Part shown: one piece after another, positions 1 to 59,998 of the stretch
Layout of the letters: each line of letters opens with the position of its first letter
Position numbering within the stretch: position 1 is the first letter of the stretch
From: an uncultured Acidobacteriia bacterium
GTDB lineage: Bacteria; Acidobacteriota; Terriglobia; Bryobacterales; Bryobacteraceae
NCBI GenBank assembly: GCA_903929755.1
Contig: CAIYVZ010000080.1
Coordinates: 1 to 59,998, forward strand
Length of the DNA: 59,998 bases
Direction of reading: 5' to 3'
The notes under the pieces: generated by a model
What the model was told of the DNA's origin: nothing
Database searches by the model: none
The model's input: the letters and a program-made list of their open reading frames with translations, nothing else
Translations under genes and position numbers: made by a program

Positions 1-60
1 ACAGAATGGCACTGCGCTGCTGTTCGAGCGCAACAAGAGACTCTGGCAAATGGCACCTCC

Positions 61-88
61 ATTCCTAACGTATCAGTACGTTAGGAAT
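61..88. repeat. perfect 12-bp inverted repeat (hairpin), 4-nt loop
   Basis: The arms ATTCCTAACGTA and TACGTTAGGAAT are exact reverse complements around TCAG. The hairpin contains the stop codon of the BrnT relic on the minus strand. It could be an operator, a terminator-like stem, or the end of a small mobile sequence. There is no T-run, so an intrinsic terminator is not favoured. Confidence 0.75.
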
Positions 89-240
89 ATAGCCACAAAA
101 AAGAGCACCGCTGATCCATCTACTTTCATGTCGCACACCCACAAGTCTCGCGCGACTTCAAACGAAATCCCGTGTTTGGCCAGATTGCGGCGGGCCTTTT
201 CCGGGTCCCACTCGAATAAGATACCCCTCGCTGCTTTGAG
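73..240 (-). pseudogene. BrnT-type toxin relic, no start codon, truncated
   Basis: Read on the minus strand, this open frame gives GILFEWDPEKARRNLAKHGI followed by SFEVARDL. That is the characteristic N-terminal half of BrnT toxins, the RelE-like ribonucleases of BrnT/BrnA toxin-antitoxin pairs (pattern F-E-W-D-x-x-K-A-x-x-N-x-x-K-H-G-I-S-F-E-x-A). After about 30 residues the similarity stops, and the frame ends at TGA inside the hairpin at 61-88. Going upstream, the frame runs into a stop before any ATG, GTG or TTG, so no start remains. No BrnA antitoxin is visible next to it. I infer a dead toxin fragment; the motif is clear but short. Confidence 0.6.
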
Positions 241-264
241 CGTAGCTACTCCTCTGTAGCTACG
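241..264. repeat. perfect 9-bp inverted repeat, 6-nt loop
   Basis: The arms CGTAGCTAC and GTAGCTACG are exact reverse complements around TCCTCT. The repeat lies just upstream, in minus-strand sense, of the BrnT relic, at the position of a toxin-antitoxin operator or start region. Its function is unknown. Confidence 0.6.
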
Positions 265-497
265 TCAAGCATCAATTTACCGACGGGGTGAAGCACAGAT
301 CGCCGTCTATCACTGGCTTGTACGTCAGGCGTTGACCTGGAGCCGGGTCTCACGGAACGCCATCAGGGAGAAAACGACCTCAACGTGATGGTCGGCGACA
401 TCTCTCCCGCATCGCCGCAGAGCTGAACAAACTGGGCTGTCGAAAACTTCGCGCAGGGCTCTGGCCCCAACCGAAGTCTTCAACGTGGTACCCCGGA
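265..497. other. non-coding or degenerate stretch, nothing recognised
   Basis: About 230 bases between the BrnT relic and the cytochrome relic carry no convincing coding frame. A plus-strand phrase near 410-445 (IAAELNKLGCRKLR) faintly recalls the helical region of serine recombinases, but stops surround it and the match is too weak to call. With both flanks being gene debris, I read this as decayed accessory DNA. Confidence 0.4.
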
Positions 498-499
498 TC

Positions 500-686
500 A
501 TTGACGCCGGACCGAAGCTGTTCGACCGCGCCCAGGGCCGCGCACTCTTAATAATCGAAGGGACATGGGAGCCACCTCGCCAGGCCTGTGGCACCGGACA
601 CAATGCTCGAAGAAAATCGGCGCCACGTCGCGCGAAAAAGTCACGGTATTAGCAGCAAGAAAAAAGAGCGCGGGCAGGATCATCAC
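500..686 (-). pseudogene. broken cytochrome c gene, N-terminal part only
   Basis: The minus frame starts with a hydrophobic signal-like segment ([14 protein letters not shown]) and then reads [20 protein letters not shown], with a CxxCH haem-binding motif and the GEVAPMSL continuation. This is the typical N-terminus of acidobacterial secreted cytochrome c/redoxin-type proteins. After MSL the expected continuation (a Y-x-x-A-R-P-W-A segment) appears in another frame: [11 protein letters not shown] is read about 10 codons later. The gene is therefore frameshifted and then lost. No downstream part of the protein is recognisable. The haem motif makes the origin fairly sure; the exact parent family is not. 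Confidence 0.6.
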
Positions 687-709
687 TTACGGTATAGCAT
701 GTATTCCAT

Positions 710-1741
710 ATGTCCGAGTCCACACGCCGAGCCTTTTTAGGCACCGCCATCGCCGCCTCCGCCTTAGCGCAGGCGCAGCAAACCATTTCTCCCGTCCCCA
801 CCACGCGTGACTGGACCGGTCAGGTCCCCGTCCAGTACCCCGACCCCGACGTCGTCGCCCTCACGCCGGCGTTTCGGAAATACATGATCGGCAACACCGT
901 CATCCGCAAGCACCACACCGGAACGTTGTGGGCGGAAGGCCCCGCCTGGAACGGTGTCGGACGCTACCTGGTGTGGAGCGACATCCCCAACAACGTCCAG
1001 ATGCGCTGGATCGAAGAGGACTCGCGCGTCACCACTTTCCGCAGCCCCTCCGGCTACAGCAACGGCAATACTTTCGACTTCGAAGGCCGTCAGCTTTCCT
1101 GCGAGCATGGCGGACGGCGCGTGGTCCGCTACGAATCCAACGGCACGGTAACGGTGATCGCCGATAAATTCGAAGGCAAGCGCTTCAATTCGCCGAATGA
1201 CATCGTGGTCCACCCCGATGGCTCCATCTGGTTCACTGACCCGCCTTACGGCATCCTCGGCAACTATGAAGGCTTCAAATCCCCCAGTGAAATGCCGGAA
1301 GCGGTGTACCGCGTGGATAAAGCCGGCAAAATCACCAAAGTTGCCGATGGCATGTCCGGCCCGAACGGCATCTGCTTCTCGCCCGACTACAAGAAACTCT
1401 ACGTGGCCGACACCGGCGCGGGCCGCGAAATGCGCGTTTGGGACATCGACGGTGCCTCGCTGCGCAACGGGAAGTCGTTCGTCAAACTGAAGGTCCCGGG
1501 TTCGGGAGCGACCTCCGGCGCGGACGGCATGCGCTGCGATACCGACGGCAACCTCTGGTGCGGAGCCAGCCCCGGCGTGCTGGTGGTAAACCCGGCCGGA
1601 GAGCAGATCGGCATGATCCGCCTGCCGGAAAACTGCGCCAACGTCTGCTTCGGCGGCACGCGGCGCAACCGGCTGTTTATGACCGCCAGCCAGAGTCTCT
1701 ACTCGGTCTACGTGAACGCCACCGCCGCGCACATCGCTTAG
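710..1741 (+). CDS. SMP-30/gluconolactonase/LRE family protein, Tat-exported
   Basis: A 343-residue six-bladed beta-propeller of the SMP-30/gluconolactonase family, which opens sugar lactones or related esters using a divalent metal. The N-terminus STRRAFLGTAIAAS is a twin-arginine signal, so it should act in the periplasm. Family marks in order: EGPAW near residue 77 (metal-binding Glu), FNSPNDIVVHPDGSIWFTD in the middle, GPNGICFSPD, and SGADGMRCD near the C-terminus, supplying the usual Asn and Asp metal ligands. A second family member lies at 41287-42276. The gene is convergent with the PQQ dehydrogenase and ends 3 bases from it. PQQ glucose dehydrogenases make lactones, so the two could act in series; that is inference from proximity. 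Confidence 0.9.
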   Translation: MSESTRRAFLGTAIAASALAQAQQTISPVPTTRDWTGQVPVQYPDPDVVALTPAFRKYMIGNTVIRKHHTGTLWAEGPAWNGVGRYLVWSDIPNNVQMRWIEEDSRVTTFRSPSGYSNGNTFDFEGRQLSCEHGGRRVVRYESNGTVTVIADKFEGKRFNSPNDIVVHPDGSIWFTDPPYGILGNYEGFKSPSEMPEAVYRVDKAGKITKVADGMSGPNGICFSPDYKKLYVADTGAGREMRVWDIDGASLRNGKSFVKLKVPGSGATSGADGMRCDTDGNLWCGASPGVLVVNPAGEQIGMIRLPENCANVCFGGTRRNRLFMTASQSLYSVYVNATAAHIA

Positions 1742-1744
1742 GCG

Positions 1745-4054
1745 CTACTTCTTCGGAAGCGCGAAGGCGATGTAGCCTTGCGGGCCGTCATTTCTGTTGG
1801 CCGCTCCGGCGGGCGCGTCCGGTGCAATCGGACGCCCGCCACCCGGGGCCGACGACACCACCAGGAACTGACGGCCATTCGCTTCATACGCCACCGGAAT
1901 ACCGCGTGACCCACCCGAAAACGGGCTGCTCCACAGTTCTTTGCCGTTGTCCTCATCGTAGGCGCGAAGCCTGCCGTCGCCCCCCATCAGGAAGACCAGA
2001 CCCGAAGCCGTCGGCATAATTCCGGTCCGCAACTGCTTTGCGCCCGTCCCCGTCACATTTTTCAGCATCATTTCGGGATCGTCACCCACCGGAATCTGCC
2101 ACTTAATGGTGCCTTTATTCAGGTCGTACGCCGTCAGCGTGGACCATGGGGGCTTCACCGCATTCACTGAAACACCCCAGCCGCTGAAGTAGCGGTCCGC
2201 CGGCACTTCCAGACCCTCCGGATACGGCGGGCCCTGCATGCTGCCGTAGTTGATCAGGCCCTCGCGTGACTTCTCAAACGCGGCCACCGCAGCAGAAAGC
2301 CCCGGAGCGCCGCCGGACGCCACCACCGGCCCTGAGGGCGTCACGGGCCCGGTCATGCCGCGTCCTAACCCGGCATTCGCAGAGGGGCCACCGGGATTCA
2401 CCAGATACTCCGACAGCTGGTTCAATTGCTCCGCCGTCAGGCTGGTGAACGCAGGCATCATCCCCTTGCCGTTGGTGACGGTGTCACGAATCGTTTTCAG
2501 CGCCTGCCGCATGGCAATGTTCACCAGCGGCGGCACGGAGCCATTCCCGGCGCGATCCTCCCCATGGCAGCCCGAGCAATTTGCCCGATAGACCGCCTGC
2601 CCAAGCGTCGCTGCAGGCGCCAATGACCCCGGTCGTCCATTTCTCCCCCACCCATACAGCGGCCCCGTGCCGCCATTAATCGGCGTGTCTTTATCCAGCT
2701 TCAGCAAAGACGGAGCATCCATCCCGAGCACATAGACAATGCCCTTCCCCGGAACCGCTGCCGTGGTACCCCAGTTCGACCCGCCGTTGTTCCCCGGCAT
2801 GGAAACCGTGCCGCGAATCGCAGGCGGTGTATAAAGCCCTTCGTTCCGCGAACTTAGCACCTGATCCTTAATGAAAGCTTTCTCTTCACCCGAAAGGTAT
2901 GGATTAATATCGTCCACCCCGAACTTCTGCCGCGCAAACGGCGGAGGCGCGGTCGGGTACGGCTGCGTCGGCCAGGCTTTCTCGCCCGGCGCATCGCTCT
3001 TCGGAACGGGACGCTCCTCAATCGGCCACACCGGCACCCCGGTCACGCGGTCAAACACATACAGAAAACCCGTCTTCCCCGCCAGCGCCACCGCATCAAT
3101 CGACTTGCCGTCTTTCCGGATCGTGATCAACTGCGGAGCCGAGACGTTGTCATAGTCCCAAAGATCGTGGTGCACGGTCTGGTAATGCCAGATCCGCTTA
3201 CCCGTCCGCGCATCCAGAGCCAGCAGGCAGTTCGCAAACAGATTCGCCCCCGGACGATCCGCCCCGTAAAAATCGTAGGTAAAAGACCCCGTTGGCAAAT
3301 ACACAATCCCGCGCTTCTCATCCAGCGTCAGTTCGCCCCAGGTATTCCCTGCGCCGATGAACTTCCGCGCATTCTTCGGATTCGTATCGGCCCCAAACTC
3401 CCCTTCAGCCGGCACCGTGTGGAACTGCCACGCCAGCTTGCCCGTGAGGATATTGAAAGCACGAATGTCGCCCGGAGGCGTCAGAAACGATTCGCCCGGA
3501 GTGGACCCCAGAATCACCACATCCTCATAGACTTTGCCCGGCGTATTCGACATGATGCGCGCCATGGTCCGCGGATCCCGTTCCAAACCCGGCCGCAGAT
3601 CCACCACGCCGTTATCCCCGAACGAAGCAATCGACTTGCCCGTATTGGCGTCAATCTCCTGCAGGAAGCTGTTGATGGTGAAGATCAGGCGGCGATCCTT
3701 ATGGTCCTTGCTCTCCCAGTAGTTGAGCCCCCGGGCGGTAATCCCCGCCAGATTGGCGTGGATCCAGATCTCCTTGCCAGTGGTCGCGTCCAGCGCCGCC
3801 AGCGCATTCGCCTGCGTCAAAACATAAGCCACATTCCCGACGACGATCGGGTTGAAGCCCGCCGCGCCCGGCTTGTAATTCCAGGCGATTTCCAGCTTCC
3901 CGACGTTCTGCTTGTTGATCTGACTCAGCGGGACATAGTGCGACCCATCCGGCCCCCCACCGTAATCAAGCCACGACTTACCGCCCTGCGCCGAAGCAAG
4001 CTGAACAGCGAGAACCGCAGACAACAGCATCGCGGCCGTTCTGGTTATTTTCAT
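1745..4054 (-). CDS. PQQ-dependent dehydrogenase with inserted cytochrome c domain
   Basis: About 769 residues. A signal peptide (MKITRTAAMLLSAVLAVQLA, then SAQ) leads to an eight-bladed PQQ propeller related to membrane glucose dehydrogenase. Visible marks are WHYQTVHHDLWDYD, GKEIW/GKLAW/GKRIW blade ends, and the C-terminal RAYDEDNGKELW. A cytochrome c is inserted near residue 490 (YRANCSGCHGEDRAGNG, haem CxxCH), with MMPAF as a candidate axial Met. It should oxidise an alcohol or sugar in the periplasm and pass electrons internally to haem. I chose the ATG at 4054 because it has GAGG 9 bases upstream and starts the signal peptide; a longer TTG start at 4072 is possible. No PQQ synthesis genes are in the window. 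The substrate cannot be told from sequence. Confidence 0.9.
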   Translation of the reverse strand: MKITRTAAMLLSAVLAVQLASAQGGKSWLDYGGGPDGSHYVPLSQINKQNVGKLEIAWNYKPGAAGFNPIVVGNVAYVLTQANALAALDATTGKEIWIHANLAGITARGLNYWESKDHKDRRLIFTINSFLQEIDANTGKSIASFGDNGVVDLRPGLERDPRTMARIMSNTPGKVYEDVVILGSTPGESFLTPPGDIRAFNILTGKLAWQFHTVPAEGEFGADTNPKNARKFIGAGNTWGELTLDEKRGIVYLPTGSFTYDFYGADRPGANLFANCLLALDARTGKRIWHYQTVHHDLWDYDNVSAPQLITIRKDGKSIDAVALAGKTGFLYVFDRVTGVPVWPIEERPVPKSDAPGEKAWPTQPYPTAPPPFARQKFGVDDINPYLSGEEKAFIKDQVLSSRNEGLYTPPAIRGTVSMPGNNGGSNWGTTAAVPGKGIVYVLGMDAPSLLKLDKDTPINGGTGPLYGWGRNGRPGSLAPAATLGQAVYRANCSGCHGEDRAGNGSVPPLVNIAMRQALKTIRDTVTNGKGMMPAFTSLTAEQLNQLSEYLVNPGGPSANAGLGRGMTGPVTPSGPVVASGGAPGLSAAVAAFEKSREGLINYGSMQGPPYPEGLEVPADRYFSGWGVSVNAVKPPWSTLTAYDLNKGTIKWQIPVGDDPEMMLKNVTGTGAKQLRTGIMPTASGLVFLMGGDGRLRAYDEDNGKELWSSPFSGGSRGIPVAYEANGRQFLVVSSAPGGGRPIAPDAPAGAANRNDGPQGYIAFALPKK

Positions 4055-4135
4055 GGAGTACATCCTCGCCAACAGCGTATACCAAAACCCGCTGTTGCAA
4101 AACTCCCGTCACGCCTCACGCGCGCACGGAAAGTA

Positions 4136-4336
4136 TCAGTAGTAGTCCGCGCAGGACATGTAATAACCGCATTCCCTGCAATACAATTTGCACTTCTGCT
4201 CGCTCAAACGGAGCGAGCAAACCGGGCAATACAGCATCGGCTCATCCTCCCCTGCAGGAGTGCTGATTGGCGTAGTTTGTAAAGGTGGTTGCGGCTCGTC
4301 CATGAAACTACGATTATTGTACGTATCAGTAGCCAC
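4136..4336 (-). CDS. small zinc-ribbon-like cysteine protein
   Basis: A 66-residue protein with a disordered, Pro-rich N-terminus (PQPPLQTTPISTPAGED) and a C-terminal Cys cluster: LYCPVC, then CKLYCREC, then GYYMSCADYY. Two CxxC knuckles spaced like a zinc ribbon suggest a structural zinc site; the aromatic tail is unusual. No family was recognised. The start is uncertain: a GTG at 4336 lies 2 bases from the divergent gamma-glutamyltranspeptidase start, and an internal ATG at 4303 would leave room for promoters. No good ribosome binding site supports either. The gene probably shares a divergent promoter region with its neighbour. Confidence 0.6.
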   Translation of the reverse strand: MATDTYNNRSFMDEPQPPLQTTPISTPAGEDEPMLYCPVCSLRLSEQKCKLYCRECGYYMSCADYY

Positions 4337-4338
4337 CT

Positions 4339-6204
4339 ATGAATAAGCGACTCGCGGTCCTCAGTGCAGTGGCAGTATCGGCAATCGTCCCTCTGGGCTT
4401 CCTGCCAACCCTGAAAGCACAGCAGCGGCAACCAGCGCCGGAACGCCTGGTGCGTTACTCTGCCCGTGGCACGAAATATGCGGTCGCGGCTGGCACCGAC
4501 TTTGCCACCAACGCGGGCTCAAAAATGATGGAACAGGGCGGCAACGCCGTCGATGCGGGCGTAGCGGGCATCTTCGCCGCGGCGACCACCGAATATTCCC
4601 ACGTGGGCTGGGGCGGCGAAGCCCCCATCCTTATCCGCACCAAAGACGGTAAAGTCCACGCGCTCGCCGGCGTTGGCCCCATGCCAAAACTCGCCTCCGC
4701 CGAGTTTTTTCGAAATCGCCCCCTGCAAATTGGCGAAGTTCTCGAACCGCCAGAGAAGACGGGCCTGAAGAACTTCGTCCCGGTGGCTGGACTGATGTGC
4801 GCCCTCGTTCCCGGCCTTCCTGAAGCGTCGCTGGTAGCTCTCCGCGAATTCGGCACCAAAAGTTTCCATGAGGTCATCGCCCCGGCGCTTGAGCTGGCCG
4901 ATGGCACGCCCATCGACGAAATGCGCTGGGGCTCCATCACCGGTAGCCGGGAATTCTTCACCCTCTGGCCCACCTCCATGGCTCACTTCATGCCCGGTGG
5001 CCGTATCCCTTCGCCTGGCGAAGTCTTCCACCAGCCAAACCTGGCCAAAACCCTTCGCGGTATGGCCGAAGCGGAAAAGAAAGCCCTCGCCGCGGGTGCC
5101 AGCCGAGCCGCCGCCATTGACGCTGTCCGCGACTACTTCTATCGCGGCGAAATCGCGAAGCGTATCGGCGATTTCAGCAAAGCCAACGGCGGCCTCCTCC
5201 GCTATGAGGACATGGCCGCCTTCAAAATCGAGCCTGAAGACGCTGTTTCCACAACTTTTCAGGGCCTGAAGGTCTACAAACCCGGCTTCTGGAGCCAGGG
5301 TCCCGCCATGATTGAAGCCCTGAACCTCCTCAGTGGTTTCGACCTCCTGTCCATGAAGTACAACTCGGCAGACTACATCCACACCCTGGACGAAGCTCTG
5401 AAACTCGCGTACGCCGACCGGGACACATTCTACGGCGACCCCAAATTTAACGACATTCCCCAGGCCACGCTCCTCTCCATGGAATACGCCGACTCGCGCC
5501 GCAGTCTGATCACGAAATCCGCCTCGCTCGACTTTCGCCCTGGCAAGCCCGACCAGAAACAGGGTACGCACCCCTCCCTCTCCGCCATCACCCGCACGAA
5601 AATTGACGACATGCTCATGGCGCACGACACCACCTGCGTCGATGTCATCGATAAGGATGGCGTCATGTTCTCAGCCACGCCCTCCGGAGCCTGGCTCCCC
5701 TCCGTCATCGCCGGCGACACAGGAATTCCGCTTACCCAGCGCGCTCAAAGTTTCCTCCTCGTCCCGGGCCACCCCAACGAACTCGCCGGAGGCAAGCGTC
5801 CCCGCATCACTCTGAGCCCCACCCTGGTAACCCGTGGCGACGGCTCCCCGTACGCCGTCCTTTCCACTCCCGGCGGCGACAATCAGGAGCAATCTCTCAT
5901 TCAGGTCTTCCTCAACGCCGCACTCTTCCGCATGGATTCCGAGCGCGCCATTGAAGGCCCCCGCTTCCAGACACGCCACCTGGTTTCCAGCTTCGATAAC
6001 CACGCCATGAACGCAGGCGACCTCCTTCTTGACGAACGCACCGCGCCCGCCGTTATGGACGAACTGGCTCGCCGCGGTCACGTCATCGAAACCCGCTCCC
6101 GCTGGAACAGCGGCGCCGCTCCGGTCATGATCAAAGTAACGCCCGCCGGCGTTATTGAAGCTGGCGCTGACCCCTGGGGTTATCGGTCTATGCGTGCCTG
6201 GTAA
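4339..6204 (+). CDS. ggt: gamma-glutamyltranspeptidase (Ntn-hydrolase)
   Basis: A 621-residue exported enzyme that transfers or hydrolyses the gamma-glutamyl group of glutathione and similar compounds in the periplasm. An N-terminal hydrophobic segment (residues 5-27, ending LKAQQ) is the likely signal. The large-subunit part includes GGNAVDAGVAG. Autocleavage should occur at the HDTTCVDVID junction, where the first Thr (about residue 431) is the nucleophile; the small subunit follows, with the STPGGDNQEQSL oxyanion-hole segment. The Cys right after the Thr pair is uncommon. The full length fits an active enzyme. An 18-base tandem duplication copies its last codons and stop just downstream. 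Confidence 0.92.
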   Translation: MNKRLAVLSAVAVSAIVPLGFLPTLKAQQRQPAPERLVRYSARGTKYAVAAGTDFATNAGSKMMEQGGNAVDAGVAGIFAAATTEYSHVGWGGEAPILIRTKDGKVHALAGVGPMPKLASAEFFRNRPLQIGEVLEPPEKTGLKNFVPVAGLMCALVPGLPEASLVALREFGTKSFHEVIAPALELADGTPIDEMRWGSITGSREFFTLWPTSMAHFMPGGRIPSPGEVFHQPNLAKTLRGMAEAEKKALAAGASRAAAIDAVRDYFYRGEIAKRIGDFSKANGGLLRYEDMAAFKIEPEDAVSTTFQGLKVYKPGFWSQGPAMIEALNLLSGFDLLSMKYNSADYIHTLDEALKLAYADRDTFYGDPKFNDIPQATLLSMEYADSRRSLITKSASLDFRPGKPDQKQGTHPSLSAITRTKIDDMLMAHDTTCVDVIDKDGVMFSATPSGAWLPSVIAGDTGIPLTQRAQSFLLVPGHPNELAGGKRPRITLSPTLVTRGDGSPYAVLSTPGGDNQEQSLIQVFLNAALFRMDSERAIEGPRFQTRHLVSSFDNHAMNAGDLLLDERTAPAVMDELARRGHVIETRSRWNSGAAPVMIKVTPAGVIEAGADPWGYRSMRAW

Positions 6205-6223
6205 ATCATGCGTGCCTGGTAAA
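6190..6223 (+). repeat. 18-bp-period tandem duplication spanning the ggt stop codon
   Basis: ATGCGTGCCTGGTAAA occurs at 6190-6205 and again at 6208-6223, period 18. The first copy encodes the last residues (MRAW) and stop of the gamma-glutamyltranspeptidase; the second repeats them in the spacer. It looks like a recent slippage or duplication event with no coding effect. Confidence 0.85.
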
Positions 6224-6241
6224 CTACTTCGGTAGCCTGCA

Positions 6242-7195
6242 TTGGATACTCTTTTCGATCTCCACGAACCCCTCGCCCCTGAACGCGGGATCCTGAAGGA
6301 TCGTCTCCGTGCCCTCGCCGCCCGTCAGATCTTCATAGGAGGCAGTTCCTGGAAGTACGAAGGCTGGCTCGGCCAAATCTACACGCCTTCCCGGTACCAG
6401 ACACGCGGCCGTCTCTCGAAAAAGCTTTTCGAAGAGACCTGCCTCGCCGAATATGCCGAGGTCTTCCCCGCAGTCTGCGGTGACTTCTCTTTTTATCAGT
6501 TCCCCACCGAAGCCTTCTGGGCGAAGCTCTTCCGCCAGGTCCCCCCTGGCTTTCGCTGGGGGTTTAAAGTTCCGGAGCAGATTACCGTACCGGCATGGCC
6601 CGTCCATCCCCGCTACGGAGCCGTCGCCGGCCTGGACAACCCGTCCTTCCTCGACGTCGGCCTTCTCGTTAACGGCCTGCTCCGCGCCCTGGCGCCTTAC
6701 CATCAGCAAACGGGAGTTCTGATCTTCGAATTTGGGACCATGTCCCGCCGGACTTTCCTGGGAGCAATCGAATTTGTGGCGAAGCTGGACGAATTTTTGT
6801 CCGAATTACCCGCCGGTTTCCGCTACGCCGTCGAAATCCGCAATCCAGATTTCCTCGGCCCCCGTTACTTCGATTGCCTCCGTGCCCACAATGTCCCCCA
6901 CGTCTTCAATGCCTGGACCCGCATGCCCGGCCTCCAGGAACAACTGGCTATGCCGGGCTCGTTGACCTCCGACATGATCGTCGCCCGAGGCCTGCTACGC
7001 GAAGGCCGGCCCTACGAGGACGCCGTCAAACTCTTCTCGCCCTATACCAAAGTTCGGGACAAAAACCCCAAGGTCCGCCTGGGTCTCCGTGAACTTCTCG
7101 ACGTGGCGCGGGTAGACGGCCTTCCGGCCTTTATCTTCGTGAATAACCGCCTGGAAGGAAATTCTCCCGCGACGATGGTGGCCATTACTGAATAA
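6242..7195 (+). CDS. DUF72 (YecE-like) TIM-barrel protein
   Basis: A 317-residue member of the DUF72/YecE family, a TIM-barrel-like fold of unproven function. Family marks are IFIGGSSWKYEGWLGQIYTP near residue 30, FPAVCGDFSFYQFPT, FRWGFKVPEQIT, the central YAVEIRNPDF, and FIFVNNRLEGNSPATM at the C-terminus. It is longer than the common 240-residue version because of extra central helices. The start is a TTG only 38 bases after the ggt stop; no in-frame ATG precedes the conserved core, so TTG is the best choice. It overlaps the end of the convergent GGDEF-EAL gene by 11 bases. Confidence 0.85.
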   Translation: MDTLFDLHEPLAPERGILKDRLRALAARQIFIGGSSWKYEGWLGQIYTPSRYQTRGRLSKKLFEETCLAEYAEVFPAVCGDFSFYQFPTEAFWAKLFRQVPPGFRWGFKVPEQITVPAWPVHPRYGAVAGLDNPSFLDVGLLVNGLLRALAPYHQQTGVLIFEFGTMSRRTFLGAIEFVAKLDEFLSELPAGFRYAVEIRNPDFLGPRYFDCLRAHNVPHVFNAWTRMPGLQEQLAMPGSLTSDMIVARGLLREGRPYEDAVKLFSPYTKVRDKNPKVRLGLRELLDVARVDGLPAFIFVNNRLEGNSPATMVAITE

Positions 7196-9758
7196 ACAGA
7201 ATTCCCGGCGGCAGGGGTTCTGAAAGAGCACCCAGCGACTCAACTGCCCCCCCCTGTCCACGTTCATCCAGTACCCGCTGCAAGGCCTGAGTCCGAGGTT
7301 CCGGTCGCCCCAACAGGAAACCCTGTACTTCATCGCACCCCGTAGAAGCCAGGGCGTGCAACTGCTCCGCTGTCTCCACACCCTCAACCACCACCCGAAG
7401 GTTCATCCCGTGCGCCATCGCCACAATCGAACGGATCAGTGACGTTCCCGTGGCGCTACTCGCCATCGACTGAACAAACGCCCGGTCAATCTTCAGTCCG
7501 TCAATTGGCATACGATCCAGATACCCCAGCGACGAATACCCCGTTCCGAAATCATCAATCGCAATCCGAATTCCCATCGCCCGAAGCTCGTGCATTTTTC
7601 GCACATTCTCATCCATGTTGCGCAGCAACAGGCTCTCGGTTAGTTCCAGTTCCAGCAATGACGGGGGCAGCCCCGCCTGTGCCAGAGTTCTGCACACTAT
7701 ATCGGCGAAGTCGGTCCTTGCGAACTGGACCGCCGACACGTTCACCGCCACCGGCGTCGCTTGCCCGGCCACTGCATTGCATGCCACTGCAAACTCACAC
7801 GCCATCTGCAGTACCCGGTTCCCGATCGCCACAATCATCCCCGACTCCTCCGCGATGGGAATGAACACAGAGGGCGGCACGACCCCGCGCACCGGATGAA
7901 ACCATCGGCAAAGGGCCTCAAAGCCAACCACTCTCTCCGCCTTCATATCGTACTGGGGCTGAAACCATGCCACAATCTGGTTGCGTTCCAGAGAATGCCG
8001 CAGATCTGTTTCCAGACCCAGGCGCTCCCTCCGCGAATCGTCCATCGCCGAATTGAACACCCTGTAGCCGTTCTTGCCCGAAAGTTTCGCCTCATACATC
8101 GCGGTATCGGCGCACCGAATCAGCACACCAGCCTCTGTCCCGTCCCGGGGACACAAACTTACGCCTATGCTGGCCGTTACAAATACTTCCTGGTCGCCAA
8201 CGCGAAAAGGCTCCGAGAGAAAAGCCAAAAGCTTCTCCGCCGTATCGCAAGCCTCTGTCACACGGGAAGTGCCGTCCGTGATCACAGTAAACTCATCTCC
8301 GCCCACTCTGGCCAGCAAATCTCCCGGATCAAGACACGCCTTCATCCGCTTCGCCACCTCTTGCAGTAATCGGTCGCCGGCGTTGTGGCCACAAGTGTCA
8401 TTGATCAGCTTGAACCCGTCCAGATCGATGTACAGCAGCGCGACGATTCTTTTACCTGGTCGCCACTCGCCCACTGCCTCTGCCACACTGAGTTCGAAAC
8501 TTGCCCGGTTCGGCAACCCGGTGAGCGAATCATGGAAGGCCCGGTGCCGCAATTCCTCGCCCAACTGCTTTCGCGCGGAAACATCTTCACACAAAGCAAT
8601 CGCATTCAGAGGGCGCCCCTCAAGCCGCAAAGCCGACAGACTGATCCGCAACCACACCGGGGCTCCGTCGGCACGCAGATACCGACGTTCCACCATAAAC
8701 GAGTCGGCTCGCCCCGCCGCCAGGTCCGTAACCGACGCCCTCATGTTCTCCGTATGCTCCGGAGCCGCAAAAGCCCACACCAGGCAGCCTTTCAGATCGC
8801 TGGCACCGTACCCTAATATCTGACACAGAGCATGATTCACCGAACAAATTCGGCCATCCGCGTCCAGCAACATCATGCCTGTCGCGGAGTCCAAAAATAC
8901 CCGCCGGAAGCGCGCTTCACTCTCAGCCAGCGCTTCACTCGCGGTTCTCGCATTCGCGAGCGCCCTCGTGACAAAGGCATAGAGCGCTACCAACAGGAGA
9001 AAGGCAGCGGCAAGACCCAGGCCGAAAATGCGCAGGCTGCGGGAAATCTCGGCCTTCTGCGCCTGTATCCGCAGGTCGAGCCTCCCCACTATCTCATCAA
9101 TCAGATCGGTTGGGACGCGATCCTCACCCCGCAGCAACTTGTCAACTTCGCGAAGATTCCGGTATTCGCCCCGCTCGAAAAGGACCAGCCCTTCACGGTA
9201 GTGCCGCCCCAGGCTGCGATGGAGCAGAACGAACCGATCCATCAGATCCCGGTTGTTCGGCCCCATCTCTTCACGCAGCCGAGTCGCAAGAGCCCCGGTA
9301 TTTGCTTCCAGCGCAAAGAAGCTCGCCAGATACTGCTCCCGGTCAATCCGATCCTCCCCCCGAAGCAGGACATTTTTCCACTCCTGAACCTGTTTCTTCA
9401 GCGAGATCTGGATCTCACGGCTCGTTTCCTTCTCCGCTGCCTCGCGCGTGAACAGCTCATCGTACGCGCTCACAATCACAATCACCCGATGCAGCAGAAA
9501 ACCCATCGCCAGCAAGCCCAGCACCCAAGCGGAGGCAAGCAGCAGCCCCAGTCGCGCCCTCGGCTTTGGTAACTCGCGCCCCCAGTCGATAACCGTGGCA
9601 TTCCCGTCGCTGGCTTTCAGCGTATTTTCCCCCACAGTGGTCTTATCGGGTGCAAAACCGTTCCACATGAGGGTAGTGGCCTCAAAATAACCGGAGAGAG
9701 TTTCCAAACCGCTCGCCACCAGCGTGTAACCACGGGTCGGCACCCCGCCGATAGCCAT
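7185..9758 (-). CDS. membrane PAS-GGDEF-EAL cyclic-di-GMP protein
   Basis: An 857-residue signalling protein. Two membrane helices (about 70-93 and 244-265) bracket a helical extracytoplasmic sensor of about 150 residues; then come a PAS domain (about 285-405), a GGDEF domain (intact GGDEF near 485) and an EAL domain. The inhibitory I-site position reads DPGD rather than RxxD, so product feedback is probably lost. The EAL domain keeps FEALCRW, VNVSAVQF, ELTES, DDFGTGYSSL, KIDRAF and EGVET, so phosphodiesterase activity is expected; the cyclase half may be active or regulatory. The N-terminal 60 residues are less well supported, and an ATG at 9668 is an alternative start. Confidence 0.88.
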   Translation of the reverse strand: MAIGGVPTRGYTLVASGLETLSGYFEATTLMWNGFAPDKTTVGENTLKASDGNATVIDWGRELPKPRARLGLLLASAWVLGLLAMGFLLHRVIVIVSAYDELFTREAAEKETSREIQISLKKQVQEWKNVLLRGEDRIDREQYLASFFALEANTGALATRLREEMGPNNRDLMDRFVLLHRSLGRHYREGLVLFERGEYRNLREVDKLLRGEDRVPTDLIDEIVGRLDLRIQAQKAEISRSLRIFGLGLAAAFLLLVALYAFVTRALANARTASEALAESEARFRRVFLDSATGMMLLDADGRICSVNHALCQILGYGASDLKGCLVWAFAAPEHTENMRASVTDLAAGRADSFMVERRYLRADGAPVWLRISLSALRLEGRPLNAIALCEDVSARKQLGEELRHRAFHDSLTGLPNRASFELSVAEAVGEWRPGKRIVALLYIDLDGFKLINDTCGHNAGDRLLQEVAKRMKACLDPGDLLARVGGDEFTVITDGTSRVTEACDTAEKLLAFLSEPFRVGDQEVFVTASIGVSLCPRDGTEAGVLIRCADTAMYEAKLSGKNGYRVFNSAMDDSRRERLGLETDLRHSLERNQIVAWFQPQYDMKAERVVGFEALCRWFHPVRGVVPPSVFIPIAEESGMIVAIGNRVLQMACEFAVACNAVAGQATPVAVNVSAVQFARTDFADIVCRTLAQAGLPPSLLELELTESLLLRNMDENVRKMHELRAMGIRIAIDDFGTGYSSLGYLDRMPIDGLKIDRAFVQSMASSATGTSLIRSIVAMAHGMNLRVVVEGVETAEQLHALASTGCDEVQGFLLGRPEPRTQALQRVLDERGQGGAVESLGALSEPLPPGILFIQ

Positions 9759-10076
9759 AAAGATACCGCCCGACCGCTGGCTTTCACCTCAGCCGTGCAG
9801 AACCGCCATGCGCCAGCATGCGGTTGGACAGTGCGGTGGTGTCGCGTCTTCAACAGTATGTCCATGTGCCGCACCCTCCCAATGAGGCCGCCCTTCGCCC
9901 CGAGTTGTTCACTGCGCTCTACCGTATCCCGACCGTGAGGGGGGCCAGCTCAGTGACCAGCGTCTTCGAGGGAGCTGCCCACCAAAGCTCAGTTTCATCC
10001 CATGATGACACAGTAGAGATAAATCGCTGCATTTATCTTCCGTTTATCCATGTTTTCGTACCCTCGAAAGTTGGTA
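9759..10076. other. divergent intergenic region before the metal efflux operon
   Basis: About 318 bases separate the GGDEF-EAL start from the efflux operon start. No gene was recognised; a short minus-strand frame continuing the GGDEF-EAL N-terminus lacks family features. It must hold promoters for both directions. The only clear structure is the inverted repeat at 10017-10038. Confidence 0.6.
10017..10038. promoter_or_regulatory. 8-bp inverted repeat upstream of the RND efflux operon
   Basis: AGATAAAT and ATTTATCT are exact reverse complements around CGCTGC, about 40 bases before the chosen start of the outer membrane factor. The AT-rich symmetric sequence in a GC-rich region is a good candidate operator for the OmpR-type regulator encoded in the same cluster, or for another metal sensor. 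It does not match the CusR box I know. Confidence 0.45.
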
Positions 10077-11336
10077 ATGGACAAACTGGAACTGCCGCCC
10101 CGAATCAACGCCCTTGCACTGCTTTGTTGCCTTGCCGGTGCTAATGCCCTCCTGCAAGGTCAGGCCGTGGAAACCCTCAGCCTGCCGCAGGCCCTGGAAC
10201 AGGCCGTAACCCATAACCCCCTGCTCGAAGCCGCCGCCAGCAAAACCGTCGGCGCCGAAGGCCTTCGCACACAGGCGGGGCTCAAGCCCAACCTCCGCCT
10301 TACCGTAACCAGCGAAAACCTCCGGGCCTGGGAATTCTCCACCCCCTTCCGCGTCGCTCACGGCACGGACTCCTGGATCTACGGTACCCAAACCGTCGAG
10401 CGCGGAGCCAAACGCCAGAGCCGCATCGCCCTGGCCACCGCCGGGGTTGAACGAACCCAGGCCGAGCAGGAACTCTTTACCGCCCAGCTTCGCGCCCGCG
10501 TCGCCACCGCCTACTGGACGGCCTCCGCCGCCGTCCGCGTCTCCGAACTCTACCGCCAGGATCTCGCCGCGTTCGAGCAGATCGTCGACTACAATCGCCA
10601 GCGTGTAAAGGAGGGAGCCGCCGCCGGAGCCGACCTCCTCCGCGTCGAAATTGAACGTGACCGCCTCGCCGCCACCGGAAAACGCGCCGACCAGGAAGCT
10701 GAAGCCGCCCTCATCAACCTCCTCAAAGAGATGGGCCGCAGCGACTATCCCACCCTCCGCCTGACTGACGCCCTCGACACCCTCCCCACCCCAGAAATCA
10801 TCTCCCCCGACCAGGTCCTCAACTCACGCCCCGAACTTCACGTCGCCCAAACCCTCCAGCACCAGCAGGAAAGAAACGCCGATCTCCAAAAGGCCAACGC
10901 TCTCGCCGATCCCGAATATGGCTTCGGTTACAAACGCACCATCGGCCTCGACGGCCTCTACCTCAGCCTCTCCATCCCCATCCCGGTCCGCAACCGCAAC
11001 CAGGGCAACATCGCAGCCGCCGAAGCCGATATCGTCACCGCCCGCCATCTCTTCCGTGCCGCCCGCCTCCAGATCCTGGCGGAACTCGAAACCGCCCAGC
11101 GCGACTACAAAGCCCGAAAAGCCGCGCTTGAGACCACCCTTGTACCTCTGCGGGCCCGCGCCCACGAAGCCGAACGTATCGCCCTCGGTGCGTATCGCGA
11201 AGGTGGTGTCGAACTGCTGCGCTTTCTCGACGCCGAACGCACCAGCATCGAAACCGATGTCCTCTATTACCGTTCTCTCTCAGAACTACAGCTCAGCGTC
11301 GTCAATCTGAAACTTGCACAAGGACAGCAACTGTGA
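10077..11336 (+). CDS. czcC: TolC-family outer membrane factor of metal RND efflux
   Basis: About 419 residues. The outer membrane channel of a tripartite cation pump. A signal peptide (INALALLCCLAGANALLQGQ) is followed by two long alpha-helical repeats typical of TolC/CzcC, such as SLPQALEQAVTHNPLLEAA at the start and YREGGVELLRFLDAERTSIE near the end. I prefer the ATG at 10077 (MDKLELPP) over 10050 because the signal peptide then has normal length. Its TGA overlaps the GTG start of the adaptor (GTGA), so the two are translationally coupled. It is the first gene of a pump operon with its own two-component system. Confidence 0.88.
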   Translation: MDKLELPPRINALALLCCLAGANALLQGQAVETLSLPQALEQAVTHNPLLEAAASKTVGAEGLRTQAGLKPNLRLTVTSENLRAWEFSTPFRVAHGTDSWIYGTQTVERGAKRQSRIALATAGVERTQAEQELFTAQLRARVATAYWTASAAVRVSELYRQDLAAFEQIVDYNRQRVKEGAAAGADLLRVEIERDRLAATGKRADQEAEAALINLLKEMGRSDYPTLRLTDALDTLPTPEIISPDQVLNSRPELHVAQTLQHQQERNADLQKANALADPEYGFGYKRTIGLDGLYLSLSIPIPVRNRNQGNIAAAEADIVTARHLFRAARLQILAELETAQRDYKARKAALETTLVPLRARAHEAERIALGAYREGGVELLRFLDAERTSIETDVLYYRSLSELQLSVVNLKLAQGQQL

Positions 11337-12556
11337 AACCCCTGCCAAAAACTCTCGCCCTCCTCCTCGGTCTCACGCTCCTCGTCGCCCTCGCCGGTTG
11401 CAAGAACGGTCCGCAAACCATCTCCGCCGCGGCCCTGCCCACAACCGAAGGCCCCGCCCAGAAACCAGGCAAGCTGACCCAAATATCGCTCTCTGAAGCC
11501 GCCCAAACAAATGCCGGCATCCAGGTGGAAACGGGCTCGTCAACCGGACTGGGCCAGACCCTCGAAGCCAACGGCATGGTCACCGCCAATGGCGACCGAA
11601 CCTGGCACGTCGGTGCCTTCGTCCCGGGCCGCATCGCCGAAGTTTTCGTCAACCTCGGCGATCACGTCAACGCCGGAGATGTCCTCGCGCGCCTCCACAC
11701 CCACGAAATACACGACACCCGTGCCATGTATTTCCAGGCCCGTGAGGCCCTTCGCCAGGCCGAGGCTCGCATGGCCTTCGCCGAACGCGCACGTGACCGG
11801 GCCCGCCGCCTGCTTGTCCTTCAGGCCATCTCCCAGGAACAGACCGATCAGGCCGAAACCGAATGGAAGAGCACCGTCGCGGCCACCGAATCGGCGAAGG
11901 CCGGGGTAACCAGGGAGCGGACGCACCTCGAAGAAGTCCTCGAAATCCCCTTCGACGCCGCCGGCAACCCGGAGGACGTCGAGACCATCAAGATAAAGTC
12001 ACCCGTCACAGGCGTCGTCATTGAGCGCAAAGCAACCGCCGGCTCCGTCGTGAATTCCGGTGATCCCCTCCTCACCGTTTCCGACACTACTTCCGTCTGG
12101 GTCATCGTCAACGTCAACGAAAGTGATCTCGCCGCCGTCCGGCCCGGCCTCAGCGCCGCCGTCCGGGTCAAAGCCTGGCCTGACCGCGAATTCTCCGGCC
12201 GTATCCAGCGTCTCGGCGAGAGTCTCGACCCCACCACCCGAACCCTCCAGGTCCGCGTCCTTGTCCCCAATCCCGGTGGCCTCCTGAAACCTGAAATGTT
12301 CGCGTCCGTCACCCTCGCGCGCCCCGCCGCCCGCACCGCCATCACCGTCCCCAGAAGCGCCGTGCAGGATCTGAGGGGCAAACCCGTCGTCTTTCAGCAG
12401 CTCACCGCCACCGTCTTTCAGCCCGTCCCCGTCGTCCTCGGCACCAGCCTCGGAGATCGGGTCGAAATCACCCAGGGCCTCCAGGCCGCGGCCAGAATCG
12501 TCGTCGCCGGAAGCTTCGCCCTGAAAAGTGAAATGCTCAGGGGCTCGGGGGAATAG
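11333..12556 (+). CDS. czcB: RND efflux periplasmic adaptor (CzcB-like), lipoprotein
   Basis: A 407-residue membrane fusion protein joining the inner membrane pump to the outer membrane channel. The start is GTG, with a lipoprotein signal ending in LAGC (Cys about residue 23), so it is lipid-anchored in the periplasm. In order: a lipoyl half (FVPGRIAEVFVNLGDHVNAG), a helical hairpin (AMYFQAREALRQAEARM), the second lipoyl half (IKSPVTGVVIERKATAGSVV), a beta-barrel (VWVIVNVNESDLAAV) and a membrane-proximal domain (VPRSAVQDLRGK). There is no His-rich or Met-rich N-terminal metal segment. The pump gene starts 1 base after its stop. Confidence 0.88.
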   Translation: MKPLPKTLALLLGLTLLVALAGCKNGPQTISAAALPTTEGPAQKPGKLTQISLSEAAQTNAGIQVETGSSTGLGQTLEANGMVTANGDRTWHVGAFVPGRIAEVFVNLGDHVNAGDVLARLHTHEIHDTRAMYFQAREALRQAEARMAFAERARDRARRLLVLQAISQEQTDQAETEWKSTVAATESAKAGVTRERTHLEEVLEIPFDAAGNPEDVETIKIKSPVTGVVIERKATAGSVVNSGDPLLTVSDTTSVWVIVNVNESDLAAVRPGLSAAVRVKAWPDREFSGRIQRLGESLDPTTRTLQVRVLVPNPGGLLKPEMFASVTLARPAARTAITVPRSAVQDLRGKPVVFQQLTATVFQPVPVVLGTSLGDRVEITQGLQAAARIVVAGSFALKSEMLRGSGE

Positions 12557-12557
12557 G

Positions 12558-15500
12558 GTGCTCAAACGCCTCGTCGAAGCCGCCCTGAATAACTGCTGGA
12601 CCGTCGTGTTCCTCACCGGAATTTTCATTGCCGGGGGAACCTGGGTGGCCCTCAATATTCCCGTTGAGGCGTTCCCCGATCTCACTAACAACCAGGTCGT
12701 CATCACCACCGAATGCCCCGCCATGCCCCCCCAGGAAGTGGACCGCCTCGTCACCTTCCCCCTCGAAGGCGCCCTCATGGGCCTGCCCAAGACCCAGGCC
12801 GTCCGCTCTACCTCCAAGCTCGGCCTCTCCATGATCACCGTTGTCTTTGAAGACGGCGTCGATACCTACTTCGCCCGCCAAATCGTCAATGAACGCATCC
12901 AGCAGGCCCTCGGTCGCCTGCCCGCCGGCCTCCATCCCATGCTCGGCCCCGTCGCCACTGCCTTTGGCGAGGTCTATCAATACACCATCGAAGGCCCCCT
13001 GCCCCTCATGGAACGCAAGTCCCTCCAGGACTGGCAGGTCCGCTATGACCTCCGCACCGTCCTCGGCATCAGTGAAATCAACAGCTGGGGCGGTGAAACC
13101 CAGCAGTTCCAGGTCGAGGTGGATCCCAACGCCCTCCAGCGCTACGGCATAACCATGCACGATGTCATGGTCCGCATTCAGGAGAACAACTCGAACTTCG
13201 GCGGAGGCTTCATCAATGCCGGCTCCGAACAGGTCACCATGCTCGGCGCCGGCCGCGCCTCCGGAATTGCCGATCTCGGCCAGGTTGTCCTCCTCTCCGA
13301 CGCCGGCACCCCCGTCTACATCCGCGATGTCGCCCGCATCACCGCAGCCCCCCTGCCCCGCCAGGGTGCCGTCCTGCGCGACGGAAAGGGCGAAACCGTC
13401 TCCGGCATGGTCATCCAGCAGAAGGGTGAAAACGCTCTCCGTGTCATCGCCCGCGTCAAGGCCGCCATCGCTGCCATGCACCTCCCCACAGGCACCAAAA
13501 TCGTGCCTTTCTATGACCAGTCCGAAGTCATCGACGGCACCATCCACACCGTCCGCACGAACCTCCTCGAAGCGGGCGTCCTCGTTATGGCCGTTCTGTT
13601 TCTCTTCCTCGGCAACATGCGGGCCGCCATCATCGTTGTCCTGGTCATCCCGTTGTCAATGCTGTTTGGCTTTATTGGCATGGCGACTTTCGGTATCTCC
13701 GCCAACCTCATGAGTTTGGGGGCCGTCGATTTCGGCATGATCGTGGACGGAGCCGTGGTGATGATGGAAAACTCTGTGCGCCGGCTCTCGGAGGATGGCG
13801 GCGCGCACCCGCGAAGAACCATTGCAGAAGCATCCCACGAAGTTACGCGGCCAATCGTCTTCGGAGTTGCCATCATCATCGCGGTGTATCTTCCCATTTT
13901 CTTTCTGGAAGATCTGGAAGGCCGCATGTTTCGCCCCATGGCCGTCACCGTCTGCTCCGCCCTCCTCGGCTCCCTGCTGCTCTCCCTTACCGTTGTCCCG
14001 GCGCTCGGCAGTCTGGCTCTCCGACACCCCAAAGAGGCCCACCCACGCTGGTATGAGCTGCTCCTCAATACCTATCGCAAAACCCTCGAATACACGTTGC
14101 ACCACAGGAAGCTCGCCCTCGCCATTTCCTGCTGCGTCGTGGTCGGCGGCTTAAGTTCCCTCCGCTACATTGGCACCGAATTCATGCCGAAGCTCGACGA
14201 AGGCTCGCTCCTCGTCACCACCAAAAAATTGCCCGGCATCTCCCTGCCGGAATCGGTCGGCATCAGCCGCAAAGTGGAACAGATCCTGATGAACTTCCCC
14301 GAAGTCACGGGCGTCACCACCAAACTAGGCCGTCCCGACCTGGCCACCGAGGCCATGGGCGTCTACGAATCGGACACCTACGTCGGCCTCAAGCCCAAAG
14401 AAGAATGGAAGACCGCCTCTTCCCGCGAAGGTCTCGTCTCCGCCATCGCCGCCAAACTCGAAACCATCCCCGGCGTCAGCTACAACTTCACCCAGCCCAT
14501 GGCCATGCGCGTCGATGAAGTCGTCTCCGGCATCAAGGCCGATGTCGCCGTCAAGATTTTCGGCGAAGATCCCGCCGTCCTCGAACAGCTCGCCGCCAAA
14601 GCCTTTAAGGTCCTGCAGGCGACCCGCGGCGCGGCCGACGTCCAGTCGGAAATCATTTCCGGCGTCGGCGAACTTCATATTGATGTCGACCGCGCCGCCC
14701 TCGCCCGCTACGGACTCAACGTTTCCACCGTCCGCGAACTGGTCGATTCCGCCTCCGGTGGCCTCACCGTCTCTGAACTCGTTCAGAACGAACGCCGCTT
14801 CCCCATCACGCTCCGCCTCCCCGCCGTCTGGCGCAGCGATATCTCGCAAATTGCCGCACTTCCCCTCAAAGCCCCCTCCGGCGAGCTCATCCGCCTCAAC
14901 CAGGTCGCCAACGTCCAAATGAGTCGCGGCCCCGAAATGGTCTCCCGCGAACACGCCCGCCGCCGCATCGTTATCCAGTCCAACGTCCGCGGCACCGACC
15001 TCGGCAGCTTTGTCGCCTCCGCCCAAAAAGAAATGGAGCGCAGTCTCCAAATCCCCGCCGGTTACTCGCTCAGCTGGGGTGGCCAATTTGAAAATCAGGC
15101 TCGCGCCACCCAGCGCCTCATGCTGGTTCTCCCCCTTTCGCTCGCCATCATCTTCGCGCTCCTCTTCATCACCTTCGGCTCTGTCGGCGAAAGCATCCTT
15201 ATCCTGTGCGCCGTCCCCTTCGCCCTCGTCGGAGGCATCGCCGCGCTCTGGGTCACCGGCCTGAACCTCAATCTTTCGGCCTCCGTCGGCTTCATCGCAC
15301 TCTTCGGTGTGGCCGTCCTCAACGGCATCGTCATGGTCAGTTACATCAACCAGCTCCGCGCCGGCGGGGCCCCCGTGGAACTCGCAATCCGTCGCGGCGC
15401 CGCCATGAGACTGCGCCCGGTCCTGATGACCGCGCTCGTCGCCAGCCTTGGCTTTGTACCCATGGCCTTTTCTCACTCCCAGGGGGCGGAGGTACAGCGC

Positions 15501-15680
15501 CCCCTCGCAACCGTCGTCATCGGTGGCCTCATCACAGCCACCATGCTGACCCTTTATCTAATCCCCGCGGCCTATCCCTGGTTCTGCCGGAAGCACATTC
15601 CTGGCTCCGAGGAAACGGACGCCATCGCAAAGGTGAACGCACATGTACACTCGCCTGACCACGCTCTTGAAACCACTTAG
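12558..15680 (+). CDS. czcA: CzcA-type heavy-metal RND efflux pump
   Basis: A proton-driven inner membrane cation exporter of about 1040 residues with twelve expected membrane helices and two large periplasmic loops. The helix 4 signature VDFGMIVDGAVVMMEN (about residues 390-405) has the D-F-G-x-x-V-D-G-A-V-V pattern of divalent-cation pumps such as CzcA, CnrA and NccA, and differs from the monovalent CusA type (GAMVDAAIVMIEN). I therefore favour Co, Zn, Cd or Ni over Cu or Ag; that is inference. Other marks are IPVEAFPDLTNNQV near the N-terminus and GVAVLNGIVMVSYINQL near the C-terminus. A GTG start at 12558, one base after the adaptor stop, gives the normal N-terminus; an ATG 10 codons upstream overlaps the adaptor. 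Confidence 0.9.
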   Translation: MLKRLVEAALNNCWTVVFLTGIFIAGGTWVALNIPVEAFPDLTNNQVVITTECPAMPPQEVDRLVTFPLEGALMGLPKTQAVRSTSKLGLSMITVVFEDGVDTYFARQIVNERIQQALGRLPAGLHPMLGPVATAFGEVYQYTIEGPLPLMERKSLQDWQVRYDLRTVLGISEINSWGGETQQFQVEVDPNALQRYGITMHDVMVRIQENNSNFGGGFINAGSEQVTMLGAGRASGIADLGQVVLLSDAGTPVYIRDVARITAAPLPRQGAVLRDGKGETVSGMVIQQKGENALRVIARVKAAIAAMHLPTGTKIVPFYDQSEVIDGTIHTVRTNLLEAGVLVMAVLFLFLGNMRAAIIVVLVIPLSMLFGFIGMATFGISANLMSLGAVDFGMIVDGAVVMMENSVRRLSEDGGAHPRRTIAEASHEVTRPIVFGVAIIIAVYLPIFFLEDLEGRMFRPMAVTVCSALLGSLLLSLTVVPALGSLALRHPKEAHPRWYELLLNTYRKTLEYTLHHRKLALAISCCVVVGGLSSLRYIGTEFMPKLDEGSLLVTTKKLPGISLPESVGISRKVEQILMNFPEVTGVTTKLGRPDLATEAMGVYESDTYVGLKPKEEWKTASSREGLVSAIAAKLETIPGVSYNFTQPMAMRVDEVVSGIKADVAVKIFGEDPAVLEQLAAKAFKVLQATRGAADVQSEIISGVGELHIDVDRAALARYGLNVSTVRELVDSASGGLTVSELVQNERRFPITLRLPAVWRSDISQIAALPLKAPSGELIRLNQVANVQMSRGPEMVSREHARRRIVIQSNVRGTDLGSFVASAQKEMERSLQIPAGYSLSWGGQFENQARATQRLMLVLPLSLAIIFALLFITFGSVGESILILCAVPFALVGGIAALWVTGLNLNLSASVGFIALFGVAVLNGIVMVSYINQLRAGGAPVELAIRRGAAMRLRPVLMTALVASLGFVPMAFSHSQGAEVQRPLATVVIGGLITATMLTLYLIPAAYPWFCRKHIPGSEETDAIAKVNAHVHSPDHALETT

Positions 15681-16119
15681 TTTCGCGCTCATCATGCTGA
15701 CAGCCTCCCTGCTGCAGGCCAAGTCAGTTCCCGATGTTGACTTGCTCGACGCGAAAGGTGCCCGCGTCGCCCAGGCCAGTCTCCGCCAGAAAAAGGGAGA
15801 GTGTCACATCCAGCTTCGCTCCGGCAAACTGCGCGCCGGCCGTTACCGCGTTCGCCTCACCCATGCAAAATGCGCAGGCCCCGAATGCGCCCCCCAAATC
15901 GTCGCCGAAACCACCCCGTTTGAGGTTCTGGGCGACGGAACCCTCTCCGCCTGGGTCCACCTCCCCGGAGTGAAGAACTCCGGCGGTCTCGAAGTGCTCT
16001 TGCGAAAGGGCCGCCTCGTACTGGAAACCCTCCCCGCCGATAAAGAAGTCCCATCCGCCTGCGGTCGCGTCGAGCGCTGGTTTTCGGCCTTCCGCGACAG
16101 CCGCCGCGGCGACCCGTAG
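15643..16119 (+). CDS. small secreted protein of unknown function in the efflux operon
   Basis: A 158-residue protein with a signal peptide (FALIMLTASLLQAKS) and a beta-rich mature part. It has four Cys residues (CHIQL, AKCAGPEC, SACGRV), two of them in the C-x4-C segment of AKCAGPECAP. The GVKNSGGLEVLLRKGRLVLET segment suggests an immunoglobulin-like or CHRD-like sandwich, but I do not recognise a family. Its start lies inside the pump gene (38-base overlap), so it is coupled to the pump. Position between pump and regulator suggests a periplasmic accessory such as a metal-binding or sensing protein; nothing in the sequence proves this. Confidence 0.7.
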   Translation: MYTRLTTLLKPLSFALIMLTASLLQAKSVPDVDLLDAKGARVAQASLRQKKGECHIQLRSGKLRAGRYRVRLTHAKCAGPECAPQIVAETTPFEVLGDGTLSAWVHLPGVKNSGGLEVLLRKGRLVLETLPADKEVPSACGRVERWFSAFRDSRRGDP

Positions 16120-16240
16120 CGCCAAATGCCCTGCCATCCATGAAGACACCGCATGGTCCCTTTCTTTCGCCGCGCGCGGCACTTTTACCACCGGCTACTG
16201 GCGCTGCAACTCTCAAAAGAAAGATAATGGAACCGTTACA

Positions 16241-16936
16241 ATGCGAATCCTGTTGGTGGAAGACGAGCCCGATGCTGCGGCGATTCTCGCAAAGGGTCTC
16301 CGCGAGAACACCTTTGCCGTCGATGTCGTCCACGACGGACACGCTGCCATGGAGCGCCTGTGCTGCAATACCTACGATCTCGTATTGCTCGACGTCCTGT
16401 TGCCCCGAATGTCCGGGTACAAGGTCTGCACGGCCATGCGAAAGCAGGGGATTACTTGCCCCGTGCTGATGCTCACCGCCCTCGACGCAGTCTCCAGCCG
16501 CATTGAAGGCCTCGACTCCGGTGCCGACGACTATCTCTGCAAACCCTTCGATCTCGGCGAACTCCTCGCCCGCATGCGAGCTCTCCTGCGGCGACGCCCG
16601 GCCCTGCTCGACCCTCTCCTCCAGCTCGACAACCTCGTCCTCGACACCAGCCGCCACCAGGCGCGCCGCGCCAACGAACTGATCGATCTCACCGCCCGCG
16701 AGTACGCCCTCCTCGAATACCTCATGATGAACCCTCGCAAAGTCATCGGGCGCGCTGAGATCTCCGAGCACGTCTGGGATGAAACTTACGACCCCTGTTC
16801 AAATCTCATCGAAGTCTACATCCAGCGGCTCCGGCGTAAAATCGATCAGCAACACAAAACCAAACTCATCCACACCCGCCGCGGCGAAGGCTATCTTCTG
16901 ACGGATGAATTCGACTCAGGCTCACCCGATGACTAA
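16241..16936 (+). CDS. OmpR-family response regulator of the metal efflux cluster
   Basis: A 231-residue two-component regulator. The receiver domain (MRILLVEDEPDAAAIL; acidic pocket E9-D10, phospho-acceptor Asp about 51 in LLDVLLPRMSG, Lys in DYLCKPFDLGE) is followed by a winged-helix DNA-binding domain (LDTSRHQARRANELIDLTAR, then IEVYIQRLRRKID). It resembles CzcR/CusR regulators that turn on metal pumps. It lies 121 bases after the small secreted gene, and its last codons overlap the start of the kinase. The candidate operator at 10017-10038 could be its target. Confidence 0.9.
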   Translation: MRILLVEDEPDAAAILAKGLRENTFAVDVVHDGHAAMERLCCNTYDLVLLDVLLPRMSGYKVCTAMRKQGITCPVLMLTALDAVSSRIEGLDSGADDYLCKPFDLGELLARMRALLRRRPALLDPLLQLDNLVLDTSRHQARRANELIDLTAREYALLEYLMMNPRKVIGRAEISEHVWDETYDPCSNLIEVYIQRLRRKIDQQHKTKLIHTRRGEGYLLTDEFDSGSPDD

Positions 16937-18425
16937 GGCACCAGTGTTTACAACGATGATTAAATCCATCCGCTGGCGTCTCGCCCTGGCCAGCGTCAGC
17001 GTCTGGGCTGTAATTCTTGTTGCATCCGCTGCCGCCGTCTACTCCTGGGCCGAACACCAGCTCCGCGCCCAGCTGGACCGCGGCCTCATTTCCTGCCTCC
17101 AGGTCGTCGGCCAGTCGCTCACACATGAGGTGCAGGAACATGGCAGCCCGGCGGCCGGTGAAAAACAAATTGCCGACCTGCTCGTCACCCTGCACCAGCA
17201 ATCGTTTCCCAGGCAGGCCGTCGCCGTCTTCCAGGACGCCCGGCTCGTCGCCAAAAAAAAGGGTGATTCCGACCTCACGCTCGATCCTGTCGCTCCCCCC
17301 GTCGCCCCCGGCGGGCTCCAGTTTGCAAGCCGCGTCATCGGCCGCACCCCCGCCAGAGTTGCAATCCGGCGCCTCCAGGAAGAAGGCATACGCTATACCG
17401 TTGTCGCTGCCGAACCGGAGGCCAATCTCGAACTCGCCCTCACCAGCCTCCGCAGCGCCCTGCTCCTCCTCGTTTCCCTCGCCATCCTCTTGTCCGTCGG
17501 AGTCGGTTACGCGCTCGCTCGCGGTGCGCTCCGTCCCGTCATCCACATGGCGGAGGCCGTGGACCGCATTCACGCCGGCAATCTTTCGCAACGGATCGAA
17601 TCGCCTAATCCCGGCGATGAACTCGGCCACCTCGGAGCCGTCTTCAATCGCCTCCTCAGTCGTCTCGACCGCTCCTTTGAGCAGGAAAAGCAATTCATGG
17701 CCGACGCGTCGCACGAACTCCGCACGCCCCTGTCCGTCAGTCTGCTCGCCGCCCAGGTCGCCCTCGATCGCCCCCGTTCCGGCGAAGAGTACCGCGAAGC
17801 CCTCAGCACCATCAGGAACCAGCTGGAAAGACTCGCCCGCCTCGTCCGCAATCTCCTCACCCTCGCCCGGTCCGACGCCGGTGGCTTCCAGCTGCAGGGC
17901 TCGCTCTGCCGCCTGGATGAACTCGTTCTCGAAGCCGTTCATACCGGCAGCGTCCTCGCCCGCCCGAAGGAAATTCGCCTCCGGATCGGAGATCTCCCCG
18001 AAGCCCAGGTCTCCGCCGACCCCGAACTGCTCCGCCAGGTGATCGTCATCCTGCTCGACAACGCCGTTAAGTACTCCCCGTCCTGCACCACCGTCAACAT
18101 CAGTCTCCGGGAAGTCGCCGGTTCCTGCGAACTCGACGTGCAGGACCAGGGCTGCGGCATCCCGCGAGCCGCTCAAACCCGCATTTTCGATCGGTTTTTC
18201 CGCGTTGAGCAGTCCCGCTCCCGTACCACAGGCGGCACGGTCGCAGGAGAAGGTGCCGGCCTCGGCCTCCCCATCGCGCAACTCATCGTCCGCGCCCATG
18301 AAGGCACCCTTACCCTGGTCGAATCCAGCACCGCCGGCAGCACCTTTCGCGTCCGTCTGCCCCTCGCAACACCCACTTTCCAACGCCCCAACGCCGAGCG
18401 CAGCAAACCCGTCCGGGTAAGCTAA
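16929..18425 (+). CDS. metal-type sensor histidine kinase (CzcS/CusS-like)
   Basis: About 498 residues. Helix 1 (about 15-37) and helix 2 (about 176-196) flank a periplasmic sensor of about 140 residues. Then come HAMP, a HisKA domain with ADASHELRTPLSVSL (phospho-His about 261), and a HATPase domain with N-box ILLDNAVKYSP, DQGCGIP, FDRFFRVEQ and GAGLGLPIAQ. It should sense periplasmic metal and phosphorylate the adjacent regulator. The ATG at 16929 overlaps the regulator by 8 bases; an internal ATG at 16956 is possible. The sensor shows no obvious Cys or Met cluster, so the metal cannot be read from it. Confidence 0.9.
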   Translation: MTKAPVFTTMIKSIRWRLALASVSVWAVILVASAAAVYSWAEHQLRAQLDRGLISCLQVVGQSLTHEVQEHGSPAAGEKQIADLLVTLHQQSFPRQAVAVFQDARLVAKKKGDSDLTLDPVAPPVAPGGLQFASRVIGRTPARVAIRRLQEEGIRYTVVAAEPEANLELALTSLRSALLLLVSLAILLSVGVGYALARGALRPVIHMAEAVDRIHAGNLSQRIESPNPGDELGHLGAVFNRLLSRLDRSFEQEKQFMADASHELRTPLSVSLLAAQVALDRPRSGEEYREALSTIRNQLERLARLVRNLLTLARSDAGGFQLQGSLCRLDELVLEAVHTGSVLARPKEIRLRIGDLPEAQVSADPELLRQVIVILLDNAVKYSPSCTTVNISLREVAGSCELDVQDQGCGIPRAAQTRIFDRFFRVEQSRSRTTGGTVAGEGAGLGLPIAQLIVRAHEGTLTLVESSTAGSTFRVRLPLATPTFQRPNAERSKPVRVS

Positions 18426-18468
18426 AAGTTAGCGCGTTTGCACTCTGAACACGCTTGCAATTTCAATA

Positions 18469-19620
18469 ATGAAACCCACACAATCCACCGGTAATCCGAA
18501 CTTTTCCTCCGGCCCCTGCTCCAAGCGCCCGGGTTGGAGCCTCGACGCGCTGAAAGACGCCGCTATCGGCCGTTCCCACCGTGCCAAAGGTTCCAAGAAG
18601 AAACTGGCCGACGTCATCACGCTCAGCAAGAAGATCCTCGGCATGCCCGACAACTATCTCCTCGGCGTTGTCCCCGCCTCCGATACCGGAGCCCTCGAAA
18701 TGGCCATGTGGTCCCTGCTCGGCGAACGCGGCGTTGACGTCCTCGCCTGGGAAAGCTTCGGCAGTGGCTGGGGCGCAGACTGCAAAAACCAGCTCAAACT
18801 CAAAGATCTCCGCGTCCTGAAGGGCGGCTATGGCGAACTCCCTGACCTCGCGCAGGCCGATTTCTCCCGCGACGTCGTCTTCACCTGGAACGGCACCACC
18901 TCCGGCGTCTGCGTCCCCAACGGCGACTGGATCCCCGCCGGCCGTCAGGGCCTCACCATCTGTGACGCCACCTCCGCTGCCTTCGCCATGAATCTCGACT
19001 GGGACAAGCTCGACGTCGTCACCTGGTCCTGGCAGAAAGTCCTCGGCGGCGAGGGCGCACACGGCATGATCGCGCTCAGCCCCCGCGCCGTCGAACGCCT
19101 CCAAACCTACACGCCCGACCGGCCCCTCCCCAAGATTTTCCAGCTGACCAAGGGCGGCAAACTCATCGAAGGCATCTTCGCCGGAGAAACCATCAACACC
19201 CCCTCCATGCTCTGCGTGGAAGACGCGCTCGATGGCCTCAAGTGGGCGGAATCCGTCGGTGGCTTGCAGGGCCTCATCGCCCGTTCCCAGGCGAACCTCG
19301 CGGTTCTCGAAGCGTGGGTCGCCACCTCCAGCTGGGCCGCCTTCCTCGCCTCCGACAAGGCCACGCGCTCCAGCACCTCCATCTGCCTGAAGATCGTGGA
19401 CCCGGCCTACACCGCCCTCCCCGCCGAAGCGCAGGAAAAGCACGCCAAAACCCTCGTCTCCCTGCTCGATAAAGAAGGCGTCGCTTACGACATTGGCGCC
19501 TACCGCGACGCCCCCGTCGGCCTCCGCATCTGGGGCGGAGCAACAGTTGAAACCGCAGACCTGCAAGCCCTTCTCCCCTGGCTCGACTGGGCCTGGAACG
19601 AAGTAAAGCAGAGCTTTTAG
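18469..19620 (+). CDS. serC: phosphoserine aminotransferase, alphaproteobacterial/Methanosarcina type
   Basis: A 383-residue PLP enzyme that converts 3-phosphohydroxypyruvate to phosphoserine in serine synthesis. Marks are [15 protein letters not shown] at the N-terminus, [33 protein letters not shown], and [18 protein letters not shown], where Lys binds PLP. This sequence type (TIGR01365-like) is the one usual in Alphaproteobacteria and Methanosarcina rather than the E. coli SerC type. It stands alone: no serA or serB lies next to it. Gene borders are clear and there is no sign of damage. Horizontal acquisition is possible but not shown. Confidence 0.92.
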
Positions 19621-19639
19621 TTAACTCCTGCCCGCGCCG

Positions 19640-19972
19640 TCAGTACCGCTGTGGAACCGGCGGCGCGGGTACATAATCACGATCGCTCGGCAGCACCACT
19701 GCAGCCACCAGGTAAACCACAAACCCCACCCCGGTGCAAATCGAAACCGCCAGCCACACCAGGCGCATCAACGAAACATCCATCCCGAAGTACCGCGCAA
19801 ATCCCGCGCAAACCCCGCTGACCTTCTTGTGCCCCTTGTCCAGCATCAGCATCCCGCGTTCCGGCATCGGAGGAGCCTGCAACCGCCTCACCCCACCCGC
19901 CATCGGGTTCCCGCACTGCGAACAGTACTTGTCAGTCTCACGGAGTTGCTCACCACACTCGGTGCAATACAT
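19640..19972 (-). CDS. zinc-ribbon plus PspC-domain membrane protein
   Basis: A 110-residue protein. An N-terminal zinc ribbon (MYCTECGEQL and KYCSQCGNPM, two CxxC) is joined to a PspC domain (KVSGVCAGFARYFGMDVSLMRLV) with membrane helix VSICTGVGFVVYLVAAVVLP. PspC proteins belong to the phage-shock envelope stress response; zinc-ribbon fusions are common in Acidobacteriota. The start at MYC (19972) is chosen because the frame upstream is Arg-rich non-coding sequence. No other psp genes are nearby. Confidence 0.85.
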   Translation of the reverse strand: MYCTECGEQLRETDKYCSQCGNPMAGGVRRLQAPPMPERGMLMLDKGHKKVSGVCAGFARYFGMDVSLMRLVWLAVSICTGVGFVVYLVAAVVLPSDRDYVPAPPVPQRY

Positions 19973-20082
19973 TGTCGTTAGTCTCCACCCCAAATAACGC
20001 AACCGCTGCGCCGAATGTTCCGTACCATTACGACGCCTCTTGTTCCCCCCCCGCGCGGAGTGCTTAACTGAAGCTTCCCGAT

Positions 20083-20562
20083 ATGTTTGCGCCCCTCGCC
20101 CTGCTGCTGCTTTTCTCCTCCACCACCGGTGCCACAAGCGTCCCCCCCGCACCCCAGCTACGCCCCCTCACGCTCTGCAGCGCAATCTCACAATCCCAGG
20201 TGGAACTCGCCGTCGGCCGGAAACTCGAAGCCGCCGCCCCCGAGTACTCCCGCGTCACTTCCACCTGCGACTACACCTCGAACGAAACCGCCGTCCGCAT
20301 CGCCGTCCAGCACCTCATCGAACCCCTCGATCTCGCCACCGAAATCGCCACCCTTAAAGCCGCCTTCCCCGGCTCCGTCCTCGCCTCCGTTGAAGGCCTC
20401 GGCACCCGAGCCATCGTCCTCTCCATCCCCGACGCAGGCATCCAGCTCCACGTCTTACGTGGCGACCGCGAATACCTCCTCGTCTCCGTGATGGGCGCGG
20501 GCAACGCGCAACACACCTTCGAAGCGGCCGCGGAAATCGCCCGAGCTCTACTCCGCCGCTAA
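20083..20562 (+). CDS. secreted hypothetical protein, DUF3558-like
   Basis: A 159-residue protein with a signal peptide (MFAPLALLLLFSSTTGATS) and a compact mature domain. The pattern LCSAISQSQVELAVGRKL, then a second Cys in TSTCDYTS, then YLLVSVMG and a C-terminal helix resembles the two-Cys DUF3558 domain of exported proteins. This is a weak, pattern-based match. Its 3' end overlaps the convergent AGE-family gene by 15 bases. Confidence 0.6.
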   Translation: MFAPLALLLLFSSTTGATSVPPAPQLRPLTLCSAISQSQVELAVGRKLEAAAPEYSRVTSTCDYTSNETAVRIAVQHLIEPLDLATEIATLKAAFPGSVLASVEGLGTRAIVLSIPDAGIQLHVLRGDREYLLVSVMGAGNAQHTFEAAAEIARALLRR

Positions 20563-21690
20563 CAACTCCACAATCAACAACGCCGCCCGCGGCAAGTGAA
20601 ACGGGTCCTTCACCGGCAACGCAATCAACTCCGTGATCGGCTCGCCCTTCCGATCCAGCCGCTGCCGCCACTCCCCCACCCCAGGCATCGAAAACTTAGC
20701 GAACGACCACTCGTGTACCCGCCAGTACCACTCCATGCACCACGCCTCGCCCGTCAGCTTATGGCAAAGTAACAGCGCGTACAAAGCCTCCGTGTGAGGC
20801 CACCAAACTTTTTTATCGGAATTCTGCAAAAACGGCTCCCCGCCCGCCGCATCAAGCCCCAGAAAAATCCCGCCGTACTCCTTGTCCCACCCGGCCTCCA
20901 GATGCCACCGGACCACCTCCGCAGCCCGCGCAATGGTCCCCTGATCCCCGCGCCGCATCGCCCAGTGCAGAACAAACCACATCGACTCAATCGCATGCCC
21001 CGGATTCACAAAGGTGCCCTCAGCCCCCGGCAACTCCGCGTAATCCCGCCCCAAATACTCCAGCAGAACCCGCCGCTCCGGACGAACAAACTTGTCCATC
21101 ACCAGCCGAGGATAAACATCCAGGCCGGTAACCTCCGTCAGGATCATCGGAATCCCATGCACCCGCCGCCCCGCAGGCAAAGCATAAGGAGCCGTCTCCG
21201 AAAAATCCGGCTGCTCCACGCGCCTGCAAACCCGTTCCAGAATCAACTCCCGCTCCCGCGCTAAACCCGCATCCGGAACGGCTTTACAATACTCCTCAAT
21301 CGCATAAGCCACAAAGCAATCGGAGTAAATACTGGTAGCTCCTTCCAGAGCCACACCCTCGCGCGACATCCGGTAGACAAACCGCCCCCGCTCATCCCGC
21401 CCATGCGTCAAAAGGAAATCGAGGGTCTTCCGGGCGTGTTCAATAAACTCAGCCCGCCCCTCAAACCGCCGGTAAAGCGCCGCCAGAGTCCACGCCATCC
21501 GAGCCTGCGACCAGGTGTACTTCTCGGTGGAAAGCACGGTCCCGTCCTCCGCCATGCACGAAAAGACGCCCCCATACTCACGGTCCAGAGCCTTCATCCA
21601 AAACGGAATAATCCCGTCCGCCAGAAGCTCCCGCCAGGCCGAAAGGAGGCTTCTCCCACCCTTGACTTCAGTGTCCCGTATTGATAGCAT
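20548..21690 (-). CDS. AGE-family epimerase (N-acylglucosamine/cellobiose 2-epimerase type)
   Basis: About 380 residues forming an (alpha/alpha)6 barrel. Conserved elements: WWPHTEALYALLL with the catalytic-region His, NPGHAIESMWFVL with a second His, and VKDPFHLPRA near the C-terminus with the third; the active-site His set looks complete. It should epimerise a sugar at C2. The substrate (N-acylglucosamine, cellobiose or mannose) cannot be told from this. The ATG at 21690 is preferred over the longer start at 21741 because the extra residues would enter the promoter region of the divergent receptor gene. Its neighbours, an outer membrane receptor and a sugar isomerase, suggest a carbohydrate locus. 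Confidence 0.85.
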   Translation of the reverse strand: MLSIRDTEVKGGRSLLSAWRELLADGIIPFWMKALDREYGGVFSCMAEDGTVLSTEKYTWSQARMAWTLAALYRRFEGRAEFIEHARKTLDFLLTHGRDERGRFVYRMSREGVALEGATSIYSDCFVAYAIEEYCKAVPDAGLARERELILERVCRRVEQPDFSETAPYALPAGRRVHGIPMILTEVTGLDVYPRLVMDKFVRPERRVLLEYLGRDYAELPGAEGTFVNPGHAIESMWFVLHWAMRRGDQGTIARAAEVVRWHLEAGWDKEYGGIFLGLDAAGGEPFLQNSDKKVWWPHTEALYALLLCHKLTGEAWCMEWYWRVHEWSFAKFSMPGVGEWRQRLDRKGEPITELIALPVKDPFHLPRAALLIVELLAAE

Positions 21691-21767
21691 GCCCTGCGTA
21701 ATCGCCAACCGCCATTGCACACTATACCGTTTCGGGTCCACGGACGGGGCATTTTAGAGGAGAAATA

Positions 21768-24700
21768 ATGCGTCTTGCCACGTTACTGGCAGCCCTTTCG
21801 CTGGGCTTGCTCACCACCAGCGCGTTTGCCCAGAGCGACCACGGAACCATAACAGGAACAGTCCTCGACCCAGCCAAAGCCGTTATTCCGAACGCGACCG
21901 TGGTGGTCTCAAACGCAGAAACCGGATCTGTGTATCAGGCAGCCGCAACCGCAACCGGCAACTTCACTGTTTCTTCACTTCCGGCGGGCAGTTACTCCGT
22001 CACGGTTGAATCCGCCGGTTTCCGAAAATACATCGGCCAGAACGTCCGGGTACAGGTAGCGCAGGTTACGCGGCTGGACGTCTTCATGGAGGTAGGCGCA
22101 GCCACCGAATCCATCACAGTGGAAGGCGAAGCTCCGCAGTTGAAGTCTGACAGTGTGGAAGCCAGTATCAATGTGACGGGCGACCGTATCAATGCCCTGC
22201 CCCTGAACTTCGGAGGCGGTGGCGGCAACATTGGCGCCATGCGGGCCCCGCTTACCTTCATGGTTCTGTCCCCCGGCGTTTCCGGCAGCGGAACCACAGG
22301 CCGCGTAAACGGACAAGCCCCCAATACGTACCGCGTCTTCGTGGACGGCCAGGACACCACCAACAATAACGACACAACTTCCACGTCCGGCCAGCCCTCC
22401 GTCGAGATGATTGAAGAGTTTTCCCTGCAGACCAGTAACTTCTCCGCCGAATTCGGCCAGGTTGCCGGCGGCATGTTTACCTTCGCCACCCGAAGCGGCA
22501 CAAACTCATTCCACGGCAGCGTTTACGAGTACTTCAACAATGAAGACCTGGACGCCCGCAAACCGTTCGTCAACACCAAGCCAATCAGCCGCAAACACGA
22601 CTTCGGCTTCTCGCTAAGCGGCCCCGTGCTGGTTCCCAAGCTCTACAACGGCCGCAACAGGACGTTCTTTTTCATCAACTGGGAAGAATTCCGCAATGAT
22701 ATTTCCTCAACCGGCTCCCTCAACACGGTACCCACCCTCGCCTACCGGGCGGGAGACTTCAGCGGCGCGCTGACGGGCCGTACCCTCACGGGCACCGATC
22801 CCCTGGGCCGGGCAATCAGGGAAAACGTGGTTTACGATCCCAAAACCAATAATGTGGTCAGCGGACGCGTGGTGCGCGATCCCTTCCCGGGAAACGTGAT
22901 CCCCGCTTCCCGCATCGATCCGGTGGCCCTGAAAATTCAGGCTCTCATCCCACTTCCCGATTTCGGCGGGAGCATCAATAACTGGAACCAGGCACCGAAA
23001 TACAACAAAATCTCAGCCACCCCGGCCATCAAGATCGACCACAACATTAACGGCTCGAACAAGGTTTCCTTTTACCTCAATAAGAACTGGAGCCACACCG
23101 TAGCGAACGGGCAGGACGGGCTTCCGGTGCCGCTCACCGCCTTCCGCGACCAGCGTACCTACACTTACACCACCCGGCTCAATTACGATTCCACTCTGAG
23201 CCCCACCCTGTTGCTGCATGCGGGTGCCGGCTTCGTGCGCTTTCTGAATCCGGACAGTTCGCCTGCCGGCGTTCTGGACTATGACGCCGCCGGCCAGCTC
23301 GGCTTCAAAGGCAGCGCCACCGGCGGCGGCTTCCCCCGCATTGCCGGCCTGACATCCTCGCAGGGCGGCATGTTCGGCATGGGCCCCACCAATGCCAACT
23401 ATTACTGGTACGGAAAACTGACCGTGCCTTTGAGCGTGAACTGGGTTCACGGAAACCACAGTTTCAAGCTTGGAGCCGAGTACCGTCTGGAAAGTTACAC
23501 CGACCGCAACACCCGCGGCTCCAGCGGCGTCCTCAATTTCACCGCCAATGAAACGGGCCTGCCCTCCACCCAGGGCCAGAACCTGGGCGGCGGCGGAATC
23601 GGCTTCCCCTACGCCAGCTTCCTGCTCGGCCTGGTTAACAACGGAACCGTTAACGCCCCGCAGGATCCCCAGTGGCGCAATTCGCGGTGGGGTCTGTACT
23701 TTCAGGACACCTGGAAAATTCGCCGCAATGTGACGCTCGATTACGGGATGCGCTGGGATCTTGAGGATCAGGGCCATGAAATCTGGAGCCGCAACAGCAT
23801 GTTCGGTCCCTCCGTTCCCAATCCCTCGGCCGGCGGGCTCCTGGGGGGCATGGTCTATGAAGGCAATGGCCCCAACCGCTGCAATTGTAAGTTCATTCCA
23901 CGCTACCCCTACGCCATCGGGCCCCGCCTCGGCGTCGCCTGGCAAATTGACAAGAAAACGGTCCTTCGGGCCGGATGGGGCGTCGTTTACGCCAATCTTG
24001 CCACGTATTCCTACTTCACCAATTCAGCCATCCTCGGCGTGGGAATCGATCAGCTCTCGTTCACCAACGCGAACTTCGGTGAGCCCGCAATTACCCTGAA
24101 AGACGGCCTGATCTACAACCCCGCAGACCTCCGCAAGGTCACACTCGACCCCGGTGGACGCCCCACGCCTGGCTCGGTTTCATCACCGAATTACTACCTG
24201 GATCCCAATGCCGGCCGGCCTGGCAGGATTCACCAGTGGAACCTCAGTCTGCAGCGCGAAGTAGCAAAGAACCTTGTGGTGGAGGCCGCTTACGTCGGGA
24301 ACCGCGGGGCCTGGCTCACAGGTGCCACCGGGCTGGTCAACCTCAACGCACTCTCTGATGCGAAACTGGCGTCCGTCGGCCTCGACAGAACCAAACCTGC
24401 GGATATTCAGGTGCTGACTTCCACCATTGCATCCCCGCTCGCCGTCAGCCGCGGCTTCAAGCTGCCGTACGCCACCTTCCCCACCGGCCAGACTGTGGCG
24501 CAGAGCCTCCGCCCCTACCCCCAGTTCAGCAGTTCCCTCATTCCCATGTGGGCACCCCTGGGGAACAACTGGTACGATTCCCTCCAGGTTAAAGTCAACA
24601 AGCGCTACTCGCACGGCCTGGACTTCACGGCCGCGTATACATGGTCAAAGGAACTTGCCACCGGTCAGGCCGTCAACGACGCCTTCAACCGCCCCAACCA

Positions 24701-25313
24701 GAAATCCCTGGTTGCCACCTCGCAGCCGATGCTTCTCGTGGTCGGCTTCAACTACGAAACCCCGCGCTTCACCACGAACAAGCTGGTGCGGAACACGGTG
24801 GGCGGGTGGACTTTGGGCGGCGTAGTCCGTTATGGCAGCGGTCTGCCGATTGCCGTTCCCGCCTCCACCGCCAACATGAGCGCCCTGGTATTTCAGAACA
24901 CCCGGATGAACCGGGTCTCCGGGCAACCCCTGCTCTTGAAGGATTTGAATTGCCATTGTATCGATCCAAACAAGGACTTCGTCCTGAATCCAGCCGCCTG
25001 GTCGGACGTGCCGCAGGGAACCTGGGGCTCGTCAGCGCCCTACTACAACGACTACCGGTTCGCCCGCCAACCGAGCGAACAGTTAAGTCTGGGCCGCATG
25101 TTCCGCGTCCGAGAGAAGTACCGTCTGCAGGTCCGCGCGGAGTTCTTCAACCTCTTCAACCGGATCGTAATGCCCAATCCCTCCGCGACCAACCCCCTGC
25201 AAACCCAGACCCGCAACAACGCCGGCGTGCCGACGGCTGGCTTTGGCCGGATCGATGCCACCACGGTCAGCGGCCAGCGTAACGGCCAGATTGTTGCCCG
25301 AATCGAGTTCTGA
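21768..25313 (+). CDS. Oar-like TonB-dependent receptor with carboxypeptidase-like domain
   Basis: A 1181-residue outer membrane protein. Signal peptide MRLATLLAALSLGLLTTSA; then a CarboxypepD-type beta-sandwich (GTITGTVLDPAKAVIPNATV, about residues 25-105); then a plug region (FVDGQDTTNNNDTT and SNFSAEFGQVAGG); then a long beta-barrel ending in IEF, a typical terminal aromatic for outer membrane assembly. These Oar/SusC-like receptors are greatly expanded in Acidobacteriota and are thought to import oligosaccharides or peptides. The start has a strong AGAGGAG site 6 bases before ATG. It is divergent from the AGE-epimerase gene. A 15-bp tandem repeat crosses its stop codon. Confidence 0.92.
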   Translation: MRLATLLAALSLGLLTTSAFAQSDHGTITGTVLDPAKAVIPNATVVVSNAETGSVYQAAATATGNFTVSSLPAGSYSVTVESAGFRKYIGQNVRVQVAQVTRLDVFMEVGAATESITVEGEAPQLKSDSVEASINVTGDRINALPLNFGGGGGNIGAMRAPLTFMVLSPGVSGSGTTGRVNGQAPNTYRVFVDGQDTTNNNDTTSTSGQPSVEMIEEFSLQTSNFSAEFGQVAGGMFTFATRSGTNSFHGSVYEYFNNEDLDARKPFVNTKPISRKHDFGFSLSGPVLVPKLYNGRNRTFFFINWEEFRNDISSTGSLNTVPTLAYRAGDFSGALTGRTLTGTDPLGRAIRENVVYDPKTNNVVSGRVVRDPFPGNVIPASRIDPVALKIQALIPLPDFGGSINNWNQAPKYNKISATPAIKIDHNINGSNKVSFYLNKNWSHTVANGQDGLPVPLTAFRDQRTYTYTTRLNYDSTLSPTLLLHAGAGFVRFLNPDSSPAGVLDYDAAGQLGFKGSATGGGFPRIAGLTSSQGGMFGMGPTNANYYWYGKLTVPLSVNWVHGNHSFKLGAEYRLESYTDRNTRGSSGVLNFTANETGLPSTQGQNLGGGGIGFPYASFLLGLVNNGTVNAPQDPQWRNSRWGLYFQDTWKIRRNVTLDYGMRWDLEDQGHEIWSRNSMFGPSVPNPSAGGLLGGMVYEGNGPNRCNCKFIPRYPYAIGPRLGVAWQIDKKTVLRAGWGVVYANLATYSYFTNSAILGVGIDQLSFTNANFGEPAITLKDGLIYNPADLRKVTLDPGGRPTPGSVSSPNYYLDPNAGRPGRIHQWNLSLQREVAKNLVVEAAYVGNRGAWLTGATGLVNLNALSDAKLASVGLDRTKPADIQVLTSTIASPLAVSRGFKLPYATFPTGQTVAQSLRPYPQFSSSLIPMWAPLGNNWYDSLQVKVNKRYSHGLDFTAAYTWSKELATGQAVNDAFNRPNQKSLVATSQPMLLVVGFNYETPRFTTNKLVRNTVGGWTLGGVVRYGSGLPIAVPASTANMSALVFQNTRMNRVSGQPLLLKDLNCHCIDPNKDFVLNPAAWSDVPQGTWGSSAPYYNDYRFARQPSEQLSLGRMFRVREKYRLQVRAEFFNLFNRIVMPNPSATNPLQTQTRNNAGVPTAGFGRIDATTVSGQRNGQIVARIEF

Positions 25314-25348
25314 CAGCTCGAGTTCGGACAGCTCGAGTTCGGATAATA
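25304..25348 (+). repeat. three 15-bp tandem repeats across the Oar stop codon
   Basis: Units start CGAGTTC at 25304, 25319 and 25334 and are separated by exactly 15 bases. The first contains the last Oar codons and its TGA. In the second the T of the stop position is G, giving GGA. Readthrough would add QLEFGQLEFG and then stop at TAA. The repeat sits directly before a ThuA relic, so it may mark a rearrangement junction. Confidence 0.85.
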
Positions 25349-25370
25349 AGGCTGCCCTGCTCCCCCTGGC

Positions 25371-25517
25371 CATGCCGTCTACCCGGTGATCTCCACCAAC
25401 CATTACAATGGCACCAGAGTGTTTGGAACGTCTCTCGGGCACGCCGAGACATGGAACGATCCTGTATTCCGGGCCATGACAGTTCGGGCATTCAAATGGA
25501 CGCTGAAAAAGGAATAA
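25371..25517 (+). pseudogene. ThuA-like domain relic, C-terminal 48 residues
   Basis: This plus-strand frame reads HAVYPVISTNHYNGTRVFGT, SLGHAETWNDPVFRAMTV, RAFKWTLKKE and then TAA. It matches the C-terminal end of ThuA-like (trehalose-utilisation, glutamine-amidotransferase-fold) proteins, with their G-R-V-F-x-T-x-L-G-H and W-N-D-P signatures. No start codon or N-terminal domain precedes it; the frame is bounded upstream by the tandem repeat. It ends 6 bases before the sugar isomerase gene, at the distance expected of a former operon partner. Too short for a working protein; best read as the 3' remnant of a deleted gene. Confidence 0.75.
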
Positions 25518-25523
25518 CCAGAG

Positions 25524-26363
25524 ATGAAGTTCGGAGCCAATACGTTTATCTGGTCGGCCGCATACGACCAGGCTGTTGAAGAAGTGCTGCCTCGCATAAA
25601 AGAGGCCGGCTTCGACGGCATTGAAGTGCCGTTATTCCGGCCTGCCGAGTTTCCGGGGGCAAAACTACAGAAAGCGTGTGCTGCGTACGGGCTGGAAGCC
25701 AACGTCTGCACCGTGCTGGTAGATGGCCTCACCCTGATCAGCGAAGACCCGGCGGTTCGCAGCAAAACCGTTACGCACCTGAAGGACCTGATCCGGACAG
25801 CGGCGGATGCGGGCGCGAAAATGATGGCCGGGCCCGTCTATTCACCAGTGGGTTATCTGCCTGGCCGTCGCCGGACAACGGACGAATGGAAATGGGCAAT
25901 TGAAGGGCATCAGCAACTGGGCGACACCCTGGCCGCGTACAATTTCACGATGGCGATTGAGCCCTTAAACCGCTTTGAGACCTTCTTCCTGAATACCGCC
26001 GCCGACGCGTTCGCGCTCGCGGAACAGATTGCGCATCCGAACGTGGGTATCCTGTTCGACACGTTCCACGCCAATATTGAGGAAAAGGATATTGCAGCCG
26101 GAATTCGGACCGTGGGGAAGCATATCAAGCATTTCCACAGTTGTGAGAATGACCGCGGGATTCCGGGCAGCGGCCATGTGGAGTGGGCCAGTGTATTCGC
26201 AGCGCTCCGTGACCTGGGCTACGACAACTGGCTCACGATTGAGAGTTTTGGGTTCGCCCTGGGGGATCTAAGTGCTGCCGCCGCCATCTGGCGCGATATC
26301 GAAACCTCGCCGGACTTGATCGCCTTCGAGGGAATTAAATTCCTGAAGAAGAACGTGGCATAA
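25524..26363 (+). CDS. sugar isomerase/epimerase, D-tagatose 3-epimerase-like
   Basis: A 279-residue TIM barrel of the xylose-isomerase-like family. The metal ligands of the D-tagatose/D-psicose 3-epimerase group appear in order: Glu in IEPLNRFETF, Asp in ILFDTFHANIEE, His in KHFHSCENDRG and Glu in LTIESFG. The N-terminus MKFGANTFIWSAAYDQAVEE also fits. It should epimerise a ketose at C3, in the cytoplasm. It follows a relic of a ThuA-like gene, often found with such isomerases in sugar loci, and the Oar receptor and AGE epimerase lie just upstream. The exact sugar is unknown. Confidence 0.88.
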   Translation: MKFGANTFIWSAAYDQAVEEVLPRIKEAGFDGIEVPLFRPAEFPGAKLQKACAAYGLEANVCTVLVDGLTLISEDPAVRSKTVTHLKDLIRTAADAGAKMMAGPVYSPVGYLPGRRRTTDEWKWAIEGHQQLGDTLAAYNFTMAIEPLNRFETFFLNTAADAFALAEQIAHPNVGILFDTFHANIEEKDIAAGIRTVGKHIKHFHSCENDRGIPGSGHVEWASVFAALRDLGYDNWLTIESFGFALGDLSAAAAIWRDIETSPDLIAFEGIKFLKKNVA

Positions 26364-26397
26364 CCATCCGGTTTCCCGCCTGGGCCGCGAAAGCGAT

Positions 26398-26428
26398 GAA
26401 CGCGGGCTTTTAAGCGGGCCCGCGGTTC
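26398..26428. terminator. probable hairpin terminator between convergent genes
   Basis: GAACGCGGGC pairs imperfectly with GCCCGCGGTTC (one bulged G) around a T/A-rich loop, between the ends of the sugar isomerase and the small heat-shock protein genes. The position fits a shared terminator, but there is no clear T-tract, so the call is tentative. Confidence 0.4.
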
Positions 26429-26441
26429 AGGCTCCGGGGCA

Positions 26442-26945
26442 TTAGGCAGTAGCAGCGCGGGCTTTGGCGGGAGTTGCTTCCGGCTCGGACGCGCCCACTT
26501 TTGGCAACTGCACGGTTATGATGCCGTCTTCCAAAGTGGCCGTCGCATGCTCAATATCCACCGGCGACTCAAACTCATAGCGCCGAAACAGCTGCTTACT
26601 GCTTTCGGAGTACGTGCCGCCCTCCGTGCTCTGCTGCTCCAACTTGCCGCAGACGGTAACGGAACGGGGCTCCAGAGCCACATCGAGATCGGCGGCGGTG
26701 AAGCCTGGCGCCGAGACCTTCAATGTGCAGGCCCCGTCGGTCTCGGATAGTTCACTTTCCGGAATCCGAAACAATTCCCGCTCAGCGGCGAGCCAGTCGG
26801 TGGCCGACGAGGCAGCGTGTTCATTGGTCTCGAACAGCGCATAGGCGCGATCGCGTATACGGGCCAAGGCCGACCCGACCGCGTCGAAGACGCCTTCGTT
26901 ACCTGGGTCATTCGGAGTAATGACTTTTACCATTTGCTTACTCAT
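26442..26945 (-). CDS. small heat-shock protein (Hsp20) fused to a DUF2934-like helix pair
   Basis: About 167 residues. The N-terminal part reads LARIRDRAYALFETN and then DWLAAERELFR, which fits the DUF2934 pattern (I-x-x-R-A-Y-x-L-Y-E ... D-W-L-x-A-E-x-E-L). An alpha-crystallin domain follows: CTLKVSAPGFTAADLDVALE, VTVCGK, LFRRYEFESPVD, ATLEDGIITVQLPK. Small heat-shock proteins hold unfolding proteins as ATP-independent chaperones. The C-terminus lacks a clear I-x-I motif and is Ala-rich. The ATG at 26945 has AGGAG 7 bases upstream. It lies 27 bases after the dksA-like gene, in one operon. A damaged paralogue lies at 27583-28224. Confidence 0.85.
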   Translation of the reverse strand: MSKQMVKVITPNDPGNEGVFDAVGSALARIRDRAYALFETNEHAASSATDWLAAERELFRIPESELSETDGACTLKVSAPGFTAADLDVALEPRSVTVCGKLEQQSTEGGTYSESSKQLFRRYEFESPVDIEHATATLEDGIITVQLPKVGASEPEATPAKARAATA

Positions 26946-26972
26946 ACGGATACTCCTCTTAAACGTCAATGA

Positions 26973-27344
26973 TTAAGCGGCCTCACGGGCCGCACTCTCT
27001 GCCAGCCCCTGGCAGGTGATGCAAAGCCGCGCCCACGGAACGGCGTCGAGTCTGCGGGCACCAATCGACTCCTCACATTCGGAGCAAATGCCGTAGGTGC
27101 CAGCCTGAATTCCTTCCAGCGCCCGCTGGAGGTCGTGAATCAGCCTGGCGCGGGCCTCCAGTTGCTGAACGGCGAGGTCCCTGTTGAAACCCGCCACCTG
27201 GTGTTCCATGGAATCGCCTCCAGGCTCCAGATTCAAATTGTCCCGGACTGAGTCGCTGCCCCCGCTTACCTCCACAAACTTACGCCGCAATGCAGCCCAG
27301 CGCACCGACATCTCAGAATCCGACCGTACTTCACTTTTAATCAT
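26973..27344 (-). CDS. DksA/TraR-family zinc-finger protein
   Basis: A 123-residue member of the DksA/TraR group, which bind RNA polymerase through its secondary channel and adjust transcription under stress. A helical N-terminal half (ARARLIHDLQRALEGIQ) leads to an intact four-Cys zinc finger: YGICSECEESIGARR, then RLCITCQ. The ATG at 27344 has GAGGAAGAGG just upstream; the longer open frame has no coding features. It is cotranscribed with the small heat-shock gene. The damaged paralogue at 28257-28628 has exactly the same length from its own ATG. A direct DksA role is unproven: the coiled-coil tip acidic pair of E. coli DksA is not obvious. Confidence 0.85.
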   Translation of the reverse strand: MIKSEVRSDSEMSVRWAALRRKFVEVSGGSDSVRDNLNLEPGGDSMEHQVAGFNRDLAVQQLEARARLIHDLQRALEGIQAGTYGICSECEESIGARRLDAVPWARLCITCQGLAESAAREAA

Positions 27345-27369
27345 GATCCTCTTCCTCGTATTGCTGCAA

Positions 27370-27459
27370 CTAATACTGCATAAAATACCGGGTAACATGT
27401 GCGCAAACGCTCGAAATACCCACGGTCCTGGCGATGAAAATGTCAAAGCCAGCGCACGG
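27370..27459 (-). pseudogene. response regulator relic (receiver C-terminus)
   Basis: The minus frame FDIFIARTVGISSVCAHVTR, YFMQY, stop aligns residue by residue with the end of the intact receiver at 28564-29046 (FDGFITKPVGSADLRAQVTA, YLRLQE). The active-site Lys of the K-P motif is lost (AR-T). A two-base frame break separates it from a preceding RALA that matches RALGSG. Beyond the stop, the next codons (LQQYEEEDHD) still echo the acidic tail of the intact copy. It lies directly before the DksA-like gene, just as the intact receiver precedes the second DksA copy. Confidence 0.7.
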
Positions 27460-27558
27460 TTGGGGTTCCCGTTGTGCGCCGGACTTGTGGAGATCGGCAA
27501 ATCCAGTGGAACCGCAGAGAGAAGGCCCTTTTTAGCGGCTGCCTCTCCGGTTCTTGTC
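27452..27558 (-). repeat. dispersed repeat, copy B (inverted relative to copy A)
   Basis: Read on the minus strand from 27558, GACAAGAACCGGAGAG is identical to copy A at 29118, followed by CTAAAAAGGGCC, CGGTTCC, TGGATT and GCCG with few mismatches. It then continues with CAAGTCC, GGGAACCC and AACCGT as in copy A. Copy A has about 50 extra bases in the middle. A stem of AACCGGAGAG with a partner further on (one mismatch here) is conserved, suggesting a structured RNA or DNA element. Confidence 0.7.
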
Positions 27559-27582
27559 CCCTGTTCCCGAAGAACACGTGGC

Positions 27583-28224
27583 CTAACCATCCGGCAGCGG
27601 CGAGTGGCACCCGTGCTCGCGAATGTGCTCCACCAGCATTTCCCAGGAGAGATCTTTGACCACTTGCGAGACCTTATCAGCAGAGAGAAGCGCATCTATT
27701 TTCAAGCTGGAGTACAGTACGATGAGGCGCATCTTTTCCTCGCACTCCTGCAGCAGACCGGGAACAAAAGCAAGGGGCGCGCACTCGCTGTTACACACTG
27801 GGCTGCACACTGGGTTACGCACTGGGCTGCACACTGGCGAGACCTGGCTGGAGTCGCTTCCCGTGCGGGTCGCCCCCACTTTTGGCATCCGCACAGTGAG
27901 GAAGCCGTTTTCCCAAGTGGCGGTGTCCCGTTCCGTATCCACCGGCGACTCAAACTCATAGCGACGAAACAGTGGCTCACTGCCTTCGGCGTAAGTCCCG
28001 TCCTTCGCATGCCGTTGCGCCACCTTCCCACAGACGGTAACGGAACAGGGCTCCACAGCCACCTCGGGAGCCTCAGCGATGGCCGGCGATGGGGCGTGCA
28101 CATTTGCCTCGAACTGCGCATCGGCTCGGTCGCGAATGCGAGTCAGGTCTGACGCGCTTTCGCTAAGAACGTCCTCGTTGGCTGGGTCATTCGGCGGGGT
28201 GACGATTACGATTCGCTTGCACAT
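27583..28224 (-). pseudogene. damaged small heat-shock paralogue with foreign C-terminus
   Basis: An open 213-residue frame, paralogous to 26442-26945: RIRDRADAQFEANVHA, then VTVCGKVAQ, LFRRYEFESPVDTERDTATW and LTVRMPKVGA. About 34 residues, covering the end of the DUF2934-like part and the first alpha-crystallin strands, are missing between SPAIAEA and PEVAVEP. After the crystallin domain comes a repeat-encoded VCSPV stretch and then an unrelated tail (LLQECEEKMRLIVLYSS ... EMLVEHIREHGC). The tail resembles a small acidobacterial hypothetical protein ending in H-I-x-E-H-G-C, a recollection that needs checking. The frame may still be expressed, but the chaperone fold should be broken. Confidence 0.65.
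27790..27837 (-). repeat. 24-bp tandem duplication made of 12-bp half repeats
   Basis: Four 12-base units alternate GTTACACACTGG and GCTGCACACTGG; the two 24-base halves differ by one base (A to G at 27819). The repeat lies in frame in the damaged heat-shock paralogue, encoding the VCSPV-type stretch, at the junction between the crystallin domain and the unrelated tail. Confidence 0.85.
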
Positions 28225-28256
28225 AGCGATGCCTGTCCTATGGTCCGGTAACTTCT

Positions 28257-28628
28257 TTAGTCCTGCGTTGACTTCCCTGGCAGCTTTGGCGGCAAAGCTC
28301 CGGGCAGGTAAGGCAAAGGCGAGCCCACGGCACGGCGTCGAGCCTCAATCGCCTGCTCACAAGGGGAGTAACTCCCATAGGTGCCGACGTGATTGCCTCC
28401 CAGCGCCAACTGGAGCTCGCTAATCAGCTTGTTGCAGGCCTCCAGTTGCCGGAGGGCGAGATCGAGATTCAAACCTGTAGCCCAACATTCCATGGAATCG
28501 CCTCCCTGTTTCAGATTTAACTTGTCCCGGACCGCCGCGCTGCCGCCTCGCACTTCGTCAAACTTACACTGCAACGAAACCCGGCTCACCGACAGCTGTA
28601 AGTCCGCTTGTACTTCCCGTGTAGTCAT
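28257..28628 (-). pseudogene. frameshifted DksA/TraR paralogue, zinc finger lost
   Basis: A 123-codon frame aligned to the intact DksA-like protein at 26973-27344 (VRDKLNLKQGGDSME, LALRQLEACNKLISELQLAL). The first CxxC reads YSPC, so one zinc Cys is gone. The frame then shifts: after AIEAR the proper continuation RLDAVPWARLCLTC is read in another frame, consistent with a net loss of about 8 bases. The resulting tail (SPLPYLPGALPPKL) is nonsense. A good GGAGG site precedes its ATG at 28628, inside the end of the response regulator gene (65-base overlap). The protein should not bind zinc. Confidence 0.75.
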
Positions 28629-29046
28629 CGTCCGCTTCCTCCGGTTGATCAAACTCCTGCAGCCTCAAATACGCCGTAACCTGTGCCCGAAGGTCCGCAC
28701 TTCCCACGGGCTTGGTGATGAAACCATCGAAACCGGAGCCAAGCGCCCGTTCACGATCTCCCTCCATGGCCGACGCCGTCAGCGCGACAACAAGAATCGT
28801 GGCTGTCTCCGGATTGCGGCGGAGTTCCCGCACCAGCGCGAAACCATCCAGAACCGGCATGCAAAGATCGAGCAGAACAAGAAAGGGCCTTCGCTCTAAA
28901 ATCACCTCGAGAGCTTCCAGCCCGTCGCCGACAGTTATAACTTCCACGTTCAGGCTGCCAAGAACAGCGCTGGCAAACTCACGCCCTGCAAGCTTGTCAT
29001 CGACAACCAGAATGGTCCGGTTGGGGTTGTGCGTTGGTATCTTCAC
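28564..29046 (-). CDS. single-domain response regulator (CheY-like receiver)
   Basis: A 160-residue protein that is almost entirely a receiver domain: RTILVVDDKLAGREF (acidic pair), LVLLDLCMPVLDGF (phospho-Asp about 60), VVALTASAMEGD and GFITKPVGS (Lys). There is no output domain; a short acidic tail (QEFDQPEEADDDYTG) follows. It starts with GTG inside the palindrome CTTCACGTGAAG. It is the first gene of the second RR-DksA-sHsp module, and the only intact receiver of the two copies. Its kinase is not identified; the CheB-CheR-kinase at 30621-35549 is nearby but has its own regulator. Confidence 0.85.
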   Translation of the reverse strand: MKIPTHNPNRTILVVDDKLAGREFASAVLGSLNVEVITVGDGLEALEVILERRPFLVLLDLCMPVLDGFALVRELRRNPETATILVVALTASAMEGDRERALGSGFDGFITKPVGSADLRAQVTAYLRLQEFDQPEEADDDYTGSTSGLTAVGEPGFVAV

Positions 29047-29052
29047 GTGAAG
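29041..29052. promoter_or_regulatory. 12-bp perfect palindrome over the regulator start codon
   Basis: CTTCACGTGAAG is a perfect palindrome whose central GTG is the start codon of the receiver gene. A factor bound here would cover the translation start. It could equally be chance. Confidence 0.35.
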
Positions 29053-29117
29053 TATCTGGCCTGACTCTAATGCCTGCGTAACGCCTTCTCCCTAATCCGC
29101 TCATGGGATGCTTGTGA

Positions 29118-29284
29118 GACAAGAACCGGAGAGCCTGCCTCTAAAAAGGGCCCTCTCTCTCCGGTTCCCTTGGATTGCCGGAAGCCCGCCTCCGACGAGG
29201 CCTCCCTTCCCAGGGTACGCACAACCCCCATCGGCATTACCGATTCCAACAAGTCCTGCGCGCTCCGGGAACCCAAACCGTTTG
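29118..29284 (+). repeat. dispersed repeat, copy A, with perfect 10-bp stem
   Basis: This copy has the stem AACCGGAGAG (29124-29133) and CTCTCCGGTT (29157-29166) around a 23-base loop containing CTAAAAAGGGCC. The blocks at 29118-29180 and 29240-29284 match copy B at 27452-27558 in inverted orientation. The roughly 60 bases between the blocks have no counterpart in B. It lies between the PEP-CTERM gene and the receiver gene. Confidence 0.7.
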
Positions 29285-29292
29285 CCCTCCGA

Positions 29293-29697
29293 CTAATCCC
29301 GCGGGCGAGACGAAGCATCCGACTTCCGCCTGAGCACCGGCACCGCTGCCAGGCTCAAGCCGATCACCACCAAACCCCAGGTTTCCGGCTCCGGTGTGGA
29401 GTCCGCGGAAGCGATGATTCTGGTGTTGCTGCAAGCATAGGACTCGCCGCCGACAGTTATATCCGCGCAGGAAGCCGTCTGATAGTTCCCGTAGCCGATC
29501 TGAATTTGATTGCTGTTGACAGAGAAGCCCTGGTCGAAATTGTCGACGCCAAAGACTATCTGGCCTGATCGGTCATCCTGGCCTGATCGGCAATCGATAA
29601 ACAACTCCGACCCCAAAAGTAGTGCCGCGTTGGCGGCGGAAGCCAGCAGCGCACCGAAAGCCAGCAGGGTGGCGGTGCGGATAACACTCTTGTTCAT
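29293..29697 (-). CDS. PEP-CTERM sorted exported protein
   Basis: A 134-residue secreted protein: signal peptide (TATLLAFGALLASAANA), a short beta-rich domain with Cys pairs (DCRSG, SCADI, YACSN), and a C-terminal sorting signal STPEPETWGLVVIGLSLAAV ending in VLRRK. PEP-CTERM proteins are anchored and processed by exosortase and are linked to exopolysaccharide and biofilm in other bacteria. No exosortase gene is in the window. A duplicated GGCCTGATCGG encodes the R-S-G-Q repeats near residue 40. The ATG has GGAGGAGAAACGGCA just upstream, an excellent start. Confidence 0.82.
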   Translation of the reverse strand: MNKSVIRTATLLAFGALLASAANAALLLGSELFIDCRSGQDDRSGQIVFGVDNFDQGFSVNSNQIQIGYGNYQTASCADITVGGESYACSNTRIIASADSTPEPETWGLVVIGLSLAAVPVLRRKSDASSRPRD

Positions 29698-29994
29698 TGC
29701 CGTTTCTCCTCCGCTACATCGGGTGAGCGGGAAAACAAACCTATCCTCCGATTGGCTTGCCTTCCGCGCTCGCGATGACTAGATTTGCCGGGGTGAACGT
29801 GAGCACCCTACGGCGTTAGGTACAAGGTACCTCAGAAAGAAGTCGCGGAATAGCTGGTAAAAGTACTAGGGTCTTTGGAGTGCACCAAAATATTGGGGCA
29901 GCCGATACGGTTTAATACGCGGCCCGAGGGCGCTGAATTCTGACTAAATAATCCGGCAGGTTTTACGCTTTTGTTACAACTCTGTGACACTTCT
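29698..29994. other. intergenic region upstream of the PEP-CTERM gene
   Basis: About 297 bases, more AT-rich than the neighbours, between the PEP-CTERM start and the end of the NarL-type regulator. No open frame or RNA gene was recognised. It must hold the PEP-CTERM promoter. Small direct motifs (GGTAC twice near 29819 and AAAGTACTAGGG near 29861) may be regulator sites, but I could not match them to a known factor. Confidence 0.5.
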
Positions 29995-30624
29995 CTAAAC
30001 CAGGTGCTGTTCCACGGCGTAGCGTGTTAATTCCGCAGTGGTTTTCAGGCCGAGCTTGCGTTTCAGATTGTCACGGTGAAAGGCCACCGTCTTGGTGGAA
30101 ATACTCATGATGTAAGCAATCTCTTTAGCCGCGCGGCCTTCGGCAATCAACTGCAGGCAGTGGCGCTCCCGGGCGGTCAACTCCACAGAGCCCTTGCCGT
30201 GAATAAGACTGGCGAAACGCTCGACATTTTCGCCAAACACGCTGGGCGTTACCCAGCTCCGGCCCTCCAACACTGCCTTCACGGCAAGCAGCAGTTCGGT
30301 ACCGGCCGCGGACTTGACTACATAGCCCACCGCTCCGGCATCCAGTGCGGCCGCCAGGTAGGCAGGGCTCAAGTGCATGGTGACGAAGATCAGTTTCACC
30401 TCCGGCCAGGCCTTGCGGATTTGGTTGGCCGCATCAATTCCGTTCAGGATGGGCATACCGATATCAACAATCAGGACATCGGGCCTGAGGCGGAGCGCCG
30501 CTTCCACCAGAGCCTGCCCGTCCGTTACAGTTCCAGCAATGTTGTAGTGTGGCTCCACGGCGGCGCGAATACCCGCCAACGTGAGCGGGTGGTCGTCGGC
30601 AATCAGAATATTGGCAGGGTTCAA
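29995..30624 (-). CDS. NarL/LuxR-family response regulator
   Basis: A 209-residue two-component regulator: receiver (ILIADDHPLTLAGIR, phospho-Asp about 54 in VLIVDIGMP, Lys in GYVVKSAAG) and a LuxR-type helix-turn-helix (VELTARERHCLQLIAEGRAA, then STKTVAFHRDNLKRKLG). It begins with TTG overlapping the TGA of the upstream kinase by 4 bases (TTGA), so it is translationally coupled and almost certainly the kinase partner. Targets are unknown; the PEP-CTERM gene next door is a candidate. Confidence 0.9.
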   Translation of the reverse strand: MNPANILIADDHPLTLAGIRAAVEPHYNIAGTVTDGQALVEAALRLRPDVLIVDIGMPILNGIDAANQIRKAWPEVKLIFVTMHLSPAYLAAALDAGAVGYVVKSAAGTELLLAVKAVLEGRSWVTPSVFGENVERFASLIHGKGSVELTARERHCLQLIAEGRAAKEIAYIMSISTKTVAFHRDNLKRKLGLKTTAELTRYAVEQHLV

Positions 30625-33600
30625 GCTGCCACCTCAGGGAGAACCGCGCGTTCGGGCGGAGGCGGGACCAGCGGGACTTCCAGACATAAACATGTACCGC
30701 CATCCGGGTTCGCCGTCACGGTGACGGTGCCCCCCGCCAGGTTGGCACGTTCCTGCAGGGAGATAAGCCCGAGGTGCCTGCCATTGGATACAGGGGGAGT
30801 GTAGCCCACGTCGTCCACCACAGACAGCCGGGCAACTCCCGCCTCCGCGGCGAGGGTGACCGTAGCGTGCTTCGCCCTGGCATGCTCCACCACATTCTGC
30901 AGGCCCTGTTGGGCCGTACGGTAAATACAGGTCCTCAGGTGGACGGGAATAGTGGCACCCTGCAGGGCCTCGGTGAAGCTAAACGAGGTTTCGCGGTACC
31001 TGGCCGAATAGTCGTGGCAGAGATCTTTCAGGCTCGGGACAAGGCCCAGATCGTCCAGGATAGAGGGGTGCATCTGGTAAGCGATCTTACGGGTTTCCTC
31101 GGCCACCCTGGCAATATGGACCTGCAAGGCTTTGAGCCGCTTTGGCATGTCACTGCCGGGGCCCGGTTTGGTGCGCATGGCGGTGATATCCATGGCGAGA
31201 GCCGCCAGTTGCTGGCAGATGTCATCGTGTAAATCCTGGGCGACTCTGCGCCGCTCGTCTTCCTGCGCGGTGAGGAGGCGGGAGGCAAGCGCCCGGATGG
31301 CGGAGTGGCTCACCTCCACGGCTAAGGCGAGTTGTTTGCGCTCCGTGATGTCCAGCATCACGCCGACGGCGCGTTCCCGGTTGCCGTTCGCGTCCCGCAG
31401 AACCTTGCCCCAGGCCGAAAGCCACCGGAGCGAGGGGCTGGCAACTGCCGTGGTGCGGAAGTCGAAGGCGAAGTTGCCACTGCCGTCGGACCGAAGATCC
31501 TTACTAAAGATGGAGCGAAGATTGGCCAGGTCATCCGGGTGAATTCTGGCGTCCTCCTCGGCCTCATTCACGTCGGCCTCCGGGGGCAGCCCCAACAAGC
31601 CTTTGGCAATGGCGGACCAGTTCCGTTTTCCGGTCGTGATGTCAAACTCGAAGGTCCCCATGCCTGTGTTTTCCAGAGCGAGCCGCACTTGAAGCTCGCT
31701 GTTATGGATAGCCTGCTCTGCATTCTTGCGCTCGGTTATTTTATGAAAAATAATGACCAGATAGGACGGTTCCGGACAATAAAGCGATAACGCGAGCCAC
31801 TCCCGGGTATAAATGAGAAAGTAGTCCAGGGTTTCGGGAACGCCGGACGAGGCCACCCTGCAAAAGGCCGCCAGCAAGCCCGGATCGCTTTCCCGAACCC
31901 CCGGAATCCCTTGCGTCAGCGTCATTCCGGGGATGCCCTGCAACCCGACGAGCTCTTCGAAGCGTTTGTTGACAGAAATAAAAAGGCAATCGGGACCGAC
32001 GCCAGCCTCCTCCACGATTCTGCAGTAAGCAACCCCTTCCTGCATGTTGTCAAACAGGCTGCGGTACTGAATTTCGCTTCGCTGCAGAGCCAACTCGGCA
32101 TCTTTGCGCACGGTAATGTCAGTGATGAACGCCACCGCGTGCTGTTCGCCATCAATCTCCGTGCCGCTCAGACTAACCTCGAGCGGGAAGGTAGTCCCAT
32201 CTTTGCGGCAGCCTGTCAGGGTAAGCCCCTGGCCCATGGGGCGGGTCTGAATATCCCTGAAATAAGCCCCGTGGCGCTCCACATGCGTCGGGCGGGAGCT
32301 TTCGGGAACCAGCATGTCCATCGGCTGGCCGAGGAGTTCCGCCGCGGAGTAGCCAAACAGGGTCTCCACCCTCTGATTGACAAAAGTGATGACGCCGTTC
32401 AGATCGCAGGCCAGAACGCCCTGGGGGCTGGCTTCCAGCAGCCCGTGTAAGGTGGCGGTGTGTTTTTCCGCTTCCGCCTGAAGCTGTTTCCGTTGCGAGA
32501 TATCGAAGTGGGAAACAACGACTCCCCCGCCCCCGGCCAGAAGGTGGTTAACAGTCATCACGAACCACTGCTTGGCCGTGGGAGAATTGCAGGGGTACTC
32601 CAGCGAGAAGGTCTCGCGACTCCTCGCCATCACCGAGCGAATCCCCGCCAGGGCCGCCTTTGCTTCGGGAACACCCTGCTCCGCTGCGTGCGCACAGACC
32701 TCCAGGTAGTTTGTACCCTCTCCGCCAAACGGCAAATCGAAGGTGCCGTGGAGGCTGCCAAAACTTCTCCAGGCTTCGTTGGTGAACTGGATGTCGCCGT
32801 TTGCATTCAGCACGGCGATTTGCGATCGCATGGAATTCAGAATGGACTGGCTGCGAAGTTCGGACAGGAGAGCGCTTTCGCGGGAGACTTGCGCCTCCTC
32901 AGTGGCAACTTTGAGACTGTTGACGTCCGACAGAACCACCAGAACCCCGGCCAGTTCCTTTTCGCGGATCGTGTAAGGACGAATGTGCAGCGAGAACCAC
33001 TTACCGCTGCGATCTCTTACATCGCGTTCGAAGGGCTGGCCTTCCTGCTTGACTCTGGCCACGATATCGCCCCAGTCCGGGACCTCGAGATTCGTGGCAA
33101 GCTGCGTAAAAGGCCGCCCAACATCGCCGGGAATCAGATTGAACACGGACGCGGCCACGGGCGTGAACCGGCGGACGCGGAGATCGGCGTCCAGCACGAG
33201 AATCGCGATATCGACGCCCACCAGAATGTTGCCCAGATCCTGGGTGAGGATGCTCAACTCGGCGTTTCTTTGGTGGAGTTCCTCGTTCAGGGTGATGAGC
33301 TCTTCGTTGGAGGACTGAAGTTCTTCTTTGGCTGTTTCGAGTTCCTCGTTGGTACTCTGCAGTTCTTCGTTGCCGGAGAGCACTTCCTCATTGGCGGCGC
33401 GCATCTCTTCCTGGGCTGCTTCGTGCTCGGCCACCAGCAAGCGTAACTGCTCGCGCGCGGAGACCAGTTCGCGCTCCACTCGCGCCGCTTTGTTCGTGAG
33501 TTGCCGGGCAGCCACGCCGGTAAGCGAGGCAGTGGCGGGCAGCAGTTGCGGGGCGATGGCGTTCTGGAACACCACCAGAAGGTCGAATTTACGGCCTGGC

Positions 33601-35549
33601 CGTTGGCGGAAAGGCCGAATCTCCAGGTTCACGGCTGCGGGTTTGCCGGAATCGTCGAACACCAGATCGTCCAGGCGGACGGGGAGACCCCGTTTCACAA
33701 CTTTGGCGATGGCGTCGCGCAGAACCACCACAAACTCGGGGCGAACCATCTTGAGCAGATGAAAGCTGGGCTGGCCGGTGGCGGGGGCCAGGTAGGGGCT
33801 GGTATTGCCCTGAAAATGGACGATCCGCAGGTCGGGCCCCACCACCACGGCCGCGGGCGTGTAGTGTTCCAGAAGACAGGCCTCAGTGCCGGCGCGGTAA
33901 TCGATCGCCGCGCTGGAGGTGAGGGTTTTGATGGCGGCGCTGCCCGGCAGGTGCGCCTGTTCCCCGAAAACGGGAAAACTTCGGGAGGCAGCGTTGATTG
34001 ATTTCCTGCAGAAGATGTGGTGGGGCTCATCTTCCGGGCTGAAGTGGGGCGACAACTCGCTGATGGATTCGGTATTACCCAGGAAAAGGCAGCCCCCGGG
34101 GTTCAGGGCGTATTGAAACGCCGAGAGGGCCCGGGCCTGTAACTCCGGGCCCATATAGATGAGCACGTTGCGGCAGGTGATGAGGTCGAGTTTGGAGAAG
34201 GGGGCGTCTTTGGCGAGATCGTGGCGGGCGAAGACGCAAAGCTCCCGCACGGATTTCTGGATCTGATAGCCGTGCTCGGTCTTCACGAAATAGCGTTTCA
34301 GGCGCGCCGCGGAAACATGGGCCACAGCGGCGGCAGAGTAGATGCCCGCCCGCGCCTTATTCACCGAGGCCTGTTGAATATCGGTACCAAAGATCTGGAT
34401 TTTAGTGGAGGCGGCCTGCTCGCGCAGCTCATCGAGCAGCAGGATGGCAAGGGTATACACCTCCTCGCCGGTGGAGCAGCCGACGACCCAGATGCGGACC
34501 GTGGCAGGCGCCCGGCGAACGCGCCACTTCGCCATCACTTTTTTCCGAAGGGCCAGGAAACAATCGGGATCGCGAAAGAAGCTGGTGACGGGGATGAAGA
34601 TGTCCTCAGCAAGCGCGGTAACTTCTTCGGGGTTCTGGCGCAGCAGTTTCGCGTACTGCGCAAGCGAAGTGACTTTCAGCAAGGCCATGCGGCGGCCCAC
34701 ACGGCGGCGAATGGTGGCCTGTTTGTAAAGCGGGAACTCAATCCCGGTAGCAGTGCGCAGGATGAGGCAAATTTTGTGAAGGTCAGTGCCCTCCGTTTCC
34801 TCCTGAGCGGGGGCCGTCACGTACGGGTGCCGGGCGAGACGCCCCAACTCGGCCGCGATACGTTTGGGCGAGAGGACATAATCGACCGACGCACCGGCGT
34901 TGAGAGGCATGGCGGGCCACTCGGCAGTCTTCGGATCCTGGGTGAAGGCGAGACCGCCGGCGGCCCGGATAGCTCTGAGACCGAGGGTGCCATCGGAGCC
35001 TGTGCCGGAGAGGATGACGCCGATGGCGGCGCTGCCCTGCTCGGCGGCGAGGGCGGCCATGAAGTCGTCAATCGGATAGTGAAGTGCGGGGTGCCGGAGT
35101 GCGGAATGCTGGAGCCCGAGGTGCTGAAGTGCGGGATGCGGGACCGCTCCCCGAAGGACGCGGGGGGCGAGACGGAGGGCACCGTCGCGGATGGTCATTT
35201 GCTTGTTGGGCGGAATGACGTAGACGTGATTGGGTTCCACGGCAAGGCCGTCGGTCACTTCCACGACGGGCATGGTGGTGGTGCGCGAGAGCAGGGTGGC
35301 CAGCGCGCTCTCGTGGGTGGGCTGCAGGTGCTGGATGAGAACGATACCCAGACCGGCTTTAGGTGACAGCGCGGAGAGTAGCTCAGTGAACGCCGCCAGA
35401 CCGCCGGCGGAGGCTCCGACCGCGACTACGGGAAACGGGAGGCGCGGGGTAAAGGGAACGGCCTCGGCCCCAGCAGGGACTACGTCCGCTGGCTTGCCTG
35501 GCCTGAGTTGCCGCGCGCGAGTTTTAGGAGCTGCGGATGCCTTTGCCAT
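30621..35549 (-). CDS. CheB-CheR-PAS hybrid sensor histidine kinase
   Basis: A 1642-residue soluble protein. CheB methylesterase domain (about 38-235) with catalytic Ser47 (GASAGG), His74 (QHL) and Asp186 (GTGSDG). CheR methyltransferase (about 275-500) with RRRVGRRM, WVVGCSTGEEVYTLA and LDLITCRNVLIYM. A long coiled coil (about 665-765, repeats of N-E-E-L). About five PAS domains. A HisKA_3 kinase domain (DERRRVAQDLHDDICQQLA) and a degenerate HATPase (VVDDVGYTPP where D-x-G-x-G is usual). No CheB receiver is present. It lacks membrane helices, so it senses in the cytoplasm. It pairs with the overlapping NarL regulator. A 15-bp repeat array inserts about 20 residues in the CheB part. Confidence 0.88.
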   Translation of the reverse strand: MAKASAAPKTRARQLRPGKPADVVPAGAEAVPFTPRLPFPVVAVGASAGGLAAFTELLSALSPKAGLGIVLIQHLQPTHESALATLLSRTTTMPVVEVTDGLAVEPNHVYVIPPNKQMTIRDGALRLAPRVLRGAVPHPALQHLGLQHSALRHPALHYPIDDFMAALAAEQGSAAIGVILSGTGSDGTLGLRAIRAAGGLAFTQDPKTAEWPAMPLNAGASVDYVLSPKRIAAELGRLARHPYVTAPAQEETEGTDLHKICLILRTATGIEFPLYKQATIRRRVGRRMALLKVTSLAQYAKLLRQNPEEVTALAEDIFIPVTSFFRDPDCFLALRKKVMAKWRVRRAPATVRIWVVGCSTGEEVYTLAILLLDELREQAASTKIQIFGTDIQQASVNKARAGIYSAAAVAHVSAARLKRYFVKTEHGYQIQKSVRELCVFARHDLAKDAPFSKLDLITCRNVLIYMGPELQARALSAFQYALNPGGCLFLGNTESISELSPHFSPEDEPHHIFCRKSINAASRSFPVFGEQAHLPGSAAIKTLTSSAAIDYRAGTEACLLEHYTPAAVVVGPDLRIVHFQGNTSPYLAPATGQPSFHLLKMVRPEFVVVLRDAIAKVVKRGLPVRLDDLVFDDSGKPAAVNLEIRPFRQRPGRKFDLLVVFQNAIAPQLLPATASLTGVAARQLTNKAARVERELVSAREQLRLLVAEHEAAQEEMRAANEEVLSGNEELQSTNEELETAKEELQSSNEELITLNEELHQRNAELSILTQDLGNILVGVDIAILVLDADLRVRRFTPVAASVFNLIPGDVGRPFTQLATNLEVPDWGDIVARVKQEGQPFERDVRDRSGKWFSLHIRPYTIREKELAGVLVVLSDVNSLKVATEEAQVSRESALLSELRSQSILNSMRSQIAVLNANGDIQFTNEAWRSFGSLHGTFDLPFGGEGTNYLEVCAHAAEQGVPEAKAALAGIRSVMARSRETFSLEYPCNSPTAKQWFVMTVNHLLAGGGGVVVSHFDISQRKQLQAEAEKHTATLHGLLEASPQGVLACDLNGVITFVNQRVETLFGYSAAELLGQPMDMLVPESSRPTHVERHGAYFRDIQTRPMGQGLTLTGCRKDGTTFPLEVSLSGTEIDGEQHAVAFITDITVRKDAELALQRSEIQYRSLFDNMQEGVAYCRIVEEAGVGPDCLFISVNKRFEELVGLQGIPGMTLTQGIPGVRESDPGLLAAFCRVASSGVPETLDYFLIYTREWLALSLYCPEPSYLVIIFHKITERKNAEQAIHNSELQVRLALENTGMGTFEFDITTGKRNWSAIAKGLLGLPPEADVNEAEEDARIHPDDLANLRSIFSKDLRSDGSGNFAFDFRTTAVASPSLRWLSAWGKVLRDANGNRERAVGVMLDITERKQLALAVEVSHSAIRALASRLLTAQEDERRRVAQDLHDDICQQLAALAMDITAMRTKPGPGSDMPKRLKALQVHIARVAEETRKIAYQMHPSILDDLGLVPSLKDLCHDYSARYRETSFSFTEALQGATIPVHLRTCIYRTAQQGLQNVVEHARAKHATVTLAAEAGVARLSVVDDVGYTPPVSNGRHLGLISLQERANLAGGTVTVTANPDGGTCLCLEVPLVPPPPERAVLPEVAA
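35081..35140 (-). repeat. four 15-bp repeats encoding an insert in the CheB domain
   Basis: Four degenerate 15-base units (each with a GAGTGCGG-like core) lie at 35081-35140 and encode about 20 residues (ALQHLGLQHSALRHPALHYP), roughly residues 137-157. Related CheB domains have a short loop here before the P-I-D-x-F motif. The unit is a multiple of three, so copy change keeps the frame. His-rich content may bind metal, but that is a guess. Confidence 0.75.
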
Positions 35550-35651
35550 GGCGATTCCATTACATCACATCCCGCCAGTAGGGGCCGTTATCGAATTCAC
35601 CCGATATGGCAGGGAGTCGAACGCGATAAACAGGGTGCCGTGCGGGCCGGG

Positions 35652-36737
35652 CTACGCGCGCAGGATAAGCTTCTTCCGCCACATCACCCACGCCACCCCA
35701 AACATGAGCGCGGTAAACGTGAGAGCCCACAGCAACGAGGCATTCGCGGGCGACCCCAGCGGCGCAAACACCGCCCGGTAGATCGGCTTGTGCAGCCCCG
35801 TATAACCCAGTACTTCTGACAAAGCCTCCGAAGCCATGTAAATCGCAATCGGATTCAACCCCATAATCACCAGCGGCTGCACCGGCTTCTTCATGCCCAG
35901 CACATCCACAACCCAGATGAAGCCAGAGAGCAGCACAAAATCCAGCCCCGCCATGAACAGCGCGAACGAACTCGTCCACAGCTTCTTGTTAATCGGCAGC
36001 CAAATATCGCAGATCTCACCGGCCACAAGCAACAGCACCCCGATGCTGAACATGCGGGTCAACCGCGTCGCCAGCGGCTTATCCCAAAGCAGCAGACGTC
36101 CGCACAAAGCCCCCATCAGCGCCGTCGCCACGGCGGGAATGGTGCTCACAAGCCCCTCCGGATCCCACGTCTTCGTCCCCCGGTAGTTATGCGCGCCCAG
36201 CACCACCCAGTCCACGAAATTTGCCAGATTGCTCTCCACTTCCAGGTGCCCCGCGCCAATGCCCGGTACCGGCACAAACGCCATCAGGGCCCAATAGACG
36301 GCCAGCAACCCCACACACCACACAATCTGCGCCCGCCACTTCGACGTCAGATTAATGGCCACCGCCGCCAGGTAACAGATCGCGATCCGCTGCAGCACCC
36401 CCAGAATGCGCTGCGTGGACAGATCAAACTTCGGAGCCGCGTACACCAGAAGCCCCAGCCCGAACAGAATGCAGGACCGCTTCACCGCTTGCCAGAACAG
36501 GTCCGCTTTTTTAAAGCCTTCCGCCAGGCGACGGTCCAGCGCCAGCGTCAGCGCCACGCCCGCGATCCACAAAAAGGAAGGGAACACCACGTCGGTGGGC
36601 GTCCACCCGTTCCACGCCGCATGTTCCAGCGGTGCGTACGAACTCTTCCCGTCGCCGGCGTTATTTACCAGCACCATCAGGGCCATGGTGGCCCCTCGAA
36701 AAGCATCCAGCGCAACGAATCTTTGCCGTTCGGCCAT
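35652..36737 (-). CDS. HGSNAT-like membrane acyltransferase (DUF5009/DUF1624 type)
   Basis: A 361-residue integral membrane protein with about ten helices. Its N-terminus RFVALDAFRGATMALMVLVN, followed by NGWTPTDVVFPSFLWIAGVA, is the signature of the heparan-alpha-glucosaminide N-acetyltransferase-like family, which acetylates sugars across membranes. ILGVLQRIAICYLAA is also conserved. It is the last gene of a four-gene operon, 19 bases after the preceding gene. ATG 36737 is preferred over the GTG just before. Substrate in bacteria is unknown. Confidence 0.85.
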   Translation of the reverse strand: MAERQRFVALDAFRGATMALMVLVNNAGDGKSSYAPLEHAAWNGWTPTDVVFPSFLWIAGVALTLALDRRLAEGFKKADLFWQAVKRSCILFGLGLLVYAAPKFDLSTQRILGVLQRIAICYLAAVAINLTSKWRAQIVWCVGLLAVYWALMAFVPVPGIGAGHLEVESNLANFVDWVVLGAHNYRGTKTWDPEGLVSTIPAVATALMGALCGRLLLWDKPLATRLTRMFSIGVLLLVAGEICDIWLPINKKLWTSSFALFMAGLDFVLLSGFIWVVDVLGMKKPVQPLVIMGLNPIAIYMASEALSEVLGYTGLHKPIYRAVFAPLGSPANASLLWALTFTALMFGVAWVMWRKKLILRA

Positions 36738-36756
36738 CACGCCATCCTACTACCCT

Positions 36757-37416
36757 CTACGGCTTATTCGTCGCCGGAGCTTTCTCCCCCGGACGCAGCA
36801 GCGTAGGCGGTTTCCGTTTCGAGCCATCCCCCACCCTGGGTTCCTCGGCCTTCGCGTTCTCCTTAGCCTGTTCCTGCAGAACCTTCGGCGCGGTGGCCGC
36901 CTGAATTCGGACTTTCTCGTCCTCCGCCTTTTCCAGCAGTGTTGTCTGCCTTCGTGTCAGATCCTGGTCCGCAGTCCCCATGCTGTCTTCGGTGATGGCA
37001 ATCGCCTCTTTCAACGTGATCGCGTACATGTCCAGATCCGCGGGCTTACTGGCTTCCAGCTTCTTCAGCGTCCCCAAAAATCCGCGCTCCGAGCCGGAAA
37101 CAGCGTCGGCACCCTGCGCAATATCCACCTTCCGCTTCAGCGCATCATCGGAAACCGTGTCAATCGCATCGATAATCTGCACATACTGGTCCAGAATGTC
37201 GCGGATCAGAATCGAGCGCCCCTTCTTGTCCTTCATTACTTGCTGATTCAGTTGGTCCATCCTCTGCTTCGCGAACTGCAAATACGTTCGCAGGCGCAGA
37301 TTCGGATCCTGTGCCTCCCGAATCAGTTCAATCTCGCTCGGAGTCAAAAACTCTTTCTGCGCGAAGCCAGGCACCACCACTCCCATCAAGACAAACAACA
37401 AAGGGAAGAGTCTCAT
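36757..37416 (-). CDS. secreted helical protein of unknown function (operon member)
   Basis: A 219-residue protein: signal peptide (MRLFPLLFVLMGVVVPGFAQ), a long helical body (EIELIREAQDPNLRLRTYLQ, then FAKQRMDQLN, DILDQYVQIIDAIDTVSDDA) and a disordered basic-acidic tail ending PPTLLRPGEKAPATNKP. I do not recognise a named family; similar secreted helical proteins occur beside TPR proteins in Acidobacteriota. Its ATG overlaps the stop of the preceding gene by 4 bases (ATGA). It shares a general style with its neighbour at 37413-37841 (FA-K/RA-type helices), so the two may be related. Confidence 0.7.
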   Translation of the reverse strand: MRLFPLLFVLMGVVVPGFAQKEFLTPSEIELIREAQDPNLRLRTYLQFAKQRMDQLNQQVMKDKKGRSILIRDILDQYVQIIDAIDTVSDDALKRKVDIAQGADAVSGSERGFLGTLKKLEASKPADLDMYAITLKEAIAITEDSMGTADQDLTRRQTTLLEKAEDEKVRIQAATAPKVLQEQAKENAKAEEPRVGDGSKRKPPTLLRPGEKAPATNKP

Positions 37417-37841
37417 TTTTTCTTGCTCATAATGCCGTCAAACCACGCATCATGAATCTCCTGTACGCGGGTGCGCGGGCCTTCCAGTACACTACGCTCC
37501 TCGGAATCCATCCGCTTTTCCAAATCCCCCAGCCGCACCAAAATATCCTGGGTCTTCAGCTCCGCCGATTTATACGGCCCCGGGTTCCGGCTCGGCGTCT
37601 TGCCCGTGCGCTCCAGCGCCTCTTTGGCGATCTCCACCGCAGCCGTCATCGTTTGCAGATGGGCCGTCACCGCCGCCATGTCGCCTTTGGTGTAATCCGC
37701 CTCCGCCGCATGCTCGGAACTGACCGCGAATTCTATCGCCACCCTGGCTCGGTGCTCCAGATTGGCGTCGGCGCGAATCTGCTCCAGTGACGCCGGTGCC
37801 ACCTGGGCCATCAAAAGGGTAAAAAGCAGAATCATCGTCAC
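37413..37841 (-). CDS. small secreted helical protein (operon member)
   Basis: A 142-residue protein with a short signal (MILLFTLLMAQVAPAS) and an all-helical mature part (LEHRARVAIEFAVSSEHAAE, HLQTMTAAVEIAKEALERTG) ending MSKKK. No family was recognised. The GTG start overlaps the TGA of the TPR gene (GTGA) and its own stop overlaps the next ATG, so three genes are coupled. Likely works with the TPR protein in the periplasm. Confidence 0.7.
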   Translation of the reverse strand: MTMILLFTLLMAQVAPASLEQIRADANLEHRARVAIEFAVSSEHAAEADYTKGDMAAVTAHLQTMTAAVEIAKEALERTGKTPSRNPGPYKSAELKTQDILVRLGDLEKRMDSEERSVLEGPRTRVQEIHDAWFDGIMSKKK

Positions 37842-39043
37842 TTCTTTTTCAGCTCCAGTTCGATAATACGAATTCGCTGCCGCGCCTGGAACTCCTGATC
37901 GGGCAGCGCACCTTTATCCGAGTCCAGAAACGCCCGGTAGGCTTCCACGGCCTGCGGCTTCATCTTGAGCCGGTCCAGCGTAATTGCCCGCATAAAGTGG
38001 TGCCCTGGCAGTTCCTTTCCAAGAGCTCGGACATGGTCCAGCGCTACCAGACCCTCCGTATAATTCTGGCTCACCACCAGCACACTGGCCAGTTCATTCC
38101 ACGCTTCCGCCGAATTCGGATCCAGTTTGGCCGCAGTCTGGAACTGCGCCGCAGCCGCCACCAGCTTGCGGTCATCGCGAAGCTGCCGCCCCAGCGCCAT
38201 GCGCAGCGCAAAACTACCCGGTTCCGCCACCGCGGCAGCCTGCAATTGCTCCATCACCTTCTGCGGGTGTCCGCTCAGCCGGTAAGCATCCGCCAAAGCC
38301 AGCCGGTTCTGTGTTGTGGGGGCTTGCTTCACCACCTCTTCCAGACTCGCCACCGCCGCCTCGGCGTTCTTGTCGTCCAGTTGCAGTTGCCCCAGGCGTC
38401 GCCGCACCGCCGCATCGTCCGGGAATTGCTGGTAAATCGCCATGGCCTCACTGATACGTGCAGCCTTCTCCAAAGCCGCCGCCACCTGGAGGAGGCCCTC
38501 TTTATCCCCCGCCGCCTGATAAGTTTCAGCCGCCTCCGGCAACTTTCCCTGGGCCAGCCTGGCCCGCCCCAGACCGCCCTGCGCCGCAGTGTTCTTCGGC
38601 TCGGCCTTCAGCGTTTCCAGCCACTGTTGTTCCGCGCCCGCCGCATCCCCGCTGTCCATCAACGCCTGCGCAAGATACTGCCCGGCGCGGGCGTCCGCAG
38701 GCTTAGCCGCCAGCGCCTCGCGAAGCACCGGAACCGCCTCGCCCCCGCGCTTATTTCGCAGCAGCAGAATCCCCAGGTTCAGATCCGCCTCGAAAAGCCC
38801 AGGCTTCAACTCCAGCGTTTTATGGTATTCGGCGATGCCCTCGTCGTCCTTACCCTGCAGACTGAGAGCCAGCGCCAGATGAAAGTGAGCGGTGTAATCG
38901 TCGCCGTCCGCGGTCACCGCTTTCCGCAGCAAAGCCTCCGCCACGGCAGGTTGCTTGGCATCCAAAGCCTGCACCGCCTGGCCAACATAGTCGGGAGCCT
39001 GCAACAGCAGCGACACAACGGCGGCAAGGACCGGAAACACCAT
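37838..39043 (-). CDS. secreted tetratricopeptide repeat protein
   Basis: A 401-residue protein of about ten TPR units after a signal-like start (MVFPVLAAVVSLLLQAPD). Examples of repeats are DYTAHFHLALALSLQGKDDE, GLFEADLNLGILLLRNKRGG and SAEAWNELASVLVVSQNYTE. TPR solenoids bind partner proteins. It heads the four-gene operon with two small secreted proteins and the acyltransferase, all with 4-base overlaps or short gaps, so a periplasmic or membrane complex is plausible. Confidence 0.88.
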   Translation of the reverse strand: MVFPVLAAVVSLLLQAPDYVGQAVQALDAKQPAVAEALLRKAVTADGDDYTAHFHLALALSLQGKDDEGIAEYHKTLELKPGLFEADLNLGILLLRNKRGGEAVPVLREALAAKPADARAGQYLAQALMDSGDAAGAEQQWLETLKAEPKNTAAQGGLGRARLAQGKLPEAAETYQAAGDKEGLLQVAAALEKAARISEAMAIYQQFPDDAAVRRRLGQLQLDDKNAEAAVASLEEVVKQAPTTQNRLALADAYRLSGHPQKVMEQLQAAAVAEPGSFALRMALGRQLRDDRKLVAAAAQFQTAAKLDPNSAEAWNELASVLVVSQNYTEGLVALDHVRALGKELPGHHFMRAITLDRLKMKPQAVEAYRAFLDSDKGALPDQEFQARQRIRIIELELKKK

Positions 39044-39068
39044 ACTTCCAGTTTAATGCCGATGTGAG

Positions 39069-39320
39069 TTAGCGATGTTCTTCAAGATGCTTGAGTCGCG
39101 CATCCAGCACTTGTTCCACACGGAACAAATCGGCCCGCGTCAATTCCCGCTGTTCGTCGAATCTGCGGTTCATCTCGCTGCGTAACTCGTCAAATCTACG
39201 GTCACCCGACCTCTGCAGATCACTCAGACGGTGATTGTTTATGAGCAAACTGACCAGAACGGTCAGCGTAGGCAACCCGGCTGTGACAAGCGTGGTAACC
39301 AACTGGAGATCAGGGTGCAT
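39069..39320 (-). CDS. small membrane-anchored coiled-coil protein
   Basis: An 83-residue protein: one N-terminal membrane helix (LVTTLVTAGLPTLTVLVSLL) then a charged coiled coil (RRFDELRSEMNRRFDEQREL) to the end. Two R-R-F-D-E units are repeated. The family is not named with certainty; such proteins are common and often annotated hypothetical. The start MHPDLQ (39320) is preferred; the frame upstream overlaps the purH end. It lies 28 bases after purH and may be cotranscribed. Confidence 0.65.
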   Translation of the reverse strand: MHPDLQLVTTLVTAGLPTLTVLVSLLINNHRLSDLQRSGDRRFDELRSEMNRRFDEQRELTRADLFRVEQVLDARLKHLEEHR

Positions 39321-39348
39321 CGGTTCCCTTAGCCTAACACTTTCCTGA

Positions 39349-40887
39349 TCAATGCCTGAAATGCCGGACGCCGGTGAACACCATGGCCACACCCAACGCA
39401 TCGGCAGCAGCGATCACATCCGCATCCTTAACCGATCCACCAGGTTGAATAAACGCCGTCGCACCATGTTTCACCGCCTGCTCCAGACCATCCGGGAACG
39501 GGAAGAACGCATCGGAAGCCACCACACTGCCCGCCAGAGGTAAATGCGCCTTCATCGCCGCAATATTCACCGAATCCACCCGGCTCATCTGCCCCGCGCC
39601 CACCGCCACCGTCTGCCCCGGACGCGTATAAACAATCGCGTTCGACTTCACGTGCTTCACTACCTTCCAGCCGAACTCCAGAGCTATCCACTCTTCCGCC
39701 GTCGGTTCCCGTCGGGTCTTTACCACCACACTCGCCCGGTCAAATGTCGCCAAATCGGCCGACTGCGCCAGGAACCCGCCCGAGATGCTCTTCACCACCA
39801 AATCGCCCGACGAAGGTGTCGCCCGAACCAACCGCAGGTTCTTTTTCGCCTGCAAAATCGCCAGCGCGCCTGCCGAATACGATGGAGCCGCAATCGCTTC
39901 CACAAACAGCTTCGCCAATTCCGCAGCGGTCTCTTCGTCCACTTCCCGATTCAGCCCGATCACACCGCCAAACGCCGACACCGGATCACACTCCAGAGCC
40001 TTCCGGTAAGCCACTGCCAGCGATTCCGCCTCCGCGCAACCCGCCGGATTCGTGTGCTTAATAATCGCCGCCGCCGGGCCTGCAAACTCGCAAACCAGCT
40101 GCCAGCATGCGTCCAGATCCACCAGATTGTTGTATGAGAGCTCTTTGCCATGCAGTTGCTCGGCCCCGGCAATCCCACCGCCAGCCGAATACAGCGCGGC
40201 TTTCTGGTGCGGATTCTCGCCGTACCGCAGCGACGCAGTCCGCGGCACCCGGATATCCAGCACCGCCGGAGGCTCTGCTTGGCCAGCCGCCGCCGGCAAA
40301 GGCGCATCCGGAGCAATCTCCGCCAGCTTCCCGCTAATTGCCCGGTCGTACTCCGCCGTCGTCGAAAACGCCTGCTGCGCCAACCGCCACTTCGTCGCCC
40401 GCGAGAGCGAACCCGCCGCCCGCAACTCTTCCACCAGCGGCGCATAATCCGCCGCCGACGTCACAATCGCCACATCCTGCCAGTTCTTTGCCGCCGACCG
40501 GATCATCGTCGGCCCGCCAATATCAATGTTCTCGATCAGCTCCGCAAACGTCACGCCCGGCTTCGCCGCCGTCTTTTCGAACTGATAGAGATTCACCACC
40601 ACCATCTCAATCGGCTCAATCTCGTGTTCCGCCAGGGCCGCCATGTGCGCCGCATTGCCGCGCACCGCCAGAATCGCGCCCGTAATCTTCGGGTGCATCG
40701 TCTTCACACGCCCGTCCAGCATCTCCGGGAACTTTGTCACTTCGCTCACATCGCGAACCGCCACACCCGCGTCCCGCAGCAATTTCGCCGTCCCGCCCGT
40801 CGAGATCAAACTCGCCCCCACTGAGACCAGCCCCTGCGCAAATTCCACGATTCCGGTCTTGTCGGTGACGCTTATTAGTACGTTCAT
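39349..40887 (-). CDS. purH: bifunctional AICAR transformylase/IMP cyclohydrolase
   Basis: A 512-residue enzyme for the last two steps of purine synthesis, AICAR to IMP. The N-terminal MGS-like cyclohydrolase part has SLISTGGTAKLLRDAGV and VVVNLYQFEKT; the C-terminal transformylase part has SLRYGENPHQKAALY, AIIKHTNPAGCAEAES (catalytic Lys-His) and ends TGVRHFRH. All key motifs are intact and length is normal. It stands apart from other pur genes. About 400 bases of gene-free DNA lie upstream. Confidence 0.96.
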   Translation of the reverse strand: MNVLISVTDKTGIVEFAQGLVSVGASLISTGGTAKLLRDAGVAVRDVSEVTKFPEMLDGRVKTMHPKITGAILAVRGNAAHMAALAEHEIEPIEMVVVNLYQFEKTAAKPGVTFAELIENIDIGGPTMIRSAAKNWQDVAIVTSAADYAPLVEELRAAGSLSRATKWRLAQQAFSTTAEYDRAISGKLAEIAPDAPLPAAAGQAEPPAVLDIRVPRTASLRYGENPHQKAALYSAGGGIAGAEQLHGKELSYNNLVDLDACWQLVCEFAGPAAAIIKHTNPAGCAEAESLAVAYRKALECDPVSAFGGVIGLNREVDEETAAELAKLFVEAIAAPSYSAGALAILQAKKNLRLVRATPSSGDLVVKSISGGFLAQSADLATFDRASVVVKTRREPTAEEWIALEFGWKVVKHVKSNAIVYTRPGQTVAVGAGQMSRVDSVNIAAMKAHLPLAGSVVASDAFFPFPDGLEQAVKHGATAFIQPGGSVKDADVIAAADALGVAMVFTGVRHFRH

Positions 40888-41286
40888 ATTGAACTTTCAG
40901 GGTATCAGGCGGACCCTCGGCGCAGCTTTGCGTCAGACCACGCCCAAGTCTTGCGCTAAATCACCCACTTACTGGGGGTGATTCCGCCTAACTCTTTTGG
41001 AATCAATAAAACGCACTTTGGCCACCCCGTTGCAGTTATGGGGACAAAGACAAACTTCGGCACTGTTGCTCCCCTCCAGTGGCCGGACAAGTGGAGATTC
41101 ACCATTCGCTCGACGCAGGTGATCTCCCTAACCCGCCCCACCGGCGATGCGACGTTGTTTCCTTTGGCCGACCTGGACCCTCGGCCTCTTCGGAACTCAA
41201 ATCGCATGGCGGGGCGGGCCCTCCTATTTCAGGCCGCTCCGCTTTTTCCTGCGCGCGCCTTCAGTACGATATCCTGACCATCACCC
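40888..41286. other. 399-base divergent intergenic region (purH / SMP-30)
   Basis: No gene recognised. Two open frames (plus 40978-41277, minus 40956-41207) overlap each other and lack any family features. The region must hold promoters for purH and the SMP-30 gene. One inverted repeat (40959-40983) is the only clear structure. No purine riboswitch was recognised. Confidence 0.6.
40959..40983. promoter_or_regulatory. 8-bp inverted repeat upstream of purH
   Basis: AATCACCC and GGGTGATT are exact reverse complements separated by 9 bases, about 72 bases upstream of the purH start. It may be a regulator site; the factor is unknown. Confidence 0.35.
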
Positions 41287-42276
41287 GTGCTTAGAACTTT
41301 TCTCTGCTTTTTCTGCCTCGCCGCGCTGCCCCTCGCCGCCCAACGTGTCACCACCGGCCCCCCTGAAATGGTCGCCCCCGCCGGAGCCCGCGAAGGCCTC
41401 TCCTGGAACGCCCAAACCCAGACTCTCTACATGGTCTCCGGGGCCAACGTGAACCAGTTCCACCCCGACCAGCCCGCCCCTAAGGTCGAGCCTTTCCGCT
41501 CCGATGCCCCCGGCGCCAACGGCTCTCTCGTCGATGCCGAAGGCCGTGTCATTGTCTGCGAAGCCGGAGCTCGCCGCGTCACCCGTACCGAGAAGGATGG
41601 CTCCCTCACCATCCTCGCCGCTGACTTCGAAGGCCACAAATTCAACTCCCCCAATGACCTCACGCTCGACGCTCAGGGCCGTATCTACTTCACTGACCCT
41701 CGCTACGGTGACCGCGCCAACATGGAAATTCGCGACGCCGAAGGCAAACCCGTCGAAGGCGTGTACCGCATCGACGCGCCAGGCAAGATCGTCCGCGTCC
41801 TCACCCACGAAGTGAGTCGCCCCAACGGCATCCTTCTCGCCCCGGGCGGCAAGCACATTTACGTGGCCGACAACAATAACAACGCTCCCGGCGGCGCCCG
41901 CAAGCTCTACCGCTTTAACCTGACCCCGGACGGAGGCATCTCCGGAACCAGCCGCCAGCTCGTCTTCGACTGGAACAACGCGCGCGGCCCCGACGGCCTG
42001 AAAATGGACCGCAAAGGCCGCCTCTTCGTAGCGGCAGGCCTCAATTCCCCCACCCGCTACGAAACCACTGACCAGTTCAAAGCCGGAATCTTCATCCTTG
42101 CCCCACCAGCCCGGAACGGCCAGTCGAAGCTCCTCGAATTTGTCCCGATTCCTAAGGACGAAGTCACCAACTGCGCCTTCGGTGACCGCGACCTGAAGAC
42201 CCTCTATATCACCGCCGGAGATCAACTCTGGAAGGTCCGTACCGCCACCTCCGGCCGCACCAGCACCAGCCATTAA
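41287..42276 (+). CDS. SMP-30/gluconolactonase/LRE family protein, Sec-exported
   Basis: A 329-residue beta-propeller lactonase-like protein, paralogue of 710-1741. It starts with GTG and a signal peptide (LRTFLCFFCLAALPLAAQ). Family marks: AREGLSWNAQTQTLYMV, FNSPNDLTLDAQGRIYFTDP, SRPNGILLAPGGKHIYVADN and GPDGLKMDRKGRLFVA. The metal-ligand Glu, Asn and Asp positions are present, although the first ligand motif (EGLSW in place of EGPAW) is diverged. It is exported by Sec rather than Tat, unlike its paralogue. It ends before a strong terminator at 42331-42364 shared with rpsT. Confidence 0.88.
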   Translation: MLRTFLCFFCLAALPLAAQRVTTGPPEMVAPAGAREGLSWNAQTQTLYMVSGANVNQFHPDQPAPKVEPFRSDAPGANGSLVDAEGRVIVCEAGARRVTRTEKDGSLTILAADFEGHKFNSPNDLTLDAQGRIYFTDPRYGDRANMEIRDAEGKPVEGVYRIDAPGKIVRVLTHEVSRPNGILLAPGGKHIYVADNNNNAPGGARKLYRFNLTPDGGISGTSRQLVFDWNNARGPDGLKMDRKGRLFVAAGLNSPTRYETTDQFKAGIFILAPPARNGQSKLLEFVPIPKDEVTNCAFGDRDLKTLYITAGDQLWKVRTATSGRTSTSH

Positions 42277-42330
42277 TCGGAGTCCGGTATGCCCGACCCC
42301 ATGGCAGATCCAGCTGCCGCCCAACATGCA

Positions 42331-42364
42331 AAAAGGCCGGGACTCCGAAGAGTCCCGGCCTTTT
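42331..42364. terminator. strong bidirectional intrinsic terminator
   Basis: AAAAGGCCGGGACTC and GAGTCCCGGCCTTTT form a perfect 15-bp stem with a CGAA tetraloop, with T-runs on both strands. It lies 54 bases after the SMP-30 stop and 25 bases after the rpsT stop (minus strand), so it should end both transcripts. Confidence 0.92.
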
Positions 42365-42389
42365 GCAAAACTTCTCTGTCTCTAACGGC

Positions 42390-42665
42390 TTATTTTACGT
42401 CGCCGAGAGCGATCTTCACGCGGCGGGTCAGGCGGCTCTTGTAACGAGCAGCGTTGCCAGCCTTCACATAGCCCTTGCGTGCGGCCTTATCGAGCAGCGA
42501 GAACGTCGCCGAGAGCGCCGTCTTCAAATCGCCCGGATTCTTTGCAGCCAGTGCCTTGCGCATCGCACGGATCTGATTCCGCAAGCGGGTTGCAGCCATG
42601 CGGTTAAATTGGGTGCGCCGTTCGGTCTGCCGGACACGCTTCAGCGCGGTAACATGATTCGCCAT
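42390..42665 (-). CDS. rpsT: 30S ribosomal protein S20
   Basis: A 91-residue basic helical protein binding 16S rRNA in the small subunit. MANHVTALKRVRQTERRTQF, RLRNQIRAMRKALAAKN and LDKAARKGYVKAGNAARYKS are the standard S20 sequence. Normal length. It lies 84 bases after the FAD oxidoreductase gene on the same strand and ends at the bidirectional terminator. It probably has its own promoter. Confidence 0.95.
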   Translation of the reverse strand: MANHVTALKRVRQTERRTQFNRMAATRLRNQIRAMRKALAAKNPGDLKTALSATFSLLDKAARKGYVKAGNAARYKSRLTRRVKIALGDVK

Positions 42666-42749
42666 TTACTTCAGAATACCCCTATCTCGAAATATGAACT
42701 CTTAGAATAACACACCCACAAAACTTCCTGCTGCGAAACCGAACACATC

Positions 42750-44351
42750 TTACTTCCCGTCCTTGCTCTCGTGATACTCCATCTCAGTATTCACGGCCCA
42801 AAGATTTTCCTTGTCCGTGCGCCCCGCAATAATGTTGTCCACCGCCGTCATCGCCGTCAGCATCGAATGGTCCTGGTTATTGTACTTATGCATACCATTT
42901 CGGCCCACCAGGAACAAATTCTCAAACTGGTTCAGCCAGTCCCGCAGCTCATCAAACCGCTCGTATGCCCCAAAATACGCCGGATACGTCTTCGGAACCC
43001 GAATCACGCACGCATCCAAAACATCCGCCGCCTCAATCATCCCAATGTGCACCATCTCGCGCTTCGCCAGCGCAATCATGTCCGCATCAGATAGCTTCCA
43101 GATGGCGTCCGTTTCGTAACAGAAGTATTCCAGACCAATCCAAACCTTGCTCGGGTCTTCCAGCAGATACGGACTCCAGTTGTTGAAGATCTGCATCCGC
43201 CCCACTTGCACATCCGGCTCCTGCACGTAAATCCAGTTGTCCCGCAGCAGCTTCGAGCCAGTATCCGTGCTGTCCGCCACCTTCAACTTGTTCAGAAGTA
43301 CGCCAACCGTGATGAAGTCGCGGTAAATCAGCCCCTCGGAAACCTCGCGCACATTGGCCGGGACCTCGCAGGCCATCGCCCGAATCAGTTCCTTCATCGG
43401 CATCGTCGAGAAGAAATAATCCGCCGGAATCCGCTCCGTCGCGCCCGTCGCCTCGTCCAGCGAGTCAATCGCCGTTATCCGCCAGCCGTGCGTGTAAACC
43501 TTCACCACGGTCTGCTCCTTGCGAACCACCGCGCCACGCTGCGCCACGTCCTCGGCCACATACTCCCACAACTGCCCAGGCCCGTACTTCGGATACATAA
43601 ACTTCTCAATCAGCGAAGTCTCCGTACCCTTCTGTGACAGATCATGCGACGGCCCTGAACTCGCCAGCGCCTTCTTCACAAAGTGCAGCACCGCCTTCGT
43701 GATCGAAAGCCCCTTAATCCGCTGCGCGCCCCACTCCGCCGAGATCTCATCGCAAGGCACACCCCAAACCTTCTCCGTATACGATTTGAAGAACGTCAGG
43801 TACAGTTCCCGCCCAAACCGGTTAATCAGAAAATCCTGCAGCGACTCTTCCGGCGTAATCTGCTGAATCATCGCCGCAATGTAGCTAACACCGATCCGCA
43901 CCGTCCGCACCGCTCCCAGCGCCTTCAGCGTGTCGCCCGTCAACTGAATCGGGTACTCAAAAAACTGGCGCAGAAAGTAAATGCGGCTCTTCCTGTTCCG
44001 CACCAGCATCACACGGTCTTCCCGCGTCGCGTCAATCGGCCCCGCGCCCGCCACCTCGCGCGTCTTCCCCTGGTAGGTGATCGAGTGCGTGTCGCCTTCC
44101 ACCGGCATCACGCGCTTCCACCACTCCATCACCCGGTCCGACTTCGAGAAAAACCGGTGCCCGCCGATATCCATGCGGTAGCCCTTGTACCGCACCGTCC
44201 GCGAAATACCCCCAAAAGAATCGCTCTTCTCCAGCACAATCGGCTGGACCTGCGTCCTCTCCAGAAGCTCAAACGCCGCCGTTAAACCAGCCGGACCAGC
44301 GCCAATAATCAGGGCTTTTTGCCCTGTTTGTCGAATGTCCGACTGGCTCAT
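42750..44351 (-). CDS. FAD-dependent amine-oxidase-like protein (UDP-galactopyranose mutase-like)
   Basis: A 533-residue flavoprotein: [19 protein letters not shown] at residues 13-31 is the FAD-binding Rossmann motif, followed by [20 protein letters not shown]. The C-terminus [20 protein letters not shown] closes the FAD site. It belongs to the protoporphyrinogen-oxidase/UDP-galactopyranose-mutase-like group often found with glycan synthesis genes; true mutase activity is uncertain because the known sugar-binding Arg pair could not be located. It is the last gene of a six-gene operon, 3 bases after yggX. Confidence 0.85.
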
Positions 44352-44354
44352 GTT

Positions 44355-44639
44355 CTAGTGTCCCTGGGGGACGAAATCGGGGGGCAACGCCGCGCCGGCG
44401 CCGAAGAAATACTGCTCCATCTGCTGGATGATGAACTCCTGAGCCTCAGCCGTCCCCAGATTCAAACGGTATTCGTTCATGAGCATCTTCATGTGTTCCA
44501 CCCACATCTTCCACGCGTCCTTCGACACGTTCTCATAGATGCGCTGGCCCAGCGGGTGCCCTTCAAACGGCACTTCCGTCAGACCTTCCAGCTCTTTTCC
44601 CAACTTGACGCATTGCACCATCCGGACTTGGTTGCTCAT
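44355..44639 (-). CDS. yggX: YggX-type iron-trafficking/oxidative damage protein
   Basis: A 94-residue small protein of the Fe(2+)-trafficking family, which protects iron-sulfur clusters from oxidation. RMVQCVKLGKELEGL with the conserved Cys, GHPLGQRIYENVSKDAWKMW and LMNEYRLNL are family marks. It starts 2 bases after the beta-propeller stop. It is slightly extended at the C-terminus (FFGAGAALPPDFVPQGH). Confidence 0.92.
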   Translation of the reverse strand: MSNQVRMVQCVKLGKELEGLTEVPFEGHPLGQRIYENVSKDAWKMWVEHMKMLMNEYRLNLGTAEAQEFIIQQMEQYFFGAGAALPPDFVPQGH

Positions 44640-44641
44640 CC

Positions 44642-45706
44642 CTACAGTTTACCAGGACGCGGAATCTCCGCCACCCAAACCTGACTCGTCCCCGTGCAAT
44701 CGCTTGTAAACGTAATCCGCTGTTCATCCTGTGAAAACGCCGGATGCGGATGCGTCCACTGTGGCCCATACACCGTATCCGTCGGCGTCTCCATCCAGCT
44801 CAGATTATTCTTCTGCGCCGCCACAAAGTCCTCTTTCAGCGCATACCGCGAAAGCTTCCACTGCGAGCCCTGATTCGAAGCCTTCGATTCACACACGCGC
44901 CTGCGCTCACCCGTCGCCACATCAATCAGCCAAATCCCCGTGTCCGGGTGATTCGTATCGCACAAAACCCGCGCGCCCTGCGCATCCGGCGTAATGTGCC
45001 ACGCATTGAACTCCGCTATCGTCCGGATCTCCCGCGAAGTCCAGTCCATCCGGCAAAGCAACCGCGGCCAAACCGTAAACACAATGTCGCCCGTCTTCCC
45101 CAGGAACGTCTCATGCACCACAAACTCATCGTTCCCGTGCTCATACAGGCATTCCATCCCGGTTCCGTCCCGGCGAACCCGATGCATCCGCGGAGCCGGA
45201 TCCCCCGCAAACTCAATCCACTCCGGTTCCAAAGGATGAAACTGCGGATGAATCACCGTCCGTGGATACGGAATCAGACGCCATTCCGACCCGTCCTGAC
45301 GCCCGCAGACCATGCCGTTGCCGCCGTCCCGCAGCTTAATCGCCGCCACCAGCCACTCGCCCGAAGCATCGGGAGCCGCCTCCCCCAACTGCCCGTCAAA
45401 CTGAGCAATCAGCCGGGCTTCCCCACTTTTCAAGCCCCCGCCCTTCAAATCAAGGACCCAAACGCCGCCGGCCCGAACAAAGAAGACCCGGTCCCCGCGA
45501 ATCGCCGCCGAGTAAGGATGAATCCCCGCCCCTGCCGTTAGCTGACGAGTCTCCCCCGACTCAAACCCCACCGCAAACAGCTGAGGAGTCCCCGTCCGGT
45601 ACGAAGTAAACAAAATCTCCCGCCCGTCCTCCGTGAACGAACTCTCCAGGAAATATGTCGGGTGATTGATCGATGGATCTTGAGTTATTTGCCGCGCGCC
45701 GGACAC
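44642..45706 (-). CDS. oligogalacturonate lyase-like (PL22) beta-propeller
   Basis: A 354-residue WD40/TolB-like propeller without a signal peptide, so cytoplasmic. The first blades read SFTEDGREILFTSYRTGTPQ and LDLKGG. The C-terminal QWTHPHP gives a Gln-x2-His-x-His set, and a His in TNHPDTG lies 63 residues before that Gln. This spacing equals the manganese-binding His/Gln/His/His set that I recall from the PL22 oligogalacturonate lyase structure, so a pectin-derived oligosaccharide lyase is likely. The GTG start at 45706 (GAGG upstream) overlaps the kinase gene by 22 bases. It has no pectin genes beside it. Confidence 0.7.
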   Translation of the reverse strand: MSGARQITQDPSINHPTYFLESSFTEDGREILFTSYRTGTPQLFAVGFESGETRQLTAGAGIHPYSAAIRGDRVFFVRAGGVWVLDLKGGGLKSGEARLIAQFDGQLGEAAPDASGEWLVAAIKLRDGGNGMVCGRQDGSEWRLIPYPRTVIHPQFHPLEPEWIEFAGDPAPRMHRVRRDGTGMECLYEHGNDEFVVHETFLGKTGDIVFTVWPRLLCRMDWTSREIRTIAEFNAWHITPDAQGARVLCDTNHPDTGIWLIDVATGERRRVCESKASNQGSQWKLSRYALKEDFVAAQKNNLSWMETPTDTVYGPQWTHPHPAFSQDEQRITFTSDCTGTSQVWVAEIPRPGKL

Positions 45707-46149
45707 TTCCGCACCTCATCAAAGCCTTCCGCCTCAGACGGAGGAACAAACCGGGCCGCCATTAAATCCAAAACCCACTCCGGCACCACCCGCCCCCGCC
45801 CCGCATTCCGCGCCTTACAAACCTCCAGCGGGACATCGAACCAGAGCGCCTCCACCCGGGCCCCGTACTCCCGACCCAACTGAAGCCACCCGCGCCGGTC
45901 CCTTCGTACCAGATTCGTCGCATCCAGATACGTCACCGGACGCCGCAACTCCAGCCTCTGCCGCAGCAGATACGTGACCGTGGCAAACACTCGCCCGTTG
46001 ATCGTTTGGTCCGTCTCATCATCGGCCAGCATCAACCGAACCGCATCGCTCGAAATCGCCTGCGCTCCGATCGACCGCAGATAACTGGACTTCCCCGCCC
46101 CCGGCAACCCCACCATCACCACAAGCCGGGGGACCGGCAAACTAGACAC
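45685..46149 (-). CDS. P-loop kinase-like protein (AAA/PNKP type)
   Basis: About 154 residues. VMVGLPGAGKSSYLRSIGA contains a Walker A; SSDAVRLMLADDETDQ and TYLDATNLVRRDRR fit the small nucleotide/polynucleotide kinase family (zeta-toxin/PNKP-like) that phosphorylates a small molecule or nucleic-acid end. The start is uncertain: GTG 46149 or TTG 46167, both inside the end of the acyl-CoA dehydrogenase gene. Its end overlaps the beta-propeller start. Substrate unknown. Confidence 0.75.
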   Translation of the reverse strand: MSSLPVPRLVVMVGLPGAGKSSYLRSIGAQAISSDAVRLMLADDETDQTINGRVFATVTYLLRQRLELRRPVTYLDATNLVRRDRRGWLQLGREYGARVEALWFDVPLEVCKARNAGRGRVVPEWVLDLMAARFVPPSEAEGFDEVRKCPARGK

Positions 46150-47896
46150 CGTAGTGGCCGGAAGCAATCAACCGGTCCGCAATACGCCGCCGCAACCCAA
46201 TCGCATTCACCGGCTCAAACTTCGCAAACCGCCGCAGTACCGCCATGTTCGTCCGCAAGGCATCGCCCTCCGAACACCCAGCCAGCACCGTCCGCGCAAA
46301 ACCCTCAATCCGTGTCATGCCATCCCGCAGATAGACCGCCGCCATATCCGCAGCAGCACCGGCAGTTCCCATCTTCTCAACACGGAGCAGCGCCGACTCC
46401 ATCGCAAACGTCTCCATTAAAACGTCCGAAATCCCGGCCACCACTTCTTGCTCTTTATCCAGACCCGCGCCAAACTTCTCAAACGCGATCCCCAGTAACT
46501 GCAGGCCAATTTTCTTGGCATTCGAAACCAAACGCCGCTCTTCGGAAACCGTGTCCGCAGACAGTGAAGGTCCGGCCAGAACTTCTTCCATCAGGCCCTT
46601 CACGGCTTTTACCAGCCCCAACCGCCCCGCCATCGCCCGCTTGAGCATCATGCCTGTCGCCAGCAAACGGTTAATCTCGCTCGTGCCTTCAAAGATCCGG
46701 TTAATCCGCGAATCCCGATACGCCCGCTCCACCGCGTAGTCCTGGTGATACCCATTCCCGCCGTGGATCTGCACACCCTCATCCACCACGTAATCCAGCA
46801 TTTCGGAGCCGTGGACCTTCACCATGGAGCACTCCGTGGCGAACTCCTCCACCGCCTTCATCATCCGCTTCGCCGCTTCCGGCTCTGCCCAACTAAACCC
46901 GTCCAGATAGCTGCTGATCAGGCCCTCTGTACGGTACGAAATGCACTCCGTCGCAAAGATCCGGATCGCCATCTCCGCAAGCTTGTGCTGAATCATCCCC
47001 AGCTTCGCGATCTCCGCGCCAAACGCCTTCCGCTGCTTCGCATAAGCAATCGACGTCCGCAGCACAAACTTCCCGCCACCCAGCGTCGAGGGTCCCAGCT
47101 TCAGCCGCCCCAGGTTCAGAATATTGAACGCGATAATGTGTCCGCGCCCAACCTCACCCAGCAGATTCTCCACCGGCACCTTTACGTTGTCCAGGTAAAC
47201 AGCCGTCGTCGAGCTGCCCTTGATCCCCATCTTGTGCTCTTCTTTGCCGCTGGTGACGCCGCCAAAAGCGCGCTCCACAAGGAAAGCCGAGAACTGTTCG
47301 CCATTCACCTTCGCGAACACCGTAAACAAATCCGCCACTCCGCCGTTTGTGATCCACATCTTCGTGCCGTTCAGCACGTAATGCGTCCCGTCCGCCGATA
47401 AATCCGCCCGCGTCTTCGCCGCCAGCGCGTCCGACCCGCAATGCGGCTCCGTCAACGCATAGGCGCCAATCAATTCCGCCGTCGAAAGCCGCGGCAAATA
47501 CTTCTGTTTCTGCGCTTCCGTCCCGAACAGCAGCAACGGCAGGGTCCCGATTCCTGAGTGGGCCCCAATCCAGCCGCCAAAGTTGCCATCCCGGCCAATC
47601 TCTTCCGAGACCACCATCGACGACGCCAGATCCAGCTCCATGCCGCCGTACTCTTCCGGCACCAGCACCGCCGTCAGGCCCAGTTCCGCGCCCTTCCGTA
47701 CCAACGACACGGCCAGGTCGCGGTCCCCTGCCACAATGGCGTCCAGGTTCGGCACTACTTCTTTATCGAAGAATTCCTTCGCGGCGCGCTTGATCGCCAG
47801 ATGCTCAGCTGTCAGATCCTCCGGCGTGAAAGCCTCCGCCGCCGAATGATCCTCAATCAGAAACGAACCGCCTGCCCTTTTAATCGAAGTCGACAT
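46142..47896 (-). CDS. acyl-CoA dehydrogenase (FadE-like)
   Basis: About 584 residues. An FAD enzyme for the first step of fatty acid beta-oxidation. Core marks: YALTEPHCGSDALA, MWITNGGVADLFTVFAK, GRGHIIAFNILNLGRLKLGP, and RINRIFEGTSEINR with the catalytic Glu (about residue 403). A C-terminal extension of about 170 residues (helical) is as in very-long-chain type enzymes. ATG 47896 (MSTSIKRAGG) is 4 bases after the thiolase stop; the longer frame overlaps the thiolase. It belongs with the thiolase and the FadN-type enzyme at 51911-54214. Confidence 0.92.
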   Translation of the reverse strand: MSTSIKRAGGSFLIEDHSAAEAFTPEDLTAEHLAIKRAAKEFFDKEVVPNLDAIVAGDRDLAVSLVRKGAELGLTAVLVPEEYGGMELDLASSMVVSEEIGRDGNFGGWIGAHSGIGTLPLLLFGTEAQKQKYLPRLSTAELIGAYALTEPHCGSDALAAKTRADLSADGTHYVLNGTKMWITNGGVADLFTVFAKVNGEQFSAFLVERAFGGVTSGKEEHKMGIKGSSTTAVYLDNVKVPVENLLGEVGRGHIIAFNILNLGRLKLGPSTLGGGKFVLRTSIAYAKQRKAFGAEIAKLGMIQHKLAEMAIRIFATECISYRTEGLISSYLDGFSWAEPEAAKRMMKAVEEFATECSMVKVHGSEMLDYVVDEGVQIHGGNGYHQDYAVERAYRDSRINRIFEGTSEINRLLATGMMLKRAMAGRLGLVKAVKGLMEEVLAGPSLSADTVSEERRLVSNAKKIGLQLLGIAFEKFGAGLDKEQEVVAGISDVLMETFAMESALLRVEKMGTAGAAADMAAVYLRDGMTRIEGFARTVLAGCSEGDALRTNMAVLRRFAKFEPVNAIGLRRRIADRLIASGHYGV

Positions 47897-47900
47897 AAAC

Positions 47901-49064
47901 CTACATCCTCTCGAAAATTCCGGCCGCACCCTGACCACCGCCCACACACATGGTCACCATGCCGTAGCGATGCTGCTCACGCTGCATCTCCCGCAGGATC
48001 GTCGCCGTCAGCTTCGCCCCTGTGCAGCCCAGCGGATGCCCCAGCGCCAGCGCACCGCCATTCACGTTCACCCGCGAAGGATCCAGCCCGCCCACTTTCA
48101 TCACCGAAAGGGCCTGCACCGCGAACGCTTCGTTCAGTTCCACCACACCAATATCTTCCAGCTTTATCCCGGCCAGCGCCAGCGCCTTCGGAATCGCCAC
48201 TACCGGACCAATGCCCATCAGGTCCGGCGGCACGCCACCCACCGCAAAGCTCACAAACCGGGCCATCGGTTTCAACCCCAGTTCCCGCGCCTTCGTGTCC
48301 GACATCACTATCGCCACGGACCCGCCATCGCTCGTCTGCGACGAATTCCCCGCCGTCACCGTGCCACCAACCTGAAACACCGGCTTCAGCTTCGCCAGGG
48401 CTTCTGCGGACGTGTCCGCCCGCGGACCTTCATCCGCCGAGAATATTTGCTCGGTCCTGCCCGCAGGACCCAGGTTCTCAATCTTCACCGGGACAATCTC
48501 ATCCACAAACTTGCCCGCCGCCTGCGCCTTCAAGGCCTTCTGGTGGCTCTCATACGAGAACAGGTCAGATTCCTCGCGAGTCACGCCCCACTTCTGCTGG
48601 ACGCGTTCCGCCGTCAGGCCCATATTGATGTAGATCTCTGGATAGTGGTCCACAAACCACGGGTTCGGAGCAGGCTTGTTCCCCGCCATCGGGATCATGC
48701 TCATTGACTCCGCGCCGCCCGCCAGCACGATATGCGCCCCGCCCGCCCGGATCCGGTCCGCCGCCATCGCGATAGCCTGCAAACCCGAACTGCAGAAACG
48801 GTTGATGGTGACCCCAGTCGTGGTCACCGGAAGCCCGGCCCGCAGCACCGCGACGCGGGCCATATTGTTGCCCGACTCGCCTTCCGGAGCCGCGCACCCC
48901 AGAATCAGGTCCTCAATTTCATCAGGAGGAATCTGCGGATATTTCGCCAGCAGAGCCTGAATCACAAACGCGGCAAGATCATCCGGCCGCGTATTCCGCA
49001 AAGAACCCCGGCCCGACTTCCCAACCGGCGTCCGGAGACAATCGACGATGACTGCTTCTGGCAT
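47901..49064 (-). CDS. fadA: acetyl-CoA acyltransferase (thiolase)
   Basis: A 387-residue thiolase that cleaves 3-ketoacyl-CoA in beta-oxidation. Catalytic residues are in [14 protein letters not shown] (Cys about 90), [15 protein letters not shown] (His) and [12 protein letters not shown] (second Cys). All present; length normal. First gene of the six-gene minus operon, with about 128 bases of non-coding DNA before it. The FadN-like partner that usually precedes it is separated by toxin-antitoxin and ASPIC genes. Confidence 0.95.
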
Positions 49065-49192
49065 ATTAGGCGCTCCAGATCTAATGTCGCATTCTCCCCT
49101 TCACGAATTCCTGTCGACGCTAAACTCCGCTATTCTGACAGGCAATCCGGACCCTGCGGCAGCGGCACGGCACACCCGTCAGCTTCCATGTT

Positions 49193-49648
49193 CTAATGCA
49201 GTCCAGCGCCATTCAAATCGGGCGGAGCCGTCTGGAACGGATTAATCACCTCAATATTTCCATATCGGCGACCTGCCTGAAAGTCCTCGCTCAGCAACCA
49301 CCGGCACCCTTGCTCCTCAGCGGAAGCAAGTATCAGCGCATCCCAATGTGTCACCTGTGCGTGGTCAGTCCCTCGCCAGGCAAGATCAATCAGCTCCAGC
49401 GATATCCCGCCAGGCTTCCATTCGCCAAATACGCCGACTCGTTCTCTCGCTTCCGACACGGGAATTGCGAGCTTACGTACAGCATTTGCGTAAAACTCGT
49501 TGAGGACCTGCATGCTCAAACGCCCTTTGCCGGTTGACCACAGGTAGGATATCCACTCCAGCGCCCTCGCGCGCTTCACCGGCTCCCGGCCATCAACCGC
49601 GTAGAGAAGCAGGTTCGTGTCCGTGAAGTAGCTATCGCGGACGTTCAT
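49193..49648 (-). CDS. vapC: PIN-domain ribonuclease toxin (VapC-like)
   Basis: About 151 residues. PIN nuclease with the acidic set: Asp in SYFTDTNLLLYAVD, Glu in VLNEFYAN, Asp in THWDALILASA and Asp in LLSEDFQAG. In VapBC systems the toxin cuts tRNA or rRNA when the antitoxin is lost. ATG 49648 overlaps the antitoxin stop by about 17 bases, the usual coupling. It ends 128 bases before the thiolase gene. Intact in sequence. Confidence 0.85.
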   Translation of the reverse strand: MNVRDSYFTDTNLLLYAVDGREPVKRARALEWISYLWSTGKGRLSMQVLNEFYANAVRKLAIPVSEARERVGVFGEWKPGGISLELIDLAWRGTDHAQVTHWDALILASAEEQGCRWLLSEDFQAGRRYGNIEVINPFQTAPPDLNGAGLH

Positions 49649-49865
49649 TAGCCTCTTCGCGGGTGAGTCGGTTGGCAGCATCTATGTCCAATGGCCCGAA
49701 CGATTTCCACCGGCGATACGCAGCCCAATAGGCCTCATCCCGCCCCATCTTCTCTTCGATCATCTGTCCCACAAACCGCGAAACGGAGGTATTCTTCTCC
49801 GCAGCCTGCTTCCGCGCCCACAATGCAGCTTCGGGACTGAGGGTAATCGTCACATTCTTTAACAC
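49632..49865 (-). CDS. vapB: ribbon-helix-helix antitoxin (VapB-like)
   Basis: About 78 residues. N-terminal strand and helices VTITLSPEAALWARKQAAEK, NTSVSRFVGQMIEEKM form a ribbon-helix-helix DNA-binding fold; the C-terminal part (YRRWKSFGPLDIDAANRLTR) would wrap the toxin. The start is likely GTG 49865, although no ribosome binding site is obvious. Just upstream is a run of five 8-bp repeats. Pairs with the PIN toxin. Confidence 0.78.
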   Translation of the reverse strand: MLKNVTITLSPEAALWARKQAAEKNTSVSRFVGQMIEEKMGRDEAYWAAYRRWKSFGPLDIDAANRLTREEANERPR

Positions 49866-49877
49866 GAAATCAGCGTA

Positions 49878-49917
49878 ACACGAACACACGAACACACGAA
49901 CACACGAACACACGAAC
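49878..49917. repeat. five perfect 8-bp tandem repeats (ACACGAAC)
   Basis: ACACGAAC repeats five times without error, ending at the stop codon of the ASPIC gene and 12 bases before the vapB start. The array lies where the vapB ribosome binding site or promoter would be. Because 8 is not a multiple of three or of a helical turn, copy change could alter expression or frame. Confidence 0.95.
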
Positions 49918-51569
49918 TAAAGCCCGTCCGCCCCCTCAACAATCTTCAACGTCCGCCCGCCAACAACCCCGCTCCACCGCTGCACCGCCCCCGAAGGCCA
50001 CTTCACTTCCAACTTATCCACCTTCCCCACCTTCCCCAACCCGAAATACAGCGTCATCGAACTCTGCGAAAAATAGCTCCCCCCACTCGCCACTTCCTGC
50101 ATCTGTTTGCGACCTTCCGCCTCAATCGTCACCCGAGCCCCCACCGCACTCCGGTTCGACTTCACCCCTGCCAGCGAAACCGCCACCCAATTCCCCCGCG
50201 GCCCCAAATTCTTCAGCAGCGCCGGAGGCTCATTCAAATTCACAATCACAATCTCCGGCCGTCCGTCCCCATCCAAATCCCCCACTGCCAGCCCCCGCGA
50301 AGGCCGCATTGGACCAAACCCCGTCCCCGCCGCCGCCGTCACATCCTCAAACTTCCCCTGGCCCTTATTCAAATACAGCAGTGTCTTCTGCTTATACGTC
50401 TCGCCCACCTGCGACCCCGCAATCTCCGGGTAGATATGTCCGTTCGCAATCACCAAATCCGGCAACCCATCGTCATCCACATCCGTGAACACAATGCCCC
50501 AGCCCAGCAACTGATTCCGCCACAACCCCGCAGTTTCCGAAATATCCTCGAAGAAACTCCCGTCTTCATTCCGATACAACGACGGTCGGTCCCCCGAAAA
50601 ATTCGTCTTCGCAATCCCCAGAAAGCCCTTCCCCTCGAAATCCGCCACCGCCACGCCCATCCCCGCCTGCAAATGTCCGTCCGAATTAAATGCCACGCCG
50701 GACCGCTCGCCGATCTCCTCAAACGTCCCGTCATGCTTGTTCCGATACAGCAAACTCGGTGTCTGGTCGCACGCCACATAGATGTCCGGCCAGCCGTCGT
50801 TATCGAAATCCGCCGCCACCACTCCCAGCCCATACCGCCCACCCGGCTTCAGAATCCCCGCGCTCTCCGAAACCTCCGTGAACGTCCCGTCACCATTGTT
50901 ATGGAACAGGCTGTTATGCCCCTTCGGCAGCCCCACCGGCCCGCACGCCACACTCAAGCCGTTCCACTTGCACCCCTGCGGAGACCCCGGCGTCGGCGTA
51001 TTCGCCAGATCCAGATCCACGTAGCTCGAGACGAATATGTCCACAAACCCGTCCCGGTCGTAATCCACAAACGCGCACCCGGCACCCCACTTGTCCGGCC
51101 CCGCGTTAAACCCCGCCCGCTCGCTTACGTCCTGAAAATGCCCCTTCCCGTCGTTGCGATACAGCGAGTTATGCCCGTAGTAAGTCACAAACAGATCCGG
51201 ATGGCCGTCATTATCGAAATCCGCCGCGCACCCCGCCTGCGCCCACCCCGACTTCGTCAGCCCCGCCTGTTTCGCCACATCCGTAAAGTGGCCCTTCCCG
51301 TCATTGCGATACAGAAAGGACGGCGTCGAAGCCACCATCTTGCCCATCGTCGTCCCGTTGGCGATAAAGATGTCGTTCGCGCCATCGCCATCGAAATCGA
51401 AAATCGTCGCGCCTGTCCCCGTCTCCTCCAGGATGTAGTCTTTCTTTACCTTGCCGCCAAACGTCGTCGAAGCCACCAGCCCCGACCGCGCCGCAATGTC
51501 CACGAAGTTCACCCGCCCGCCCTGAGCCATCAGCAACAACGGCAGAGCCGCGCATAGCGCCCTCCGCAT
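49917..51569 (-). CDS. FG-GAP/VCBS repeat and ASPIC/UnbV domain secreted protein
   Basis: A 550-residue exported protein: signal peptide (RRALCAALPLLLMAQ), seven-bladed integrin-like propeller with repeated Asp-rich loops (DFDGDGANDIFIANG, DFDNDGHPDLFVTYYG, DYDRDGFVDIFVSSYVD) that bind calcium, and a C-terminal ASPIC/UnbV domain (GNWVAVSLAGVKSNRSAVGA). Such proteins are numerous in Acidobacteriota; function is unknown but surface or carbohydrate-related roles are suspected. ATG 51569 is chosen for the signal peptide. Confidence 0.88.
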   Translation of the reverse strand: MRRALCAALPLLLMAQGGRVNFVDIAARSGLVASTTFGGKVKKDYILEETGTGATIFDFDGDGANDIFIANGTTMGKMVASTPSFLYRNDGKGHFTDVAKQAGLTKSGWAQAGCAADFDNDGHPDLFVTYYGHNSLYRNDGKGHFQDVSERAGFNAGPDKWGAGCAFVDYDRDGFVDIFVSSYVDLDLANTPTPGSPQGCKWNGLSVACGPVGLPKGHNSLFHNNGDGTFTEVSESAGILKPGGRYGLGVVAADFDNDGWPDIYVACDQTPSLLYRNKHDGTFEEIGERSGVAFNSDGHLQAGMGVAVADFEGKGFLGIAKTNFSGDRPSLYRNEDGSFFEDISETAGLWRNQLLGWGIVFTDVDDDGLPDLVIANGHIYPEIAGSQVGETYKQKTLLYLNKGQGKFEDVTAAAGTGFGPMRPSRGLAVGDLDGDGRPEIVIVNLNEPPALLKNLGPRGNWVAVSLAGVKSNRSAVGARVTIEAEGRKQMQEVASGGSYFSQSSMTLYFGLGKVGKVDKLEVKWPSGAVQRWSGVVGGRTLKIVEGADGL

Positions 51570-51910
51570 CAATGAATAACCTCGTGCATCGTCAGAATCT
51601 TCCGGAAGGCCACTGAATCTCCACCCTCTCAATCAGGCTGCATCGGTGGCGACCACCCAAACGAACCACCGCTCGAAACATATGCGGAACCGCTCCAACC
51701 ATCGCTCCAGGAAGATCCGCGTCCCCGACCTATCGGAGGCTGCAAGACGAGTCCCGTGGCCTCTCGGCAATACACCGGCCCAAGCGCAGTTCGGCGCAGG
51801 ACAATGTAACCGCGGACATAAGCAAACGGGACGCCCCGAAACCGAACACCGCACCACTGCGCACACCAGCGGCCATGCCCCCCAGCCACCCAAAGGCGCT
51901 CCGCCGCGCG
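51570..51910. other. 341-base gap before the ASPIC gene, nothing recognised
   Basis: Several short open frames on both strands cover this gap, but they overlap each other and have no family features or starts with ribosome sites. It holds the ASPIC promoter and the end of the FadN-like gene. No RNA gene was seen. Confidence 0.55.
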
Positions 51911-54214
51911 CTAATTCCGCAGCGCTTTACCCGTCTTGAGCATGTGCTGGATACGAGCCTGTGTTTCCTTACGACCACACAGACTCAGAAACGCCTCCCG
52001 CTCCAAGTCCAGCAGATACTGCTCGGAAACCTGCTGGCTGCCGGTCAACCTGCCACCACTCAGCACATGCGCCAGCTTTTCCCCAACCACCGCGTCATAG
52101 TCCGAAATGTAGCCGCCCTGCCGCGCCATCCAGACGCCCATCTTCATCAGCGCGTAGCCCTCATTCCCGGAAACCGGAATATCAGTGCGTGGGGCCCCGG
52201 GAACGTAACCGGAAACCAGCGAAAGTGCCAGGGCCTTCGCGTCATCAATCAGCCGTTCCTTGTTCATAGAAATGCCATCGGCATCCCGCAGATACCCAAA
52301 TTCCCGGGCCTCCTGCGCACTGCCCGAAACTTTCCCGAACCCGATCCGCTCGAATGCTTTCTTCACATCCCGCTCGCGGATGATCATTTCCTTGCACCCG
52401 CCACCCGCCGGAACCACCCCAACGCCAACCTCCACCAAACCCATATAGAGCTCAGCCGAAGCCTGAACGCGACTACAATGCAGTGGCGTCTCACACCCCC
52501 CGCCCAGCGCCATCCCAAACGGCGCCGCCACTACCGGCTTCGGAGCGTACTTCAATGCCATATTGAGCTGCTGGTACCGGTGAATCGCCAGGTTCAGTTC
52601 ATCCCATTCGCCTTCCTGCGCCGCCAGCAGAACCATCATCAGGTTCGCGCCGACCGAAAAGTTGTCGCCCTGGTTGGCAATCACCATCGCCTGATAATTC
52701 GCCTCCAGTTCCGCCAGACCCGCCTGCACTATCCGCAGCGTGTCCTCGCCCAGCGAGTTCATTTTGCTGTGGAATTCAGCACAAATAACGCCGTCACCCA
52801 GATCGATCAGCGACGCGCCCGGGTTGGTCTTCACCACGCCCCGAGCCCGCTTAACTTCCGAAAGGACCGTTACCCCAGGACGCGCTTCCAGCTCCACGTA
52901 CCCGGTGCCCGCCAAATCAAAATACTGCGTCTTCGGCTGCCCCGCACTGTCCGCCGCCCGATAAAACGACTGTGCTCCCGCCGACAGCATCCGCTGCACA
53001 TTCTCGGGAAGCGCCCGCCCCTCCGCCTCAATCCTGCGGGCCGTCGTTTCAAACCCCAGTGCATCCCAAAGCTCAAACGGCCCCATCGTGTTGGCATAGC
53101 CCCAGCGCATGGCACGGTCAATTTCAACAATGCGATCGGAAATCTCAGGCACCATGTGCGCCGAGTAGATCATATGACTGCTCAGAACCTGCCACAGAAA
53201 CCTGCCAGCCTTGTCATCCAGCGCCACCAGCGCCTTCAGCCGATCGGCCAGTGGCTCAATCTTCCGCACCATCTCCAGTGACGCGAACCGCGGCTTCTCC
53301 GCCAGGTGGTACTCAAAAGTCTTGCGGTCCAGCGCCCAGATCTCACGATCTTTACCCACACGCTTGTAGCAACCCTGGCCAGTCTTGTCCCCCAGCCAGC
53401 CCCGATCCATCATTTCGTTCAGAAACCCAGGCAGGACAAACATCTCGCAAAACGGATCGTTCGGGACCGCCGCCTTCAGGTTTCGCGTCACATGCGCCCA
53501 CACGTCCAGACCCACAATATCCAGCAGACGGTAACTCGCACTCTTCGGCAGACCAATCAGTTCGCCCGTCAGCAGATCCACTTCTTCTATGCTCAGATCG
53601 TGCTCTTCGGTCAACTTCTGCACAATCGAGCCGAAAAAGGACCCAATACGATTCGCAATGAAGTTCGGAGTGTCCTTGCAAACCACAACACCTTTACCCA
53701 GCAGCCGATCACAGAAATCACCCAGCAAACTGAGCAGTTCCGGCTTCGTCGCGGGCCCCGGAATTACTTCAGCAAGATGCAGGTAGCGGGGAGGATTGAA
53801 GAAATGCGTCCCCAGAAACCGTTCGCGGAACTCCTCCGGGTAACCCTCCGCAATCTGCGCCAGCGGAATCCCACTTGTGTTCGTGGAGACAAGCGAACCC
53901 GGAGCCCGATGGGCAACGATACGGTCATAAAGAGCCCGCTTAATCCCCAGGTTCTCCGACACCGCTTCAATAATCCAGTCGCAGTCTTTGATCTTCGCGA
54001 TATCCGCGTCAAATCCCCCGGTTGTGATCAGGCGGGCATTCCCCGGCACAAAAAAGGCCGGTGGCCGACCCTTCAGCGCAGCATCCAGCCCCTTCTTCGC
54101 CGTCGCTGCATCCAAATCCAGCAACAACGAGGGAACACCCGCGTTAGCGAGTTGTGCTGCAATGCGGGAACCCATGGTTCCAGCTCCAAGAACGGCGACG
54201 CGGCGTATCTGCTT
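51911..54214 (-). CDS. fadN: 3-hydroxyacyl-CoA dehydrogenase/enoyl-CoA hydratase, FadN-type
   Basis: About 767 residues, cytoplasmic, two steps of beta-oxidation. The dehydrogenase comes first (RVAVLGAGTMGSRIAAQLAN, NAD motif; IPLAQIAEGYPEEFRERFLG) and the crotonase fold last (VAAPFGMALGGGCETPLHCS, YMGLVEVGVGVVPAGGG). This order is the FadN/YusL type, opposite to E. coli FadB. ATG 54214 (MKQIRRV) is used; the longer frame adds unlike residues. In Bacillus and relatives fadN is followed by fadA and fadE, as would be the case here if the ASPIC and VapBC genes were removed. Confidence 0.92.
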   Translation of the reverse strand, partial: KQIRRVAVLGAGTMGSRIAAQLANAGVPSLLLDLDAATAKKGLDAALKGRPPAFFVPGNARLITTGGFDADIAKIKDCDWIIEAVSENLGIKRALYDRIVAHRAPGSLVSTNTSGIPLAQIAEGYPEEFRERFLGTHFFNPPRYLHLAEVIPGPATKPELLSLLGDFCDRLLGKGVVVCKDTPNFIANRIGSFFGSIVQKLTEEHDLSIEEVDLLTGELIGLPKSASYRLLDIVGLDVWAHVTRNLKAAVPNDPFCEMFVLPGFLNEMMDRGWLGDKTGQGCYKRVGKDREIWALDRKTFEYHLAEKPRFASLEMVRKIEPLADRLKALVALDDKAGRFLWQVLSSHMIYSAHMVPEISDRIVEIDRAMRWGYANTMGPFELWDALGFETTARRIEAEGRALPENVQRMLSAGAQSFYRAADSAGQPKTQYFDLAGTGYVELEARPGVTVLSEVKRARGVVKTNPGASLIDLGDGVICAEFHSKMNSLGEDTLRIVQAGLAELEANYQAMVIANQGDNFSVGANLMMVLLAAQEGEWDELNLAIHRYQQLNMALKYAPKPVVAAPFGMALGGGCETPLHCSRVQASAELYMGLVEVGVGVVPAGGGCKEMIIRERDVKKAFERIGFGKVSGSAQEAREFGYLRDADGISMNKERLIDDAKALALSLVSGYVPGAPRTDIPVSGNEGYALMKMGVWMARQGGYISDYDAVVGEKLAHVLSGGRLTGSQQVSEQYLLDLEREAFLSLCGRKETQARIQHMLKTGKALRN

Positions 54215-54305
54215 CATCGAGTGAGTACCGATTGGAAGTTTAGCGCGTGACACGATACGCCACAATCCCCGCGTCGCTCACTTGCCCTGCCATGACCACG
54301 CCTGG

Positions 54306-54902
54306 CTATTGTCCAGACTGCGGAGTCCGGAGTGCCCGCGCCGACGCCAACCGCGCCGCCTTCGTCTCCTCCGCCAGTTTTTTGGCTACTTTATCAGCCA
54401 CATCCGCCATACTCCCGCGAAATTTCGCCCCCTGGCTCTCCTGCGTAGTGGACCAAATTACATCCCCGTCCGTATCCACCAACCGGACCGACGCCACCGC
54501 TTCCCGCTTGCGTTCATCCGACTTGCTCGACTCATTCTCGGAAATGCCCGCCGTGCCGTACTGCCGCCCCGAACTCGAAGCGTTTCGCCCGGCCGTGCTC
54601 GAACCTGACCCCGCTCCCGTGTGAAACCCTATCGAATCCGAACTCGAATGGCTGTCCGAAAAGACTTTTTCGTCACCAGACCCTTTAAGAATTGCGTCCG
54701 CCCTCTCGCGATTCTCCGTAACTGTAAACAACCCCGTACTCTGAATCGCCGCCGTGATCATGTCCTGCATCTGATCCGACATTTGCCCGCCGCCAAGTTG
54801 ATCCACGTAGATCCTCTTCACGCGGGCCAGCGCCTGCTCGTTGGTCTGCAACTCGATGCTCGCGCTGCTCACCAGCACCAGCACTGGACAAAGCCAAATC
54901 AT
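54306..54902 (-). CDS. conserved secreted protein, CsgG-like stress/assembly type
   Basis: A 198-residue protein with a signal-like N-terminus (MIWLCPVLVLVSSASIELQT), then RVKRIYVDQLGGGQMSDQMQ, TGLFTVTENRERADAILKGS (a CsgG/DUF4384-like arrangement), a Ser/Gly-rich middle, and SVRLVDTDGDVIWSTTQESQ. I recall similar acidobacterial hypotheticals, but no named function. The start overlaps the stop of the gene at 54899-55351 by 4 bases. Probably periplasmic or outer membrane. Confidence 0.65.
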   Translation of the reverse strand: MIWLCPVLVLVSSASIELQTNEQALARVKRIYVDQLGGGQMSDQMQDMITAAIQSTGLFTVTENRERADAILKGSGDEKVFSDSHSSSDSIGFHTGAGSGSSTAGRNASSSGRQYGTAGISENESSKSDERKREAVASVRLVDTDGDVIWSTTQESQGAKFRGSMADVADKVAKKLAEETKAARLASARALRTPQSGQ

Positions 54903-55351
54903 CCCTTCCCTGCCTTTCTGGCGTCGTCGTCCTGAAACTCAATCCTTTTTCCGGATTTCGCTTCCAGTGACACCAGCAGGGGCCGAATACTGTCTTTGCC
55001 AACCTCAAGCACCATCGCCTGCTGCCGGAACTCCGCATCCACATACCCGATCGTCAGGTAATGAGTGCGTCGCTTTGCCGCCAAAAACACGGGGGAGATC
55101 AGCACCGCTTCCACGTACCGCCGGCTCACCCTCATGCCGTATTCCAGCGTTGTAATATCCTTCCAGGGAATCCGAACCGTCCGCCCCTTCGCATCGAACT
55201 CCAGCCCATCCTCATGCTGAAGCAAGATTCGGGCAGAAGTTCCTGCTGTTACTCCGGCCACGGTCCCACCCTTGTATCGGACCCGTTCGCCAGTATCTCC
55301 CGCAGCATTCAGCAACGAAAGAGAGATCATCGCCAAAACGACTCGTCTCAT
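54899..55351 (-). CDS. secreted beta-rich protein of unknown function
   Basis: A 150-residue protein: signal (VVLAMISLSLLNAAGDT), beta strands (RVRYKGGTVAGVTAGTSARI), IPWKDITTLEYGMRVSRRYV, HYLTIGYVDAEFRQQAMVLE, and a charged tail. No family recognised; the pattern resembles proteins that carry a PH- or SH3-like barrel. It is coupled with the following gene (54306-54902) by a 4-base overlap. Confidence 0.65.
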   Translation of the reverse strand: MRRVVLAMISLSLLNAAGDTGERVRYKGGTVAGVTAGTSARILLQHEDGLEFDAKGRTVRIPWKDITTLEYGMRVSRRYVEAVLISPVFLAAKRRTHYLTIGYVDAEFRQQAMVLEVGKDSIRPLLVSLEAKSGKRIEFQDDDARKAGKG

Positions 55352-55384
55352 GCCACCTGAATAGCACGTTTTGAGCCCCCAGCA

Positions 55385-55413
55385 CTATACCTCCAAATCT
55401 AAAGGAGGTATAG
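55385..55413. promoter_or_regulatory. 10-bp perfect inverted repeat with GGAGG on both strands
   Basis: CTATACCTCC and GGAGGTATAG flank AAATCTAAA. Because of the symmetry each strand carries GGAGGTATAG. It lies 34 bases upstream of the start of 54899-55351 (minus) and 31 bases after the TonB-like gene. A stem here would hide a strong Shine-Dalgarno-like sequence, but that sequence is not placed to serve either gene. Confidence 0.5.
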
Positions 55414-55443
55414 GGCCGGATCCGCCCTGTTACCCAGCACCGG

Positions 55444-55809
55444 CTACAGCTTAAACGAGAAGCTCATCTCCGTCACCACCTTACGGGCTTTTCCGTCCGT
55501 GACCACCGGCGTAAACTTCCACCTGCGCATCGCTTGCACCGCCGCATTCGCCAGCACAGCATTCCCCGTCAGGGGTTTCACATCTTCCACATTCCCTGAC
55601 TCGCTGATGTGCGCCTCAACCTGCACTTCGCCCTCCAGATGAAGCTGCTTGGCCATCGGCGGGTATTCCGGCGCCGGTCTTTCCTTGGCAGCCTTCATAG
55701 CCTCCGCCTGGGTCAGGTGCACAGTCGCCTCCTGCGCCCGCAGGCTGCCTGCTGGGGACAGAGCCAGGATGGCCGAGGCCACCAAATGAAACATTTTCTT
55801 AAGTTCCAT
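55444..55809 (-). CDS. TonB C-terminal domain protein, stand-alone
   Basis: A 121-residue protein: signal peptide (MFHLVASAILALSPAGSLRA, cut near AQ), short linker, then a TonB C-terminal domain (PAPEYPPMAKQLHLEGEVQV, EAHISESGNVEDVKPL, NAAVQAMRRWKFTPVV). TonB passes energy from ExbBD to outer membrane receptors, but this one lacks the usual N-terminal anchor and Pro-rich span, so it may bind receptors as a free or signal-anchored domain. No exbBD is in the window. Confidence 0.85.
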   Translation of the reverse strand: MELKKMFHLVASAILALSPAGSLRAQEATVHLTQAEAMKAAKERPAPEYPPMAKQLHLEGEVQVEAHISESGNVEDVKPLTGNAVLANAAVQAMRRWKFTPVVTDGKARKVVTEMSFSFKL

Positions 55810-55835
55810 CGTCCTTTGCTCCTTCGAATGTGGCG

Positions 55836-57368
55836 TTAACGCCAGGCAAATTCTTCGCGCTGCGGCGGGGGCGCGTGATAATCGCTCGGGTGCCTCCGCT
55901 CCGACCCGCGCATCGGTCCCGCACCCGAGTTGTCGTCGTTCATGCCGAGCATCGCCCTCATCCGGTAAACCGCCGACTGGAGATGCTCAGCTTCCGCACT
56001 CATCTGCGCCCCGGCGCTGGCACCCTCTTCGGCACTCGCGGCCGTCTGGTGCGTCACCTGCTGGATCTGCAGAATTGCCTTGGAAATCTGCTCAATCGCC
56101 CGAGCCTGCTCTTCACTGCCGGAGTTCACTTCATACGCCAGTCTCTGGACCTGAATCGCACTTTCCGTAACCTGGCGCATTGCCCCCGCCACTTCATCCA
56201 GCCGCACCTTGCCGGTCTTCGAGTGCTGAATCGAATCTTCAATCAGCCCCGACGTATCTTTCGCCGCCTGCGAGCAACGCTGCGCCAGATTCCGGACTTC
56301 GTCCGCCACCACCGCAAACCCCATGCCCGCTTCACCCGCCCGAGCCGCCTCCACTGCCGCATTTAAGGACAGAATGTTCGTCTGAAACGCAATCTCATCA
56401 ATCACCCGGATAATCTTCGAGATCCGCTCGCTCGACGAGGAAATGTCCCGCATCGAATCCAGCATCTGTTCCAGTTTCTGGTTCGCCTCCGTCAGCAAAC
56501 GGTTCGCATCGTTCGTATGGCTGGCAGCTTGCCGCGAACTCGCCGCGTTCCGCTGCACCATCTGGTTCACCTGCTCTGCCGAAGCCGAGGTCTGCTCCAG
56601 CGAAACAGCCTGCTCGGAAGCCCCTTGCGCCAGCGATTGGCTAATGGACCCCATCTGTGTTGCCGCCCGGGCCACCTGCTGCGCACCATCCGATACCTGG
56701 GAGCCCATCCCGCCCAAGCCCTTGTTCATCTGCCGAACCACCACCACGATCGCGAACGAACAGAACAAGGTAAGCCCCCCAAACACAAAAGCCAGGACTC
56801 TGGTCGCCGACGCCGACGCCTGCACCTCCTGAGTTTCCGTCGTCATCCTGTCCCGCTGCGCCGTCAGATAGTCCCGCGCGTTCCGCTCCAGTTCCGCGTA
56901 GGCAGGCAGCAGCCGTTCACTTACCAGCTTCAGCGCGTCCGACATCTGCTGCTTCGTAATCAACTGCATCACCTGATCACTCAGTGGCCGCACCGCGGCA
57001 GCTTTTGCCTGCAGCTCCTGAGCCGTCCTCTTGTCCGAAGCCGACTCAATCAGCGGCAACAGGTCACTGAAGAGCCCGTCGATCCTGTGCTCAGCATCCG
57101 CCACCGCCCGCCGATTCTGATCGACACCAGCCGTATCCGTCAGGATCGAGTGCAGCAGCAAAGCCTGCTGATGCCCTGTGAGTTCCACCAGTGTCTCCAC
57201 CACCTGGCTCGTACGGTCCGCCCGCACCGAGTTTCGGTGGACAACATCGTCCAGGCCCTTATTCAGAGAATTCATGGCCCGCTGTGACGAAAACGTCAAT
57301 GCGGCAACCATCACCAACTGGGCAGCAAAACCGCCAATAAACTTTGTTCGAAGCGTCAAACCGTGCAC
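55836..57368 (-). CDS. methyl-accepting chemotaxis protein
   Basis: A 510-residue chemoreceptor: helix 1 ([20 protein letters not shown]), a four-helix sensor of about 150 residues, helix 2 ([20 protein letters not shown]), then the signalling coiled coil with the conserved tip [20 protein letters not shown] followed by [15 protein letters not shown]. No HAMP is evident. The C-terminus ends QREEFAWR, not the NWETF pentapeptide. GTG 57368 has AGAGG 7 bases upstream. A FliA-like promoter lies about 44 bases further up, suggesting flagellar-class control. Confidence 0.9.
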
Positions 57369-57411
57369 CAGAATTCCTCTTTCCCTGCGTTGGAGCGTTG
57401 TCGCATCCCGT

Positions 57412-57439
57412 TGATCGGCCGCTCCTTTGCTGAACTTTA
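57412..57439 (-). promoter_or_regulatory. probable sigma-28 (FliA) promoter of the chemoreceptor
   Basis: On the minus strand TAAAGTTC (57439-57432) and GCCGATCA (57419-57412) are spaced by 12 bases. The known consensus is TAAAGTTT-N11-GCCGATAA, so only two base differences and one extra spacer base. It lies 44 bases before the chemoreceptor GTG. Confidence 0.55.
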
Positions 57440-57498
57440 GAGATGCCCGAACTTTCCTCCCAAAATTGCGTCCGTTAAGATGAGACGGGAGACATCGC

Positions 57499-58356
57499 TT
57501 GCAGTTGAACGTTCTAAAAGACATCCGCAAGATTTACGCCGGCCTGAATCCGGAGGCCATTCGCCTCGAAGCCGCGCGCGATATTCAAGTCGGCCTCATG
57601 GCCTCGGACAGCGAAACCTACCGCCGCATGGAGACCTTCCTCGCGCCGGCAGGCAGCGATATCCAGGCCCTGCGCGCCGTTAGCAGCGCGGCCGGAACCA
57701 ATCCCTCCGAAGCCTCCCAACGGTACGATTTCGTGCTCTGTGAGGAGGGCATCCCCGTGCCCCGTAACGGCTATGTCTTCGAATCGGATGAAACCGGCTC
57801 CCTCGCCCGCCTCATTCTCGACGAAAATCCCACCCTCGAACTCGCCCTCGCCAGAACCTTCCCCCTCTTCCGCGACGCCGCCGCCAGCCGCATCCTCTAC
57901 CGCGTCGCCCGCGAGAACGCCCTCTTCGCCCTCGTCACCGCCCTCCCCAACGTCGTTCCCAGCCTCTTCGACATCCCCTGGGCCGTCGGAGAATTCGCCA
58001 CCGACACCGCCTTCCTCACCATGAATCAGATCCGCATGGCGCTCCACCTCGCTGCAATACACGGCCGCCCCGTCGGTTTCGCCGAACAAAAGATCGAGCT
58101 CGGCACCATCGTCGCCGGAGCCTTCGGGTGGCGTGCGCTCGCCCGCGAACTCGTCGGCAAAATCCCCCTCGGAGGTGGCCTCATCCCCAAAGCCGCCGTC
58201 GCTTTCGCCGGCACTTATGTCGTGGGCCTGGGCCTCGATAAGTTCAACAGAACCGGCTCCGGCATGTCCAGGCGGGAAAATAAAGAAGCCTGGGCCACCG
58301 CCTTCGAACACGGCAAAAAGGTCGCCGGTGACCTCACCGCCGAGGTTCGCAGCTGA
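57499..58356 (+). CDS. DUF697-like membrane-associated protein
   Basis: A 285-residue protein. N-terminal part ([16 protein letters not shown]) has a domain of unclear fold; the C-terminal two thirds ([20 protein letters not shown] and [20 protein letters not shown]) carry two hydrophobic Gly-rich segments like DUF697, the membrane-associated part of YcjF-like, GTPase-linked proteins. No GTPase gene is adjacent. It begins with TTG and is divergent from the chemoreceptor; no strong ribosome site is seen. Confidence 0.6.
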
Positions 58357-58414
58357 GTAAAACCGGCAACCGGATCCACCCGAACTTCGTCCCCTTCTAC
58401 AGGATCACGCCCCG

Positions 58415-59233
58415 ATGACGAAAAACATCACAGCCGCACTTCTCACCCTCACCTGCGCCACCCTAGGAGCCCGGGCCGACCGGCTAACCCTGAAGACCGG
58501 CAGCACCCTCGACGGAGCCTGGCTCGGCGGCTCCTCCCGCCAAATCCGCATGGAAATTAACGGCCAAATCCAGACCTTCGACGTCGCACAGGTCCAGTCC
58601 ATTACCTTCACGGACTCCGCGCCCCAACCCCAGCCCGACCGGCCGCAAACCCAACTCGCCCCCCGCGTCTCCGGCGTCAACACCGCCCCTGGCCCCGGCA
58701 ACGCCTCCGGTCCCGGCGTCACAAGTCCAGGCTTCACAATTCCAAGTGACACCCCCATACTGATCCGCATGGTCGACTCCGTAAACTCCGAAACCGCCCG
58801 CCGCGGCCAGACCTTCCAGGCCAGTCTCGACGAACCCATCTACGTCGATGGTCGCCAGGTAGTCCCCCGCGGTGCCGACGTCCTCACCAAGCTCGTCAAC
58901 GATCAAAAAGCCGGTAAGCTCCAGGGCCAAACCTCCCTTACCCTCGCCCTCTCCCAAATCTCCATCAACGGCCGCTACGTAGACGTCACCAGTACCGACG
59001 TCCAGACCACCGCCGCCTCCCAAACCAACCGCACCGCCAAGGTTGTTGGAGGCACCGCCGCCCTCGGAGCCATCATCGGAGCCATCGCCGGCGGAGGCAA
59101 GGCGGCTGCTATCGGAGCAGGCTCCGGAGCCGCGCTCGGCGGTGCCACGCAGGTCTTCACGAACGGCCCCCAGGTTAAAATTCCTTCTGAGACCCGCCTG
59201 ACGTTCCGACTTCAGGCTCCCGTACAGTTTTAA
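58415..59233 (+). CDS. secreted protein with glycine-zipper C-terminus
   Basis: A 272-residue protein: signal ([19 protein letters not shown]), a beta segment ([20 protein letters not shown]), a Pro/Gly-rich linker, a second beta domain ([39 protein letters not shown]), and a glycine zipper ([20 protein letters not shown]) that could pack in membranes. Such TrbI-like or glycine-zipper proteins are frequent in Acidobacteriota and unnamed. Its TAA overlaps the ATG of the next gene by 1 base, so they are coupled. Confidence 0.7.
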
Positions 59234-59862
59234 TGACATCCACGCGCGCCAGGCACACAACAGTACCCCCACACGCCCTCTCGCGCCGTGCCGTTCTCGC
59301 GATGGCCACCGCCCACGCAGCCACCCTCGCCTTTGGAGCAACAAAAATGGAACTCGTGGAAGGCAACCCCAACAGCCCCGTTAAGGTCATGATTTATGAG
59401 GACTTACAGTGCGGAGACTGCCTCACCCTCCGCACCCTCCTCGACGAAAAAATTCTCCCCCGCTACGCCTCCCGCGTCGCTTTCGTCCATCGTGACTTCC
59501 CCCTCCCCAAACACGAATGGGCCCGTGCCGCCGCCCTCGCCGGCCGCTGGGTTTCGGAAAAGGATCGCGTCCTCGGCGTCCGGTTCCGCCGCGAAATCCT
59601 CTCCGAACACCTCCACCTCAGGACCGACACCATCGAAAACTGGGTACGCCAGTTCGCCATCCGCAATAAACTCGACACCGACGCCATCGCCTCCTCGTTC
59701 ACCGACCCCCGCCTCATCGGCCTCCTCGAACAGGACCGCCAGGCCGGTATGGCCCGCGGCGTCACCAAAACCCCCACCATGTTCATCGCCAACCAGCCCT
59801 TCGTCGAAATCATCATTTACGAGGAAGTCGCCCGCGCGCTCGACGTCGAATTGGGCCACTAG
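59233..59862 (+). CDS. DsbA-like thioredoxin-fold oxidoreductase
   Basis: A 209-residue exported protein: Tat- or Sec-type signal (SRRAVLAMATAHAATLAFGA), then a thioredoxin fold with CxxC in IYEDLQCGDCLTL and the cis-Pro in KTPTMFIANQPF. It belongs to the DsbA/thioredoxin_4 group that makes or reshuffles disulfides. The active-site dipeptide Gly-Asp is unusual (DsbA has Pro-His). It is coupled to the upstream glycine-zipper gene. Confidence 0.82.
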   Translation: MTSTRARHTTVPPHALSRRAVLAMATAHAATLAFGATKMELVEGNPNSPVKVMIYEDLQCGDCLTLRTLLDEKILPRYASRVAFVHRDFPLPKHEWARAAALAGRWVSEKDRVLGVRFRREILSEHLHLRTDTIENWVRQFAIRNKLDTDAIASSFTDPRLIGLLEQDRQAGMARGVTKTPTMFIANQPFVEIIIYEEVARALDVELGH

Positions 59863-59873
59863 GAGCCTGTCGG

Positions 59874-59998
59874 GATGAAAAAAGGCGACATGCATTCGGA
59901 ATCATGTAAACCGGATCGGCGAAGCGGTTACCGGGCATTTTTCGACTGGCGGTGCGAGGAGACCGGCGGGACCGAGGCTGATGAGTACCTGATGGGCA
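59874..59998 (+). other. open frame running off the window end, unidentified
   Basis: An ATG at 59874 (11 bases after the thioredoxin stop) opens a frame to the end of the window: MKKGDMHSESCKPDRRSGYR, then AFFDWRCEETGG. No family recognised and no ribosome site. The GAGCCTGTCGGGAT just before it recalls ends of some insertion sequences, but this cannot be judged from one end. Confidence 0.25.

Follow-up and report, generated by a model that had tools for sequence, protein, structure and literature searches.

In the window, the 59,998-nt stretch of DNA analysed here from an uncultured acidobacterium, the gene order receiver, DksA-like protein and small heat-shock protein (sHsp) is present twice, side by side, on the minus strand (Table 1), and tandem duplication of this trio with complementary decay of the copies is well supported. 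Both the twofold order and duplication followed by reciprocal loss had been put forward in the original prediction. Alignment of the two halves at the DNA level bore out the first of these claims: the copies are collinear in the same order over 451/656 nt (blastn E 9e-71) and 177/225 nt (E 1e-50), far beyond chance, and are linked by direct-repeat families D1-D4. The second claim is supported by the sister position of the two DksA copies, the longer copy 1 branch and the locus-specific damage. Judged from the sequence, the locus would be left with a single gene of each kind that still seems to work. The whole account, in which the trio was duplicated in tandem, underwent complementary gene loss and has an ordinary role in stress protection, is in our judgement likely to be correct.

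Table 1. Features of the duplicated locus and its flanks, with positions in the window
Feature	Position	Strand	Remarks
RR1, copy 1 CheY-like single-domain receiver	28564..29046	-	GTG start; PF00072
DksA1, copy 1 DksA-like gene	28257..28628	-	8-nt gap frameshifts zinc finger; first zinc Cys replaced by Tyr
sHsp1, copy 1 small heat-shock protein	27583..28224	-	34-codon in-frame loss, frameshift, unrelated tail
Epimerase 3' end remnant, right edge of copy 1	27564..27594	.	28/32 nt against 26340-26371; repeat D8
Copy 2 receiver relic, final 26 residues and stop	27370..27455	-	50/72 nt over 24 codons, dN/dS 0.94
DksA2, copy 2 DksA/TraR-type zinc-finger protein, intact, 123 aa	26973..27344	-	PF01258, 48.7 bits
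sHsp2, copy 2 sHsp with DUF2934 N-terminal helices, intact, 167 aa	26442..26945	-	PF00011, PF11154
Hairpin element R1, upstream of copy 1	29118..29281	.	Inverted relative to R2
Hairpin element R2, junction between copies	27456..27558	.	Receiver relic starts at R2 edge
LuxR-type response regulator, upstream	29995..30624	-	PF00072 and PF00196
CheB-CheR-PAS histidine kinase, 1642 aa, adjoining LuxR regulator	30621..35549	-	Pairing repeated in several of 40 kinase loci
Sugar epimerase-like gene, convergent	25524..26363	+	NF051856 (D-psicose 3-epimerase) 169.7 bits, below the cut-off of 300; final codons co-duplicated

RR1 contains a complete receiver domain (PF00072, 77.5 bits against a cut-off of 30.2, profile positions 1-110 of 111), and its sequence shows the acidic residue pair, phospho-acceptor Asp and conserved Thr and Lys typical of such domains. 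The prediction of an intact copy 1 receiver thus holds for the domain but not for the end of the gene, where 30 residues (131-160) read through past the likely stop and over the DksA1 start. Glu131 stands at the position of the stop in copy 2, and matches of RR1 to relatives mostly finish by residues 125-139. In copy 2 a relic is present, slightly shorter than the 30 residues first claimed. Its predicted codon-by-codon match with the RR1 tail was confirmed over 24 codons, with 50/72 nt and 11/24 residues identical, an agreement reached by 0/20,000 shuffles. The dN/dS of the relic was 0.94, compared with 0.57 for the part of DksA ahead of the gap and with values from 0.17 to 0.47 in sHsp segments, all of these being short stretches, and the copy 2 stub is drifting neutrally.

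RR1 may be drifting as well. In addition to lacking the likely stop, it lies on a long branch (0.94) in the receiver tree, and a second receiver of its family, 50% identical, is found in the same genome within a receiver-NtrC operon. These observations would fit an ongoing one-sided decay, in which all of copy 1 is dying, the receiver included, and copy 2 merely lost its receiver, with no selection for complementary retention. Since RR1 retains the full domain and its presumed key residues, we consider this explanation the less likely one, although it deserves serious weight.

Read from the ATGs at 28628 and 27344, the two DksA frames are each 123 aa long, in line with the equal lengths noted earlier, and the contrast predicted between them was also found. 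The C4 zinc finger of DksA2 satisfied PF01258 (48.7 bits, cut-off 24.9), and the zinc-finger cysteines are kept in seven DksA homologues (alignment A2). DksA2 matches DksA models from residue 42 onward, and with 56.6 bits it falls below the cut-off (115.5) of the DksA equivalog TIGR02420, so that by this model it is not DksA proper. In DksA1 an 8-nt gap follows codon 94, the first zinc Cys is replaced by Tyr, and PF01258 was not found in a Pfam search of the protein. Of the six differences in the 14 codons past the frameshift, five fall on third positions when read in the copy 2 frame, and 13 of the 14 residues are unchanged; over 19 codons, 14 residues are kept. This substitution pattern indicates that the frameshift probably came late. 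Among the DksA columns conserved in relatives, DksA2 alone keeps 6, DksA1 alone 2, both copies 17 and neither 23.

The sHsp copies likewise differ in the predicted direction. sHsp1 is missing an in-frame segment of 102 nt (34 codons), and a frameshift close to its end leads into an unrelated tail of approximately 95 residues. The HSP20 profile PF00011 (cut-off 20.8) gave 39.3 bits with sHsp2, which passes, and 16.3 bits with sHsp1, which fails; sHsp2 also matched DUF2934 (PF11154, 23.3 bits). The predicted structure of sHsp2 (pLDDT 86.8) has a crystallin fold, and small heat-shock and crystallin structures top the list of Foldseek matches to it. In the model of sHsp1 the second N-terminal helix is missing, and a single strand is present compared to two in sHsp2. 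The segment missing from sHsp1 is present in 15 other sHsp rows (alignment A1), and its residues D50, W51, A54 and G81 are invariant across 31 rows (alignment A5). Of the conserved sHsp columns, sHsp2 alone keeps 5, sHsp1 alone 1, both 16 and neither 7.

Damaged forms resembling those of copy 1 were not found as normal proteins in relatives among the rows of alignments A1, A2 and A5. A relative (G013:C77) does have a 150-aa sHsp with no match to DUF2934, but the crystallin domain of that protein reaches a good score (42.4 bits), so this is not the damage seen in sHsp1. As far as we looked, the damage to copy 1 is particular to this locus. Could copy 1 have been reshaped rather than decayed, with sHsp1 and its helical tail, and a DksA1 devoid of its zinc finger, being new working proteins (neofunctionalisation)? 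The copy 1 frames remain open, the sHsp segments have dN/dS values below 1 (values that pool both lineages), and the sHsp1 tail was predicted to form three helices, with low to moderate confidence, its end resembling a short stretch in genome G016 (E 0.002). This is difficult to reconcile with a DksA1 that lost a zinc cysteine and then its frame, with an HSP20 score under the cut-off, with the greater loss of conserved columns from copy 1 in DksA and sHsp alike, and with a ribosome-binding sequence that, judged by eye, is weaker for sHsp1 than for sHsp2. We consider neofunctionalisation improbable.

On its right, the duplicated unit is delimited by a copy of the 3' terminus of the convergent epimerase, found again downstream of sHsp1 (28/32 nt; 19 nt at 95% in the repeat search). 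Because the unit took along the last codons of the epimerase, the duplication is a genuine tandem one; collinear homologous DNA and a shared boundary scar, the features by which we recognised such an event, were both found. In a tree with 26 other DksA rows, DksA1 and DksA2 are sisters (support 100/99), with a branch length of 0.75 for DksA1 and 0.29 for DksA2. The sister relationship, and the epimerase end that travelled with the unit, make it very improbable that the two cassettes were acquired separately without tandem duplication, although the copies have diverged strongly (dS between about 0.4 and 1.0, depending on the segment) and inverted hairpin elements lie on both sides of copy 1. 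An assembly artefact, whether a chimera or indel errors, could be suspected in a draft genome of 212 contigs, but is scarcely credible, since misassembly would not produce copies whose divergence of about 20 to 30% shows codon structure, and since the epimerase scar is what a biological junction would leave.

The alignments show that an ancestral cassette of a CheY-like receiver, a DksA-like protein and a DUF2934 sHsp, situated beside the convergent epimerase gene, was duplicated in tandem. In the complementary decay that probably followed, the greater part of the receiver disappeared from copy 2, up to the border of a hairpin element. The zinc finger and some of the crystallin domain were lost from copy 1, where the frameshift in the zinc finger was probably a late step.

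We considered whether R1 and R2 belong to a dispersed mobile repeat, and rejected this; just these two copies were found in the genome itself, and a search of the genus (19 genomes, this one included) gave only two outside matches, both short and weak and both in G013 (22 nt, E 0.01; 30 nt, E 0.08). No Rfam match reached the gathering score over 25000-36000. A dedicated promoter for the cassette was also rejected, as a sigma-70-like site was not found in 26300-30050. Sigma-54-like matches in the window numbered 7 compared to 11.3 expected from shuffles, and none was at the cassette. Further DksA-like, receiver and sHsp genes are found elsewhere in the genome. Homologues of the upstream LuxR regulator in genomes G007, G013 and G076 are 64, 62 and 59% identical to it, respectively.

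The original prediction had suggested an unnamed stress circuit, and this received partial and rather weak support: related genes are grouped above chance in a few relatives, but DksA and receiver genes are missing from the majority of related sHsp loci. Outside the window, receiver, DksA and sHsp in this order on one strand were absent among the loci examined, many of which end at contig edges. Among 45 related sHsp genes, 3 had a DksA gene no more than 2.5 kb away, against about 0.09 expected from a background density summed by hand; these three are not independent because the DksA-sHsp pair of G030 and G251 is shared by descent. Near the same 45 genes, a receiver-model hit was found in 5 cases and a universal stress protein gene in 13.

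When 237 family genomes were searched with DksA2 alone, its two best outside matches (G235:C42 and G234:C253) both adjoined an sHsp gene and an NtrC-type (sigma-54-type) regulator. The G235 gene is also beside a receiver of the RR1 family (44% identical to RR1), so that all three gene kinds are present there, in an arrangement unlike that of the window; the sHsp of G235 has no DUF2934 match and is therefore of another type. The next matches, in G083:C11 and G226:C35, were slightly weaker (7.0e-25 and 1.4e-24 vs 4.1e-25), and an sHsp was not found in the stretches examined around them. A scan of genome contigs gave DksA hits in just 2/80 loci, the same records as those of G234 and G030. Hits to the sHsp model beside DksA in G115 (L354) and after NtrC in G008 (L084) were DUF2934-only by Pfam and were left uncounted as not being chaperones.

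At G013:C77 a related kinase-LuxR pair adjoins a receiver and two sHsps, its kinase being without CheR and much shorter (641 aa). Comparably close kinase-LuxR pairs in G007 and G076 had no such single-domain receiver, DksA or sHsp in 18.5-19.5 kb. We rejected a fixed kinase-receiver-DksA-sHsp operon, as a DksA hit occurred in 4/40 kinase loci and an sHsp-model hit in 2/40 (one of 74 aa). An NtrC-clade gene is adjacent in 17 of the 20 receiver loci examined. We read the locus as a loose, recurrent stress-gene neighbourhood that was duplicated locally and half eroded. More tentatively, and more likely wrong than right, a receiver or NtrC-type regulator, a DksA-like protein and an sHsp may form a stress neighbourhood that recurs among Bryobacteraceae-like Acidobacteriota. 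There, one two-component signal would set both a transcription modulator that binds RNA polymerase and a chaperone, and the present locus would be a duplicated, complementarily eroded case.

Family knowledge and gene neighbourhood suggest ordinary stress protection as the most likely job of the remaining genes. Stress would be sensed by the CheB-CheR-PAS kinase together with the LuxR regulator, both encoded upstream, and the receiver could tune or buffer phosphotransfer between them. DksA2 would adjust RNA polymerase under starvation or stress, and sHsp2 would hold unfolding proteins. DksA2 shares the C4 finger of DksA/TraR C4-type zinc-finger proteins (PF01258), but differs from DksA proper in scoring under the equivalog cut-off and in having its best two outside matches adjoining sHsp genes. 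sHsp2 shares the predicted crystallin fold of Hsp20/alpha-crystallin sHsps, from which it differs by its DUF2934 helical N-terminus; sHsp1 is without part of the domain. RR1 is a member of the receiver family found in kinase/CheY-like receiver/NtrC-type operons of the same bacterial family, whereas at the locus studied here it is followed by DksA and sHsp and has no NtrC gene next to it.

Within the records that our literature searches returned, nothing tied Acidobacteria or Acidobacteriota, small heat shock protein or heat shock, and DksA together; the titles retrieved for DUF2934 and heat shock held nothing related, and those from further searches nothing on a receiver-DksA-sHsp cluster. Duplication and degeneration with complementary loss is a general evolutionary process, and the duplication event itself is ordinary. 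As in that process, tandem copies here have lost different genes and left relics in the right places; what differs is that the unit is a three-gene cassette in an uncultured acidobacterium, for which selection for the complement is hypothetical. The locus provides a clean, small case of a bacterial tandem duplication in the midst of complementary decay, in which the order of some steps can be read. The position of the nearest relatives of DksA2 beside sHsp genes and sigma-54-type regulators hints at how a poorly studied phylum may link transcription control to protein protection.

The order receiver, DksA-like gene, small heat-shock protein (sHsp) gene is present twice on the minus strand, and the alignment of copy 1 with copy 2 was collinear at the DNA level, with 451/656 nt and 177/225 nt identical. 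The end of a convergent epimerase-like gene recurs 3' of sHsp1, at 27564-27594 (28/32 nt in pairwise alignment; also seen as a direct repeat of 19 nt at 95%), and this copied end sets the right-hand boundary of the duplication. Collinear DNA, the co-copied epimerase end and the different damage in each copy bear out the original prediction of duplication followed by reciprocal loss, and there is good support for a tandem duplication whose copies then decayed in complementary fashion.

Features of the duplicated locus and its borders
Feature	Position	Strand	Remark
R1, hairpin-forming element	29118-29281		upstream of copy 1
RR1, copy 1 receiver	28564-29046	-	
DksA1	28257-28628	-	
sHsp1	27583-28224	-	
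R2, hairpin-forming element	27456-27558		inverted, shortened relative of R1
Copy 2 receiver relic	27370-27455	-	
DksA2	26973-27344	-	
sHsp2	26442-26945	-	
Epimerase-like gene	25524-26363 (ORF)		convergent

The copy 1 receiver had been described as intact and its DksA zinc finger as frameshifted. Indeed, RR1 has a complete PF00072 domain (Pfam), and DksA1 contains an 8-nt gap after codon 94, with Tyr replacing the first zinc Cys. RR1 carries Glu131 at the stop position of copy 2, and is thereby extended by 30 residues that overlap the start of DksA1. When DksA1 was read piecewise in the copy 2 frame past the gap, 13/14 residues were kept over 14 codons, with 5/6 differences from copy 2 at the third position, and 14/19 residues over 19 codons. 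This substitution pattern indicates that the frameshift is recent compared with the duplication.

sHsp1 has lost 102 nt in frame, and carries a second lesion, a frameshift close to where the crystallin domain ends. AlphaFold2 models sHsp2 (mean pLDDT 86.8) with helices at residues 16-40 and 47-58, and places seven strands beyond them, from residue 64 onward. In the sHsp1 model (mean pLDDT 70.1) the second helix is absent, one strand of lower confidence stands where sHsp2 has two, in keeping with the expected loss of crystallin strands, and the chain terminates in a separate three-helix tail. The tail occupies 27583-27840 and contains imperfect 24-nt repeats at 27781-27828; its end is similar to a short stretch of contig G016:C586 (E 0.002), in one of 60 relatives searched.

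The copy 2 receiver is a relic as proposed, reduced to its last 26 residues plus stop rather than 30 residues. It matches RR1 at 50/72 nt over 24 codons (0/20,000 shuffles were as good) and begins at the edge of R2. R1 and R2 form an inverted pair flanking copy 1; no further copies were found in the own genome beyond this locus, and among 18 congeners searched, only G013 yielded matches, two in number and both short and weak.

Over short segments and with both lineages pooled, dN/dS was 0.94 for the receiver relic, 0.57 between the DksA copies (segment 5' of the gap) and, depending on the segment, 0.17 to 0.47 between the sHsp copies. When placed in a tree together with 26 further DksA rows, DksA1 and DksA2 were sisters (support 100/99), with branch lengths of 0.75 for copy 1 vs 0.29 for copy 2, and the DksA of G234 stood next to them (93/74). 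Of the DksA columns that relatives conserve, 6 are retained by copy 2 only, 2 by copy 1 only, 17 by both and 23 by neither; the corresponding sHsp counts are 5, 1, 16 and 7.

The genes upstream of the cassette encode a LuxR regulator and a CheB-CheR-PAS histidine kinase of 1642 aa. Between receiver and LuxR regulator, at 29293-29697, is a short possible PEP-CTERM gene with Pfam and NCBIfam scores below cut-offs. Related kinase-LuxR pairs occur on G007:C10, G013:C77 and G076:C34 (LuxR identity 64, 62 and 59%). The G013 pair, in a genome listed with 10% contamination, adjoins an RR1-family receiver and two sHsps, and its kinase is merely 641 aa, without a CheR match; the stretches around the G007 and G076 pairs contained no RR1-family receiver, DksA or sHsp. 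RR1 is a member of a family of short receivers. An NtrC-clade gene (sigma-54 domain checked by Pfam in the G234 and G235 members) adjoins the short receiver in 17/20 fetched loci of this family, and a universal stress protein gene is within the stretch in 6/20.

In relatives, the proteins at L172:2284-2844 (-) and L070:2702-3160 (+) belong to one family (G234 vs G005, 44% identical) with no Pfam match at E 0.01; by eye it looks like a degenerate receiver, and an sHsp with the DUF2934 (PF11154) N-terminus adjoins both. DUF2934-type sHsp genes form tandem pairs at L063:1721-2863 (G013) and L065:9129-10361 (G009), each adjoined by what appears by eye to be a zinc alcohol dehydrogenase-like gene. 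Small DUF2934-only proteins adjoin an NtrC-type gene at L084:10537-10911 (G008), and lie between DksA and an NtrC-like gene at L354:6878-7231 (G115).

Neighbours were counted within 2.5 kb of 45 related sHsp genes, in 42 loci chosen from search matches. A universal stress protein was near 13/45, a receiver-model match near 5/45 (single-domain receivers in 2) and DksA near 3/45. Against a background of 141 DksA matches in ~350.7 Mb (summed by hand), these 3 compare with 0.09 expected (Poisson p 1.2e-4); the DksA-sHsp pair of G030 and G251 is common by descent, and two independent cases give p 0.004. A scan of genome contigs found a DksA match in 2/80 loci. With DksA2 alone as query, 18/237 family genomes matched at E 1e-19 or better, the best outside its own genome being G235:C42 (1.4e-25) and G234:C253 (4.1e-25). 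Close behind were G083:C11 and G226:C35, with no sHsp near DksA in the stretches fetched. Pfam-confirmed HSP20 neighbours were present in 2/20 DksA loci (G235 and G145).

The functions of the locus genes are those suggested by their families only, and DksA2 scores below the DksA equivalog cut-off. The unnamed receiver-DksA-sHsp circuit of the original prediction is not supported as a fixed arrangement. A loose stress neighbourhood with receiver, DksA and sHsp members does recur: in G234 a 3.3-kb span holds genes for an NtrC-type regulator, an sHsp and DksA, and G235 has a receiver, NtrC, an sHsp of other type and a universal stress protein consecutively, with DksA in the opposite direction, all within 4.7 kb.
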